The notes beneath the pieces were generated by a model. It worked only from the letters and a program-made list of their open reading frames with translations. It had not been told where the DNA came from and searched no databases. Of a DNA stretch of 64,000 bases, positions 1-64,000 are shown piece after piece (the stretch's first letter is position 1; the number at the start of each line of letters is the position of its first letter). Position numbers and translations under genes: made by a program. Source of the stretch: Porphyra umbilicalis (Eukaryota; Rhodophyta; Bangiophyceae; Bangiales; Bangiaceae); assembly GCA_002049455.2 (NCBI GenBank), contig KV918919.1:1-64000 (forward strand), in the 5' to 3' direction.

Positions 1-113
1 ACGGCTTCAAGGACGCCTACTTTTTCTACCGGTACAATGAGTATCGGGAGGAGGAGGACCTCCCGTGTTGGTTTGGGGAGAGCGCCGAGACGGCGATTGT
101 CGACGCGCGGTGA
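1..113 (+). CDS. 3' end of an unidentified gene (partial)
   Basis: An open frame read from base 3 gives 36 codons ending in TGA at 111-113. It begins GFKDAYFFYRYNEYREEEDL and ends with residues SAETAIVDAR. Codon use is like that of the genes downstream, and the aromatic and charged composition looks like real protein rather than a GC-rich shadow. The gene starts outside the window and I do not recognise the family. Confidence 0.5.
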   Translation, partial: GFKDAYFFYRYNEYREEEDLPCWFGESAETAIVDAR

Positions 114-116
114 CCT

Positions 117-138
117 GGGGGGGGGGGGGGGGGGGGGG
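117..138. repeat. Poly-G tract of 22
   Basis: Twenty-two consecutive G bases directly follow the stop codon of the partial gene. This is one of many long G/C homopolymers here, and its length is unlikely to be read reliably. Confidence 0.8.
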
Positions 139-369
139 TGGCTCCAAGGGCGCGTTGCGCGGTCGCCATGGTGCCGACCCGACAAACGGGTCACACCCAC
201 GTCCGACGTCCACCGTCACCCAAGAGCGTGTCTCCACAGTGCCGGAACCGTCGGTCCGCTGCAGCGAATCTGACATGTCAGATTGGCGGTCCCCCGAGCG
301 CGTCCGAGATGGACTGCGTGCCCGCGCGCTCGAGCGCATCAGCTGCACTTGTTGGCGGACTTGATCCCC

Positions 370-3300
370 ATGATGACGCCCCTTTCAAAAGTTCAAACGC
401 CATTGTCCCAAAAGTGCGCGCCTTCCGACGCTCCCGCCTCGGTGCCGCACCCGACGTGCGCCCCGTCGCCGCGCCCGCCGCCCGACGACGCGGCGCCCGT
501 CACGCCGCTCCCCGCGGTCGCCGCCCCGTTGCGCCCGAGCCGCGTGCCCCCGCCGTGCCCCTGCCGCGCACCGCCGGGTCGGACGCGGTCGCGGCCGCCG
601 CCGAGGCGCGCCGGTCGCGGGGCGTCCGCATCGGTGGGCGGGGGCACCCGCCTGCGCGGTCCCCCCCCCCCCCCATCCCTCCTGCCGGCAACGTTGTGGG
701 TCGGTGGCTGGCGCGATGGACTCCCCCCCCCCCCCCCCCCTCGGCGCCGTCGCCCCCCCCTCGCCCCTGGGCGCCCCCCCTCCCCCCCCCCCTCCCCCCC
801 CCCCCCCGCCCCCTTGCCCCCCCCCCGGCTGGCCATCCGCCGCGTGCAACTCCACAACTTCAAGTCGTACGGCGGCACGGTGACGGTCGGCCCCTTCCAC
901 AAGCGCTTCTCCGCCATTGTTGGCCCCAACGGGTCGGGCAAATCCAACGTCATTGACGCGATGCTCTTTGTCTTTGGCAAGCGCGCCAAGCAGATGCGGT
1001 TGTCCAAGGTGTCGGAGCTCCTCCACAACTCGGCCACCCACCGGGGCGTCACGGCCGCGACGGTGACCGTCGACTTTCACGAAATTGTCGACACGGGGGA
1101 CGGGGACGAGGATTACACGGTCGCGCCCGGGTCGACCTTTTCCGTCGCCCGCACCGCCTTTAAGAACAACTCCTCCCGCTACGCCCTCGACGGCCGCACG
1201 GTGACGTTTGGGGAGGTCAACGCGGTGCTCCGCCGCAAGGGCGTCGACCTCGAACACAACCGTTTCCTCATCCTCCAGGGCGAAGTCGAGCAAATCGCCA
1301 TGCTCAAGCCCAAGGCGCCGACGCCCCACGACACGGGGCTCCTCGAGTACCTCGAAGATATCATTGGCTCGTCGGCGCACGTGCCCGACATTGAGCGGCT
1401 CGCCGCCGAAGTGGAGGCGCTCAACGAGGCGCGGTTGGCCAAACTCCACTTGGCCAAAGCCGTCGAGCGGGAGCGCGACGGCCTCGTCGGCGCCAAGGAC
1501 GAGGCGGAAGCGTTCCTCGCCCTGGAGGGGGAACTCGCGTCCGCCCGCGCGGCGCTCCTCCGCGACGCCCTCGCGGGGGAAGTCGCGGCGGCGGCGACGG
1601 TGTGCGCGCGGCGGGCGGCGCTGCAGGCGCGCGTCGACGCTGCGCGGGCGGCGGTGGCGGCCGCCGCCGACGGGGTGGCGGCGCTCGACAAGCGGCACGC
1701 GGCGGAGAAGAAGAAGGTTGACGGCGCGGCGGCGGCGGCGACGGCCGCCCACGACGCGGCCGTCGCCCTCGAGCGCAAAGACATTCAGCTGCGGGAGGCG
1801 GCCAAGCACGGGGCGGCCAAGGAGAAGAAGCAGGCGGCGGCGGCGGAGCGGGAGGGCGCCAAAGCCGCGTCTGCCACCGCCGACGCGGCGGCGCACGGGG
1901 AGGCGGCCGCCGCGGCGACCGCCGCGGGGGCGGGCCACACGGCGGATTTGGCGGCCGCCGAGGCGGCGCTCGCCGCCCTCTACGACCGCCTCCGCGGGGA
2001 AACGGAGCCGCTGCGCCGGCAAGTGGAAGCCGCGCAGCGGGCGCTCATGCCCCACACCGCCGCCGTCCACGACGCGTCCCGCGCCGTCGACGGGGCGGCC
2101 AAGGAGGCGGACCTCCTCGCCGCCGAACTCGCCGCCCCCGACCGCGCCCGCGCCGCCGCCGCCGCCGAAGTCGACGCCGTTGCGGCCGCGCTGACGGCCG
2201 CGCGCGAGCGCTTGGCCGCCGCCGAGGCGACCGCCGCCGCCACCGCCGACGGGGTGACGGCCGCCGGGCGGGCGGTGGCGGCAGCGTCTGCCGCCGCCCG
2301 CGACGCCGAGGCGCGCCTCCCCCCGCTCCGCGTCACCGTCGAGCGGCGGCGGTCGGCGGCGGCGGAGCGGGCGGGGCGGTCGCGGCTCTTTGGTGCGCTC
2401 GCCGACGAGCCGTCCCTCCGCATCGTCGGGCGGCTCGCCGCTCTCGCGTGCGTCGACGCGCGGTACGATGTGGCCGTCGGGGCGGCGGCGGGGGGGACGC
2501 TCGACAATATCGTTGTGCGCACCGCCGACGAGGCGACGGCGGCGGTTGAGTTTTTGCGCTCGCGGGGCCTCGGCCGCGCCACGTTTATCATCCTCGACAA
2601 GCTCCGCTACTTGGAGCGGGGGATGGGCGCGGCGCCGTCGTCGGCGCTGCCCCGCCTGTTTGACCTGCTCCGCCCGCCGGCGGGGGGGGGGGCGGCCCAG
2701 AGGCGGCCCGCGCGTGGGCGGCCGTGCGCCCGGCGTTTTATTATGCGCTCCGCGACACGCTTGTGGCCGACACCCTCGACGGCGCCACGCGGGAGGCGTT
2801 CAAGCCGACGCGCCGGTCGCGCGTCGTGACGCTCGCCGGGGAGCTCGTCGAACCGTCGGGCGCCATGACTGGGGGTGGCTCGGGCGCGCCGCGCCACCGC
2901 CTCGGCGGCGGCGGCGGCGGTGGCGGTGGCGCGACCGCCGAAGACGCGTCGCCGGCGGCCATGGCGGCGGCGGTCGCCGACCTCGACGCCGCCACCGCCG
3001 ACTTGACCCGCCTCCGCGCCGCACTCCCCGCCGCCGAAGCCGCCGCCGCGTCTGCCCGGTCGGCCGCCGACGCGGCGGCGGCGGGCGTCGACGGCGCGCG
3101 CCTAGAGGTGTCCTCCCTCCTCACCCGCGAGGCGGCGGCGGCGCGGGATCTGGACGTCAAGACGGCGGCGGCGGGCCAAGCGTCGTCGGCGGCCACGGCC
3201 GAGCGCCACGCGCAAGTGAGCGCCTCCCTCCCCGCCCTCCGCGACGCGCTCGGTGCCGCCAAGGCCGCGTGCGCGGCGCACGAGGGGGAGATTGCGTCGC

Positions 3301-5111
3301 TGCAGGCGCAGGTGCTCGCCGCCGGCGGGCCCGCCCTCACCGCCGCCCAGGCGCGCGTTGCAGACGTGACGGGCGCCCTCGACGGGGCGTCGAGCGCCGC
3401 GTCGGCGGCGGCCGTCAAGGCGGATACCGCCAAGCGGGCGGCGGCCAAGGCCGGGGCGGCGGCGGAGCGGGCGGCGGCGGCCGCCGCCGCCGCCGCCGCC
3501 GAGGTCGCCGCCGCCACCGAGGCGCGGTCGGCGCTGGAGGCCCAAGCGACCGACGCGGCGGCCGCCGAGGCGGCGGCCGACGCGGCGCTCGCGTCCGCCA
3601 CCGCCGACCTCGACGCGCTCGCGGGGGAGCGCGCCGCCGCGGGCGCGGCGGCGGCGGCGGCGCGGGCAGAGGAGGTTGATTTGGGCGCGCGGCTGGAGGA
3701 GGAAAACCGCGCGACGGCCGACGCGCGGCGGCGCGTCGCCGTCGGTCGCAAGCGCCTGGCGGCAGTGCGGGCGGCGCAGCGGCGGCTCGCCGCCGAGCTC
3801 GACGCGATTGACGAGGAGGAGGAGGAGGAGGAGGAGGAGGAGGGGGAGGAGGGGGACAAGGGGGACAAGGGGGACAAGGGGGAGGCGGAAGGAGGCGAGG
3901 GGGGGGATGGCGCCGACGCGGCGGCGGCCAAGGGCGGTGGCGGTGACGGTGGCGGTGGGGGGGGGGGGGGGAGCGACGGGGACGCCATGGACGTGGAACC
4001 GCCCGCGTCGGCGGTGCGGCGGAGCGCGCGCAAGCGGCGCAAGACGCCGTCCAAAAAGACGCCGTCCAAGAAGAAGGGGCGGCGGCGGCGGAGCGCCGCC
4101 GCGTCGGCGGCGGCCAGTGACGAGGATGGCGGCAGCGACGGTGACGGCGACGGCGACGGCGACGGCGACGAGGCTGACGGCGACAAGACAGACGCGGACG
4201 GCGACGGTGCCAAGGGCAAGGACGACGACAACGACGGCACCGACCAAGACGACGAGGAGGAGGCTGCCGAGGAGGAAGACCTCACCGACGTGGTCCGCAT
4301 GGACGCGGCGGAGCGTAAAACGGCCGACGCGGAGGTCAAGGCGCTCGAGGCGCGCGTCGCGGCCATGAAGGTCAATGTCGGCGCCATCAAGCAGTACCGC
4401 CGCAAGGAGCGCGACTGCCGCCGCCGCGTCGCCGCCCTCGACGCTGCCACCGCCGACCGCGACCGCGTGCGCCGCGCCTGCGAGGCGGTGCGGCGGCGGC
4501 GGCTCGAGGAGTTTATGGGCGGCTTTGCGGCGATCACGCTCAAGCTCAAGGAGATGTACCAGATGATTACGCTCGGCGGGGACGCGGAGCTGGAGCTCGT
4601 CGACGCCCTCGACCCGTTTGCCGAGGGCGTCGTCTTCTCCGTGCGCCCCCCCAAAAAGTCGTGGAAGAACATTGCCAACCTGTCGGGGGGCGAAAAGACG
4701 CTCTCCTCCCTCGCCCTCGTCTTTGCGCTGCACCACTACAAGCCGACGCCGCTCTACTTTATGGACGAGATTGACGCGGCGCTCGACTTTAAAAACGTGT
4801 CGATCGTTGCCAACTATGTCAAGGAGCGCACCCGCGACGCGCAGTTCATCATCATCTCGCTGCGGAACAACATGTTTGAGCTCGCCGACCGCCTCGTCGG
4901 CATTTACAAGACGTGCAACAGCACCAAGAGCGTGACGATCAACCCGCACGCGTTTGCGCTGCCGGCGGTGGCGGGCGTTGGGGGGGGGGGGGGGGGGGGG
5001 AGGGAGGGACGGGTAGGGGGGGGGTGGGGGGAGGGAGGGACGGGTAGGGGGGGGTGGGGGGGGCTCGTGGGCGCGGGGGGGGAGGGCGGCTGCGGTTTGC
5101 AGTGTACATAA
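370..5111 (+). CDS. SMC4: Condensin subunit SMC4 (frame change in a G run)
   Basis: SMC4 pairs with SMC2 in condensin to compact chromosomes. The N-terminal head has Walker A GPNGSGKS (nt about 922-945), followed by NVIDAMLFVFGKRAKQMR, and a Q-loop region FLILQGEVEQIAMLKPK typical of SMC4. A very Ala-rich coiled coil leads to the hinge at about nt 2410-2610. After a second coiled coil the C-terminal head has the signature LSGGEKTLSSLALVFALHHY and Walker B YFMDEIDAALDFKNVSI. The frame changes once in the G run near 2686-2696. The protein flow continues normally on the other side (RPAFYYALRDTLVADTL), so this is probably a homopolymer length error. The start is uncertain: ATG 370 is in frame, but ATG 716 (MDSPPPPPPLGAV) reads better and would need a shift in the following C runs. 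An acidic/basic insertion lies at about 3810-4290. The Gly-rich C-terminus after about 4975 is low complexity. About 1,580 residues. Confidence 0.93.
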
Positions 5112-5225
5112 GAATGAAAAGAAGCGTGCATGACAAAGACGGCAAGCCGGCTGCAGCATGACTATGAGGAACCTCGGCACTGACACTGGGGCACGGGGAC
5201 CGACCTCGCCGTTTTTCGCGTCCGT

Positions 5226-5274
5226 GGTTCATTCAGGCAGGCTGGCTACCATAGCCAGCCCGCCTGAATGAACC
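5226..5274. repeat. Hairpin with 22-bp arms
   Basis: Arms 5226-5247 and 5253-5274 are reverse complements with one mismatch and a 5-base spacer (ACCAT). It starts about 115 bp after the SMC4 stop codon, so it could sit in the 3' UTR or act in 3'-end formation. It could equally be the core of a small foldback element. Confidence 0.8.
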
Positions 5275-5288
5275 AGGTCCCAACCACG

Positions 5289-5378
5289 ACGAGCGGAGGA
5301 GTAGGGCCATGATGGTCCCCTCCTCCTCCGCTCGTAGTGCTTAGCAGGGGACCATGATGGTCCTACTCCTCCGCTCGT
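5289..5378. repeat. Inverted repeat with 32-bp arms and internal direct repeat
   Basis: Arms 5289-5320 and 5347-5378 are reverse complements with two mismatches. Each arm carries GGACCATGATGGTCC-like inner sequence, itself nearly palindromic. The motif TCCTCCGCTCGTAGTG occurs twice (about 5324-5339 and 5367-5382). Together with the preceding hairpin this forms a 150-bp cluster of secondary structure. Confidence 0.8.
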
Positions 5379-7400
5379 AGTGTTTGGGCATTCTCAGTTG
5401 TCATCTTTCACGTACTTAAATATGTGGCACTTGTCCCGAGACCAGTGCGGTAATTCCAACGTCATCTCAACCGCCCTCGAGAGCCGCTTCTTTTGTGGTG
5501 TACGTGGTGGTGTCTCCTGTGAAGTGGCCGCCGCCAGGACGCCACCCGCTGTCACTCACTGTGTGGTGCTGGCTCCTCAAGATATTTTCTTTTTGTTTGC
5601 ACGTCTTCCCTCGGCAGTCATGCAGGGCAGCTTTCCAGCGACTGTGTCTGATAGCGGGTAGCATCGAGTGCGCAAGTACGCATAGACCATGGACGTTGGC
5701 CAACATCCACCATCAGGGTGTCTGTGATCGGATGTGCTGTCCTCAGCGGCCGCCGCCGTCGCTCGAGACACTAGCACCGTACCCCCCCCACGAGCGCCGT
5801 GACCAGACGCTGCCGACGACGACGCTGACCGAAACGGTCTGGCGTGATCCCGCGGACAGTGACGGACCACGTCGCCGGCGACAGCATCTGGTGACGAGCT
5901 GTGTGAGGGGCCGCGGCAAAGGAATCACAGGTGCTCCCGCAATCCCGCAGACGGCTATCCCCATTTTTCTCGTCCTCGGACCCCTGGACGCCGGCGGTGA
6001 GCGTGGGTCTCTCGCCACGAATGCGGGCTGTTGCGCCAATGCCCGTTGGCAAGTGCGAATAGCCATTGGGATGCACGGCAGTTCCAAGGGTCATTCGTGC
6101 GGCCCGAGAACGCCGCTTCTTCGTACGCTTCGGCTGGAGGCCCAGGGCAAGTTCCTTGCAATCCGCGTCGCCCGCCGCTGGCGGGCACGTCAACGGCGGT
6201 TGAGACGCGAGAGCGTTCCAGCCCCGCAGGCACCTCCTTGCACGCTGACGAAACCTCGGCGGTGGGTCAAACTGTTGGGTGACGGGATGGCCCATGTTGC
6301 CTGCACACCGGCTCTGGCATGGAGGCTGGACTCATGCGTGAATCGGGTTCGGTGGCCGCCGAGATGGCGGTGATGGATTTGGGAGTATCCCTCGGCAGCG
6401 TCAGCGGCGGTGCCGACCCGTGCCTTCCCGCCAACGGCCGATCTCGCGACCGAGCCGGCGGCGGCTGGTCGCCTCGAGGCGGTTGGCCGACCCAAGGACC
6501 GGCAATGGCCGCCCCAACCCAACGATGAGGCGCGGCGCGGATCCTGCACCAGACACAGCGCGTTGATGAAATCTCGTGTCAGGTTCCAAGGTATCTGCAA
6601 CAAGGCCGAACCGTATTGCTGCTCGACCCCTTTGCGTTCAGAGAGAGATCGAAAATGAGTACATAACTCCTCTTTGCCCAATCTTTAAGGAGAAGTTCAC
6701 ATCCTTCGAGACATATGTTGCGAGACTCGCCGCAATGATCCCTCGGAGGTCTCGGGGAAGAAGTGGAGCAAGACCCTGACGGAGGAAAGGATGTGACACC
6801 GGCCAGCATTGAGGATACATGCCAAAGATGCATTGAAAGACACGGTCGCTTTATTGTTGCTCGGCGCGGGCACGGGTGGCAGAGCAGACACGAAATCGAT
6901 AAGAAAGCCACGGTGTGCTACAGAGTCACGCAGACATGTAGCTAACTGCACACAGCCGCAAACTCTGACAGAGCTACAGGCCACCGGACAACAGCAAGCT
7001 CACCATGTCAGCGACTCGCGGACACCACGCATGCATGTGCGTATGACACAAGTTACTCGACTTCGATGTCAGCAACACCCATTGGTTTGCAAAGAAACAG
7101 AAGCCAAGAAAGAGGAAGCCATCGCACATATGCATGGTAAGGATACATGGGGGACGGGCGAGCGAACACGAAAAAGAAGTACGTGGTCAGTTCATCCAAC
7201 CCATCCACCACCCACCCACCGCGCGCGTCACACTATCCACACTGCGCCAGTGTGGATCCCCACCCAATCGCCACCACCACTAGTCCAGCGACTGCAAACG
7301 TCGTCCGGCCCGTCGTAGAGTGACTCCCCCCCGCCCCCGTGCGAGCTGGAGAGAATGCGTGGGATGGAGGGGATGCAGATAAGAATACGACAGGAACGAG
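5379..7400. other. Gene-poor region, no convincing gene
   Basis: Composition is more mixed than in the genes and all frames are broken often. The longest open frame (about 290 codons near 5495-6373) has no recognisable domain and a Ser/Arg/Pro-rich composition. A short protein-like stretch at about 6645-6740 (ENEYITPLCPIFKEKFTSFE) could be an exon or a remnant, but nothing around it supports a gene. Confidence 0.5.
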
Positions 7401-7545
7401 GGCGGTCGGCAGGAGGGTGGGCGGGGCGATCGAACAGAGGGTGGCCGGGGCTTCCGGCCAGGAGGGTGGGTGGGGCGGTCGACCAGAGGGTGGGCGGGGC
7501 GGTCCGCCAGGAGGGTGGGCCGAGCGGTCGGCCAGGAGAGCGAGC
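7401..7545. repeat. Minisatellite, 24-25 bp unit, about 5-6 copies
   Basis: Imperfect tandem copies of a unit close to GGAGGGTGGGCGGGGCGGTC followed by GACCA or GGCCA. Copies differ by a few substitutions. It is strongly G-rich on the + strand. Confidence 0.8.
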
Positions 7546-10340
7546 GGGGATGTTGGCAGCACTTGTGCACTTGGGCGGCAGCCAGGAGCGGGGCTGGGGG
7601 CAGCATGGCAGTCACCTGCACACATGCCGAGGGCGCGCATTGGCGCCGCCCAGCACTTCGAATTATTATTAATCGCCCCGCTATCCCCAAGCACAAGGCT
7701 TGACGTTTTCCAGCCCGCTGGTTGGCTGCCCGGTTGACCGGGGGCGCATCCTGGGTCCCCATTGGTAGCAGACTATCATGCCAACAGGTACTGAACAAAG
7801 TCTGGCTGACACAAGCTACGACGGTGAGGCGTCCGAGCAGAGGTCTCCATGTGCCCGCAAGAATGCATACTGTGTACGCCAAGTCTGCCTTGAACTGGGT
7901 GTGAAGGGTGCCGTTTGATCGCGCAAGGAGGACCTGCCCCATGACCCTGCCAGAGCTCTGCACGGCAATGCCAGCAGCCGTCCCACTCTAGCGACACCGT
8001 TTGCGCCCCCATCCTCCCCGACCCCCTCGGCATGTATGTGCAGCCCCCCTCGCCCCCCCCCCCCTGCCAGCAGGAGAAAGGAGTGGGAGAGGACAGGAAA
8101 GGAGGCAAGCACAAGTGTCCGTGGTTGGGCGGTGCCCGCAGCTATTGGGAGTAGACGAGTACGCACATGGGTAGGGGTGACCAGGTGGGTGGGGTAAGAA
8201 GGTCTCTGGGGGTGTCAGAAAGCCTTCTCAGACAGAGCCTTTTAGAGATCGACACAGCGACATTTGCGAGGATGGTGTCACGAGGTTTGCTGCATGGAAA
8301 AACATTTCTCTCACGACCTCTCACGGTTCGCATATATTTTAAGTTCTCTGTGACCCAATTTGACAACGTGCTGTGGACGGACGGCAGGGCGGCCCTCGAG
8401 GCCGGCAACGCCATCCACAATCAAGGACGGCACGGCGACCCGTGCCGACCGTGGCAGGTCTGGCCAGCCTCGAGGCCGCCGCTTGCCGCTTGTCTGCCGC
8501 GAAGATGCCAGTTGCCGACTGCGGGTAGGTGGCTGTTACGTAATTGGCCTCCTCAAAACAACGGCGTTCAACCCAAACGAGGCGTGGCGCCGTGTCGGGG
8601 TCGCAATCAAGTCCCCAACGAACATTTTTGGGGCAGCTGGAATTGAGCCGCGGCCGCCCGATTGTGTCTCGCAAGCCGCAGTTGTCGTGGACCGACGCTT
8701 CGGCCCCGTCGGGAAGTGGGCCGGGCCCCGGCGCGGACGTGTGTTGGCGGGGGGAGCGCTCGCCGGCCCCACGCAAGCCACCGGCCCTTCTGTCGACAAG
8801 CCAAGCGGCGTAGTCTGGTCAAGGCCGTCCGACACCCACTCCTGTGATGGGCGGGAAGGCAGTGAGGACCTCTCATCCTCGAGGATGTTTGTGCCACAGG
8901 CGGTGCGTTGTGCGACCGGTGGGATCTCGCCGAGTGCTGTTGATGGCTGATGAGCACACCTCTGTTGGAGTATCAATCTGTTGTCGGAGGTAACTTTAGG
9001 TTTGAGGCGAATCTATTGGTGAGCCAATAATCCTTTATGCAAGGTTTTATCGCCATCATTCACCGCTATCTCACGAAACAAATGCTGTCGACGCCAGTGT
9101 GTCAAACATGAGCACCAATCAGAGGTTGTCAGTCCGAGAAATGATAATATTGACAACCACACACAAAACTCGCGAGTGTCAAACTCCATCGATACGACTA
9201 AAGACCGTTTTTGAGCTGTTATTTGAGAATGAACTTTCAATTTTGACACTCAAGAGTAACAAAAGACTGCATAGCATGTGGAGATGGGCTCCGCATCGAT
9301 GGCCTATCGCAGTGGTGTCCTCGACAGGGAGACGAGGAACCGGAGGATATTGTCTGCTCACAACGTCCCTTCCACGACCACCCGCCACCCCACCTCCTTC
9401 TCCTGGTTGCGCTTGCGGTGCTCGCAGGGTGCAATAGATCTTCAGGCGGCCCACGTGGAGGCACGAGCATCCCTGCAGTAGCAGGCTGTCTGGCTCAGCG
9501 ACTTGTAAGCCCACCAAACAGCGTTTCAGTTGATATGAGTTGAAGCGATGCCCACAGACCTTGACGGAAACTTTTGGCATTCGTCTTCTATCGTTTACAC
9601 TATTAGAAGAGTATTGTAAAAACATAATGATGAAGGATGGCAGTGAACAATGCATGAAGCGGCGACAGAGAGGCTATGTGGATCTCGGCAGGTCTGCATG
9701 TGGCTGTCCCTGTCGACAGGGGCAAGTTCAAGCTGTGCGCTGGCGGGAGTGTATCGATGGTATTTCTTGTTGAACATGAGAGCGAGCTCCCCGGTCGCAA
9801 GTCAGTTCTCTCTTGCCCCGAGCGATTGCTCGATGACCCTCAAATCCTACTATTACACGTTGGGCTGACAAACGAATGTGCGAGGCAAACCAAGCCGTCT
9901 CGTCCGGGTTCAAGGCTTCTGCAGTAATGGTCTGTAAGCTGGTCTGCCGGCCATGCGGAGCACGCAGGGCGGGGTTGCAGTGACCGCCAGCACGTCTACG
10001 TGCGTGCTAGGACACCACTGCGCGCTCTGTGGACCAGGGAAGTGGGACAGGAAATCGGGAACGCTCTTCACACCCACCCAGCACTCTGTGAACTCATCTC
10101 GAGTCGTCGTCCGAGTCTCCTTCGGTCTCGAGCTCTGACGTGTCACTACGCGGGTTGCGCGGGAGGCTGTCAGTGGTTGCGTGGAGGGCCTGACAACCGA
10201 CCGAGATCACCGACGCGGATCGTCAATAGCCGCGTCTCTGGATCGCCCAAGATCCTGGTCGGCCAGGCCGGTTGGGAGGTCACGTCTCTCCGTAGACTCC
10301 CAGGCAGCTTCTAGGGCCTCTACGATACCGCTCGATTCCG
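7546..10340. other. Gene-poor region, no convincing gene
   Basis: All open frames are short and none resembles a known family. The stretch about 8940-9300 is AT-richer than its surroundings and contains nested short inverted repeats (9124-9251). I see no transposase, reverse transcriptase or integrase motif in any frame. Confidence 0.5.
9124..9251. repeat. Two short inverted repeats in an AT-rich patch
   Basis: GGTTGTCA at 9124-9131 pairs with TGACAACC at 9151-9158. GAGTGTCAAA at 9174-9183 pairs with TTTGACACTC at 9242-9251. The TGTCAAA core also occurs at about 9097-9103. These may be regulatory sites or the remains of a small mobile element. Confidence 0.5.
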
Positions 10341-12150
10341 TTGCTTACCGCCTATCGCCACGACCCGCGCCCGCCGTTGCCCCACTCCGATGAGTTCTTG
10401 CATGACCGCTGCTCTTGGAGCCTATGCCTTGTTGTAGTGATCCGAGTGCAAGCTTCTGCTCTCACTGAAACCCTCCGCAACCCGACGCCCCATACAGTCG
10501 TGCGGAAGAAAAGAGTTGGGGCTCTGTCATGCGCCTCGTGGATGCTTCAATTGCCACTCTCGCCACAACACAGTCTCTGGATGCATGGCAACGTGCATCA
10601 CCACTCGAAACCGATGATAGCGACGCCGCGAGTCGTACACTTGTTTGCTCTCGCTGCCGTTCAACAAGTGGGCAACTCTCTGGGTCATGCCCATCGTTTA
10701 AAACCAGCGCACCGGAGCTCCGTTCATACTCGCTCCTCTCTTCCCGACCGCCCATCGTCCGCTACGCCCGCGTGGCGCGTCGATCCATATCCCCCGCTGG
10801 TGCCCAATCGTCCGTCGACACCTCGCGCACCACAGGTTGCCGACGGCCGGCTCGGCCCGGTTTTGAAGCGCCTGGCGCTCGACACCCCCGCCACGAGCCG
10901 TGCGGCCCCCCCCCACGCGCCGACTGGATCCAATGGAGCATCGCAGCGCGGGTCACGCGGTTGGCCGGCGCCCCCGCCCTCTACCCCCCCCCCAGAGCCC
11001 GAGTGCGATGGGATGGACGCCACGGACCAGGAGCGTGCCGCTGAGGCCGTACCGCGCGCGTGTTTTCGGCCTCCCCCGACGGCCGATCGTGCACGCGGGG
11101 CAGCGGCAGCGAGTTGCGCCCACCGGCGAGCCGTCTTGGCCTGTGCACGTCTGCCAGGCGATCGCGCGTGGGGCCGTCTCCCTCCCCCCCCCAGCTTACG
11201 CCATCCTGACAGAGGGCGGCGGCTGTGCCCAGCAGCTCCCGCCAGTGGTCCGGCCGGGCCGACCGGGTGGCGCCGCCTCATTTGCCACCGGGCACAGGCC
11301 GCGCGGCGACGACGCCTGCCACTGGCGGCATCGCGGTCGTCGGCCACGAGGCCGCTGCGCCGCCGCCCGTCGACGGGCCGCCCGCCGCCGCCGCCGCCGC
11401 CGCGCCATCGGCGCGTCGGCAGGGGCCCGCCGCGCCCAGAGCCGCTGCTGGTGCCGGCGCCGGACCTCGGTGGCGTCCCCCCCCCCCCCCCTGGTTTTGT
11501 GGTTGCGGCGGCGGCAGGGGCGGCGGCAGAGGCGGTGGCGGCACCCACCGTCGGCTAGATGCGTGTCGTGCAGCGTCGACCGTGCCCCGTGCCGACGGCA
11601 TAGCGGCGGGCGGGCGTGGCTCTGGGGGCACGGCACGGCCGTCCCGTTGTGCTGGGGGGCACGCCCACCGTTTGCGTGCTACCCCCCACGCAAGCCGTCG
11701 GTCATGCCTCATCGGGCCTCTGCGGGGCGGGGGGGCGCCACGCGAGGCCGGTGGGTGCGGTGTGGGGCGCTCGCCGCCGGCCGATCACCCCCCCCCCCCC
11801 CTGGCCCGCTCCAACCGGCCGGCTGGGAGCGGGGGGGCGGGCGGCCCGGCCAGCGGCGGAGACTGGGGGACCCCTCCCGGTGACGTGCCGCGAGGGCTGA
11901 TCCCGCGCGGCTGGGGGGGGCACCCGCGGGGGGTACGCCGCCGCCCGGCCGGTGAGCCGGCGGCCACGCGCCGCGAGCAGAGAGGCCCGGGTGGGTTGCG
12001 GCGCGGTCAGGAGGTCTGGAAGTGGCGGCCACGCCTGTCTAGTGGCGCCGCCGCGCTGTGCACGGCAGTTTGGGCCGCAGTGGAAGGGGGTTGGACCCGT
12101 GGTTTTCTTTGCATGTCCCGAACGCCCCCCGTGGTCGTCGCTACCCCGAC
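10341..12150. other. GC-rich upstream region without a supported gene
   Basis: Long frames are open on both strands from about 10700 to 11550, which at this GC content means little. The products are Pro/Arg/Ala-rich with no domain. From about 11900 the stretch leads into the promoter of the secreted Cys-rich gene. Confidence 0.5.
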
Positions 12151-12156
12151 CCAGAG

Positions 12157-12163
12157 TATATAA
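12157..12163 (+). promoter_or_regulatory. TATA box (TATATAA)
   Basis: A perfect TATATAA stands out in a GC-rich context, 181 bp before the ATG at 12344. If transcription starts about 30 bp downstream, the 5' UTR would be about 150 bases. Few other genes in the window have such an element, which suggests a strong or regulated promoter. Confidence 0.7.
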
Positions 12164-12343
12164 CAGCCGCCGCCGTCGCCACCCGACGATACGCAGACGT
12201 TCTTCATCCAAGCTCCACCGCGGCAGATCACCGCCTGTCCAAACCCCCCGCAACGTCGCCTGGTGCTGCAAGACGCCCGTGTGCTCCCCTGTGCTGCGTT
12301 TGACTATTGCCCTTCTACCCACGGGGCGACCCATTCGTCCACC

Positions 12344-12916
12344 ATGGCGCGGCTCGGGCGGACGTCATGGCTGACAGCCTTCACCGCGCTGGCGGTGCTC
12401 GTGGCGGTGGTGGTGGTGGCGCCGTCGCCCGCCGCCGCCAAAAAAAAATCGTGCGCCGCCATCAAGGTGTGCCCCGCCTCTAAATGCATCCGCATGGACA
12501 AGTATAACCAGCGCATCGTGAACACGCGCCGGCGGTGGGTTAATGAGCTCGACGTGGACTGGAGGGCGTCCAGGGACCTCCCCATCTTTGCCGCAGAAAA
12601 TGCCCTCCGCTGCCGGTGCAAGGGCAAGGTCGTCGAGCCCGTCCACTTGTGCTGGAAGGAAAGGCACGCGGCGCACTACGCCAGGGCTATCAAGGCTGTC
12701 CGCAAGCTGATCATCAAGGAGAAGAGGGGGCTCCCGACCGACTGCGTGTCGTGCAACGACGGCGGCTTCCTGTGGCGGTACGGATGCTGCGACGCGTCGT
12801 GCTCCATCACCAGGCGCCTCGGCCCTCCGGCCGCGCTCGAATTTTGCTGCGGGACGAACCTTCGGGTGTGCAAGAAGACCAAGGGCCAGCAGCGGAAGGA
12901 GCGCGGCGAGAAGTGA
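12344..12916 (+). CDS. Secreted cysteine-rich protein, family unknown
   Basis: The 190-residue product starts MARLGRTSWLTAFTALAV and has a classical signal peptide: an Arg-containing start, a hydrophobic core of about residues 9-27, and an Ala-rich cleavage region near residue 33. The mature part is basic and holds 14 cysteines, an even number, grouped as CAAIKVCPASKC, LRCRCKG, a single Cys in HLCWKE, DCVSCNDGG, YGCCDASCS, EFCCG and RVCKK. It probably forms disulfides and works outside the cell or in the wall. The start is the first ATG after the TATA box, in an ACCATGG context. There is no intron. I do not recognise the family. The ending KKTKGQQRKERGEK is very basic. Confidence 0.85.
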   Translation: MARLGRTSWLTAFTALAVLVAVVVVAPSPAAAKKKSCAAIKVCPASKCIRMDKYNQRIVNTRRRWVNELDVDWRASRDLPIFAAENALRCRCKGKVVEPVHLCWKERHAAHYARAIKAVRKLIIKEKRGLPTDCVSCNDGGFLWRYGCCDASCSITRRLGPPAALEFCCGTNLRVCKKTKGQQRKERGEK

Positions 12917-13498
12917 TGAGGGAACGAAGGGAAGGCGGCGGCCGGGGGGTGGGGGCGGGGAGGGAAGCGGGGTTTGGATGGCTGTGATGCTTGATGGCTT
13001 TGGTGCGATGCCGTCGCGAACAGCGAAGCGGTGGGCACGGAACGTCGGTCGAGGGGACTCACGGTCGGGCGTGGCGCCGGTAACAGCGACGGGTGAAATG
13101 GCATTGTTTCTTTATCTTCCATATCAAACCCTACTACCCGACGGGTACAGCACTTGGTACTCGAGAGTGACGCCGTGACGGCGGGCGGGAAGCAAGTCAC
13201 CGTGTGCGGCTGCGTACGGTCACCACCGTCCCAGTGGCATCAATGCCAATCAAAGAAAGCACGGTGTGACAGTACAAAAAAATGTGTAGACGCACCCGCT
13301 AAGCGGGGCGACACAATAAAAAAGCAAGCAGCATACGTGGTCGCCAGCCTCGTACCCACCCACGCACCCCAGCAATGGATGAACACATCAAGCATAACCG
13401 ACACGCCTGGAGCACCCTCACAGTCCCCACCAATAAACTCCACGCAGCCCGCCGTGGAGAGCGCCCACCCCCCCCCCCTCCCCCCAGCCCCCGTCCCC
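12917..13498. other. Intergenic, between convergent gene ends
   Basis: Holds the 3' flanks of the Cys-rich gene and of the mTERF gene. I see no further gene. Confidence 0.6.
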
Positions 13499-15492
13499 TC
13501 ACAGGATGGGGTTGTAAAACAGCAGCCAGTGCCCGTCCCGCTCGTACGCGCGGTACTCCTCCAGCGGGCATTTCGCCACGTCGCGGCAAAACGCCTTGTC
13601 CGTACACCCCAACACGTCCCCGACCGCCACCCCCGAGATGTTGTGGGAGGCGAGGAAGGCGTGGCGTGGCATCGCCCGCTGCTCCAGGTGGTAGCTGAGC
13701 AGCCGCGGCGCGCCGACGACGTCCGCCTTGGTCGCCCCCATCATGGAGGAGAGGAAGGCCCACTTGCGGTCGAGGTTCCCCTCCACCGCGTACATCAACA
13801 CGGCGGGGAGCGTGCGCACAACGTGCGCGAGCTCCCCCGCGTCGAGGCCAACCTCCTCCCGCAGCCACGACAGGCGGTCGGTAAAGTCGAGGCCGAAAAA
13901 GGCGGGCACGGTCGTCATGACGCGCGCCAAGTCGTCGGCCGAAAAGTCCCCATACGACCGCAGCCGCCCAACCTGCGCCCGCAAATCCCCCTCCACCGAC
14001 GCTTCGAGCAGGTGCGGGGTGGCGACGAGGACCTTGGCCAGCGCCGCCGTCGGCAGCTTGTACTCCCGCTTGAGCAGCGCCACCCGCGGCGCGAGCGTCC
14101 GCTCCGTGTTGAGGAGGAGCACCAGCGGCAGCGCGCACACGACCGCCGACAGGTCCTTGGTCGCCGTCAAGCCGCAGGTGGTGCGGAGCCAGGCCACGTT
14201 TTTGGCGAGCGCGGGCGGCGCGAGGAGCAGCGCCTGCGGCACGCGCGCGAGCAGCGCGCCAATGAGGGCGGGCTTGAGTTCGGGCAGCGCCCCGCGGAGG
14301 TAGGCGACAACGTCGCCCATGGTCGCCACGTTGGCCCACAACAAGTGCGGCCGCCGCGCAATGACCGTTGCGAGCTGCGGCGGGGGGATCATGGCCACGT
14401 CGCGGAGAAAGGTGAGGCGCGGCGTAAACGTCTCGACCGGCCGCGGCTGACAAAAGATGGACGGCCCGTGGAGGACGACCTTGGCCAACTGCCGCCGGTT
14501 GCGCAGCGACAGCGGCGGGGAGCGGAGAAAGGCGACGACCGGCGTAATGTCCCGCGCCACGTCCACCCGCAGCAGCGCCGGCCGCCGCCGCACCGCCCGC
14601 TGCACGTCCTCCACGGTCATGCCGAGGTCGCGGAGGGCGGCCAACACCGCCACCGACGCGCCGTCCGACGCCAGGTCGACCGCCGAGCCGGCGCCGGCGC
14701 CGGTGCCGCCGCCGCCGCCGCGTCGCGCGGTGCCGCCCGCCGCCTTGCGGCGACGCGTCGGCGCGCCGCCGCGACGCATTTTGGCGCCGAGGGGGGAGGG
14801 GGGTCCCCGGCCGCCACCCGCCGCGCCGACTCGGCACGGGCCGAGGTGAGGGCGTCGGCAGCGGCGGCGGCCTTGCCGCCCCCGCCCCCGCCCTTGGCCC
14901 CGGCGACCGCCGCGCCGTCGGCCGCGGCGGCGCCCGCCGCCGCCGCCGCCGCCGCCGCCGGCTGCCCATTGCCGTTGGCGGCGGCAGCGTCGTCACCACC
15001 GGCGGCGGCGCGGAGGAGCTCCTCGTCGGCCATTTGTTGGTAGCGCGTCTCGAGCACCGCCGCCATCTCGGCGTGCTCCCGCTTGCGCTGCTGCCGCGAC
15101 GGGCCAGCCGACGATCGCCGGCCGCTGCCGTCGCCACCGCCGCCGCCGCCGCCGCCGCCGTCACCATCCACGTCGGCGGCGGGTGCGGCGGCGACGGGTC
15201 GGCGTTGCCGCCCCCGCCGCTTGGTCGTCGGCGCCGCCACGGGCGCCTCATCGTCGGCCACCGCCGGCGCCGACGAGGAGGCGCGGGGCCCGTCACTGCC
15301 CGCGTCGACGCGCCTCCCGCCGGCGACCGGGGTGGCACTGGCGGCCGACAGCAGCCGTCGCGGGGTCGGCGCCGGCGCCGGGCGCGCGCGGCACGCAAAG
15401 GCGCCTGCGCCCGGGGTGCGGAGGGGGGTGGCGGCGGCCGCCTGGACCGCCGGCGGCGCGGGCGCAAACGCCGCACGCCGGGCGGGGGCCAT
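13499..15492 (-). CDS. mTERF-domain protein, probably plastid (frame change in a G run)
   Basis: mTERF proteins bind organelle nucleic acid and act in organelle transcription, splicing or translation. The C-terminal about 400 residues are a chain of helical repeats with the family rhythm of Leu/Pro, for example RRRPALLRVDVARDITPVVA, PSIFCQP, RRPHLLWANV, RVPQALLLAP and TLPAVLMYAVEGNLDRK. The product ends HWLLFYNPIL. The N-terminus MAPARRAAFAPAPPAVQAAA is Ala/Arg/Pro-rich without acidic residues, fitting a plastid transit peptide. A low-complexity Ala/Gly linker follows. The transit part (from ATG 15492) and the mTERF part are in different frames, and the switch lies near 14780-14810 beside runs of G and C. 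A one-base homopolymer error explains it best; a small intron is the alternative. About 664 residues if joined. Confidence 0.85.
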
Positions 15493-17456
15493 GCTCGCTC
15501 ACGGGGGACGGACGGTCGGAGCGGCCGCCGTGTCAGCGGCGGCGCGACGCGCAGGGAGGGGACGGGGGGCGGGGAGACAACAAAAAGGCCGGGCGGGACG
15601 GCCGAGGCGGGTGGCAACGTCGAGCGACCGCGAGGGGAAAACAGCGGGGAAGGAGATACTGCGCAGTGCGACGCGCACGCACTGCCGGCGCCGAATGGGA
15701 TGCTACGGGGGGACCCAGTCGCGTCGCTGCCGCGGCCGCCGTCCCGTCGGATGTGGGTGGAGCGCGCCGCAGGTGGCGACCGCGCACGGGGTCGGGGAGA
15801 GGGGGTGGCGGTGCCAGCCGTGTCCCTGACCGCCGGACCGCGCCCCCCACCGGGGATCGAGCGGGACACGGAGGCGGATGGGCGAGCCGCTGCCCCCGAC
15901 CACCGGCAAGCGCGTGGCTGGCAGCGGCGCAGCCGGTGGCGTCGAGCACCGGAGTGGGGAGATTTTGCAGGGCGTGGAGGGACATCCCATTTGGGGGGGG
16001 GGGTGCCGAGTGTGGGAACCTTTGCGGGTGTGTACAGTACAGACAGGCCCCAGAATGTGAATTTGCATCCGACTCGGGATCGACTTGATCGACCAAGTCA
16101 TGTCGGGCACGCCACGCGCAGTCCAGGAGTTGCTTGTGGGAGATGTAGCGAACTTTTGTTGATGGGGCTGTATGGCCGGCACGCGCTCCGGGGCAGCGCG
16201 CGCCGCGCTGACCATGAAGCGCTTCATGGTGGGTGGAGCCACCAGCTGCAGACAGCCATTGCCGTCGGGGCGCCGCCGCGCGTCCCCCCCGCCGTCGCCC
16301 CAGTCCACCGCGCCCGCGTCTCCCTACTAAACTTGGAGGGGACGCCCGCGGCGCCACAGCCGCGTCTGCCCCACCGCCGTGGCGCGGCCTCTGGCCGCAG
16401 CCCGTCCACGGGAGCGGGCATGCGCCCGCGCCGGCGGCGGCGGCGTGCCCCGCCACCGCCGCCGCCGCGACGCCGCCCGCGGCTCCCCGCCGCCCCCGGC
16501 GGCCGCGCCGCAGCGGCCGCGGCGCGGATGACGCCGCGCGGCCCCGCGGCCGCCGCCCCCCCGCCGCCGCCGCCGCCACGACCGCGCACCCCCGCCGGCG
16601 GTGCGACGCTGCCGCCCCGCGGCGCGGGGCGGAGCGCCGCCGCCGCCGCCGCCGCCCGCGCGGCGCGCCCGCCGCGCGCGTCACTGGCGGCGGCGGCGCC
16701 GCCGCCGCCGACCGTGCGGCGGGGGGAGGGGCGTGTGCCACACGGGTGCGTGCGCGCGCGGCGCCCGCCACCGCACGACCGACGGCGGGGCGGGGAGCGC
16801 GCGGCGGCGCGGCGGGCGGCGGTGCCGGGCGCGCGCCCGCGGCGGCCGGGCGCGCGCCCGCGGCGGCCGCGCCCAGACCCCCCGTCGCCACGATGCGGGG
16901 TCACCCGTGCACGTGCTCCCCCCCCCCCCCCCCGGCGGCGGCGGCGGCAGCGGCGGCGGCGGCGACACGGCAAGGCGCGGGGCAAGGGGCGGCGGCACGC
17001 CGGGGCGGCGCCGGCGGCGGCGGCGGCGCGCAGACGCCCGTCCGCGCCGGCCCCGCCGCGGGGGGCGGCGCGTCGCACGCGTCGGCGCGGGGTGGGGGGC
17101 CCTCCCCCGCCGGCGGGGGTGGGGGCGGCGGCGGCGGCGGCGGCGCGCGTCGCCGGGGGGGGCGCCCGCCGCGCGGGGCGGTGGCGGCGGCGGCGGCGCG
17201 GCGGCGCGCCGCCCGCCGCGGCACGGGCGGCGGCGGCGGCGGCGCGTGGCGCGGCCGCGCGCCACGGGCGTGGGGGGCGGCGCGGCACGCGCGTGGCGGT
17301 CTGGCAAAAAGAACAAAACAACAAAAAAAAAAAAAACACCGCCTTGACGGGTGTACCGACGGCGGCGGTCGGCGCGCCCACCCCCAACGTCCCCCCCGCC
17401 CCCCCCCCCCGGGGGCCCCTCCGGTCCCTTCTCCCCCCCCCCCCCCCCCCCCCTGC
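15493..17456. other. Extremely GC-rich intergenic region, no supported gene
   Basis: From about 16200 to 17300 the sequence is mostly CGG/GCC repeats, with runs such as GCGGCGGCGG. All frames stay open because stop codons are rare, but products are only Arg/Ala/Gly/Pro. An A-rich tract lies at about 17307-17336. A short frame from the ATG near 16213 (MKRFMVGGATSCRQPLPSGR) ends at TAA after about 38 codons and is not supported by any homology I know. Confidence 0.5.
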
Positions 17457-18262
17457 CTACCCCCCCCCGGCCGCACGGTGGTCCGCCCACCACCGCCGCG
17501 CCGCCACGACCGCCCACCCGCCCGTGAGGGCCCAGATGGCAACGACGAGGGCGCCCGCCACCCAGTTGACGGGCGGCCGCTCGCCGCGCGCGAGCATCCC
17601 CGCCGCCCGCCCCCGCGCGTCGGCCATCACGCCGGCGGGCACCGCCGCGCGCACGAGCCAAATGCCGAGCGGCAGGAGGAGGAGGTCGTCGAGGAGGCCG
17701 AGCACCTACACAACACGCCCGCCCGACGACGCCAGACACACGAGCGCACCCGGCCGCCGGCGCACGGGCGCGGTCCGCGACGGCGGGTGGTGCAGCGGGC
17801 GGGGAACAAAGGTTAGTGCGCGAACACCGGCGCACCGCCGCCGCCGGGGGAGCTCCCGCCCAACAGCGCGCCGCCCCCCGCCCATGGTCGGCCATGCAGC
17901 CGCCAGCGCGCCCCCCGCCCCCCCCCCCCCCACGTTCGCCCCCCCGCCCCCCCCCCCCCCCCGTGCGGGCCAAAACGCACCGGAATAAAGTCGGGGATCA
18001 AATCGAGCGGGGACGCGGCGTAGCCGACGACGAGCGCGGCGCCGAGGCGCGCCGCCCAGGGCGTCCGCGGGTCGTCCATGGCGAGGTACAGGGCGAGGAC
18101 CTCGGCCTTGAGCGCCGCCGCCGTCACCGTCACCCACCGCCACGCGCGGCCGGCAACGGTCGTCGGGGCGCCATCCGCGGCGGGGGCGGCGGCGGGGGCG
18201 GGGCGCCCCGCCTCTGCGGCAACGACGAGCGCGTCGCGCTCCGTCGGCGGCCGGTCGCCCAT
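17457..18262 (-). CDS. DUF1232 (YkvA-type) membrane protein, two exons
   Basis: Exon 1 is 18262-17981 (94 codons) and exon 2 is 17705-17457 (82 codons plus TAG). The 275-bp intron 17706-17980 has donor GTGCGT and acceptor TGTGTAG, in phase 0. Joining gives [20 protein letters not shown], the hallmark of DUF1232, with an [21 protein letters not shown] helix region before it and a probable transmembrane helix near the C-terminus ([19 protein letters not shown]). Total 176 residues. The function of the family is not established; members are small membrane proteins of bacteria and plastid-bearing eukaryotes. The start ATG follows a C/T-rich tract (reverse complement of 18263-18300). The last residues are a short Gly run encoded by a C homopolymer, so the exact stop is uncertain. 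Confidence 0.85.
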
Positions 18263-19289
18263 GGCCGTGAGGGAAAAGGGGGGAGTCCCAGAGGGAGGGA
18301 GCGGCCAAAAAAGTGAATGTCGGAGGGGGGGGGGGGGGGGGGGGAGGGGGGGGGGGGGGGAGCCCACCGTCGCGCAGGTCGAGAGGCGGCAACGGAGGCA
18401 GCGGCAAGGCGCCGCGTGGCGGTCGAGCGCGGCCGTCACGGCGGGGGCGGCGGACCGGCCATGCCGCACGAATCGTCGCGCGGGCCGGGCCGACGCGCGC
18501 GGCGGATCAAGGGCGGCGCGGTGTGGCCACCGCCCGCGCTTGTGCCCGAGCCCCGCAAGCGGCGGCATGCGGCGGCGTTTCCGGTTGCTCTGCTACGCGA
18601 CGCAGCGAAAAGACGCGTCTCCCGCCTTGCGTTATTCCAGCGCTCCCACCACTCCCCCCACCCGTGCTCCAGGCTGTGCGCGGCAAACCTCGCACCGTGA
18701 CCCCTCCGCAGAGGGGGGACACGGCCGCTGCCGCAACGATGGGCGCTCGCCGCCGCCGCCTTCACCGACCCGGCTGCTTGAGCCGACGCGTACTCGGGGC
18801 GGTGAAGGACGGCCTGCGCAAAGACAGGGGGGCAGCCTGCTCTCGCGAGCCGTGTGGAGAGCGCGCATGGGCGAGATGCCATGGAAAAAATGGAATAAAA
18901 TACCGAGCAAAACGCAGGAGTGCGTGCCGCGACCAGCGCCCACGCTGCCAATAAGGACGGGCGCCACCGAGGAAAAACGGCGTTGGCCACACACATACCG
19001 CAGCAGGGCACAGCAGACACACCAAAGAGACACAAAGCAGAGGGTCCAAAACACACCACCCAGCGGAGCGTCCGTCTGGCGGTGGCCACACAGCCACGCC
19101 CACACCGTCCCCCTCCCACGGGCGGCCATGGAATCCCCCAGCAACGCAAAAAAGCAACCAAACCCACCACCGCGCCCTGTACAGGGTGGCCCAGCAGCCG
19201 CACAGGGGGCGTCGACCAAACGGGGGCGGCACCCACCGCCACCCCCACCTCGGCGGCAGCAGCCCCACGACCGGGCACCCACCCGCCAG
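18263..19289. other. Intergenic, no supported gene
   Basis: Lies between the 5' end of the DUF1232 gene and the 3' end of the SnoaL-like gene. It includes the G runs at 18325-18360. Open frames exist on both strands but have no domain. Confidence 0.5.
18325..18360. repeat. G20-A-G15 homopolymer
   Basis: Twenty G, one A and fifteen G. It lies just upstream of the DUF1232 start, where it reads as a C tract on the coding strand. Confidence 0.8.
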
Positions 19290-20098
19290 TCACCCCATCG
19301 GGGGCCTCCCCCCCCCCCCCTCCCCCGCCCCCTCTACCTCCTCAAACGGCGACGAGTGGTGGTGCACCATCAGCCACTTCCCCCCCCCCCCCGGCGCGGG
19401 CTGGAACAAATTCACCGCCGCCCGCACGCCACCCAGCGTGCGCCCGCCGCGCACCGTCTCCACCTCTTGCACGCACGTGACGGAGGCAAAGTTGGCGCCC
19501 CGCACCATCCGCACGTCCCGCACGCGCACGGCGGTCGGGCGGCCCATGGCAAAGACGGTCCGCCAGCTGGTCACGACCGCCTCCCACCCGACCACGGCGG
19601 GCACAAACGGGTGGGCGACCGACACGACCGGGTTGTCGGCCCAGACGGCGCCCATGGCGCCCGCGTCCCCCCCGTGGAGCGCCGCGTAAAAGGCGTCATT
19701 GGCGGCGAGGACGGCCATCTCGGCGGGCTCTGCCGACGACGCCACCGCCGCCGCGATGCGGTCGCGCAGGGTGGCGGCGTCGCCAAAGCGTTGGGCGGCT
19801 ACGGCCGCCGCGAGGGCGGCTTGGAGCGACCGCAGGTGGTGGATGGCGTTGGGGGTGTTGAAGGCGAGGGCGGACGGGTCCACGCCGCCCGCATTCTCCT
19901 CGGGCGGGTCAAAGGAGAGGGTGGCGGTGGGGGGGGGGGCCCGCCGGCGGCCGGGGGAGGGGGGGGGGTGCCGCCGCGCCCGGGATGGGGGGGGGGGCGC
20001 CGCCGTAACCGGAGGGGGGCGACCGCGGCGCGCCAGGGGGCGCCCGCGGGGGCGGCAAACGCCGCGCCTGCGGGGGCGTCGCCCGTCAGAGCCGCCAT
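19290..20098 (-). CDS. SnoaL/NTF2-like protein with UVR-like motif, probably plastid
   Basis: The C-terminal part is a SnoaL/NTF2-like domain: MAVLAANDAFYAALHGGDAG, then MGAVWADNPVVSVAHPF, VVGWEAVVTSWRTVF, and the closing strands RVRDVRMVRGANFASVTCVQ and KWLMVHHHSSPFE. Before it lies a UVR-like helical hairpin, LQAALAAAVAAQRFGDAATL then RDRI. Plants have plastid proteins of similar build. The N-terminus MAALTGDAPAGAAFAAPAGA looks like a transit peptide. Transit and domain parts are in different frames, with the change in G/C runs near 19930-20010, probably a length error. The exact function is unknown; SnoaL folds bind small molecules or form dimers. About 269 residues if joined. Confidence 0.75.
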
Positions 20099-20895
20099 GG
20101 GGTGTCGGCGGCGGCCGCGGAAAAAAGGGCCACCGACCGGGCGCACAGGGACAAGACGCGGGCGGGGGGCGGGGGGGGGGCGAGAAGAGAAGGACAACAA
20201 GAAGCCGACACGCCGGCGCGCCGCAGGGGTTGTCTTGGCGCCCGCCGCGTCTGGCGCGGGCGCGACCGTCGCTCTTGGGGACGGCAGCCGCCGGGTGCCG
20301 TCGCGCACCACCAGTCCGTGCGGTGCACCGCACCCGCCGAGCGACACGGGTGTCGCTCAGCTTCCACTTGGGGCGTTGGTTCCACCCAATCGTCACCACC
20401 TTTTCGGTCGATGGATCGGGTTGCAGAACAGATCGCACGGCCGCGCCGGCCGCGCCAGGAATTTCACGCGCGCGATCGCTCCGCGCAGCAGTTCAGAGCC
20501 GGCGCTCCGTTGGGGGAGCGCGCCGCGGAGGTGTCGGCCGCTGATGTCCGTTGCGCTCGTCGGCCTCTCCCCGCCGCGCCACGCGGGGCCCCTCCGCGGC
20601 GGCCGGCGGCGCGCCCCGCGCGCCCCGCCGCCGTGGCCACCACCGTCCCCGGGGGCGCGACGGTGGCCGCGTCGGCGCCCAGCCGGGCGGTGTGGCCACG
20701 GCGTCGGCGGGGGCGCCGCCGGTCGGGCCGCCCGGCGGGCGGGCGGTCGGCGCGGCGGCCGGGGGCGGGGTGGCGTCGCGGCGGCTTTGGGCTGCGACGG
20801 TGGCGGACCAGCGGCGCCGCCCGCGGGTGCGGCGGTTGTCCCTTTACCTTGCCTCATGGCGGAGCGTTCCCCGCCGCTCCCCCGACGCTCACAGC

Positions 20896-20896
<1 letters not shown>

Positions 20897-20928
<32 letters not shown>
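20897..20928. repeat. Poly-T tract of 32
   Basis: Thirty-two T bases within sequence of over 70% GC. On the minus strand it would encode a Lys run, but no credible protein surrounds it. It could be a poly(A) scar of a retroposed sequence on the minus strand, but I see no target-site duplication. Confidence 0.85.
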
Positions 20929-22715
20929 CACATCGGGTGCCCCGGCCCTTGGCCGCCGCTCCGCCGGCGTGCCGCACCCCCCCCACAGCGACGCGCGTCG
21001 CTGCCCAAAGCGGGCGGCTCTGCGGCTCCGTGGTCCCCCGCGTCCTCCCCCCTTCCCCCCCCCCCCCAAACAAAACATACCGCCGCCCGACAGGGCCGCG
21101 GGCGCGCACGCCCCGACGCGGGCGGCGCGCCGCCACCACCACGGTGCGACGGTGCCCGGACGGGCCGCCGCCCGTCGGTGGCCGCCGACCCGCCCGTGCG
21201 GCGGGGCGGCGGCACTGGCCGCCCGCCGCACCGGCGGGCGTCCCCACCCTCTGCCACCGCAGCGCGTCGCCCGCCAGCGTCGTCCGCACGCGGCGTCCCC
21301 CCCCCCCCACTCGTCGCCGCGCTCCCTCACCCGACGGCCGGGGGGCCACCGCATGGCGCCCACCAACGACGGCCACAGGGGGGGCGGGCGCGGACGACGA
21401 CGCCGCGGCGGCCGCCGCGCTGCGGCTCTGCCCCCCGCCCGCCCCCGTCCGCACGGGGATCCCCCCGTGGGGTGGGTGCGCCCCCGCCGCCGCCCCCCGC
21501 CCCGGCGGGTCGCCGCCACCAAATTCTACGGGGGGGGGGGTGTGCGCCTCGGGACGGAGGGGGGGGGCAGGGACGGCGCCACGCTGGCGCCACGCACGTG
21601 CGCACGGGGTGGGCGCGCCGCGCAGACGGTTTTGGCCAAGCCGCCCGCCCTCCCCCCCCACGGTCGACGGCCGGCGCGGTCAAATTCCACGCGCCGGCGG
21701 CCACGCGGCTGCCGCGCCGGCCGCCCGTCGGCCGGCAGGCACCCCGCCCCGCGCGCCGCGGCGGCGGCGGCGGCGCCGCCGCCGCCGACACGCCATCCCA
21801 CCCGCCCCGCGCGGCCGCCATGCCGGGGGGGGGGGGGGGGGGGTGGCGGCCGCGGCGCGCCGCCCCCCGCGCCCGCGCCGGTCGGCTACCGCATCGGGCG
21901 GGCGATGGGGGGGGGGGGTGTCGGGGGGCCCCCCGAGCCAACCCCCCCCCCCCCCGGGGGTTGGCTCTGTCGCGCCCCGCCCTGCCGCCCCATTGGTCAG
22001 CCGTGTGCCCGCGTGGGCGGACGGGGGGCGGCCACCCCCCCCGCCCGCCCGCGGGCGGTGGGGCGGGGGGGGGGGGGGGGGGACGTGCGCGCGCCGGCGC
22101 GGCGCAGGTGCGTTGGGGCGTGCGCGTGGCGCGGGGGGGGGTGGCACCCGTCGATGGTCGGGTGGGACGCGGGGGGTGTGGCCGCGGGGGGGATGGCGTT
22201 TGTGGGGGTGTGGGCAGCGCGCGCCGCACCCCTGCGGCCGCATCGCCCGGCGGGGGTGCGACGCGGCGGGCGGGCGGGCGGGTGCGGGGGGGGGTGCGCC
22301 GCTGGGAGCGGGGGTTGGTCGACGGGGGGACTGCCGAGCGGCAGCGGGGTAGCGGGAGCGACAGACGGTTTCCCCGGCTTGCCGTGGGAGACGCGTCACT
22401 GCGTGGGGGGCGTACCCGTGGGGGCGGGGGTTGCTGTGACGACCACCAAGGGTATGACCGCCACGGGGCATAAAGGTGCCGGCGGACATTCTCAGAGGCG
22501 TCGGCGAGGGGTGGTCAACAAGCTGAAGCGGCGGCCGCCTTTCACCCTCGCCCGCTCTCCCCCCCCCCCCTCCTGTTTTCACACCTGTTGCCGAGCACAC
22601 GTGCTCTTCAGCCAAAGGTCTCGGTTCGGTCCGGACGCGCATCCCCGCCCCCTACCCTCGCTCCCCACCTCATCGACGCTTCACTCTCCATATCCCCCCC
22701 CTGGTGGTACGCCCT

Positions 22716-22739
22716 CCCCCCCCCCCCCCCCCCCCCCCC
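22716..22739. repeat. Poly-C tract of 24 just before a start codon
   Basis: Twenty-four C bases end 8 bp before the ATG at 22748, at the end of a C/T-rich leader. It is the extreme form of the pyrimidine tract seen before most genes here. Confidence 0.8.
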
Positions 22740-22747
22740 GCACCACG

Positions 22748-23367
22748 ATGACCGCCGCCTGGCTCGCCCCTGTCACCCCCGCCCTGGTCGAGGAGCTCGG
22801 CGACTTTCGCGCCCTCCACGACTTTTACCTCTCCTACCACCAGTCGCGGGTCAACTTTGCCATCCACGTGGTGGCCGTGCCGCTCCTCTCCACGTCCGTG
22901 CTGCTGCTGCTGGCGGCGACGACGACCATCCCGACGGGGCGCGGCGGCTACGCCCCCGCCGCCACCGCCGGCAAGGCCCCCCCCCCCACCCCGTGGCTCG
23001 GCCTCGACGCCGGCGCCGCCGTGTCGGCCGCCTACGCGCTCTACTATGGGTGGCTGGCGCCCCGCCTCGGCCCGTTTGCGGCCGCCGCGCTCGCCGCCCA
23101 GTGGTTGACGGCGCGCTCCGTGCGGGCGGGCCTCGGCTCGCGGCGGGCGGCGGTGGGGGTGGCGGCCGCCGCCGCCGCCGCCGCCGAAGTGGCTATGGTC
23201 GTCGGCCACCGGGTGTATGAGGGCAAGCCCAACGCGGTGCTGTTTGGGGCGGCCAAGGCGGTGGCGGGGGCGCCCCTGCTCGTGTACGTGGAGCTGGCCC
23301 TCCGGGGGGGTGGTTCCCAGAGGTGGCGGCGCTGCTGGGAAGTGCCGCCCGCACGGCGGCGGCGTAG
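22748..23367 (+). CDS. DUF962 / Mpo1-like membrane protein (frame change near the end)
   Basis: The product starts MTAAWLAPVTPALVEELGDF and has the family motif FYLSYHQSRVNFAIHVVAVP with the conserved His and Asn residues. Three to four hydrophobic segments follow, including LLSTSVLLLLAA, and then VVGHRVYEGKPNAVLFGAAK. The yeast member Mpo1 is an ER dioxygenase in phytosphingosine breakdown that uses iron bound by such His residues. The frame from the ATG runs on into Arg-rich nonsense after LALRGGG. A shift in the G run at about 23307-23314 instead gives a normal ending, WFPEVAALLGSAARTAAA, with TAG at 23365-23367. I take that as the true end; a G-run length error is likely. About 206 residues. 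Confidence 0.8.
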
Positions 23368-23938
23368 CCGGGCCACCGGTTGGCGACGGCGGCCGCGCCG
23401 CCCCGTCGACGGTCCGCGGCGGCGGCGGCGCTCAGTCGTCCGCCGGGGGTGGACGACCCCACCGCCCGGCCGTCGACGACGGGTAGGCCCGCGTGGCAGG
23501 GCGGCGGCGGCAGCGTCCCACGCGGGGGGTGGGTACCTCCCTGTGACTCCCACACGGGGCCCCGTGGCGGCAGACGACCGACTTCCAAGCGTCCTCCACT
23601 GCCGCCGCTGCAACGCGGCGTGATGCGCCGAGCGGGCGACGGCGCCGCGAGGCGCGACGGGGGCCATCACCCCCACGCGGCCCGTCGCGTCGGTGCCAAA
23701 ACCATTGGAAACAGCAGAGCACAACTCGTCAGGCCTTCCTTGTTTTTTTTTTCTCATTGCCAGAGTGAAGAAACACCGCCCAGCCCCAACGCGTCGCGAG
23801 CGCGCAGGGGTGGCCACCCCCATCCACGCCACCGTGCTCACACCGCACCGCAACACCACCGCACCAAACCGTCGACCACCTCCGCCCCACCTCTGCCCAC
23901 CGCCACCACCACCACCACCCCCCAACACCCCCCCCCCC
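23368..23938. other. Intergenic, between convergent genes
   Basis: Includes a T-rich stretch (about 23741-23754) and a CCACCGCCACCACC microsatellite near 23900. No gene seen. Confidence 0.5.
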
Positions 23939-25497
23939 TCAACCCTCCGCCGCCGCCTCCCGCACCATCTTGCGCCCCGCCCGCGTGTAGTCCGCCACCC
24001 AATACGCCACCACCAGCCGCTCGCCCGGCCACAACACCCGCCGCTTCCACGCGCGGAGCTCCGCCGGCAGCATCCACTGCGCCAGCCGCGCCGCGTTGCC
24101 CGCCCAGTCACGCTCCCCCCGCAGCCCCCCCACGGCCGCCGCCTCGGCTGCCGCTCGCCGGCGGGCGGCGGGGGCCCCCCCCCACCCCCCCCCCCCCCCC
24201 CCCCCCCCCCGTCGGCGCCCGCGGCACGCGCGGCGCGGAGCGCCGTCAACGCCGCCGCCTGCACAGCGTCCACGTAAAAGCGGGTGCACGCGCCGAGCTC
24301 CGCCACCCCCGCAGCGCACCCGCCAGCCGCTCCCCCGTCGGCGCCGCGGCGAGCGCGCCGACCGCCGCCCGCACGCGCCCGAGGAGGCGCCCGAGGGACC
24401 CGTGCACCGCCGCCCGCTCGGCGGGGGCCACGACGCCGCCGAGCGGCGGCAAGCTGCCGCCGCCTCGGAGGAGCGCCGCCTCGGCGGCCAAGGCCGCCCG
24501 CGCAAACCGTTCGGTGGCCGCCCACGACCGGGCGAGGCGCCAAAAGAAGCGGGGGGGGGGGGGGGGGACGGCCCCCGCCGGCGCGCGAGGGCGTCGAGGG
24601 CGGCCCCAAACGTCGCCACGTCCGCAAGCAGCCCGTGGTGCAGCGGCAACAGCCCGTCCATGGGGGACGTGCCGTACAAGTGGCGCCGCGTCGGGTGGAG
24701 CATCTCGGGCGGCGCGCCATAGGCGGCGAGGCAGGGCGGCCCGGGGAAGTCGCGGGGGGGGGGAGGAAGAAGGGGCGGCCCGCCCGCCGGAGGGCGGCGG
24801 CGGCGGTGGCGGCGGCGGCGGCGGTCACGGCGGGGGCGGTGGGGGGCGTCGGCGGGTCGACCGAGATGAGCGACAGGTCGCTGGTGCCCCCGTCCTCGTC
24901 CGAGTCGACGGGCGTGCCGCCGGCGGCGGCGGCCGACGGGGCGCCGGCGGGCCCCCCCCGTAATGGGGGAAACTTCACAACGGCGGCGGGCGCAAAGTGC
25001 GCGTCGGGCGTCCGCTCGTCGGCCAACTCATCGTCAATGTGGAGGCGCGTGGGCGGCGTGCGGCGGCGGCCGCCGAGGCCGGGGACCAACAAGGGGGACG
25101 CGTCCGCCCGAGGGGCGGCGGCGCCGAGGGAGACCATGGCGACCGGGTGGGGGGTGACGGGGGGGGGCAAGCGGGACGACGCGTGCGCTCGAGGCGGGGG
25201 GCGGAAGCTGGGGCGGGCGCAGGCGCGGGGCGTCATGACCACCGCGCGCCCCAGCAGAGGGGACGCGCCGACCACCAACGGGCAGCGGGGAGGGGCGGCA
25301 GCAGCAAAGCGCACGCCGACAGGCACGCCGCCGCCGTCGGGGCGGGAAGCGCCCGCCACGCGCCCCGCCGCCCCCCGCGCGCGCACCCGAGAGGCGGGCA
25401 ATCCACGCGGGCAATCCACGCGGCGTGGCGGCGCCGCCATTGTCAGCACCGTGGCGCGCAACAGCGCCCGCCACCGAGCCGAGCGGACACGGCCCAT
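23939..25497 (-). CDS. Unidentified protein, several frame changes in G/C runs
   Basis: Protein-like stretches follow each other in order on the minus strand but in changing frames: a basic N-terminus MGRVRSARWRALLRATVLTM (targeting-like, ATG 25497), then RTPPTRLHIDDELADERTPD, GGTSDLSLISVDPPTPP, MLHPTRRHLYGTSPMDGLLP, FARAALAAEAALLRGGGSLP, VAELGACTRFYVDAVQAAAL and finally DWAGNAARLAQWMLPAELRA with LVVAYWVADYTRAGRKMVRE, ending at TGA 23939-23941. Each frame change falls at a long G or C run (about 24755, 24555, 24190). The mixed hydrophobic and charged composition, unlike the Arg/Pro/Gly shadows, argues for a real gene of about 500 residues. I do not recognise the family. Internal starts at 25236 and 25137 are possible. 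Confidence 0.6.
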
Positions 25498-25964
25498 GGC
25501 AGCAGCGCCGCGGGGCGCTGCCAGGCGACGGGGGGCGTCGCGATCCTGGGGGGGGGCGGGGGGGGGGCGGGGGCGGCGGAGCCGACGCGAGCGGTCGGGG
25601 TCGGCCGCAGTGCTGGCCGACGTCGCGGTCCATAACGATAATTTGACGCGGGGGAGGTGGACTCGCCACACCGCGGTTGCGCACGCGGGCCGCCATCGAC
25701 TTTTGGCCCCCCCTTGGGTCTGCACGCCCACTTCCATCGTCTTGACTGAATTCATGGCGTGGGAAAGAATTACGAAAAAGTTGCAGTGACTTGGCTCGTC
25801 GAGGGAGCACACGCCAGCCTCACGTCGGCGCCGTCGTGCCGTGGCGACATCCACCCCACCACCACCTACACTCCACCTGCGCGCGTGCACGTGGCCCCTC
25901 CCCTTCCCCCTGGTCCCCCCCCCCTCCCCCCTTCCCTTCGCCAGGGATCGCCCCCCCCCCAGTA
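25498..25964. other. Divergent promoter region
   Basis: 467 bp between the putative start of the unidentified minus-strand gene and the CDV3 start. The CDV3 side is C/T-rich from about 25850. No TATA box seen. Confidence 0.5.
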
Positions 25965-27024
25965 ATGGCGGACCTTGACAATTTCTTCAAGAAGAAGGAC
26001 AAGCGCAAGAAGAAGAAGGCGCCGGGCGCGCCGGGCGTGCCGGCCGCCGCCACGCCGGCGGCGCCCGCCGCGTCGACGAGCGCGGCGGCGGGGGCGTCGG
26101 GCGCGACGGCGCCGCCGCCCGAGGCTGCGCCCGCGGCGACCGATGGGGACTGGATTGAGCTGGAGGATGCCAAGGCCGTGGTGAACACGGGGGGGCGGAC
26201 CGTCAAGGAGCTCAACCGGTACGTGTCGGGGGGGGGGGGGTCCCTCCGTGGCCCGTCGTCCTCGGTTTTGTGTGGTTGCAGTGGGGTTTTTCTCGTGTTG
26301 CCATGCATTTTGCCATGCATGTGGCCGGGGTGCGCGTGTGGATGGCGGTGCGCTGGTCGGCGAGGGGTGTCCGTGTGATGCTGCTGCGCTTGCGGTGTGC
26401 CTCGTGTTGCGGGTGGGGCGCTTTCCTACATGGGACGGCTCTCAGCTTGCGGTTTGAGGCCACTGCGCCATCTTTTGCCATTTTCTCCTGTTGTTGCGCT
26501 GCGCTGACACTCGCCATCTTGCCGTACTCGTACCACTGTGTTTGGCTGCGCGCTCCGCTGCGCATGCGCATCTTGTGGCTTCGTTGGTCCCCCTCGACAG
26601 TGGGGAGGTGACGGAGCTGGAGCGCTCCCGCAACGCCGCGCCCTCCACCGACGCGTTTGGCGGGTGGAACTCGGAGAAGCGCGCGCAAGCGACGGCGGAA
26701 GCCGCCGCCGCCGCCGAGGCGGCTGCCGCCGCTGCCGCGGCCGCCGCCACTGCCACGGCGGCAGCGACGCCCTATCGCCCCGGCGGGGCGGGCGGTGCGA
26801 TGGGCGGCCGCCGCGACGGCGCCAAGCTCAACGCCGCCGCCTTCCCGTCCCTCTCGGACGCGGTGGTGGCGCCCAAGAATGCGCGCACGGTGGCGGCGCT
26901 GCCGGGCGTCGGCGCGGGGGGGGTGCCCGTCAAGCGCTCGACGGGCGTGCCGGGCGTCGGCGGGGGGACGCGCGTGCCCCTCAAGCTCGTGCCCCGGTCG
27001 GCGCCGCCGTCGGGCGGGGAGTGA
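25965..27024 (+). CDS. CDV3: CDV3-like protein, two exons
   Basis: The N-terminus MADLDNFFKKKDKRKKKK matches the start of the CDV3 family (DNFF then a Lys-rich stretch). The conserved acidic block GDWIELEDAKAVVNTGGRTV follows at about residues 60-80. Exon 1 is 25965-26218 and exon 2 is 26601-27024. The 382-bp intron has donor GTACGT and acceptor CTCGACAG, in phase 2, and splices an Arg codon to give KELNRGEVTELERSR. The protein is 225 residues, mostly disordered, with a long Ala run and an ending of KLVPRSAPPSGGE. CDV3 is a conserved eukaryotic protein whose molecular role is not well defined. The intron is less GC-rich than the exons. Confidence 0.85.
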
Positions 27025-27452
27025 GGGGGGGGGGGGTGACCGGTCGCTGCGGACGACACGTGTTTTGGTGGGGGGGGGCGGACCGCGTGGTGGGGTTGGA
27101 GGCGAGCCGATGGTGGGGGGTGTGTGGTTGGAGGTGGGCGGCCTGCTGAGGGATGACGGGACGACTGCAAAGGGGAGGCCATGAAGAGGAGGCTAGAGTG
27201 CGTCGATTGCCTTCCTATGTTTGCTCCTGTCTCTTTTGAGCAGCAAAGGGCGACAGCACGTGTGCGCGCGCCAGCCGCGCCGCATCGGTCGGGTGTCTCC
27301 ACCATCCCCCGCCTTGCCCCTCCACTCCCACCGAGTCCGTCCACGCCCTTTGCAGACTGACTGATACACACCCCCCACCCACGCTCCGCGCCGCCATCCC
27401 GCTCCTGGCTTGGCCAAAATTTCGTCACCTCCTTCCCGATGCCTCCCCGACA
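27025..27452. other. Intergenic, between convergent CDV3 and PSF1
   Basis: 3' flanks of two genes. No gene seen. Confidence 0.6.
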
Positions 27453-28034
27453 TCACACCACCTGCTCCAACGTGCCCTGCCGGATGAGCCCCTCCACGTC
27501 CGACACACGCAGGTAGTGGGCGCTGCCCTTGCGGAGGACGCACGCGCCCCCGTCCTCGGTCAGAATCATCCCCCCGTCATGCTTGACGCGCACCTCCACG
27601 TACACGTCGGATGGGGGCACGGCTTCCGCGACCAAGTCCAGGCCAACCTCCTCAAAGTAGGTGCCGAGGAGCTCATTGTACCGCCGCACAAACGCCACCT
27701 CGGACGGCCCGAGTTGGTCCCCCACCCCCCCCCCCGCCTCGAGCACGTCCGCCCCGGCCGCCCAGCGGAGGTGCGTAATGCGCGCGAGGCGGGCAGCCAG
27801 GTAGGCCAACCCACACCGCTTGTTGCGCTGCACCGCGCGGTGGTGGACGAGCACCCCCGCCGCGACGCGCGGGGAGGCGAGGGAGCCGGCGGCCGCTTGG
27901 ATGGTCGTCAAGATGATTTCGAGGAGCTCCCGCATCTCCCCGGCGATGGAGCGGAGGGCGTCGGCGTCGAATGGGGGGAGGTGGCGGGACGCGGTCAGCT
28001 CCCGCAGGAGCGCGGTGGCGCGGGCGCACAACAT
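27453..28034 (-). CDS. PSF1: GINS complex subunit 1 (PSF1)
   Basis: PSF1 is part of the GINS tetramer, which joins Cdc45 and MCM2-7 to form the replicative helicase. The 193-residue product matches the family length (human 196) and order. The start MLCARATALLRELTASRHLP aligns with the helical A domain. VHHRAVQRNKRCGLAYLAAR holds the conserved R-N-K/R-R-C motif, and ARITHLRWAAG follows. The B domain has SDVYVEVRVKHDGGMILTED and the ending YLRVSDVEGLIRQGTLEQVV, very close to the animal IRQG-LE-end. There is no intron. The leader before the ATG is C/T-rich. Upstream in-frame codons to 28301 are judged untranslated because the family begins at this Met. Confidence 0.93.
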   Translation of the reverse strand: MLCARATALLRELTASRHLPPFDADALRSIAGEMRELLEIILTTIQAAAGSLASPRVAAGVLVHHRAVQRNKRCGLAYLAARLARITHLRWAAGADVLEAGGGVGDQLGPSEVAFVRRYNELLGTYFEEVGLDLVAEAVPPSDVYVEVRVKHDGGMILTEDGGACVLRKGSAHYLRVSDVEGLIRQGTLEQVV

Positions 28035-29069
28035 GGTGAGGGCGGGGGGTGGCGGGAAGGAGGGCACGCGGCCGAGACGAAGACGGTAGACGTCCGAGAG
28101 GGAGAAGCGCGCAGGTACTGCCGCGCAGATAGAGGACCGAGGGAGACAGGGGGGGCTCCAAGCAAGCAGAAGGTGAGGAGGAGGTCGGGGGCAGGCGGGG
28201 GATGGTGAATGCGCCGCGGAGGTGACGGCGCTAGCTGGCGTCGGGAACCTACGCAAGTGGAGACGGAGCCAAGGCCCGCCTCGGGTATTGTCGCAGCACA
28301 CTTTTGGCGCGAGACTAGTGTTTGGGTCTCTTCAAGACAACTCATCGTAATAATTATGTAATCGAGGTGTGCAGGCACGACGAGTTGGTACTTTCCCACA
28401 GAATAAACGAGGGCGCGAATGTCATGCACGGGCGTTCGCTGCCGAGATATGGGTTCTGGGAAGCGCAGCAGTGGCCGCGCTGCCGTCGCTGCGCTGGCAT
28501 GCGTGATGGAGCGGACCTGCGCGTCATGGGCTCATGATACGCCGGTGGGTCCCTCACGGCGCAGCCATGTATGGCCGGTCGACCAACGGGTCAACCCGAT
28601 GCTCCCTTGCACAGAGCGCAATAGTGGATGGACGGTCGTCTTTGACGGCGGTGCATGGAACGTGATGGCAATCCCCGGTGAACGGACAGCCGATGTAAAA
28701 TAACCATCGATGAGAAGGGATTGGTCCATACGACGGCTCACAACAATGCCAGGATACGGACCTCGGCGCTCCGTGTGACGTGCCTGCGTCCGCTGTCGTC
28801 CTAGCAACCGTATGTAGTGAGCGTGCCAGCAGGAGGCAGGCGGCCATAGTGATGGCCCACAGAGTGCCTGCCTACAAGATCTTGTCCAGCATTTGCGTAG
28901 GGTACATGTCTTGACGAACGATCGACAAAACGTCCCCCCTGGCGCCAAAGAGAAGGCAATAAGCAAGGCAGCCGCTGACCGCGCGGCCCCCGTCTTGGCG
29001 TGACCGGCCCGCCCACCTGCGTGGTGTTGACCCCTGTTTGACCTTGCTTTTGGCCGCCGCTTCCCAACT
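28035..29069. other. Divergent intergenic region
   Basis: Separates the PSF1 and metallo-beta-lactamase-fold start codons. Composition is mixed, all frames are broken, and no gene or clear TATA box is seen. Confidence 0.5.
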
Positions 29070-30227
29070 ATGACGCTGCGCTGGGCTGCGCTCGTGGGGA
29101 TGGTCGTCACCACCGTCTCGGCGGCCTGCACCCCCGCTGCGGTGGCCGCCAACGCCTCCTGCGCCAAAGCGCTCTCCCGCTGCCTCGACACCCTCCCGTC
29201 GGGTGGCTCCTGCACCCCAACCCTGCCCGTTCCGAAAACGGCGCTGCCACCCCCCATTCGGCCCGTCGGCTACAACCTGACGCGCCTGCGTCGGGGCGTC
29301 TATGCCTACTTGGACGGCATGTACACGGCGCTCATCGTGCGCTCGTCGACCGGCCGTCTGGTGCTCGTCGACTTCCCCGTCATTGCGGGTGCCGAGGCCA
29401 ATGGCAGCCGCATCACGGCAGCAGCAGTGGAGGTGCTTGCCGGCTCGTCACCGTCCCGCGTGGACTTCATTTACTCCCACGCGCACTGGGACCACACAGA
29501 CGGCAGCATCCCGCTCGTCGCATACCTACAGGCGCACCACTCCACCACGCCCGTGACCGTGTGGGCCTCGTCCGAGTTGAGCGAGGACCTCGCCCGCCTG
29601 ACCACCCCGCGCGCCGTGGCACCCAACCGCCGCATCCCCCGTCGCGGCATCACGCTGCGCCTCGACGGCGGCCTGACGGTGCGCGCGTGGGTCTTTCCCC
29701 GCGCGCACACCGCCGCGGATGTGGCCGTCCACATTCTGCCGGGCGACGGCGACGACGACGGCGCGCCCGGCGTCGTGCACTTTGTCGGCGTCGTCTTTCC
29801 CGGCTGGGCGCCCCCGTTTGCGTTGGCCTTGACGACGGACGTTGGTCGCTTCCGCGATGCGCACACGGAGCTGCTGCGCCTGCCGTGGTCCGTGTTTAAT
29901 GGGGGACACCTGACGCGCCTCGGCAGCCGCGCGGATGTGGCGGCGAGCTTGGCCTACACGGAGGACCTGCTGTCGGCCGCCGCCGCGGCCGTGGCGGACG
30001 TCGACGGGCCGGCCGTCGCGGCGGCGGGGGCGGCAAAGGTGGGGGACCCGGCCGCCCCCGAGTTTGGCAACATTTGGTGGGTGGCCGCCCGCGTCGGCCG
30101 GCGGCTGCAGCTGGACGCGTGCGCGCGGACCGTGTTGGCCAAGTGGGGCTGCCGCCTGGCGGGGCTGGACGTGATGGCACTGAACAACTGCGCGGCTGCC
30201 CTGCCGTTTGTCCAGATCATGTCGTAG
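29070..30227 (+). CDS. Secreted metallo-beta-lactamase-fold hydrolase
   Basis: The start MTLRWAALVGMVVTTVSAAC is a signal peptide with cleavage near residue 19. The mature part has a Cys-containing N-terminal section and then an MBL fold: GRLVLVDFPV, and the metal site YSHAHWDHTDG with His137, His139, Asp141 and His142. Later strands follow: GVVHFVGVVFPGWAPPF, a possible metal-site region where the Asp has been replaced, and SVFNGGHLTRLGSRADV with a His in the expected C-terminal position. The protein is 385 residues, intronless and probably acts outside the cell. The substrate is unknown. The layout is close to secreted MBL proteins that hydrolyse esters or lactones, but this is only inference. 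Confidence 0.85.
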   Translation: MTLRWAALVGMVVTTVSAACTPAAVAANASCAKALSRCLDTLPSGGSCTPTLPVPKTALPPPIRPVGYNLTRLRRGVYAYLDGMYTALIVRSSTGRLVLVDFPVIAGAEANGSRITAAAVEVLAGSSPSRVDFIYSHAHWDHTDGSIPLVAYLQAHHSTTPVTVWASSELSEDLARLTTPRAVAPNRRIPRRGITLRLDGGLTVRAWVFPRAHTAADVAVHILPGDGDDDGAPGVVHFVGVVFPGWAPPFALALTTDVGRFRDAHTELLRLPWSVFNGGHLTRLGSRADVAASLAYTEDLLSAAAAAVADVDGPAVAAAGAAKVGDPAAPEFGNIWWVAARVGRRLQLDACARTVLAKWGCRLAGLDVMALNNCAAALPFVQIMS

Positions 30228-31896
30228 GGAATGGGTGCATGCTACGCGCCGCACAGGTGGCAGGGCTCGTGCGTACAGTACCGTGGTGGCCGCTCGTACG
30301 CGTCGCACCAGCGGCCGACCGACGACCGCGACCGTTTTGCGCCCACGGCAGCCGGGACAGCCAGTCTTGCAGGACCGGTCACACCTGGTCGACCTGTGTG
30401 TGAGTCAACGACACAATTCCATTTGTGATGTTGTGTATGGTTGCTTGCCTCGAGATCTGCGTTCCGCTGTCTTCCGGGCCTCGAGGGAACCATCGTGCAT
30501 CACCAAAGAAAAAGCGCACGCTTGCGACCAATCACGGGTCTCGCAAGCCGCGGATCATTGGCGCTACCTTGCCTCGATTACACGCGGGGGGGGGGGTTGC
30601 ACCGCTCACTTTCTGTCACAGACGCGCTGCCGCCACACCGCTGCCGAAGTCAAAATCTCCCGCTGCGACTGTGCGCGGTCGAGGTCCACCTGCTGTGTCT
30701 CGCGGTCCCCACCCCCATTCCCACGCCCCCCCCCACGCGCCCTTTTTTCGGCCCCTTGCCACCGACTCGGGGCGGGGTGCGTGCTCGCCTCATGCCAAAC
30801 TTTGCGTGCGGCCACGCGTCCCCCGTCACGGTCACCCGTCCCCCTCGAGGGTGCCACGGCGGCTGAGCGACGCCACCAACGGACGCGACTCGGTCTGCCG
30901 CGTGGGGGCCGCCGCCCCCACCCCACCTCAAACGGCCCGCCCGTCGCGGGATGGGCGCCGCGCGCCACACAATGGACGGGAGCCGACAGACCGCAGCTCC
31001 CGCGGCCGCGCCGGGTGGTGAAACACGCCGGTTGTGGCGCCGCCGCTGCGCTGGCGCCCGCGGCGGCAGCGGCGGTCACACCGAGCGCACGGCGCGGGTC
31101 GCGGCGCGCGCGCGGCGGTGGCGCGGTTGGCCAGCCTGCTGCGGCCGCGCCTCGCCGCCGGGGGCCCAAGACGCGCCGCGTTGCTGGCGGTCGGGGAAGC
31201 GCGCGCGCGGCCGCAGGCTGGGGCGGGCGCCACCGCGGGGGGTGGCAACGGCGGGGGGGCTGCCAAACCCTCCCCCGCCGCCGCGCCACGTGAACGTGCC
31301 CGCGCGCAGCCGACCGCGGGGCCCCCGCCCGACCGAGCCGCCGACGCGCGTCGGCGCGGCTGGTCGTGGCCCCGCGCAACGGTCGGGCCCGCCCCGCTGC
31401 CGCGCACCTCCCCGCCCCGCCCCCCCCCCCCGCCCCGTCCGGCCCCGCCCCGCCGCCGCCCCGCGTCGCGGCGGCAGATTTCGGCGCCAGCCCACCGCCA
31501 CGAGACCCCCGCCCCGCCGTCGGCCGCGTCACACAAGTGGGCGCTCCCGCGCAGTCTGCTCGGCACCGCGCGCGCGCTCACGCGTCGAGACCCCCCGCGG
31601 CCTCGCTCGGACCGTGACGCGGGTGGGGGGCGTGACGCGTGGGGGGGCGGGCGCTCTGGCGACCGCCGCTCGCCGCTCCCGTGTGAGGGTGCGCTTTGCG
31701 CACGCCGCCCCGCCTCTGGCCGCCCGCAAACGGATGGTGTGACGGGTCCGCCGCGTGTCTGTCTGCCCCCGCCGGCGCTCCCCCCCCCCCCCCCCCGCTA
31801 CGCATTGGCCGGTGGCTCGGGGATCCCCCACCCCCAGGGCGGCGATTCGTCTCCGCCCCCCCTCCACCGGGCGGGGTTGGCCGCCGACCGACCATC
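30228..31896. other. Upstream region of kinase 1, GC-rich in its second half
   Basis: From about 30228 to 30600 the composition is mixed. From 30900 to 31700 it is extremely GC-rich with all frames open and no domain. A run of C just before 31800 and a C-rich leader precede the kinase ATG. No gene supported. Confidence 0.5.
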
Positions 31897-32283
31897 ATGC
31901 CGGGCACGGCGGCGCAGGGGCGGTTGGCGGGCGCCCGCTCGACGGCCGGCGGCGGTCGCTCTGGCGGCCAGGGTGGCTCTGCAAGCAGCGGGCGTGCCAC
32001 CGCTGCCCGCAGCGTCGGCGGCAGCGGCAGCGGCGGTGGTGGTGGCGGTGGCGGCGACGGTGGCGGCGGCGGCGGCAGCGGCGGTGGCAGCGGTGGCGGC
32101 GGCGGCAGCGGCAGGCGCGGCGGCACCAACAGCCCGGCGGTGGGCGCCACCCACTCCCGCCGCCCCACTGGCAGTCGGTCGCCGCCGCGGCGAACGACGG
32201 CGGCCATCCTGCTCGCATCTAGTGGCTGGTCGACCGACCCCGAGTCGCTCGCGTCCACAACGCTGGCGCGTGGAAGCGGCGGT

Positions 32284-32322
<39 letters not shown>

Positions 32323-35300
32323 ATGCGGCTCGGCCTCGGCATGCGCCGCGTCGGCAGCGACCGGGGCTTGAGCGACCGCGACCGCGACCGCGAGCGCGGC
32401 AACCTCGTGCGCGTCGGCAGCGACCGCGGGAGCTTTACCAGCGGCGGCGGGCGCGTCGGTGGCGACCGCGGCGGCCTCGTGCGTGTCAACAGTGACCGGA
32501 GTGTGGGCGACCGGGGCGGCGCCGACCGGGGCGGCCGCGACCGGGGTGGCGCCGACCGCGTCGGCAGCGACCGGGGTGGAAGGGAGCGCGTCGGGAGCGA
32601 CCGTGGCGGGAGTGACCGCGCCGGCCGTGACCGGAGCGGCCGCGACCGCGGCGGCGGGGAGCGGGGTAAAGGCGACCGCGTCGGCAACGACCGCGGAGGC
32701 GGGGAGCGGGGTAAAGGCGACCGCGTCGGCAACGAACGCGGCGGCGGGGAGCAGCGGGGTAAAGGCGACCGCGTGGGCAACGACCGCGGCAGCGGGGAGC
32801 GGGGTAAAGGCGACCGCGTCGGCAACGACCGCGGTGGCGGGGAGCAGCGGGGTAAAGGCGACCGCGGCGGCGGCGGTGACCGCGGTGGAACGGACCGTGT
32901 CGGCAGCGACCGGGGTGGCAGCGACCGTGTCGGCAGCGACCGTGGCGGGAGTGAGCGCAGTGGTCGCGACCGGGGCGGCCGCGACCGCGGCGGCGGCGAC
33001 CGCGGTGGCACCGACCGCGTCGGTAGTGACCGGGGTGGCGCCGACCGTGTCGGTAGCGACCGGGGCGGCCGCGACCGCGGCGGCGGCGGCGGCGAGCGGG
33101 GTGGCACCGACCGTGTCGCCGCCGACCGGGGCGGTGGTGGCGACCGGGGTGGCACCGACCGCGTCGGCAACGACCGGGGCGGCGCCGACCGCGTCGGCAC
33201 CGACCGTGGCGGCCGCGACCGCGACCGCGGCGGCGGTGACCGAGGTGGCCCCGACCGCGTCGGCAGCGACCGCGGCGGCGGCGACCGCGGCGGCGGCGAC
33301 CGCGGCGGCGGCGACCGCGGCGGCGGCGACCGCAGCGCCCGCGACCGCACCGGCGGCGACCGCACCGGCGGCGACCGCACCGGCGGCGACCGCACCGGCG
33401 GCGACCGCACCGGCGGCGACCGCGGCGACCGTGGCAACGGCGGCGTCGCGCAGGGGCGGTTCAGCCGGGGGAGCTCGAGCGGGGGCAGCACCGGCGGCGC
33501 CGCCGACGGCGGCGCCCACAGCGGCTACACGAGCCCCCCCCCGGGCGGAGCGGCCACGTGAGCCCCCCCGGGTTTATCGGCGGCGGCGGCAGCTTCCCGG
33601 GCACGACCAGCGCCGGGTGGGGGGAGCTGGCGGGCGTCGGCACGGGCGCCGGGGGGGCCGGCGCAACGCGCGGACCGCCCGTGTTGCCGACGCTGGCCAT
33701 GCCGCCGGCGTCGCCGCCGCCGTCCGTGGCGGCGGCGGAGTCCCCGCGCATCCCCAAGCGCCGCGGCAGCGGCGGGGGCGGCGGCGGTGGCGGCGGCGGC
33801 GAGCGCGACCGCGGGTCGGGGCGCGACCGGGAGCGGGAGCGGGAGCGCCCGCGCACGCCGGGCTCGAGCTCCTCCAAGTCGGGGCCCCTGCCGAACGTCG
33901 GCAATGGCGTCGCGCTCCTCGGCCCAAACGCGTCGGCGGGGGCCGGCAGTTCCGCGGCGCGGAGCACGGGCCTCCTCGGCGCGGGCCTCGGGCCGACGCC
34001 CTCGTCGGCGCCGCCGCCGGCCGACGCGCTGCTGCGGATGCCGTCAATGTTTACTCAAATGAAAAAGGAGGAGGTGCTCGCGCGCTCGGCAATGCCCGCG
34101 TCGGCCATGTTCCCGGTGGAGGAGGCGCAGGTGGGGCCCCGCCACTTCACGCGCTTGCGGCTGCTCGGGCGGGGGGGGATTGGGCGCGTGTACCTGGTCT
34201 TGTTGAAGGGGACGAACAAGCTCTACGCGATGAAGTACGTTTGTTGGGGGGGGGCGGGGGGGGGGGGGACGCGAGCCGACGAATGCCACCGTGTGCGTGT
34301 TTTGGGGTGGTCGGGGCGAGTGGGGATCCTGCATGTGTCACGTGGGTGCCTGTCATTGCGTGGGCGGGAGCGGGCGACGATGTGGCGACAGAGGGGCTGG
34401 GGCCGGTGAGGCACTAGTCTCGAGTGTGTCGAGTGTGGAGCCGCGCGGTAGCGGGGCACCATGCGGTGTTGGTCGTGCGACGTCGTCCTTTAATGCAGTG
34501 GGCAGGGCGTTGTTTTTGTGGCGAGTACGCTCGCCCACGTGCCGGTGTGTGGCAGTTGCATCTTTTTCATGTGCCCCCACTCATGTGCAGGCGACTGACT
34601 CGACGTCTTTTCTCTCGTGGCTGACTGTGTGCACTGTTGGGCCGGCTTGCTCATGCTGTGTGCTCTTGTCGTCGTCTTGGTGATGTGCAGAGTGTACGTT
34701 TCGGTCGTTGCGGTGTTTGCGAGGGGCTTGCCGCGGGCCTTCTTGGTCTTCTCTCGCAGACTCAATCTGTGTGGGACCACGGCTGCAGGCGTTGTCGCCG
34801 ATGCTGACGCGCTCTGGACCTTGCTTGTGCATTTTTTTCTGCGGTGGTGTCGCCACGCATGCATTTGCTCTCTCATTTGTTTTGACCGCCCCTCTCCTGT
34901 CTCACCCCGGCGACGCACAGGCTGACCAAGGAGGAAATGATCGCGCGTAACAAGGTCAAGCGCGTCCTGACCGAGCGGGAGATTCTGGCGACGGCCAACC
35001 ACCCATTCATCATCACAATGTTTGCGTCCTTCCAAACGTCGTCGCGGCTGTGTTTTGTGATGGACTACGCGGCGGGGGGCGAGTTTTTCAGAGTGCTGCA
35101 GCGACAGCCGAACAAGCGGCTGCGGGAGGACGCGGCACGGTTCTACGCGGCGGAGGTGACGCTGGCGTTGGAGTACCTGCACCACATGGGGTTCATCTAC
35201 CGGGACTTGGTACGTTGGCGGGGTGGGGTAGGGATATGTGGGTGGCTCTGCGTGGGTGTGGTGGGGTGTGGGGATGGAAGGGCGGGGGGCTCTGCAATGG

Positions 35301-36641
35301 GTATTGAAGCAAGGGCAATGTGAGTGCGGCCTGGTGGTGTTTGTGCGCTGTGTTGCGGGGTGCCCGGAGCCGCTACTAACCCTGTTGACCGCAATGAATG
35401 CTTCCCTTATTCCACTGCGCTTGCTGCTGCTCGCACACATCTCTCCCTTTTGCCACGTCCACCTCTGCTGAGCAGAAGCCTGAGAACATCCTGATGCGGG
35501 CAAGCGGCCACATTGCCGTGTCGGACTTTGACCTGAGCAAACAGGCGCACCCGGTCGGCCCGCGCATCATCCAACAGCAGATGAAGCTGTCGGACAAAAT
35601 CAGGAAGTCGCTGTCGCTATCTAAGTCGCGCGGCTCGATGTCAAACCTGGCTAACCTGGACATTGTGCACTCGGAGCCAGTCCTGCCGTACCAGACCAAC
35701 TCCTTTGTCGGGTACGTTTGCTGTGGCTTTTGTCTTGATTGGAACGTACGCCAGCCGTGCGTGCGCGTGCTCCCATTATACTGGGCCGTCCCTGGTGTAC
35801 AGAGCGACTAACCATGGAGTATGCATGCTGGTGAGTCATGGTGAGGCTATTGTTTTGCACCCCTTCATTGGCCTCGATTGCTACTGATACAGGACGGAGG
35901 AGTACATCAGCCCAGAGGTTGTCAACGGCGTCGGTCAAACAAGCGCGGTGGACTGGTGGACGCTGGGCATTCTCATCTGGGAGGTACGTTTGGGTGATGT
36001 GGATGCATGTGGGGCATCCGCGTGTCGCATGTATTAGCTCATCCATGGCCTCTACCATCTGTGAAGAGCGGAAGGTCGGGATGTGCAGCATTTTTAGCCG
36101 CAGTAGTACTGACTGATGGTGTTTTGTTTCTGGTTGCCGTTGCCCTGCACGTTCTATACCCTTGATGCCTGCTGGTTGCCATTTTTTACTTGATTCTTGT
36201 CGTACATTCCGCTTCTCTCGTCGTCTTGTCTCACAGATGCTGACCGGCAGCACACCCTTCAAGGGCTCCTGCGCAGACGACACGTTTGCCAACATCCTCT
36301 CGTCGCCGCTCAAGTGGCCCGAAACGGTGGTGGTGTCGTCCGACTGCAAGGCAGTGGTGAAGAAGCTGCTGCGACGGGAGCCCGAGAAGCGGCTGGGGGC
36401 GGAGAATGGGGCGTCGGAGATCAAGGCGGCGCGGTGGTTTGCGGGCGTGAACTTTGCGCTGATCCGTAACGAGACGCCTCCAATCATCCCCCCCGCGGCG
36501 AAGAACGAGCTGGCCGAAACGTCGGCGCCGGCGATGGCGGATGATGGGGACAATGACGCTGCGCTGGACGATCGTGGGGACCAGGACAACCCATTTTCGG
36601 ACTTCAGCCTGAAGCGGGATTCCCTCCATCGGCACTACTGA
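31897..36641 (+). CDS. AGC-VIII-type protein kinase 1, with long DRGG-repeat N-terminus, five exons
   Basis: The kinase domain resembles the fungal NRC-2/FPK1 and plant AGC-VIII (phototropin-type) group. It has G-loop [13 protein letters not shown], the Lys in YAMK, αC TEREIL, YRDLKPENIL, and DFD in place of DFG (VSDFDLSK). A long activation-segment insertion ([18 protein letters not shown]) precedes [14 protein letters not shown] and [16 protein letters not shown]. The C-terminus [11 protein letters not shown] has an FxxF hydrophobic motif, the usual PDK1 docking site. Exons: 31897-34234, 34921-35209, 35476-35711, 35893-35983, 36237-36641. All introns are GT-AG. The N-terminal about 780 residues are low complexity: a Gly/Ser part, a long repeat of Asp-Arg-Gly-Gly units, then Pro-rich. 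There is no LOV domain. The frame changes once in the C run at about 33535-33543. Fungal relatives regulate lipid flippases, but the substrate here is unknown. About 1,118 residues. Confidence 0.88.
32500..33430. repeat. Coding minisatellite: about 15-bp units encoding xDRGG/VG
   Basis: Dozens of units related to GACCGCGGCGGCGGC and its variants encode runs such as [13 protein letters not shown] and [11 protein letters not shown] stretch of near-perfect 15-bp copies (GACCGCACCGGCGGC) lies at about 33353-33420. The unit keeps the reading frame, so copy number can change without frame damage. Confidence 0.85.
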
Positions 36642-37551
36642 TGCGGATGGCCAGCATGTGCGCATGGGCGGGGAGAGCCGAGAGGAGCACCCAAGCGCAC
36701 CCATTGGTATTGCTCCCATGGGTTATTGTATTGTTTTATATTTGTAGATCATGTTTCCGCCGCCGTCTCCGGCCGTCGCTGTTGGTTGCTGGTGGGACTG
36801 CGGAGGGGTCCAGTCGTGCGGCAGACGCGAGCAGACGGAGGCCACCCGCTGTATAGCTCACGTGATGAACAGGGGCCAAACAAGCCGACATCAGAATGCA
36901 GGCTACAAGCGCCGGCGTTGTGGAAACTTGTGAGGCCCAACTGCTATCAATAGGATACCAGCACGGGTTCACAGCACAGCCACACAAGCCACTCGGGGCA
37001 GGAGTGGGCAGTCAGTGCACGGTGCAGCGCGTCGCAGCGCAGCCGCCCAGGAAGCCAGACACGTTGGTGTGACCTTTGATCCCTGGCCGGAGCGATGCTG
37101 CCAGAATTCCTTCTGCGAGGACCACTGCAAATCATGATGCTAGTTTGTTGTGTTCGCGTAACGTTTCTGCTTTGCAAGGGCCCAGATGACACATCAAGTG
37201 GCACACAGACCACGGATGACAAAGCGTGCTACCCACGTATGAGGATACGCATCTGTTCCAGTATTGGATTTCTTTCATAAAGTTATTATTAATCATTGCC
37301 AAGTTTACATTTCCGAGAGATTCTAGTTCGATACTTTTCGCAAGTGGCTCTACAGCTGCAACTCAATACGTGTGAATGTGGCTCAAATGATGGGTTTTAT
37401 GAACACAGACGGTGGGCGTGATGAGTCGGCTGTGGTCAGCAACAGGTGACGTGATTGGGCGGAGCGGTGAAGTGCGCAGTGCAAGTCGTCTCCTAGGCAT
37501 AGGAATAACGCAAGGCTGTTGTCCTGTCGCCTGAGCGCAGTAGTACGAACA
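36642..37551. other. Intergenic, after kinase 1
   Basis: Less GC-rich sequence with an AT-rich patch at about 37270-37300 (GTTATTATTAATCATT). No gene seen. Confidence 0.5.
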
Positions 37552-38099
37552 CTACCCAGCCCGTCGGCGGAATCGAGCCGGGGAGGCTGTTGGTCGTCGA
37601 CGTCCACACCGGATCGGACAGGGGCGGAAATTCCAGCAGAGGAGACCACCCAGGCGGGTGCGTTGGGAGGTCCATCGCGGGCGCCATCCTGCCGACGGTG
37701 CGGAAAGCGAGGGGGGGACGTGCTCAGCCACCCACCGGCAGGTGGCGGCGGTGATGCCGATGACAGCGACAGAGGCAACGGCAGCAATGACCGCCCGACG
37801 GCGCTCACAGTAGAGTGGCGGCGCAAGGCACTCGCCACAGTCCCGCTGCTGAACGCCGGCGGCGGCGGGTGGGGACGGCATACCAACATCATCGCCGCGC
37901 CTTCAACGGCGCCACCGGCGCCCGTCGCGGGCGCTCCGACGCGTCCGCCGACGCAACCAGACGAGCGGTCTCCCGTGCGCGGGAGGGAAAGAGTGGCAGA
38001 CGAGCGGCACCGGGTCAGCCGCCCCTCGGCCGTGAGCGGCCGCGCGCACCGCGCGCTCGAGGCTCGCCGACACGATGGCAGGCGGCGGCTGACGGCCAT
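37552..38099 (-). CDS. Possible small plastid membrane protein (uncertain)
   Basis: From ATG 38099 the minus strand reads MAVSRRLPSCRRASSARCAR, transit-like. Further on, in another frame, it reads QRDCGECLAPPLYCERRRAV, then the hydrophobic IAAVASVAVIGITAATCRWV, ending at 37552. The RRR plus hydrophobic segment resembles a thylakoid-transfer or transmembrane region, and CxxC-like cysteines precede it. The two parts join in phase if a 35-base segment with GTATGC and TTCAG ends is removed, but that is very short for an intron. No homopolymer lies at the break. Real but unproven coding, or chance, are both possible. Confidence 0.25.
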
Positions 38100-38174
38100 G
38101 GTGGCGCACCTACCGTGTTGACCTCTATTGTCCCGTTGACGCGCGAATGTGACAAACCCATCCAGGAGTGGCAG

Positions 38175-38302
38175 AAGGCCACGGCCGCAGAAGGCCACGG
38201 CCGCAGAAGGCCACGGCCGCCGAAGGCCACGGCCGCCGAAGGCCACGGCAGCCGAAGGCCACGGCCGCAGAAGGCCACGGCCGCAGAAGGCCACGGCCGC
38301 AG
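38175..38302. repeat. Minisatellite, 16-bp unit, 8 copies
   Basis: Eight back-to-back copies of AAGGCCACGGCCGCAG, three of which vary by one or two bases (GCCG in place of GCAG, or GGCAG). Each unit contains the palindrome GGCCACGGCC-like core. It is direct, without spacers. Confidence 0.95.
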
Positions 38303-39320
38303 AAGGTACGGTATGCGATTTTCGTATTCCGCAACAATCGTTTTCGGCCACATGCAGCCGCAGCCTATAATTTCGAGGCTTGTAGTTTCTGTCAAGTATT
38401 GTCTAAACTTGTGCTGCCTCAGATCTTTCATCAGCCCTTGCTCAAGCGAAATGAAAACTGATTCGCCAGGGAAGTCCTGACCGAGACGGTTGACTGCTGG
38501 TTGGCCCAGACCACGGACGGCGTGCCGCCTCGGTCTCGGTCGCGCACACCGCCATCGCCCTCCTGCCGGCCTGTGCAGCGCTACCGCCGGCCGCCCGCTC
38601 CCTCCCGAACAGCGCGGCAACAAGGGTGGCGGCTGGGGACACCCCCAACGACCAACGACGAGCGACGAGTAGGCGCCGGGCAACGACCAGCGCGCGGTCG
38701 CCGTGCGTGGGCGACCCACCCACGTCTCGCCCCCACACCCTGTGGCGTCTCGCCCTGCACCAACCGCGGGCCGGACGTGCACAGGACGCCCGGGTGGCTG
38801 CCCCCAACGCTGTGGCAGCGGGCGTGCGCCGCGGCACCACCGCCTCTCTCTGTCACCCCCTCCTGTCCCCCTGCCCTTGCTCCGCCCCCCGTGTGGGTGC
38901 AGCGTTCTCGGTACGGTCCATACCCGTGCCAGGCGGGCCAACGCTACTGCACGCGCGTTGGGGCCCGTGCGTGCCTTGGCCGCCGTGTGTGGCGGCGGGT
39001 GGGAAGGCCCCCCTGTGACGGTTTCGCGCGCTGCTGCCGACCCAGCCGCCGTGCCGCGCGTGACTCGGCGCCGCCCGGACGCCCCTCAACGGCCTGCCGT
39101 GCGTATGTCGACGGGCGTTCACCGCCGTTGTCGACCGCCCGCCCGCGGCGCCTTGTGGTTGTGACCTCGGGCCCTGGCGCCGCCCGCTGCCGTTACTTGT
39201 CCCCCCCCCCTCTACGTGCCCCTGTGCGGCCGTTTTTCGACCAACCGCCATTATCATCCGCCCCCTACCCCCCCCGCGTCCCCTCTGCCGCTGACGTGCT
39301 AAGGAGGCCGTTTCCCCACA
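38303..39320. other. Upstream region of kinase 2
   Basis: The first 200 bp are AT-richer. From 38500 on it is GC-rich with open frames on both strands and no domain. A C/T-rich leader lies at about 39199-39300 before the ATG. Confidence 0.5.
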
Positions 39321-42300
39321 ATGCCGTGGACGGCGCGTGGGGCGCAGCGGCCGAAGTCGCCGCACGTGGACGTTGGCAACACAACCACCAACGACATTGG
39401 CCGCCGCTCATCGACGGGTGGCGGTGGGCGGGGCAGCACGGGCACCAACGGTAGCTGGGCGACCGACGAGTCGAGCGGCGGTCCCGGCGCCGGCGGTAGC
39501 AACGCCGCCGTCGTTGGAGGGGGTGCGGGCAGCACCGCGGGGCTGGTCGCGGGGGCGGTGGCCCGCTTTAGCCGCGGGAGCTCGAGCAGCGGTGGCGGCG
39601 GGCCAGGCGCTTCGTCGGGCGTCTCCCCGCCCGGCGGCTCCGCTCCCGGCGGGCGGAGGGGCGGGGTGCAGCCGCTGTCTCTCCCGGCCATGTTGCCGAC
39701 GCCCGTATCCCCGGCCTCGTCGGCCGGCGTGGCCGGCGTGTCCCCCCTGCCACCCCGCAGCGGCGGCGGCGGCGGCGGTGGAGCCGGCGGCGGCGTCACT
39801 CCCCGGTCGGCTCCGACCCGGGAGGCCCCTACGCGCGGGCCCACCGTGCGTGAGGCTCCCGTCCGCGAAGCCCCATACCGCGAGGCGCCCGTCCGGGAAG
39901 ACGGGCGGACACCAGAGGGCGGATGCCCCGACACACCCGGTGCCGGGGCGACTTCCGGCGTTCCGGCCTTGACGACGGGCGGGGAGGGTGGCGGCTGGGG
40001 TGGCGGGCCGGTTCCGTCAGGCCCGCCTGTCGGTGCGGTGGCGCCGACGGGCGGGTTGGCAGCAGCGATGGCGCCGTCCGAGTCGCTGCTACGCCAACCG
40101 TCGGTTTTCACCCAGATGAAGAAGGAGGAGGTGCTCGCACGGTCTGCAATGCCAGCGTCTGAGATGTTCCCGGTGGAGGAGGCGCAGGTGGGGCCGCGCC
40201 ACTTTACGCGCTTGCGGCTGCTGGGGCGTGGGGGGATTGGACGGGTGTATCTGGTCTTGTTGAAGGGGACGAACAAGCTCTACGCAATGAAGTACGTTTG
40301 CTGGGGGGAGGGGGGGGTGGGAACGCAAACCGTTGACCGGGCCTGTGTGCGTGCTTTGGAGTGGTGTGGACGAGTGCGGATCCTACATGTGTCACGTGGG
40401 TGCCTGTGTTTACGTGGGCTGGAGGAGACGACGCGATGGCGACGGAGAGGCTGGGGCCGACGAGGCAGCTTGTGCCGAGTGTGTCTAGTGCGGGTGGCGG
40501 CGGGGCGCCCTGCCATGCTGGTTGTGCGACGTCGTCCTTCGACGCAGTGGGCAGGGGTTTGTTTTGTGGTAGGCAGCTCGCGCACGTGTCCTCGGGTGTG
40601 GCAGGTGAGTCCTCATGTGCCTCCACTCATGCACAGGCTACTGACTCAACGTCCTCTGCTCGTGGCTGACTGTGTGCACCGTTGTGCTTGCTTGCTCTTG
40701 TCTACTGTTTGCGCCGTCTTGGTGATGTGCAGAGTGTACGTTTTGGTCGTTGTGGTGTTTGCGAGGGGCTTGCCGTGGGCGTGTTCGGTCTTCTCTCGCA
40801 GACACAATCTGTGTGGGACCTCGGCTGCACGCATTGTCACCGTTGCTGACGCCTCTGGACGTTGTCCGTGCATTTTTCTGTTGTGGTGTCGCCACGCATG
40901 CATTTTCTCTCTCTTGTTTGTTCTGACCACCCCTCTTCATTCTTGCCCCGGCGATGCACAGGCTGACCAAGGAGGAGATGATCTCGCGCAACAAGGTCAA
41001 GCGCGTCCTGACCGAGCGGGAGATTCTGGCGACGGCCAACCACCCATTCATCATCACAATGTTTGCGTCCTTCCAAACGTCGTCGCGGCTGTGTTTTGTG
41101 ATGGAGTATGCGGCGGGGGGCGAGTTTTTCAAAGTGCTGCAGCGGCAGCCGAACAAGCGGCTGCGGGAGGACGCGGCACGGTTCTACGCGGCGGAGGTGA
41201 CGCTGGCGTTGGAGTACCTGCACCACATGGGGTTCATCTACCGGGACTTGGTACGTTGGTGGGGTGGCGTGGTGCTGTACAGGTGGCTGTGCGTGGGCGT
41301 GGTGGGGTGGAGAGATTAGGCAGTACGTGCGGGATACTAACGTCGTAGACCTGGTTGCACTTGCTGTGCATTCCATTGCACTTCTTGCATGCCTTCGCAT
41401 ACATGTTTCGCTGCTGCACAGAAACCCGAGAACATCCTGATGCGGGCCAGTGGCCACATTGCGGTGACAGACTTTGACCTGAGCAAGCAGGCGCACCCGG
41501 TCGGACCACGCATCATCCAACAACAGATGAAGCTGTCGGACAAGATCAGAAAATCGTTGTCCCTGTCGAAGACGCGGTCTTCTGCATCCAGCTTGGTCAA
41601 CTTGGACATTGTCAACTCGGAGCCAGTCCTGCCATATCAGACCAACTCTTTTGTCGGGTATGTTTGTTGTGGCCTTTGTCTTAGTTGGAACATACGCCGG
41701 CCGTGCGTGCGCGTGCTCCCATTGTAGTGGGCCGTTCTGGTGTACAGAGTGACTAACCATGGAGTATGCATGCTGGTGAGTCATGGTGAGGCTATTGTTT
41801 TGCACCCCTCGATTGGCCTTGATTGCTACTGATACAGGACGGAGGAGTACATCAGCCCAGAGGTTGTCAACGGCGTCGGTCAAACAAGCGCGGTGGACTG
41901 GTGGACGCTGGGCATTCTCATCTGGGAGGTACGTTTGGGTGATGTGGATGCATGTGGGGCATCCGCGTGTCGCATGTATTAGCTCATCCATGGCCTCTAC
42001 CAGCTGTGAAGAGCGTAGCGCCGGGATGTGCATGCAGTTCTTGCCCGTAACGGTACTGACTGACCGTGTGTTGTTTCTGGTTGCCCTCGCCCTGCGCATA
42101 CTATTCTCCCGATGCGTCCTGCCTCGCCCTGCGCATACTATTCTCCCGATTCGTCCTGGTTGGCCTTCCGTACGCGTTTTGCGTCATGCATTTCGTTTTT
42201 CTGTGGCTTTTCGCACAGATGCTGACCGGCGGGACACCCTTCAAGGGCTCCTGCGCAGACGACACGTTTGCCAATATCCTCTCGTCGCCGCTCAAGTGGC

Positions 42301-42620
42301 CCGACACGGTGGCGGTGTCGTCCGACTGCAAGACAGTGGTGAAGAAGCTGTTGCGGCGGGAGCCCGAGAAGCGGCTGGGTGCGGAGAATGGGGCGTCGGA
42401 GATCAAGGCGGCGCGGTGGTTCGCGGGCGTGAACTTTGCGCTGATCCGTAACGAGGTGCCGCCGATCATCCCCGCGGCACGGGACGAGCAGGCCGAAACG
42501 TCGGCGCCGGCGATGGCGGATGATGGGGACAATGACGCTGCGCTGGACGATCGTGGGGACCAGGACAACCCATTTTCGGACTTCAGCCTGAAGCGGGAGG
42601 CCCTTCACCGGCATTACTGA
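39321..42620 (+). CDS. AGC-VIII-type protein kinase 2, tandem paralogue, five exons
   Basis: The 662-residue product has the same kinase core as its neighbour about 7 kb upstream: [33 protein letters not shown] (DFD), the insertion [32 protein letters not shown], and the FxxF ending [11 protein letters not shown]. Exons: 39321-40291, 40962-41250, 41422-41657, 41838-41928, 42219-42620. Exons 2, 3 and 4 have exactly the same lengths as in kinase 1 (289, 236 and 91 bp). The reading frame is intact. The N-terminus [20 protein letters not shown] is unrelated to kinase 1 until the shared ARFSRGSSS motif and then [20 protein letters not shown]. Instead of DRGG units it has an R-x-A-P repeat ([20 protein letters not shown]). 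No LOV domain. Confidence 0.92.
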
Positions 42621-43349
42621 ATGGGGGAGGGCGAGAGGGGGGCTCGGTGCACATGTTGGTGCGGGCTGGGCGGGGGCGGCCTGCTGTACTCTGTTTCTGT
42701 CTTTTTTTTCCTGTTGCATAGCGTGCCCAGTACACAGTCAGACAGTCCAGTCTGCTCCTCCTCTTGCGCTCATGCACTTTTAGTTGCCAGGCCTACTTTC
42801 GACAGGCCACGACGAAGCTCTGCACATCCTATTAATACGTTGCACCGTGGGCTATTGAGCAGTTGTGTCTCGATGCGCGTGCCGTGCGATGAAACACTCT
42901 GTGCAACCCCGATGCGAGACGCTGGCCCACACAGCAGAAACAGAAGTTGCCTTTTCGAAGACCAAGGGCAGAACGTACTTGTGCAGCGCATGAGGGCTCT
43001 CTTCGTCCTCACAATGCGATAGATACCTCGGCCACTACATTTAAAAACAGCCAAGCAACCATCGCTCACGATGGCGCAATAAGCCTCATGGAGCGAGTGC
43101 GCGCTCGGGGGGTCGCGCAGTCTCCCTCCACTGAAGCTCCATTGACAGAGAATGCCGTGCAAAGCGTCCAACATGCCCATGCAACAGCCCGACGCCGCCA
43201 ACTCTGGCAAGGTGTCGGCGTCTGTAGTGCAGCTCGCCCTTCCACCCAGCTACGCCCACTTCACCAAATCCCTGCGCCTCGCCTTGCCTCGCCTCCCCCG
43301 CCCATCCCACACTAAAAAAGTGCATGCGCACGTCGTCGCATCCAGCCCC
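42621..43349. other. Intergenic, between convergent kinase 2 and MED19
   Basis: Mixed composition and broken frames. No gene seen. Confidence 0.5.
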
Positions 43350-43922
43350 TCACGCCGGCGTGCCACTCGCAATGCTGCTGCTACCATCCCGACGTTTCTT
43401 CTTTCGACTCTTCTTCCCACTGCCCCCTTCGCCATCCTCATCGCCTTCTCCCTCATCGTCGCCCCCTCCTTCGCCCTCCTCACGGCGCCGGCGCTTGCGG
43501 CGCTTGCGACGTTTTTCCTTCCGCCGGCGCCGCCGGTCGTCGTCCTCATCCCACGCTTGCTCGATGGACAGCCACTCGGGCATCGGCACGGGGGGGCCGC
43601 CTTCGGTCAACACGAGCGCCGACCGGAGGGAGCGCTCGTCAAATGGCACCAGCTCCCGCTCGTCCTCGTTGGCGGGCGCAAGCGCCAATTCCATCAAGGA
43701 TCCGGCAGGGCAGCGGGGACGGACCGGAACGTCCGCGACGGGGATGTCAGTGAGGTAATGGGCGAACGTGGAGCGGAGCTTGGCCGACCGAAGCTCGGCA
43801 AGGGCCGGGCCGAGGCCGTAGCTGTCGATAAAATCGGCGACAGGGGCAGCAGCCGCGTCCGCGCCCGCCGCAGAGGCTGGAGCGGTGGCGGTCACCGCCG
43901 CTGTGGCACCGAGTGGGTCCAT
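43350..43922 (-). CDS. MED19: Mediator subunit 19 (MED19)
   Basis: MED19 is a head/middle subunit of Mediator, linking transcription factors to RNA polymerase II. The 190-residue protein has the family order. FIDSYGLGPALAELRSAKLR is followed by HYLTDIPVADVP (family F-x-P-D-I/L-P-G-like), and SLMELALAPANEDERELVPF aligns with the SLRSLIEKPP-GGKEL-P block. LRSALVLTEGGPPVPMPEWL aligns with LAGFRLHPGPLPEQY. Then come a strongly basic stretch (RRRRKEKRRKRRKRRRREE) and an acidic/Lys tail, as in animal MED19. There is no intron. The call rests on motif order seen by eye, not on a search. The start chosen is MDPLGATAAVTATA; upstream in-frame codons are less likely. Confidence 0.75.
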   Translation of the reverse strand: MDPLGATAAVTATAPASAAGADAAAAPVADFIDSYGLGPALAELRSAKLRSTFAHYLTDIPVADVPVRPRCPAGSLMELALAPANEDERELVPFDERSLRSALVLTEGGPPVPMPEWLSIEQAWDEDDDRRRRRKEKRRKRRKRRRREEGEGGGDDEGEGDEDGEGGSGKKSRKKKRRDGSSSIASGTPA

Positions 43923-44620
43923 GGCAGTGCGTGACGGCACCGAGGCGCAGGAGCGGCAGAGAACAATCTGCGCGATGGAGGGGAGAGGATGCACGGTTCG
44001 ATCCGCGTGTAGGGACACGCACGCAGGAACAACAACTATACGAGTCGGAAACCATTTGTCTTACTGTTATCGTATTTGAATGATTTAACTGTATTCTCCG
44101 ACGAATGTGTACGCAAACAAGCTTGCTGACGACGAAACGTAACTGACAGTTGGTCGAAAAGAGGACAACAAATCCTGCCCGAACCAATCAATGGGGCCAC
44201 ACACAGGCTGCGCATGGAGCAACAGTAAGCATGTTTGGTTGACCATTGTCAGCGTGGGGCCCCACACTCTGAGGGAATGCACACAGCAGTGCGCCTTCTC
44301 CCCACCCCCGCGGTCGACCGTCTTCTTGGCCGTCCGTCTCGGTAGACTGCGCATGCGGTTTTCGGCGTCGTCCGCCGGCTGCCAACGGACGCGCCGACTG
44401 ACGCTGCGACTGCTGACCCTGGCGACCGTGGGGTCGCTCCAGGGGCGTGGCCGTCTAGAGACGCCGCGGCTTTTGCGGTGCTCCGTCGTCCCGCCGTTTG
44501 TGCTCTCCGTCTCACTGCCCATTGTGTCTTCTCTGTCCCTATCGGCCAACACCCGCCACGGACGTGTACGTGCGCGGGCAAAAGCTCATTTAGAACTGCA
44601 CGCGCGTGGCAGCGGCTGCG
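43923..44620. other. Divergent promoter region, MED19 and TLC genes
   Basis: An AT-richer part at about 44030-44160 is flanked by GC-rich sequence. No gene seen, no clear TATA box. Confidence 0.5.
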
Positions 44621-45649
44621 ATGACGGGCACCCTGGTGAGTGCCTTGCGAGCGCTGCCCGCGGCGGCGGCAGCGGTCGACGCGGCGCTCCCGACCTGGGC
44701 GGTGGTTGTTGGCGCCGCCGCCGGCTGGGCGGCCGCGTTGTCCCCTTCGGCGGTGTTATCGACTAGGCTCAGCGCCAGCTACCGGGAGCTCTCCCCCCCC
44801 GTGCGCGTGGAGTGGCTCTCCCGCGTCGTTTCCAACCTCCACGCAGTCATCCTGACGCCCGCCCTGGCGGTGACCGTGTTTGGCGACGCGGCACTGGCGG
44901 CCGGCGCTCCATTTTCGTCGGGCCCCGCGGTGCACGCGCTGCTCAAGGTCGGCCTTGGCTACTTTCTGTACGACGCGTTGCTGGTATCCGCCTACCGGCG
45001 GACCATCAGCGCACCGGGCCAGACGCTCTTCCACCACGCCCTCGTCCTCTCCTCTGTGTCATGGGTGCTCTACTCCAAGCTGCCGCTCGCCACCGTGTGG
45101 GCGGCGCTGCTCTTCCTCACCGAAGCGTCGACACCGTTTGTCAACCAGCGGTGGTTCATGGCGTTCCGTCACCGCCAGTCGGGCGCGTACAAGGTGACGG
45201 GTCTGGCCATGACACTCGCCTTCTTTGTCGCCCGCCCACTGTACATCCCGTTTGCTTGCGGGTGGATGCTCAAGCACCGAGTGCTCTACTCAGGGTTGAC
45301 CGAATACCAGCTGCGGGTGCTTTTGGCCATTGGAGTGACTGTCACGGTCGGCCTCTACGGCTTGAATATTTATTGGTTCAGCCTCATGGCGCGGGGGCTG
45401 GTCAAGGCCTTCCGCGGGAGCGGGGGGCGGGCGTTGGCGGCGGCGGGCAAGCGCTCGCAAGTTACGACGGGCGGAAACGCGACATCAGCGGCCGCGGGCT
45501 CGCTGGCGGGCGCGGTGGCGAACATGAGGCGACACGGGCCGTCGCCAACGTCGGTGACTGTCAACCCGGACTCGGCATGGATCCAAAAGGACGGCGCGTT
45601 GCGGCCCGCGGCGAACGGGCTGTTGAAGCGACGGCAGCCTGTATCGTAA
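44621..45649 (+). CDS. TLC-domain (TRAM-LAG1-CLN8) membrane protein
   Basis: The 342-residue protein has about six to seven hydrophobic helices. Family marks are SRVVSNLHAVILTPALAV (first TLC helix with S-x-x-H), GYFLYDALLVSAYRRT, TLFHHALVLSSVSWVLYS (the His-His pair), and FLTEASTPFVNQRWFM, the classical E-x-S-T-P-F-V-N-x-R-W signature. This places it nearer to TLCD/TMEM56-type proteins than to ceramide synthases, which have a Lag motif. Likely role: lipid handling in ER or other internal membranes; the substrate is unknown. The last about 75 residues are a basic, Ser/Ala-rich tail. ATG 44621 is the first Met; an upstream GTG is not used. No intron. Confidence 0.9.
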   Translation: MTGTLVSALRALPAAAAAVDAALPTWAVVVGAAAGWAAALSPSAVLSTRLSASYRELSPPVRVEWLSRVVSNLHAVILTPALAVTVFGDAALAAGAPFSSGPAVHALLKVGLGYFLYDALLVSAYRRTISAPGQTLFHHALVLSSVSWVLYSKLPLATVWAALLFLTEASTPFVNQRWFMAFRHRQSGAYKVTGLAMTLAFFVARPLYIPFACGWMLKHRVLYSGLTEYQLRVLLAIGVTVTVGLYGLNIYWFSLMARGLVKAFRGSGGRALAAAGKRSQVTTGGNATSAAAGSLAGAVANMRRHGPSPTSVTVNPDSAWIQKDGALRPAANGLLKRRQPVS

Positions 45650-46601
45650 GAGGTGTACATTTTCTTGCTGTCGTCATGCTGTGTGTGTGTTTGCGTTTCT
45701 CGCAGTCCTTTGCTTGGTACCTCACCGTGCGCGCGCGTGTCGGACTCGTGCTCTGTGGAGGCAGTGGTCTTGTGGCTTTGGCGTGCTGTTTCGTGGCCGC
45801 TGCGGCTCGGAGGGATGACCCTGTTGCATGTTTAATGCAGTGGAGGGTGGCCTGGGAGGAAGTGTCGTGCATGTCGCAACCGCAACAAGTGGCGGGCGGG
45901 CGTCCACCGTAAGCATCGGTCGGCACGCGAGCGGCCCCGCGCACCTATTTGCGTACCATGGCCGGGAACAGATGTATGCGAGTAGAGATTGGTACGCGTT
46001 GCCATAGTGCGACCGACACTGCACGGTGCAGGTTGCCTGTGCCCTTCTTCCGGCTCGGTCGTGTGTGTTTTTTTTCCCGGGGGCGCAAATTCACGGCGCA
46101 TCCCTCTCGACAATACGTTGTGCACAGCACCAGCCGCAGTTCTGCAAGGTGGTACGGACAGCCTGGCTGTTCGTCGTCTCCTGGCGCGGAGGAGCCGCCG
46201 CCTGGAACAGACCTGCGACAACCTTGCGGGCCGCGCCTGTGCGAAAGCATGTGCATCTTCATGTGCGTGTACGCATGTCCTCACGCAAACCAGACAATTG
46301 GGGCTTCCGACGGCAGATAACCAGGTCAAGTGCTGCTGGCGAAGCATCGCGCGGCCACCTCTATAGGGGGCCCAATAGACATCGACTGGAAGCTACGCAA
46401 AAGAGACAGCATCGGTTTCTATGACTCTCGACTGAGCAGCGTCACTCGTGCAGCAGGTGCTTTGTTGACTGGGGCATCCCTCTGGCGCGGTGTTCGTCCA
46501 CCATGCTCGGCCGTGACTGTGATGGACAATGACAGACAGCACGGACCAAGGGTCAAGCAACTTGGCGCGTTGTTCAGGAAACTAAACTTTAGGGTTGCAC
46601 A
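45650..46601. other. Gene-poor region, no supported gene
   Basis: Mixed composition. Open frames of up to about 170 codons show no domain. It probably includes the 3' UTR of the TLC gene. Confidence 0.5.
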
Positions 46602-46663
46602 CGACGCCCCTATTTCGGGGGCGTCAGGGGCGCGCGACGGATAAGACGCCTTACTGACGCCCC
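46602..46663. repeat. GACGCC-rich repeat, left copy, with hairpin
   Basis: GACGCCCC (46603-46610) pairs perfectly with GGGGCGTC (46618-46625). Then comes AGGGGCGCGCGACGG and, at 46645-46663, GACGCCTTACTGACGCCCC. The same pieces recur near 47.6 kb in the same orientation. Confidence 0.75.
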
Positions 46664-46817
46664 ATTAGGCAGCCAAAACGCCCTCACGACGCTCCAAGTA
46701 GCACCCTCAATATTCTCAATAAGGTTCAAGTGGCACCCATATTTTACTTTATCATGTCATTTTTGTGTCAAGACTGGGTGCCTGTCCCCAACCAAGGTGC
46801 ACAGCAGGGATGTGGGT

Positions 46818-46855
46818 CGATAATTATCACACGATAATGATCGTCATAATTATCG
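46818..46855. repeat. AT-rich palindrome
   Basis: CGATAATTAT (46818-46827) pairs perfectly with ATAATTATCG (46846-46855). The inner GATAATGATCGTC appears again about 50 bp further on (near 46886), and CGATAATTAT again at 47559-47568. Confidence 0.8.
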
Positions 46856-46937
46856 CGAAATCATCGAAATCATGTCAGCACTCGCTGATAATGATCGTCG
46901 GTGGGCCACGTGTTCGCATTTAATTTGAAGAACATAC

Positions 46938-47540
46938 ATGTCATGCCGCAAGTGGAACAAGCGGATCCTGGACTCGCTAACACCGCCTCTGTCGGTCTTT
47001 GTTTCCGGAGCTCGCCTGCTCAATGCCCCTACTGCACTACCGGCATGTGCGCACCCGACCGCCGCCGTGCAGGTGGGAGGAGTACTGATACATGCCATGC
47101 TACACTCCTGCCCGGCCGCACGCCGCATTGCGGCAGCCGCCGCTATCGCCGTCGTGATGGTGTGTGTCGGTTTGGTGGTCGTCGCCGCCGCGTTCCCGCT
47201 CACATGCATGCCATCTCTTCGCAAGCTGGTCGCCATTTCTCCTCCCCCCTGCATTTCCGAGGGCAGCACCTCACACACCCCAACCCTGGTGAGGGTGTCC
47301 GTGTGGCGATTGCGGTCGGCCCACAACCACCCCCCCCTCCGACCCCCCCCCCGTCCCAAAGGCGGCGGCGGCCGCCGCGCGAGCTATCCCCCCCGTCGCC
47401 CCAAATGGCAGCGAGCACGTGCCGCGTGGTGGAGGCGGCGCCCCACTCCCATAGGCATCGTGTGGAGGGGCGCGAACAGGCTGTTAGACGAGACATGTTT
47501 CAGGTCGTCCATCAAGTACTTTCAGAAGAAGTTGGGCTGA
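46938..47540 (+). CDS. Possible membrane protein inside the repeat-bounded patch (uncertain)
   Basis: A 200-codon frame starts with ATG and reads MSCRKWNKRILDSLTPPLSV. It holds a strong hydrophobic helix AAAAAIAVVMVCVGLVVVAA at about residues 67-86, then a basic, Pro-rich C-terminal half ending FRSSIKYFQKKLG. It lies between the two GACGCC-rich repeats. Its composition is mixed, not a GC shadow. I know no homologue, and chance cannot be excluded. Confidence 0.3.
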   Translation: MSCRKWNKRILDSLTPPLSVFVSGARLLNAPTALPACAHPTAAVQVGGVLIHAMLHSCPAARRIAAAAAIAVVMVCVGLVVVAAAFPLTCMPSLRKLVAISPPPCISEGSTSHTPTLVRVSVWRLRSAHNHPPLRPPPRPKGGGGRRASYPPRRPKWQRARAAWWRRRPTPIGIVWRGANRLLDETCFRSSIKYFQKKLG

Positions 47541-47604
47541 TGGTTTTGTAACCATGAACGATAATTATTAATCATGTAGACCCCCCTGAAAACTTTCTCT
47601 TCGC

Positions 47605-47678
47605 GACGCCTTGCTGACGCCCTTTTGAGTTGGGGCGTTAGGGGCGCACGACGCCCAAACGACGCCCTGGTGACGCCC
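47605..47678. repeat. GACGCC-rich repeat, right copy
   Basis: GACGCCTTGCTGACGCCC at 47605-47622 differs from the left copy by one base over the shared part. GGGGCGTTAGGGGCGCACGA follows (about 47632-47651), matching GGGGCGTCAGGGGCGCGCGA of the left copy with two differences. Further GACGCCC units run to 47678. Confidence 0.75.
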
Positions 47679-48217
47679 TTAACTTAACGTTCCACTTGGA
47701 GTTGGCTTCGAGGCAACGGGTCCGAACAAGTGCAATTGTGATTGGTCCTATTTACGGTGTGATTTGTGGTCTGTCTGGGCCATAGATTCATCATCCTGCC
47801 TCCACCAAGCTAAATATCGGGCCCGTGCTGCTATGGACGTGGAGACAGCAGCCAATGGGCGTGGGACGTGCGGTCTCTGCCGCATGGTCCAATATGGAGC
47901 GAGATCGGCATGCGGGCGTCCCAGCGTCTCGCCGCGCGACGCGCGGCCGGCGTCCGCCCTGGATTTGCCAAGACGAGCCGTCACTCGCCGCCAGCCCCGA
48001 CACGTCGGCCACGCCAACTAGCTCGGGTGTCTGTGCATCGGACTTGAGCCGCGTGCCGCCGCCGTCATCTCTGGCGAAAACATCGACCGCGCAGTGTACG
48101 TGTCGTTGACACCCACGCCGGCACACGCCACCGCCGCTCTGTGTCCTCTCCGACTCTCACCTCCTTCCTTCTCCCTTCGCTCCACCTTCCTGTTCCTCCC
48201 CCCCTCCCACCACCATC
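47679..48217. other. Upstream region of PDX1
   Basis: Mixed composition, then a C/T-rich leader. No gene seen. An AT-rich stretch GCTAAATATCG at about 47809 could hold a weak promoter element. Confidence 0.5.
48125..48217 (+). promoter_or_regulatory. Pyrimidine-rich leader before PDX1
   Basis: From about 48125 to the ATG at 48218 the + strand is mostly C and T (for example CTCACCTCCTTCCTTCTCCC), ending CACCACCATCATG. The same kind of tract precedes many genes here, and it probably marks the transcription start or 5' UTR. Confidence 0.5.
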
Positions 48218-49201
48218 ATGAACGGTCACGCCAACGGCGGCGCGGCCGCACCCGGCGCTGCGCTGGACGGCTCGACTTTTGCCGCGACGGCCCGCGCGGT
48301 GTCTTCGTCGGAGGACATCTCATCCAAGTATGCGGTCAAGGTCGGCCTTGCCCAGATGCTCAAGGGCGGCGTCATTATGGACGTTGTCACCCCCGAGCAG
48401 GCGGTCATTGCGGAGCAGGCGGGCGCCTGCGCGGTCATGGCGCTGGAGCGCATCCCCGCGGACATCCGCGCCAACGGGGAGGTTGCCCGCATGTCGGACC
48501 CGGCGATGATTGCGTCCATCCAGGCGGCCGTCTCCATCCCGGTCATGGCCAAGGCCCGCATCGGCCACTTTGTCGAGGGGCAGATTCTCGAGGCCCTCGG
48601 CGTCGACTACATTGACGAGTCGGAGGTGCTGACGCCTGCCGACGAGGTCAACCACATTGACAAGCACGACTTTTCGGTGCCCTTTGTGTGTGGCTGCCGC
48701 AACCTTGGTGAGGCCCTCCGCCGCATTGCCGAGGGCGCCGCCTTCATCCGCACCAAGGGTGAGGCCGGCACTGGCAACGTTGTCGAGGCTGTCCGCCACG
48801 CGCGGTCGGTCAATGGCCAGATTCGGAAGCTGAAGACCATGGACGACGCGGAGCTGTACACCTTTGCCAAGGAACTCGGCGCGCCTCTGGAGCTGGTGCG
48901 GCGGACAAAGGAGCTCGGCCGCCTGCCGGTTGTTCAGTTTGCGGCGGGTGGCGTGGCCACCCCCGCCGACGCGGCTCTGATGATGCAGCTCGGCCTTGAC
49001 GGCGTCTTTGTCGGCAGCGGCATCTTCAAGTCAGAAGAGCCTGCCAAGCGCGCGGCCGCCATTGTGCGGGCGGTGGCCAACTTCCGGGACGCCAAGGTCC
49101 TGAAGGAGTGTAGCACGGGCATTGGCGCGCCGATGGTCGGGATTGAGATGGATGCGCTCGTGCAGAAGTGGGCGGGCGACGCCCGGCACGGCACTCACTA
49201 G
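48218..49201 (+). CDS. PDX1: Pyridoxal 5'-phosphate synthase subunit PDX1 (PdxS/SNZ)
   Basis: PDX1 makes pyridoxal 5'-phosphate from ribose 5-phosphate, glyceraldehyde 3-phosphate and ammonia supplied by PDX2. The 327-residue protein is full length for the family. Marks include [50 protein letters not shown], the active-site Lys in [20 protein letters not shown] (family K81), [13 protein letters not shown], and [20 protein letters not shown] with the second active-site Lys (family K149). The C-terminal part has [20 protein letters not shown] and [14 protein letters not shown]. The first about 30 residues are an Ala/Gly-rich extension; there is no clear targeting peptide, so it is probably cytosolic as in plants. 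No intron. No PDX2 gene is in the window. Confidence 0.98.
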
Positions 49202-50131
49202 GAAGGGATGAGGCGCGTCAGACGGCGGCGTGGTACATAGCAGCGTTGGGCGAGAGTGAGTATGAAAGACCCCTGCGTGGGGGCAAGAGGTGGTAGGGGC
49301 GTGCCGGATATGACATTCAAGCGTGGCTACGCGCCCCACCCACACCGTCTGCAAGAATGAGCGGTTGGTGTACTTTCTGTAGATTTTCTTTTGTTGCCCA
49401 AGCTTGTGTCTGGACTGCTGTGTTTCTTCACTGAGGTGATGCCTCGGTTGGACAGGGATGGCAAGGCGCAAGCCTCTGCTCTGATGACATCTTCTCAGTG
49501 TCGCAGTACAAAGTCGTAAAACAATTGTCTACCAATGGCGTGCCAACCGCCACCCTGGCAACTCGAAACAGCAGAGAGATGGTCAGAGGCTGATGAAGAA
49601 GACGACGATGACGCGGGTCTGCAAGCTCCCGTGGTCACGACCACCGCCCGCCCTCGCCAGCCCGACGGCGGTGATCTTTGCATGCGCAACCACATTCAAT
49701 GGAGGTAGCCCCCCAAACTTCCACCATCGAATGGGGTTTTTGTGGGGCGTGCTGCGGGCGGATCGGCTCGCCAGCCTCTCGTTGGCGTGGCAGGTTGGCC
49801 GCCCAGGACGCCTCAGCCCTCGGGTGTCGTCTTCCACGGTCGCTCCGCCCCCGCCTCCGCCATCACGGTGACTGCGTCGTCGGTCCCCGCCACCGCCACG
49901 CACGTGCGTCCCCGTGGCCATCGTCAGTCCCGCCCCGACCTTCTTGTCGGCCACGCACCGCCCCTCTTCCCTCCTCTCCATCCCACCGGTTGTGGACGAC
50001 GAGCTTGACGCCCTTCTCCCACTCTCCCCCTGGCCCCCCGCCGCCCTGCCCCACCCCCGTTGGATGCATTGGCGCCGGCAGCGAGGCCGCGACGCCCCCC
50101 CCTCCTCCCCCCTGACGGCGCGCACCGCGGT
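49202..50131. other. Intergenic, PDX1 to ABC1K
   Basis: 3' flank of PDX1, then increasingly C/T-rich sequence from about 49830 to the ABC1K ATG. No gene seen. Confidence 0.5.
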
Positions 50132-53100
50132 ATGAGCGCAACGCGCTCTGCCGCGCCGACCCGGTCCGCCGCGTTTGTGGTGCTCCCGGCGGCGGCGGCG
50201 GCGCCCGCGGCGGCGGCGCCCGCCGTCGGCGGTCGATCGTCGCCCGCCCGCCCGCCTGGCATGGCGGCACGGCAGGCCTTTGCCGTCGGCGCGCGGCTGT
50301 CCCCCTGGGCCCGTGGCGGCGCCACATCGGCCGTGACGGGCGCCCCGCGCCGGTGGGCGTCGGCCGCCGTTGGGCCGCCGCCGCCGCCGCCGGCGACGCC
50401 CCGCACGGCCGCCGGCGGGCGCCGGCCCCGCCGCTCGGCGGTGGTGGCGGTGGTCGCCGACTCGCCGCCGCCGTCGGTGGGGGCGGGCGCGGCGACGCCG
50501 GGGCGGGGCGGGGGGGCGCCGCCGCCGCCGCCTCTGCCGCCGCTGCCGCCGCCGGGCCCGGGCGTGCCGCCGCCGCCCGCCGCGACACGGGCGGAACTGG
50601 GGGAGGTGCCCGCGTCGGTGCGGCTCGCGCGGGCGGAGCAGCTGCTCGCGTCGGTGGCGCCGCCGCCGCCATCACCGCCGCCGCCGTGGGCGGCCGCATC
50701 GGCAGCGGCGGCGGCGTCGGTGGCGGCGCCTGCGGCACCCGCGCCGCCGCCCGCGCCGCCGTCGGTGGCGGCCCCTGACGGCGGGTATTGGGGCACGACG
50801 GTCGGCGGCCCCGCCTCCCCCGACACCATGACCGTCTCGACGCGGCCGCTGACGCCGACCGAGGCGGCGTCGCCCGCCGCCGCCACCAGGGGCGGGGCGA
50901 CGGCGACGCCCGTGGCGGCACCGCGCGCCGGCGGCGCCCAGTTTGAGTTGTCGACCCCGGGGCGGGGGGTGGCCGCGCAGACGACCCCGGCCACGCCCGT
51001 CACGCCCGCGGCGGCGGCGGCCGCGACCGCCCCCACCGAGGCGGTCGCCGAGGCGGTCGTCGAGCCCGGTGTGGCCCCCTCGCCCGGCGTGGCCACCCCG
51101 CTGACCGACGCGCAGCGGGCGGCGGACTTGGAAGAGCGCGCCGCCAAAGGGGCGATGATTGCCGCGCCCGGCCCCCGCTACGACCCCGCCGCCGCCGAAG
51201 TGTTTTTCCGCGGCAAGGGCTTCCTCGTCGCGCGGCGGCAGGCGCGCATTGCCGTGCCGCTCGCCGCCTTTGTCGCCAAGGTCATTGTCGACTTGCAGGT
51301 GGGGGCCGAGGCGGCGCGGCGGCCGCAGCGGGCCAAGGAGTTTTTGGACATCATTGCCAAGCTCGGGCCCGCGTTTATCAAGGCGGGGCAGGCGCTGTCG
51401 TCGCGCCCGGATTTGCTGCCCGCCGAGTACCTGCTGGAGCTCCAAAAACTTCAAGACCGCCTCCCGCCCTTTCCCAACGACGTGGCCTTTGCGCTCATTG
51501 AGGAGGAGCTCGGGCGCCCCCTCTCAGAGGTGTACTCCAAGGTCGACCCCGTGCCGGTGGCGGCCGCGTCGATCGGCCAAGTGTACAAGGGCGTCCTCCG
51601 CGGCACCGGCGAGCCGGTCGCCATCAAGGTGCAGCGCCCCGACTGTGAGCAGACGATCGCGAAGGATATGTATATTCTGCGCAACTTGTCGGGCCTCTTC
51701 ACGCGGCTCTTTAAGCTCATCAAGCGGGACGTTGACCTGCAGTCGGTCATCAGCGAGTTTGGCAAACTCATCTATGAGGAGATTGACTACCTGTCGGAAG
51801 CCCGCAACGCCGAGCGCTTCCTCGCCCTGTACGGGGACGTGCCGGACGTGTCGGCGCCCAAGATTTTTTGGCGTTTCTCCAACCGCCGCGTCCTGACCAT
51901 GCAGTGGGTCGACGGCGTGCGGCTGACGTCGGAGCAGCTCGCGGACAATAGCCACCTGGTGCAGACGCTCGTGCAGTGCTCCCTGCGGCAAATGTTGGAG
52001 AATGGGTTCTTCCACGCGGACCCCCACGGGGGCAACCTGCTCGCCACCCCGAGCGGCCGCCTGTGTTACCTCGACTTTGGCATGATGTCCGAGGTCGGGC
52101 AGGCGCAGCGTTACGGCATCATCCTCGCGGTCGTGCACATGGTCAACCGGGATTTCGAGGCGCTGTCCGCCCTGTACATCCGCCTCGGCTTCCTGCCGCC
52201 CGACACGGACTTGTCGCCGATTGTGGCGGCGTTGGAGGACGCCCTGCCGGACGTGCTCGGTGCGTCGGTCGGGGAGCTCAACTTCAAGTCGGTCATCAAC
52301 AAGCTCGGCTCGGTCATGTACCAGTTCCCCTTTTCGCTGCCGCCCTACTACACGGCCATCCTGCGTTGCCTCGGCGTCCTCGAGGGGCTCGCCATCCAGG
52401 TGGACCCCAACTTTAAGATCCTCAACGAGGCCTACCCGTACATTGCGTCGCGGCTGCTGACAGACCCGGCGCCCGAGCTGCAAGAGGCCCTCCAGTATCT
52501 GCTGTTCAAGGACGGGCGGCCGCGGTGGAACCGCCTCGAGTCGCTGCTCGACTCGGCGACGGGCGCGGGCGATTACGATGTGTCCCTCGCGGCGGAGCAG
52601 CTGGTCGATTTCTTGCTGTCGCCCAAGGGGGCGGTCATCCGCGCCAACCTTGCGTCGGACGTAGTCGCGGAGCTCGACGCCCTCTCGGCCGACACGGGCT
52701 CCTACTACCTCGCCTCGTCGGCGCGGACGGTGGCGGCGGCGGGGCTGTGGGTGCCCCCGGCGCTGCTGCGCTCCCTCCCGCCCCCCGTGACGACGCCGGC
52801 CATGAACCGGGCGGCCAAGGTGTGGGCGATCCTCTCCCGCTCGCGGGGGAGCAACGCGGGCAAACTCGCGCCCGTCGTCCGGCGCGTCGTCACGCAGCCC
52901 GAGGGGCAACGCGTCACTGCGGATGTGGCGTTGAATTTTGCGCAGAAGGCGTCGTCGCGGCTCATCCGCTTTGCGTTTGGGTTGCCCGAGGAGGCGGGCG
53001 CGGCCGCGCACCCGCAGGGGGCGGCAACGACCGTCACGTCGGGGCCGCTGGGCACGACGACGGTGACAATGACGCCGGCGGCGGCGGCGGCGGCGGCGAG

Positions 53101-53257
53101 CGCCGCCCCCGCGCCGCCCGTCGCGCCCGTGCCGCCCGCCGGGGGACACGCGGCGGGCAAGCCCATGTCGCCGGCCGCGCGCGCGGCGGCGGCGGCGCGG
53201 GCAGAGGTGGCGGCGCGGGCGGCGTCGCGGACGGCGGCGCCGCCGTCGGGGTATTGA
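50132..53257 (+). CDS. ABC1/UbiB-family atypical kinase, probably plastid
   Basis: ABC1K proteins regulate quinone and prenyl-lipid metabolism in plastids and mitochondria. The kinase-like domain starts near residue 370 with IVDLQVGAEAARRPQRAKEF. The KxGQ motif is in AFIKAGQALSSRPDLLPAEY (Lys about 417), and the Ala-rich nucleotide loop is AAASIGQVYKGVL (about 476), followed by VAIKVQRPDC. The catalytic and metal motifs are FFHADPHGGNLLATPSGRLC (about 627) and YLDFGMMSEV (about 647). The C-terminal part (to about 960) is the usual helical region, and a Gly/Ala/Pro tail follows. The N-terminal about 350 residues are Pro/Ala/Gly low complexity, starting MSATRSAAPTRSAAFVVLPA, a Ser/Arg/Ala-rich transit-like start. 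Length 1,041 residues, longer than the usual 500-800 because of both disordered ends. One exon, frame intact despite its GC content. Confidence 0.95.
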   Translation: MSATRSAAPTRSAAFVVLPAAAAAPAAAAPAVGGRSSPARPPGMAARQAFAVGARLSPWARGGATSAVTGAPRRWASAAVGPPPPPPATPRTAAGGRRPRRSAVVAVVADSPPPSVGAGAATPGRGGGAPPPPPLPPLPPPGPGVPPPPAATRAELGEVPASVRLARAEQLLASVAPPPPSPPPPWAAASAAAAASVAAPAAPAPPPAPPSVAAPDGGYWGTTVGGPASPDTMTVSTRPLTPTEAASPAAATRGGATATPVAAPRAGGAQFELSTPGRGVAAQTTPATPVTPAAAAAATAPTEAVAEAVVEPGVAPSPGVATPLTDAQRAADLEERAAKGAMIAAPGPRYDPAAAEVFFRGKGFLVARRQARIAVPLAAFVAKVIVDLQVGAEAARRPQRAKEFLDIIAKLGPAFIKAGQALSSRPDLLPAEYLLELQKLQDRLPPFPNDVAFALIEEELGRPLSEVYSKVDPVPVAAASIGQVYKGVLRGTGEPVAIKVQRPDCEQTIAKDMYILRNLSGLFTRLFKLIKRDVDLQSVISEFGKLIYEEIDYLSEARNAERFLALYGDVPDVSAPKIFWRFSNRRVLTMQWVDGVRLTSEQLADNSHLVQTLVQCSLRQMLENGFFHADPHGGNLLATPSGRLCYLDFGMMSEVGQAQRYGIILAVVHMVNRDFEALSALYIRLGFLPPDTDLSPIVAALEDALPDVLGASVGELNFKSVINKLGSVMYQFPFSLPPYYTAILRCLGVLEGLAIQVDPNFKILNEAYPYIASRLLTDPAPELQEALQYLLFKDGRPRWNRLESLLDSATGAGDYDVSLAAEQLVDFLLSPKGAVIRANLASDVVAELDALSADTGSYYLASSARTVAAAGLWVPPALLRSLPPPVTTPAMNRAAKVWAILSRSRGSNAGKLAPVVRRVVTQPEGQRVTADVALNFAQKASSRLIRFAFGLPEEAGAAAHPQGAATTVTSGPLGTTTVTMTPAAAAAAASAAPAPPVAPVPPAGGHAAGKPMSPAARAAAAARAEVAARAASRTAAPPSGY

Positions 53258-54944
<1,687 letters not shown>

Positions 54945-55149
54945 GCGGTGGGGGGGGGGGGGACGGCGGGCGCTGGCAACTCGCGGGCGTGACTCGCCCT
55001 CGGCCGCGTGGGGCGCCGCTCCACTCACCCGCCCGGCCCTCATGCCACCCCCTCAAAACGGCGGGAGCTCTGACCGAGACGCCGATCAAAAAGCACGTGT
55101 GTACAAGGATACAATGCGAGCGTCCCCCCTCCCGCCCCCCTCCCCCCGC

Positions 55150-55181
55150 TCACGCGCGGGCACGCCCCTTCCCCCGGTGCT

Positions 55182-55216
<35 letters not shown>

Positions 55217-55815
55217 ACGTCCACCCCCGCCGCCGCCGCCTCGGCCGCCGCCGCCACCACCGCGTCCGTCGCCGCCTCGGCCGCCGCCTCTGCCGCCCCC
55301 ACCCGCCGACACATTGCCCGCAACGCCGCGGGCGTGTGCTGCAAGTAGTTGCGCTTGCGGTCGCGGGCCATGGCCCCAAAGTTGCCCGCCCCGTGCGCGG
55401 CAACGAGCGACCGCACGGTCGCCACCTCCCCGTCAGACGGGTGGTGGGGGCGGGGCGCCTCCCCGACCGACGCGCGGGCGGCGAGCGCCGCCGCCGTGAC
55501 GCTCATGACGGCCGGCGGGGCGTCGTCGTTGCCGTCATTGTCGGCGGCGGCGGCGCCCGGCCGCGACGATTGGGTGGCGAGCCGCCGGTGGGCGGTCGGC
55601 CCGACGGCCGCGTTGGGGTCAGACGCGAGCCCCAAGCCCGCGAGGTTGGCCTTGACGGTGCGGGTATTGTCCCACGCGGCGGCGACGGTCACGTCGCCCA
55701 CGGCGGGCGCGTGGATGCGCCCGCCGCGCTGGTTGGCGCGCCGCTTGGCCGACGCGCGCGCAGAGGAGCCGAGGGAGGCTTTGGTGACTTGGCCGCGGGA
55801 GGGGCGTTTGCCCAT
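55150..55815 (-). CDS. NOP16: Nucleolar protein NOP16
   Basis: NOP16 is a 60S ribosome-biogenesis factor. The product starts MGKRPSRGQVTKASLGSSAR with a basic N-terminus, then AKRRANQRGGRIHAPAVGDV. The family core AAWDNTRTVKANLAGLGLAS, then DPN, aligns with human AWD-x-x-K-S-V-R-Q-N-L-A-E-M-G-L. Near the C-terminus, VRSLVAAHGAGNFGAMARDR then KRNYLQHTPAALRAMCRR aligns with the HGEDYKAMARD-KNYYQDTP-QIR block. It is 221 residues, close to the family (178 in human). The Gly run before the stop is encoded by the 34-base C tract at 55183-55216, so the last residues and exact stop are uncertain. It is convergent with DIM1 at 205 bp; both serve ribosome assembly. Confidence 0.85.
55183..55216. repeat. 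Poly-C tract of 34 inside the NOP16 3' end
   Basis: Thirty-four C bases, the longest homopolymer noticed. On the coding strand it reads as a poly-Gly run. Confidence 0.8.
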
Positions 55816-56461
55816 GGTGGGGGGGGGGGTGGGGGGGGGGGGGTGGGCGGGAGGTGGGGAGGGGGGTCGAGGGGAGGTGGGGTGGGGGGGGAGGGGGGGG
55901 GGGGGGGGGGGGCGGGCGACGGGGACCGAGGGGGGATGGAAAAGCGGAAGAGGGGGCACTGGTGACCAAAGAGGAGGAGGGAGCAAAACAAGGAAGGCAA
56001 CGCAGAAGAAGGGGATTGTGTTTCGAGGCGACACGAGGAGGTGGGCCAGGGGAGGGCGTTGGGGGAGTTCCTGCGCGGCTGCGGGCAAAAGAGGCTGCGC
56101 GGGGGACGTGCGCGGCGGCAAGACGCCGCCAAGACCCAGACACGTCGCGGTCGTCGACGGTGACCCCAAGTAGCACCCACCCAGTCAGAGGTTGTTGACA
56201 AACCTCTCTTCAAGGATGAAAGTTACCAAAAATAGATTTTGATCTACGCGGCTGCAACCCCGTGCGAGACCGACACCCTCGCGCTGCAGTCCCCAGACGC
56301 CGATCGACGGGCGCCCCTTCACCCCCGTCACGTGTGTGCCCCTCCACCCCCCTCCGCACCAATGAAAGGCGGGTATTGTGCTACCTAGACTCTCTATACA
56401 TTAACTGTCATGTGCTATGTACCGACTCGCGCGCGCCATATCGTGGCTTCCCGACCGCGCC
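55816..56461. other. Intergenic, NOP16 to the DOMON-Hog gene
   Basis: Leader of NOP16 (C-rich on the minus strand, G runs at about 55820-55912), then less GC-rich sequence at 56200-56440, the 3' flank of the next minus-strand gene. No gene seen. Confidence 0.5.
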
Positions 56462-57838
56462 CTACGCGGTCGCGGCAACGACGCCCCCCCCCCGGGGCAA
56501 CCACGCGGCCACCGCCTTGCGGCCCGCCTCGGCGGCGGCGGCCACCCCCCCCGGCAGCGTCAGCCCCGCCCACCCCCCCACCGCCGCCCACGCAGCCGCA
56601 ACGGGCGCGAGCGCCGCGCGCGCGACCCCGACCCGCACCGCGGTCGTGTAGCACGAGGTGACGACCCCCCCCACGAGCAGCTCCCCCGAGAGCGTGTGCG
56701 GGTTCCACAACCCCCGGCGCCGCTCGATGCGCACGCCCGTGACGGGGAGGGCGTCCCGCCCGCCCGCGTCGCGGAGCACGTCCCCCGCAACAATCGTGCG
56801 CGCCGCCGCCAGCCGCCCATTGACGTACACATAGTGGCCGGGGGAGGCGGTGAGGAGCACCTCCCGCCCGCCGTCGACGCTGTCGCCGCCCGTGGCCACC
56901 ACAAACGGGGTCACCGCGTCGGCGTCGGCGTGGGAAAAGAGAAAGACGGGGGACGTGGCGCCGCCGCCCACGGCAACCTCGTCGCCAATGGCGAGCGCGT
57001 CCATCCGCACTGCCGAGCCGTCGGCGAGTGTCACGGTCGCGTCCGAGGGGAAACACACCGACGAGCTATCATCGTCGCTGTCGTCCGCGGCGGCCGGGGT
57101 GGGCGTCACCACCCCGTCGTCATCGTCGTCGTCATCGCCGTCTTCCTGCGCGGCATCCCTGCCGTCGTCGTCGTCGTCGCCGTCGTTGCCATTGTCCGCG
57201 TCAACGCCGCCCGTCGAGATGGTCGACACGGCGGATTTGCCAAAGTCGAGCTCCGCCGACTCCCGCGCCGTGTGGCGTTGGAGGCCCGCCTCCCCGACCG
57301 GGTTGCCGACCGACCAGATGGCGCCTTTGACCCCGTCGGCCGTTTCCCCGTCGGACAACGCGACCGTCCAAAACACGTTGAGCGTCTTTGGCGACGGCCG
57401 AAAGGCGGCAATGCCAGAGAGCCCGTTGGACTCCGCCACGTCGGCGGGCAGCGCAATGACCGCATCGGCACTTTTGCCCACGAGGTTGTACGCCGACGCG
57501 CTCGTGTCCCCCGACTGGCTCGTGATGCCGACGACGGCCAGGTTGCCGACCATCTGCAGGTTGTCGGAAAAGGCAAAGGCGGCATAGCCGGTCGTGTCGG
57601 CGCTCATGGCCATGACGAGGGAGCGGCCGTCGTCAGAGGGCGTCCAGTGGACGCTCCCCCGCACCACGCCGGGTAGCTCTCGGCAGTAGAGGAACGCGTT
57701 GACCTCCCGGCCAATTTTCAGCGTGCACGTCGTCAGTTGGGCGGCGGCGGGGGGGGGCACCGCCACCAGACCGGCAGCGATTGACGCGGCGGCCGTGGCG
57801 GCCGCCAGACGGCGGCGGGACGGGGTGTAGAGCACCAT
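56462..57838 (-). CDS. Secreted DOMON-Hog (Hint) protein
   Basis: The 458-residue product starts MVLYTPSRRRLAAATAAASI, a signal peptide ending near residue 33. A DOMON domain follows (about 38-190): VHWTPSDDGRSLVMAMSADT, then GYAAFAFSDNLQMVGNLAVV, then AFRPSPKTLNVFWTVALSDG. DOMON domains bind heme or sugars. An acidic linker (DDDDDGRDAAQEDGDDDDDD) leads to a Hint domain of Hedgehog (Hog) type from Cys262: VCFPSDATVTLADGSAVRMD, ALAIGDEV, LLTASPGHYVYVNG with His335, and GLWNPHTLSGELLVGGVVTS then CYTTA with Cys396. In Hedgehog, the Hint Cys attacks the preceding peptide bond and releases the N-terminal part, sometimes with a lipid attached. Here cleavage would fall between Val261 and Cys262. The last about 55 residues are hydrophobic/Ala-rich. 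The frame is intact, with no intron. Confidence 0.9.
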   Translation of the reverse strand: MVLYTPSRRRLAAATAAASIAAGLVAVPPPAAAQLTTCTLKIGREVNAFLYCRELPGVVRGSVHWTPSDDGRSLVMAMSADTTGYAAFAFSDNLQMVGNLAVVGITSQSGDTSASAYNLVGKSADAVIALPADVAESNGLSGIAAFRPSPKTLNVFWTVALSDGETADGVKGAIWSVGNPVGEAGLQRHTARESAELDFGKSAVSTISTGGVDADNGNDGDDDDDGRDAAQEDGDDDDDDDGVVTPTPAAADDSDDDSSSVCFPSDATVTLADGSAVRMDALAIGDEVAVGGGATSPVFLFSHADADAVTPFVVATGGDSVDGGREVLLTASPGHYVYVNGRLAAARTIVAGDVLRDAGGRDALPVTGVRIERRRGLWNPHTLSGELLVGGVVTSCYTTAVRVGVARAALAPVAAAWAAVGGWAGLTLPGGVAAAAEAGRKAVAAWLPRGGGVVAATA

Positions 57839-58987
57839 CACGGGCGGCGGGCGGGGAAAACGACGGTGGGGAGGGGCGGGGGGGGGGGGGGGCGGGGGCG
57901 TGGGGAACGGGAAAACCAGCGGCAGCGGTCGCACGCGTCGCGCTGCGAGCACGCGGGGGGCAAGACCGGCGGGTGCCCACACGGCGCGGCGGGTTTACCA
58001 ATCTCGCCCCGCGCCCGTCGCTGCGCCCCCCCCCCTGCAAAAAGGCGAGGCGGCCGGGCAGCGGCAGGCGGCAATGGCTGCGAGGGGAGGAGACCTTACT
58101 GGCAGAGCCGCGGCTCCATCCACCAGGCGCCCGCGGGGCACACGCGGCCGCCGCGGCACCAGTGTGGGCCACACCGCAGCCTCGCGCGCAACGGTGGGCC
58201 GCGGCGTCGCGCGTGGCGCCATCGCCCGCGGACGGCGCATCCACTAGGGATAGCACTGGTGGGCGATGGGGCGCGTTTACAGTGGCACAGTGGATCCGCG
58301 TTAGTACACGAGCCGTGCGTGGGTGTACTTGTTCGGCCTCGTCGACAAGGACCGCGTGAAGCGTCAAATCATCGACGCTGCCTCACCCGCGGTCGAGGCC
58401 TCTTGGCAAGGGGCCCTTGCACTGGCGTCTGGCGGGGCGCCACGGCCTTGCGCCGCGGCGGGCGCGGCGGCACCGACGCCAACCGACAGTGGATGCATCC
58501 GCTGCACTCCCACCGACGGTCCCTGGGCTGTGGCGACGCCAGGCCGTCACCGAGTAGGCTCGACGCTGTTGCGCCGTCCCCGACGGTGTCCCGGCCAATG
58601 CCAACCGCGGGCGTCGGTTGGGGTTGGGCGCCTACGGGCGCGGATGGGGAATGCCCCCGATGCTGCTCGTCAGCACGGGCGCCGTTGCGACTGCCGCCAC
58701 GGCCATCTCCGTGCGCCCTGGCGGTGCAAGCCAGTGCGAGGCCGTAGCGGAGCGAGGTGCTCGTGTGCTTGACGTCAGCAGCGGCGGCTTTGCGATTACA
58801 AGCGCGTGTGCACCTCACGCGCTCGACCTGTTTGATTGCCACCGTCGTGCCGACCCGTGCTTTCCCTGCGCCCGCGCCCCCCTCCTCACACAGTCAGCCC
58901 CTGACTGCCGTCGTCGTCCAGCGCGTGGCTCCTTCACCCCTCCGACCGCCACCCCGCGCCTCCCCCTATTGTGGAATTGGCCGCGGC
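57839..58987. other. Divergent intergenic region, GC-rich
   Basis: Between the start codons of the DOMON-Hog gene (minus) and the FkbM-type gene (plus). It has a G run at about 57879-57892 and a C/T-rich leader at about 58905-58975. Open frames have no domain. Confidence 0.5.
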
Positions 58988-60537
58988 ATGGCCGCTCTTC
59001 CCACCATGATGGTGTCTCACCCGACGCCCACCTTGTGGTGGCGAAAACCCGCCGCCGTGGCGCGCCCCCGCTCGGCGCTCACGCGGTCAGCCGCCACGGC
59101 GGTGGCGGTGCTGGCATTAGTCGGCGTCGCCCGTCTCGGCACCGCCCGCTGGGGGGCCGCCCCGGACCGCCCGCCGTTCGTGTCGGCCCGCAACTGGGCG
59201 GGGGCGCAAGCACCGCAGCCGGGCGCCGCTGACGCTGCGACTGCCACAGCTGCTGTCACCGCAACGGGCGACGGCGACGGCGATGGCAGGCGGGCGGGAC
59301 TGACGGCGGTCACCGCCGCCAACGCCGATGCGGCCGCCGCTGTCGCCGCCCCTGCCACCGACGCTGACGCGGTAGGCGAGTGCCGTGCCGCGTCGCTCGC
59401 CTACCTGCTCGCGCACCCCAAAGAGTTTTACGCCGAGTCGGGCGCGTGGGCGCTCAAGTCGGCACTCCTCGCCATCCGCAGCGCGCTCGTAGACCGACCG
59501 TCGGCGGGTGCGGTGGCGACCGTCGCCGCCGCGCCGCCCCCGCCGCCACTCGTCGTGGACGTGGGCGCCAACAAGGGCCAAAACGTCCCCATGTGGCGCG
59601 CCATTTACGGGGATGCCGCCCACCTGGTGCTCGTCGAGGGCAACCCAGCGGTGGCGACGGCGCTCGCAGCGGACTTTGCGAGCAAGGACGACTCAGTGGT
59701 GGTCGTGCAGCGGCTGGTTGGCAACGCGACACGCGAGATGGACTTTCGGGTGCCGACGGGGCAGACGAACGCGGAGCGGGCGGCCATCCAGACGGAGGAG
59801 TCGGTGGGACTGTTTGTGGACCAGTTTAACTATGTGGTACGGTTGGGGGTGTTCCTGAGGAGGGGAGGGGGGTGGGCTGCCAGACGTGTGTCAGCCTGTC
59901 GGTGGGTGGGTGTGCTCTGCGTCTGCTTCGGACGGTCACCTCATCACTGGGCCCTTCTCGAGTGCGTGAGTACTGACTGCCCCCACCTGTCACCTCTCGT
60001 CTGGCCTGCCACCGTTCCTGCCCATGAATATGATTGTGACCGCTTCGTCCTCCCACCAACGCCGTGCGGCGCCGCGCGCAGAAACTGCCCGTGGACACCC
60101 TCGACAACATCGTAGCCAACCCCGAACTTGTCCCCGAGGGCTGGGTTGACCCCGCCCGCAAGTACCCCATCGACTTGCTCAAGACGGACTTGGAAGGGTG
60201 GGACGTGGTTGGGCTGCAGGGCGCCCACGACATTCTTCGCCGCACCCGCTTTGTGCTTTGGGAGTGCCACCTACTCATGGCGCTCGTCAATGGCCCGAAG
60301 ACGACGCATGCGCAGGCGGCGGCGCTGCTGGCCGCGGCGGGCTTTGAGTCGTACAAGCTGTCGCCCCAGTTTGTGCGCTTTGATGGCGCGTACTCGCTAC
60401 CCGAGCTCGACGACCGCGCCAACATGGGCTGGCACAACTGCTTTGCGATGCGGTCAGACGATCCCGTGCGGCCGGAGTTGCTCAGCCGCTTCAACCACCT
60501 CTTCCAATGCGTCAAGCCGTTTGGGTTGGACGGGTAG
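58988..60537 (+). CDS. FkbM-family methyltransferase with signal anchor, two exons
   Basis: The start MAALPTMMVSHPTPTLWWRK and a hydrophobic stretch AATAVAVLALVGVARLG (about residues 35-51) suggest a type II signal anchor, so the catalytic part would face the Golgi/ER lumen. After an Ala/Asp/Gly stem comes the methyltransferase fold: LVVDVGANKGQNVPMWRAIY (SAM motif I), HLVLVEGNPAVATALAADFA, VVVVQRLVGNATREMDFRV, then KLPVDTLDNIVANPE, and PIDLLKTDLEGWDVVGLQGA (the usual K-x-D-x-E/D-G motif). FVLWECHL follows, and the end is VKPFGLDG. Exons are 58988-59836 and 60082-60537. The 245-bp intron has donor GTACGG and acceptor CGCGCAG, in phase 0. Total 434 residues. Likely O-methylation of a glycan or small molecule; the substrate is unknown. 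Confidence 0.9.
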
Positions 60538-60935
60538 GGTCTTTAGGGTTTGTTTGGGGGGGCGTCGTCAGCCCGTAATCAAGACACACGGTTATGCAGT
60601 ACCTCGTGGTCCGTGGTTGCCATCTTGTGTAGCCACGCGTGGTCAAGAGCGCACGGTTGTTGCAAGTGCTAACCAAGACCTTGCACGCGGACAGCGCCGG
60701 ACTTTCAGCAGTCGCAAACGCACTGGCAACCCGCACATGCTCTGGTCGCCCGTACATGCACCACAGACGACAGCTCTGCGACAGGCCAACGCCATTCCAT
60801 CATACTGGATGCCACGGTTGGTAGGGCGCCACCAGACTGACATCGCACAAAGCCACTCGGCCACCCTCGTACAGGACCTGGTGCAGGAAAACAAGGCTCA
60901 TAAATCGTTGTTCAAAAAAGCAAGCGCGCCGTTCC
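60538..60935. other. Intergenic, between convergent genes
   Basis: 3' flanks of the FkbM-type and aldolase genes. No gene seen. Confidence 0.6.
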
Positions 60936-62511
60936 CTAATACTTGTACCCGGCCTCGAACGTGCCCACGACGTCCGCCGTCGGCTCCGAGCCAGGCACGT
61001 ACTCGCCCTTCGAGGCCTTGGAGTTGGCGCGCGCCCGGGCCATGAGCGCCGCCTGCGCGGCCCCGACATTGTCCTTCTTGCCCGCCCACGCCTTGAGCGT
61101 CGACTGCTGCAGGGCACGGCCGTAGCTGAAGGTCAGCGCCCACGGGCCCTTGCGCTGGATCTTGTTCATGGCGTTGAGGTTGACCGACGCCTCCTCCTCA
61201 GACATGCCGCCCGACAGGAAGGTCACACCGGCAACGGCCGGCGGCACGCGGCGCTCCAGCGTCCGGACGGTGTAAGCACCAACCTGCTCGGGCGAGGTCT
61301 TGCCCTTCCAGTCCGCGCCCGGGACGGTCATGTTGGGCTTGAGGAGCGAGCCCTCCAGGTACACGCCGCACAGGTCGCACGCCTTGTAGACGGCCGCCAG
61401 CACCTTCTCCTGGACCGCCGCGGTGGTGTCAATGTCGTGGTCCCCGTCCATGAGGATTTCGGGCTCAATGATCGGCACCAGGCCAGCGTCCTGGACGGTC
61501 TTGGCGTACCGGGCCAGGCCCCACGCGTTCTCCTGGATGCTCAGGTTGGACGGCGTGTTGCCAGAAATCTGCAGCACCGCGCGCCACTTGGCGAAGCGGG
61601 CGCCCTGCTTGTAGTAGGCCGCCGCGCGCTCCGCGAGGCCGTCCAGGCCCGTGCACCACGTCTCAAACGACTCGGCACCGCCGAGCGGAGCCAGGCCCAT
61701 GTCGACCTTGATGCCAGGGATGACGCCAATGGCCTTCAGGCAGTCAACAAACGGCTTGCCCTCCGCCGAGTTCTGGTACAGGGTCTCCTCGTACAGGATG
61801 GCGCCCGAGATGAACTCACCGAGGCCCTCGCAGTTGAACAGGAGGCCACGGTACGCCTGGCGGTTCTCCTCAGTGTTCTCCACGCCAATAGATGCCAGGC
61901 GCTTGCCAATGGTCTTCGTCGACTCGTCGACGGCCAGGATACCCTTGCCGGGCGAGGCAATGGCCTTGGCGGTGGCCGCCAGCTCGTCGGCAAACTTGGC
62001 CGCCTCACCCACAACACCAGCGTTGTTGGTGCTCATGCGCACCGGGGCGGTCGAGGCAGGCAGGCGAGCAGCGACATGGCCGCGAGCCACAAAGGCCGTC
62101 TCGCCAACCCTGTGCACGCAGATAACAAGACACAAAATGCAAGGACAGGACGAAAGAGGGCAACAGGAGCGCAGGTTAGAAAAGCATGCTCAGAATGATG
62201 CAAGCGAGCACATGCCCACATGTGGCTGTAGGCTGCGAGGCAGCCAGTCGCGCACCCAACCTCGATTCCTGCCGAGATCTCGCGCACCGCTGCGCCAGCC
62301 GAGATCTCGCGCACCGCTGCGCCAGCATGAATCCCCCCACGGACACCCATTGTCGACATCAAAGCACGCGCGACCATCCAGCACAACCGCCAAACCGTAG
62401 ACGCCAAGCGTCCTGCACGCCCTCGAGTGTTTTCAATACGTACTGGCAGGTGGCGCGGGCAGTGGTAGCGGCCGAGCCGAGGGCAACCGACGCGGCAGCG
62501 ACAAAGGCCAT
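60936..62511 (-). CDS. FBA: Fructose-bisphosphate aldolase class I, plastid-type, two exons
   Basis: Class I aldolase splits fructose 1,6-bisphosphate (or forms it in the Calvin cycle). Exon 1 is 62511-62444 and exon 2 is 62109-60936. The 334-bp intron has donor GTACGT and acceptor GTGCACAG, in phase 2. Together they give [20 protein letters not shown], then [19 protein letters not shown], a transit-like peptide of about 55 residues, and then the enzyme. Family marks are [80 protein letters not shown], the Schiff-base Lys in [16 protein letters not shown], and [14 protein letters not shown]. The C-terminus GTFEAGYKY ends in the aromatic Tyr typical of the class. Total 413 residues. The targeting peptide split off by an intron suggests plastid location. 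Confidence 0.96.
62271..62324. repeat. Perfect 27-bp tandem duplication inside the aldolase intron
   Basis: Two exact copies of a 27-base unit, 62271-62297 and 62298-62324. The unit begins GCCGAGATCTCGCGC and contains the palindrome CGAGATCTCG. Confidence 0.9.
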
Positions 62512-63910
62512 GGTCGGAGTGGGAAGGGAGGAGTGAAAGAGGAGCGGGCGAAGAGGGGGGTGAGCTCGGCGGCAGGCGGCGCGGCTACGCGTCGTCGTCG
62601 TCGGCGTCACAAAGGGAGGGGGGGGGGGGGGAGGGGGACGGCTCGAAAACACACACTGCAGATGCGGGTGCGGGCGGCGGTTGGGAGGGCGACGCGCGGG
62701 AGTCGCGCCCTTGTCTGTCGCTGAACACCCCGGCGAACCGCAAGGGCGGTGCCGGCGGGGGCCCGCGCGACCCACACAGCCGAACCGGGCCGCTGGGGAC
62801 GCTTGGGGGTGCCGCGCGGGGCGCCCGGCGGGTCGGCGATCTGGCCGAGATTGGCAGCTGGCGTGCCAGACCACACATTTGGCGCGCCGTCGGGCGCGGA
62901 TGTGAGGCCCTCAGGGCGGGCCACCAGAGGGGGGGGGCCCCAGGACCACACAACCAGCCCAATGGATGCGGGTGTCGCGGCGCCTCTGCCGGCGCACGAT
63001 CCCTCTGGTGATCCGCGGGGCCGAGACTCCAGACGGTTCGATCGTGGGGCGATCGAGCGGGCGCCACGCGGAACGCAGGCGCCCCCCCGCAAACTACCGT
63101 CGGACTTGTTTGCCAGCCGCGTGGAACGGCGCGTGGCGGGTGCGCGACGCTTCCGCCGCGACGCCTCGTGCTCTGCCGGCGGCGGGCTGCCGCTCGGCGG
63201 CGCGGCCGGGGGAAGCGCCGACGGGCTGGCGCGGGCGGGCGCCCGCGGCGGCACCCGTGCCGCGGGCGCCCACTGCAGCGGCGGTCGTCGGCGGCGACAC
63301 ACGGGGTCGCTGGCGTGCGCCGGCGTCGACGGTGGACTGCCGCGGCTCCGTGCTGGCTGCCACCCTGCCGCTGCATGTGGCCATGCGCGTGGGGTGCGCG
63401 GGGCGTCGGGCGGCGTCACGCGCCCGTCCATAATGGCGTGCCAGGCGGCGGCGGTGACAAACGGCGCAGCGGCTCCGCGCCGCCCGTCGGCACCGCGTGC
63501 TGCCGCGGCGCGCCGGGCGGCGGGCCGCGCCACCGCCACGACCCCCCGTGCAAAAAGCGCCCGTGCGGTGTCCGTGCCCGCAGCGCCACGTCGACGGCGG
63601 CGGCCCGCCGCGCGTGTCCGTCCGCGCCGCCCCCCTCCTTTTTTTCGCTCCCCGGCGCACACCCCACCCCAGGCGCTCTCCCGCTGCCATCCCCCCCCCC
63701 CGCCGTGTCGGCCCGGTGGCCCCACCGCCCCGCCCGACCGTCCGTCTGCGGGGCGCCAACCAGTCCTCCAAAAGTTACGCCCGCGGGCGGTAGTCAGTGC
63801 AGGCAGCACCGGTGTCCTATCTTACTACTGTACAGGAAAACAACAACCAAAAACCGCCTCCGCGGCACCCCCCCCGCGCCCCCCCTCACCCCCCCCCCCC
63901 CCCCCCCACT
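62512..63910. other. Upstream region of the aldolase gene, very GC-rich
   Basis: A C/T-rich leader on the minus strand (about 62512-62570) is followed by over 1 kb in which frames are open on both strands. Products are Arg/Pro/Ala-rich without a domain. C runs at about 63890-63908 precede the next gene end. No gene supported. Confidence 0.5.
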
Positions 63911-64000
63911 TTACACGGCCATGTACCAGTAGTCCCCATTCCCCGGCGTCACCCCACTCGCCACCCCGTCCTCCCCCCGGACCACCACGGCGCGCACGAG
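63911..64000 (-). CDS. 3' end of an unidentified minus-strand gene (partial)
   Basis: The minus strand from the window edge reads LVRAVVVRGEDGVASGVTPG, then NGDYWYMAV and TAA (63911-63913). The composition is protein-like and the stop is followed by a gene-end-like C/T run. The family is not recognisable from 29 residues. Confidence 0.45.
   Translation of the reverse strand, partial: LVRAVVVRGEDGVASGVTPGNGDYWYMAV

Follow-up and report, generated by a model that had tools for sequence, protein, structure and literature searches.

Two AGC-type kinase genes of the red alga Porphyra umbilicalis, here called A and B, share a patchy mosaic of similarity that is not a plain case of introns being better conserved than exons. 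Both lie in the window, the 64,000-nucleotide stretch of contig KV918919.1 that was analysed, where A (31897-36641) and B (39321-42620) form a head-to-tail tandem, both on the plus strand (Table 1). In all likelihood they descend from an old tandem duplication of an AGC kinase gene and have been patched by repeated interlocus gene conversion while their repeat-rich tails drifted. At least three recent tracts are most likely present: one in exon 2, one running from intron 3 through exon 4 into intron 4, and one in parts of exon 5.

Gene organisation and kinase motifs

Exon-by-exon comparison reveals that the intron positions are common to A and B and that all introns are GT..AG. The first-pass annotation had reported equal lengths for exons 2, 3 and 4, and these are indeed 289, 236 and 91 nt in both genes, with exon 5 only 3 nt apart (405 nt in A, 402 nt in B). 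The protein of the spliced kinase parts is 94% identical between the two. Intron 4 is 290 nt in B and 253 nt in A, and a 37-nt duplication within B intron 4 (42085-42158, two copies, 97% matches) equals this length excess. Between the kinase genes lies a 16-nt tandem repeat of 8.5 copies with 96% matches (38171-38306). Pfam matches to SOR/SNZ, which belongs to vitamin B6 synthesis, and to class I fructose-bisphosphate aldolase were obtained in the neighbouring open frames 48110-49198 (+) and 60939-62189 (-), and two other neighbouring frames of the window gave no Pfam match.

Table 1 Features of kinase genes A and B. Positions are those of the window; tract assignments follow the conversion reading.
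Feature	Position	Strand	Basis
Gene A N-terminal reading frame, starts MPGTAAQGR; low-complexity Gly/Ser and G/D/R-repeat tail	31897..33533	+	frame analysis
Gene A tandem array, 15/30/45-nt units, in-frame G-D-R repeats; B without array	32506..33427	+	Tandem Repeats Finder
C9 homopolymer, apparent reading-frame change in A	33534..33542	+	frame and GC-by-phase analysis
Gene A exon 1, B-alignable part, 87% identity	34026..34234	+	alignment
Gene A intron 1, 81% identical to B	34235..34920	+	alignment, genome search
Gene A exon 2, kinase N-lobe to catalytic loop; probable recent conversion tract	34921..35209	+	97.6% identity, fourfold 2/46
Probable conversion tract 1 (= B 40990-41259), identical runs 116 and 114 bp	34949..35218	+	run test
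Gene A intron 2, 266 nt (B 171 nt), poorly alignable	35210..35475	+	alignment
Gene A exon 3, DFDLS and activation-segment insertion; apparently unconverted, fourfold 14/33	35476..35711	+	alignment
Gene A intron 3	35712..35892	+	alignment; position not used in C or D
Probable conversion tract 2 (= B 41751-42002), spans intron 3/exon 4/intron 4	35806..36057	+	252 columns, 3 mismatches
Gene A exon 4, identical to B	35893..35983	+	alignment
Gene A exon 5 and stop codon, 94% identical to B; contains tract 3	36237..36641	+	alignment
Probable tract 3 in exon 5, identical run 108 bp (= B 42491-42598)	36512..36619	+	run test
Gene B exon 1, single open frame, ATG into kinase domain	39321..40291	+	alignment, frame analysis
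Gene B intron 1	40292..40961	+	alignment, genome search
Gene B exon 2	40962..41250	+	alignment
Gene B exon 3	41422..41657	+	alignment
Gene B exon 4	41838..41928	+	alignment
Gene B exon 5 and stop codon	42219..42620	+	alignment

Pfam assigns a protein kinase domain to the encoded protein, with a placement among AGC-type kinases, and the top-ranked solved structures in a PDB search are AGC kinases such as RSK and Akt. Two paralogues from the same genome, the next closest after A and B in the genome search, served as outgroups: C (C279, minus strand, L023) and D (C196, L024). All four kinases carry DFD instead of DFG, in the form DFDLSK. The activation loop reads TNSFVGTEEY in A and B, TTSFVGTEEY in C and STSFVGTAEY in D, the last of which fits SxSFVGTxEY, and in the alignment an S-E-P ahead of the activation loop is invariant in the kinases. 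The fungal flippase kinases Fpk1/NRC-2 are AGC kinases with a DFD motif and an insertion, and may resemble A and B in these motifs. In this genome, phycobilisome genes occur alongside four kinases whose motifs are AGCVIII-like (DFDLS, long insertion, SFVGT loop), and contig C665 of the 83.8-Mb, 665-contig assembly holds eight near full-length phycobilisome-family matches, as fits a red-algal host.

Judged from their sequences, the A and B kinases have AGCVIII-like motifs. Plant AGCVIII kinases are described, in the portion of the source drawn on here, as having DFDLS for DFG, an insertion of 36-118 residues, an SFVGTxEY loop and an AEP motif (PMC3499706). A and B resemble them in DFDLS, in the long insertion (54 residues between DFDLS and SFVGTEEY in A, within that range), in SFVGTxEY and in the S-E-P, which recalls the AEP motif; they differ in a loop that is TNSFVGTEEY rather than SxSFVGTxEY and in the low-complexity N-tail. 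The same portion of that source calls the insertion plant-only, and a 2015 survey, in the part of its text available, recovered zero phototropins from red algae (PMC4532919).

Similarity between A and B is a mosaic

Segment by segment, the identity of A to B is 86.6% in the conserved part of exon 1, 97.6% in exon 2, 83.9% in exon 3, 100% in exon 4 and 94.0% in exon 5, and it is 81.4, 55.9 (with 97 gap columns), 92.2 and 75.9% in introns 1 to 4. The N-terminal coding part stands at 55.5% with 1,417 gap columns, in agreement with the earlier description of the coding sequence 5' of the conserved exon 1 part as nearly unrelated. The broader claim that introns are better conserved than exons holds for exon 3 (84%), the conserved part of exon 1 (87%) and the N-terminus, each of which lies below some intron, but fails for exons 2, 4 and 5 (98, 100 and 94%), which exceed every whole intron. 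The introns themselves are divided: intron 1, as had been stated, is clearly alignable, and intron 3 and the start of intron 4 also align well, whereas divergence is heavy in intron 2 and towards the 3' end of intron 4. Within intron 4 mismatches rise from 0/74 at the start to 32/104 in the late part, and within intron 3 they fall from 11/93 at its start to 3/87 at its end. The flanks, 300 bp on each side, are unalignable, also beyond the stop codon (53% identity 5', 43% 3').

The near-identical block that had been noticed from the end of intron 3 through an identical exon 4 into intron 4 is present at 35806-36057 (B 41751-42002), its 252 columns holding 3 mismatches and zero gaps, and a DNA search of the 83.8-Mb assembly with the block region found it in at least two places, A and B, the tool counts being lower bounds. 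Near-identity had been thought confined to the 3' part, but exon 2 is a tract too. The eight longest identical runs measure 182, 116, 114, 108, 59, 41, 41 and 35 bp, and each was equalled at its rank in 0/10,000 shuffles of all mismatch events. Tract ends ignore exon borders, with tract 1 reaching 9 nt into intron 2 and tract 2 starting within intron 3 and ending within intron 4. The intron sites of tract 2 differ at 3 of 161 positions, against 124/667 in intron 1 (p = 1.4e-9). Intron 1 is in turn less diverged than the fourfold sites of exon 1 (16/42; p = 0.004), which either an older exchange or intron constraint would fit.

Silent divergence is patchy in the A-B pair alone

Fourfold mismatch between A and B, counted where the first two codon bases agree between the genes, is 15/40, 2/46, 14/33, 0/14 and 6/67 in exons 1 to 5 (p = 3.8e-7). 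By the codons of A alone the counts are 16/42, 2/47, 17/39, 0/15 and 6/74, and NG86 synonymous divergence is 0.58, 0.06, 0.83, 0.00 and 0.13. The recent duplication that the first-pass annotation had proposed finds no support, since the fourfold values of exons 1 and 3, the poorly alignable intron 2 and the unalignable flanks point to an old one.

Against the outgroups the exons are uniform. The A-C counts are 15/30, 25/38, 16/26, 4/10 and 22/39 (p = 0.52), and the B-C, A-D, B-D and C-D pairs are likewise homogeneous across exons (p 0.59-0.99). Exon 4 differs from C and D at the usual rate (4/10 and 5/11 fourfold sites), on a base of only 10-14 fourfold sites. Because A-B is patchy but the five outgroup pairs are uniform, the near-identity is not accounted for by slow coding sites; neither exon 2 nor exon 4 is markedly slow, and both are recent in the A-B pair alone. 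This pair-specific low divergence (p 0.52-0.99 in the five outgroup pairs) is read at coding sites that are near saturation between A/B and C/D (40-70% mismatch), so that the control excludes strong constraint while leaving room for mild constraint in exons 2 and 5. As C and D lack introns 1 and 3, the outgroup test does not extend to constraint on introns.

Clusters of silent identity between A and B are longer than chance. Silent-site runs of 119, 59, 43, 38, 36 and 29 sites were each equalled at their rank in 0/10,000 shuffles stratified by site class (fourfold, other third positions, intron), and after removal of intron 2 and 36062-36236 the six p-values range from 0 to 0.0017. Gene conversion, earlier suggested for the 3' part, is well supported, but as several separate tracts and not as one event.

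N-terminal tails and an apparent frame change in gene A

The suggestion that repeats drove change at the N-terminus is supported by the tandem array of about 0.9 kb in A and its lack in B, where the same scan of the N-terminal coding part returned a 36-bp GCG run only. Wholesale replacement of the N-terminus, offered alongside it, fits poorly, as weak anchors remain. The RFSRGSSS anchor (A 33457-33480, B 39564-39587) shows three base differences, all at third positions, and a further anchor aligns 33675-33833 with 39684-39824 (162 columns, 71.6%), where other low-complexity stretches of the window match too. The score of the tail alignment was reached in 3/500 and 13/500 shuffles for two parts of A and in 13/500 and 16/500 for two sub-parts, mildly significant values in low-complexity tails that weaken the test. 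These sequences suggest that the tails of A and B are one ancestral tail altered by repeats, not replaced.

Gene A exon 1 had been drawn as a single open frame, but reading on from 31897 meets a stop at 33559. The frame that encodes the kinase opens no earlier than 33240, and its earliest ATG lies at 33699. Third-position G+C is 1.0 for the frame of 31897 in 33440-33533, and for the kinase frame it is 0.94 in 33543-33700 and 0.96 in 33700-34025; the GC-by-phase signal is uninformative in A 31897-33440 and in B 39700-40082. The frame change is best placed at the C9 run. A real frameshift, a length polymorphism, a sequencing or assembly error and an undetected intron all fit, and B has no intron there. 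If the frameshift is real, the A kinase would start at 33699 or later.

Alternative explanations for the near-identical block

Purifying selection on a non-coding element in the block, whether a 28-nt micro-exon or a structured RNA, is very unlikely to have produced the near-identity. A 28-nt stretch framed by TGTACAG and GTGAGT does occur in both genes (A 35803-35830, B 41748-41775) with one difference, and intronic sites in the block differ as rarely as given above, but a micro-exon-like pattern appears in about 5% of first-order shuffles of intron 3. As 28 is not a multiple of three, inclusion of such a micro-exon would cause a frameshift within the activation loop, and it could serve as a poison exon. 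The folding of two intron pieces is not clearly above shuffles (z 0.30; z -1.17, with 22/200 shuffles at least as stable), and Rfam up to E = 1 over 11.5 kb gave a single match, a serC leader (E 0.63) below its gathering score and in B exon 5 outside the block. With folding near shuffles and zero Rfam matches at gathering score, a structured RNA in the block was rejected. Coding sequence is, moreover, equally near-identical in exon 2 and parts of exon 5, and exon 4 evolves at its usual rate relative to C and D.

An assembly or polishing artefact, in which mis-mapped reads made similar stretches identical, is less probable still. The tracts are short and sited where the copies are most alike, and the C9 run and frame change indicate that the consensus of A may be imperfect there; yet the intron sequence of tract 2 sits between clearly different flanks and keeps its 3 mismatches, and intermediate levels of divergence, as in exon 5 and intron 1, would not be expected from polishing. 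A lone recent duplication, or one event converting the entire 3' part, in either case with a newly acquired N-terminus, would match the sharp drop in similarity 5' of 34026, but we give this reading almost no weight. Inside that very part, exons 2 and 4 are far closer between the copies than intron 2, exon 3 and late intron 4, a mosaic that contradicts a single event, and N-terminal anchors persist.

Probable intron gain on the A/B branch

The positions of introns 2 and 4 are common to A, B, C and D, and C has an intron of its own eight codons past the intron 3 site. Introns 1 and 3, present in A and B and absent from C and D, probably arose, by parsimony, in the A/B lineage ahead of its duplication. 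C and D carry an extra codon at the intron 1 site (YAMKQLTK or YAMKELTK, against YAMK-LTK in A and B), and the gain of intron 1 may have been accompanied by the loss of one codon in A/B. That intron 1 is one of many mobile intron copies was rejected: its genome search matches are A and B only, as lower-bound counts.

A probable history of repeated conversion between old duplicates

We favour gene conversion between old duplicates, for which an old tandem duplication of an AGC kinase gene would be the first step. On several later occasions, short non-reciprocal exchanges would have copied pieces of one gene over the other. Tract 1 would lie in exon 2 and run just into intron 2, and tract 2 would begin towards the 3' end of intron 3, take in exon 4 and end in intron 4, while further exchanges would have covered stretches of exon 5. 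Older exchanges may lie in intron 1 and in the 5' part of intron 3. The segments that would have escaped conversion, and that would show the true age of the pair, are intron 2, late intron 4, exon 3 and the conserved part of exon 1. Mispairing of the tandem copies with short non-reciprocal repair could yield short tracts across exon borders, and the reach of each exchange could be limited by diverged stretches such as intron 2. In the N-terminal tails, GC-rich repeats would have expanded and been lost, most visibly the G/D/R array in A. A scan of GTDB for orthologues returned 44 loci, all with bacterial titles and none red-algal, with best segments of 23-32% identity, and 24 stretches matched in a viral collection, none of them confirmed; neither set entered the comparison. 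As two sequences, A and B, without an orthologue, the data fix neither the direction nor the number nor the age of the exchanges.

The closest known parallel is found in the primate L/M opsins, tandem duplicates which, in the part of the gibbon study drawn on here, have introns less diverged than exons through gene conversion, with some exons escaped, the tracts being detected with GENECONV, a clustered-identity test (PMC3213168). A and B share with them the tandem arrangement, conversion-homogenised introns and escaped exons, and the run test used here is akin to GENECONV; opsins, however, convert mostly introns, whereas exons 2, 4 and 5 of A and B also appear converted. Selection for spectral difference is the explanation given there for the escape of opsin exons (PMC3213168), while for A and B there are candidate reasons only.

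One candidate is that selection filters conversion, so that the shared catalytic core is kept homogeneous and the N-tail and the exon 3 activation-segment insertion are kept different, a reading we consider rather unlikely. It agrees with the unconverted exon 3, and 6/54 insertion residues differ between A and B against 8/259 others in positions 38-350 of the aligned part (Fisher p = 0.02; split chosen post hoc). Against it, silent divergence extends through the whole of exon 3, the catalytic part as well, and the dissimilar copies of intron 2 next to exon 3 could block exchange mechanically.

Among the matches listed for literature on red-algal AGC kinases or gene conversion, no title concerns the A/B pair, which is not proof of absence. 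The Pyropia yezoensis genome paper, in the part of its main text available, mentions gene conversion solely as a source of GC bias and does not mention kinases (PMC7423979). The kind of process, conversion between tandem duplicates, is already known, and the place, a red alga, is new.

Implications

If selection did filter the exchanges, the pair would be one enzyme with two targeting or regulatory settings, a signalling enzyme that diversifies its regulatory modules while its core stays shared. On the favoured history of repeated conversion, A and B provide a clean, checkable example of patchy gene conversion in a red alga. They also carry a warning for dating, as the same duplication appears brand new or near saturation according to the exon chosen.
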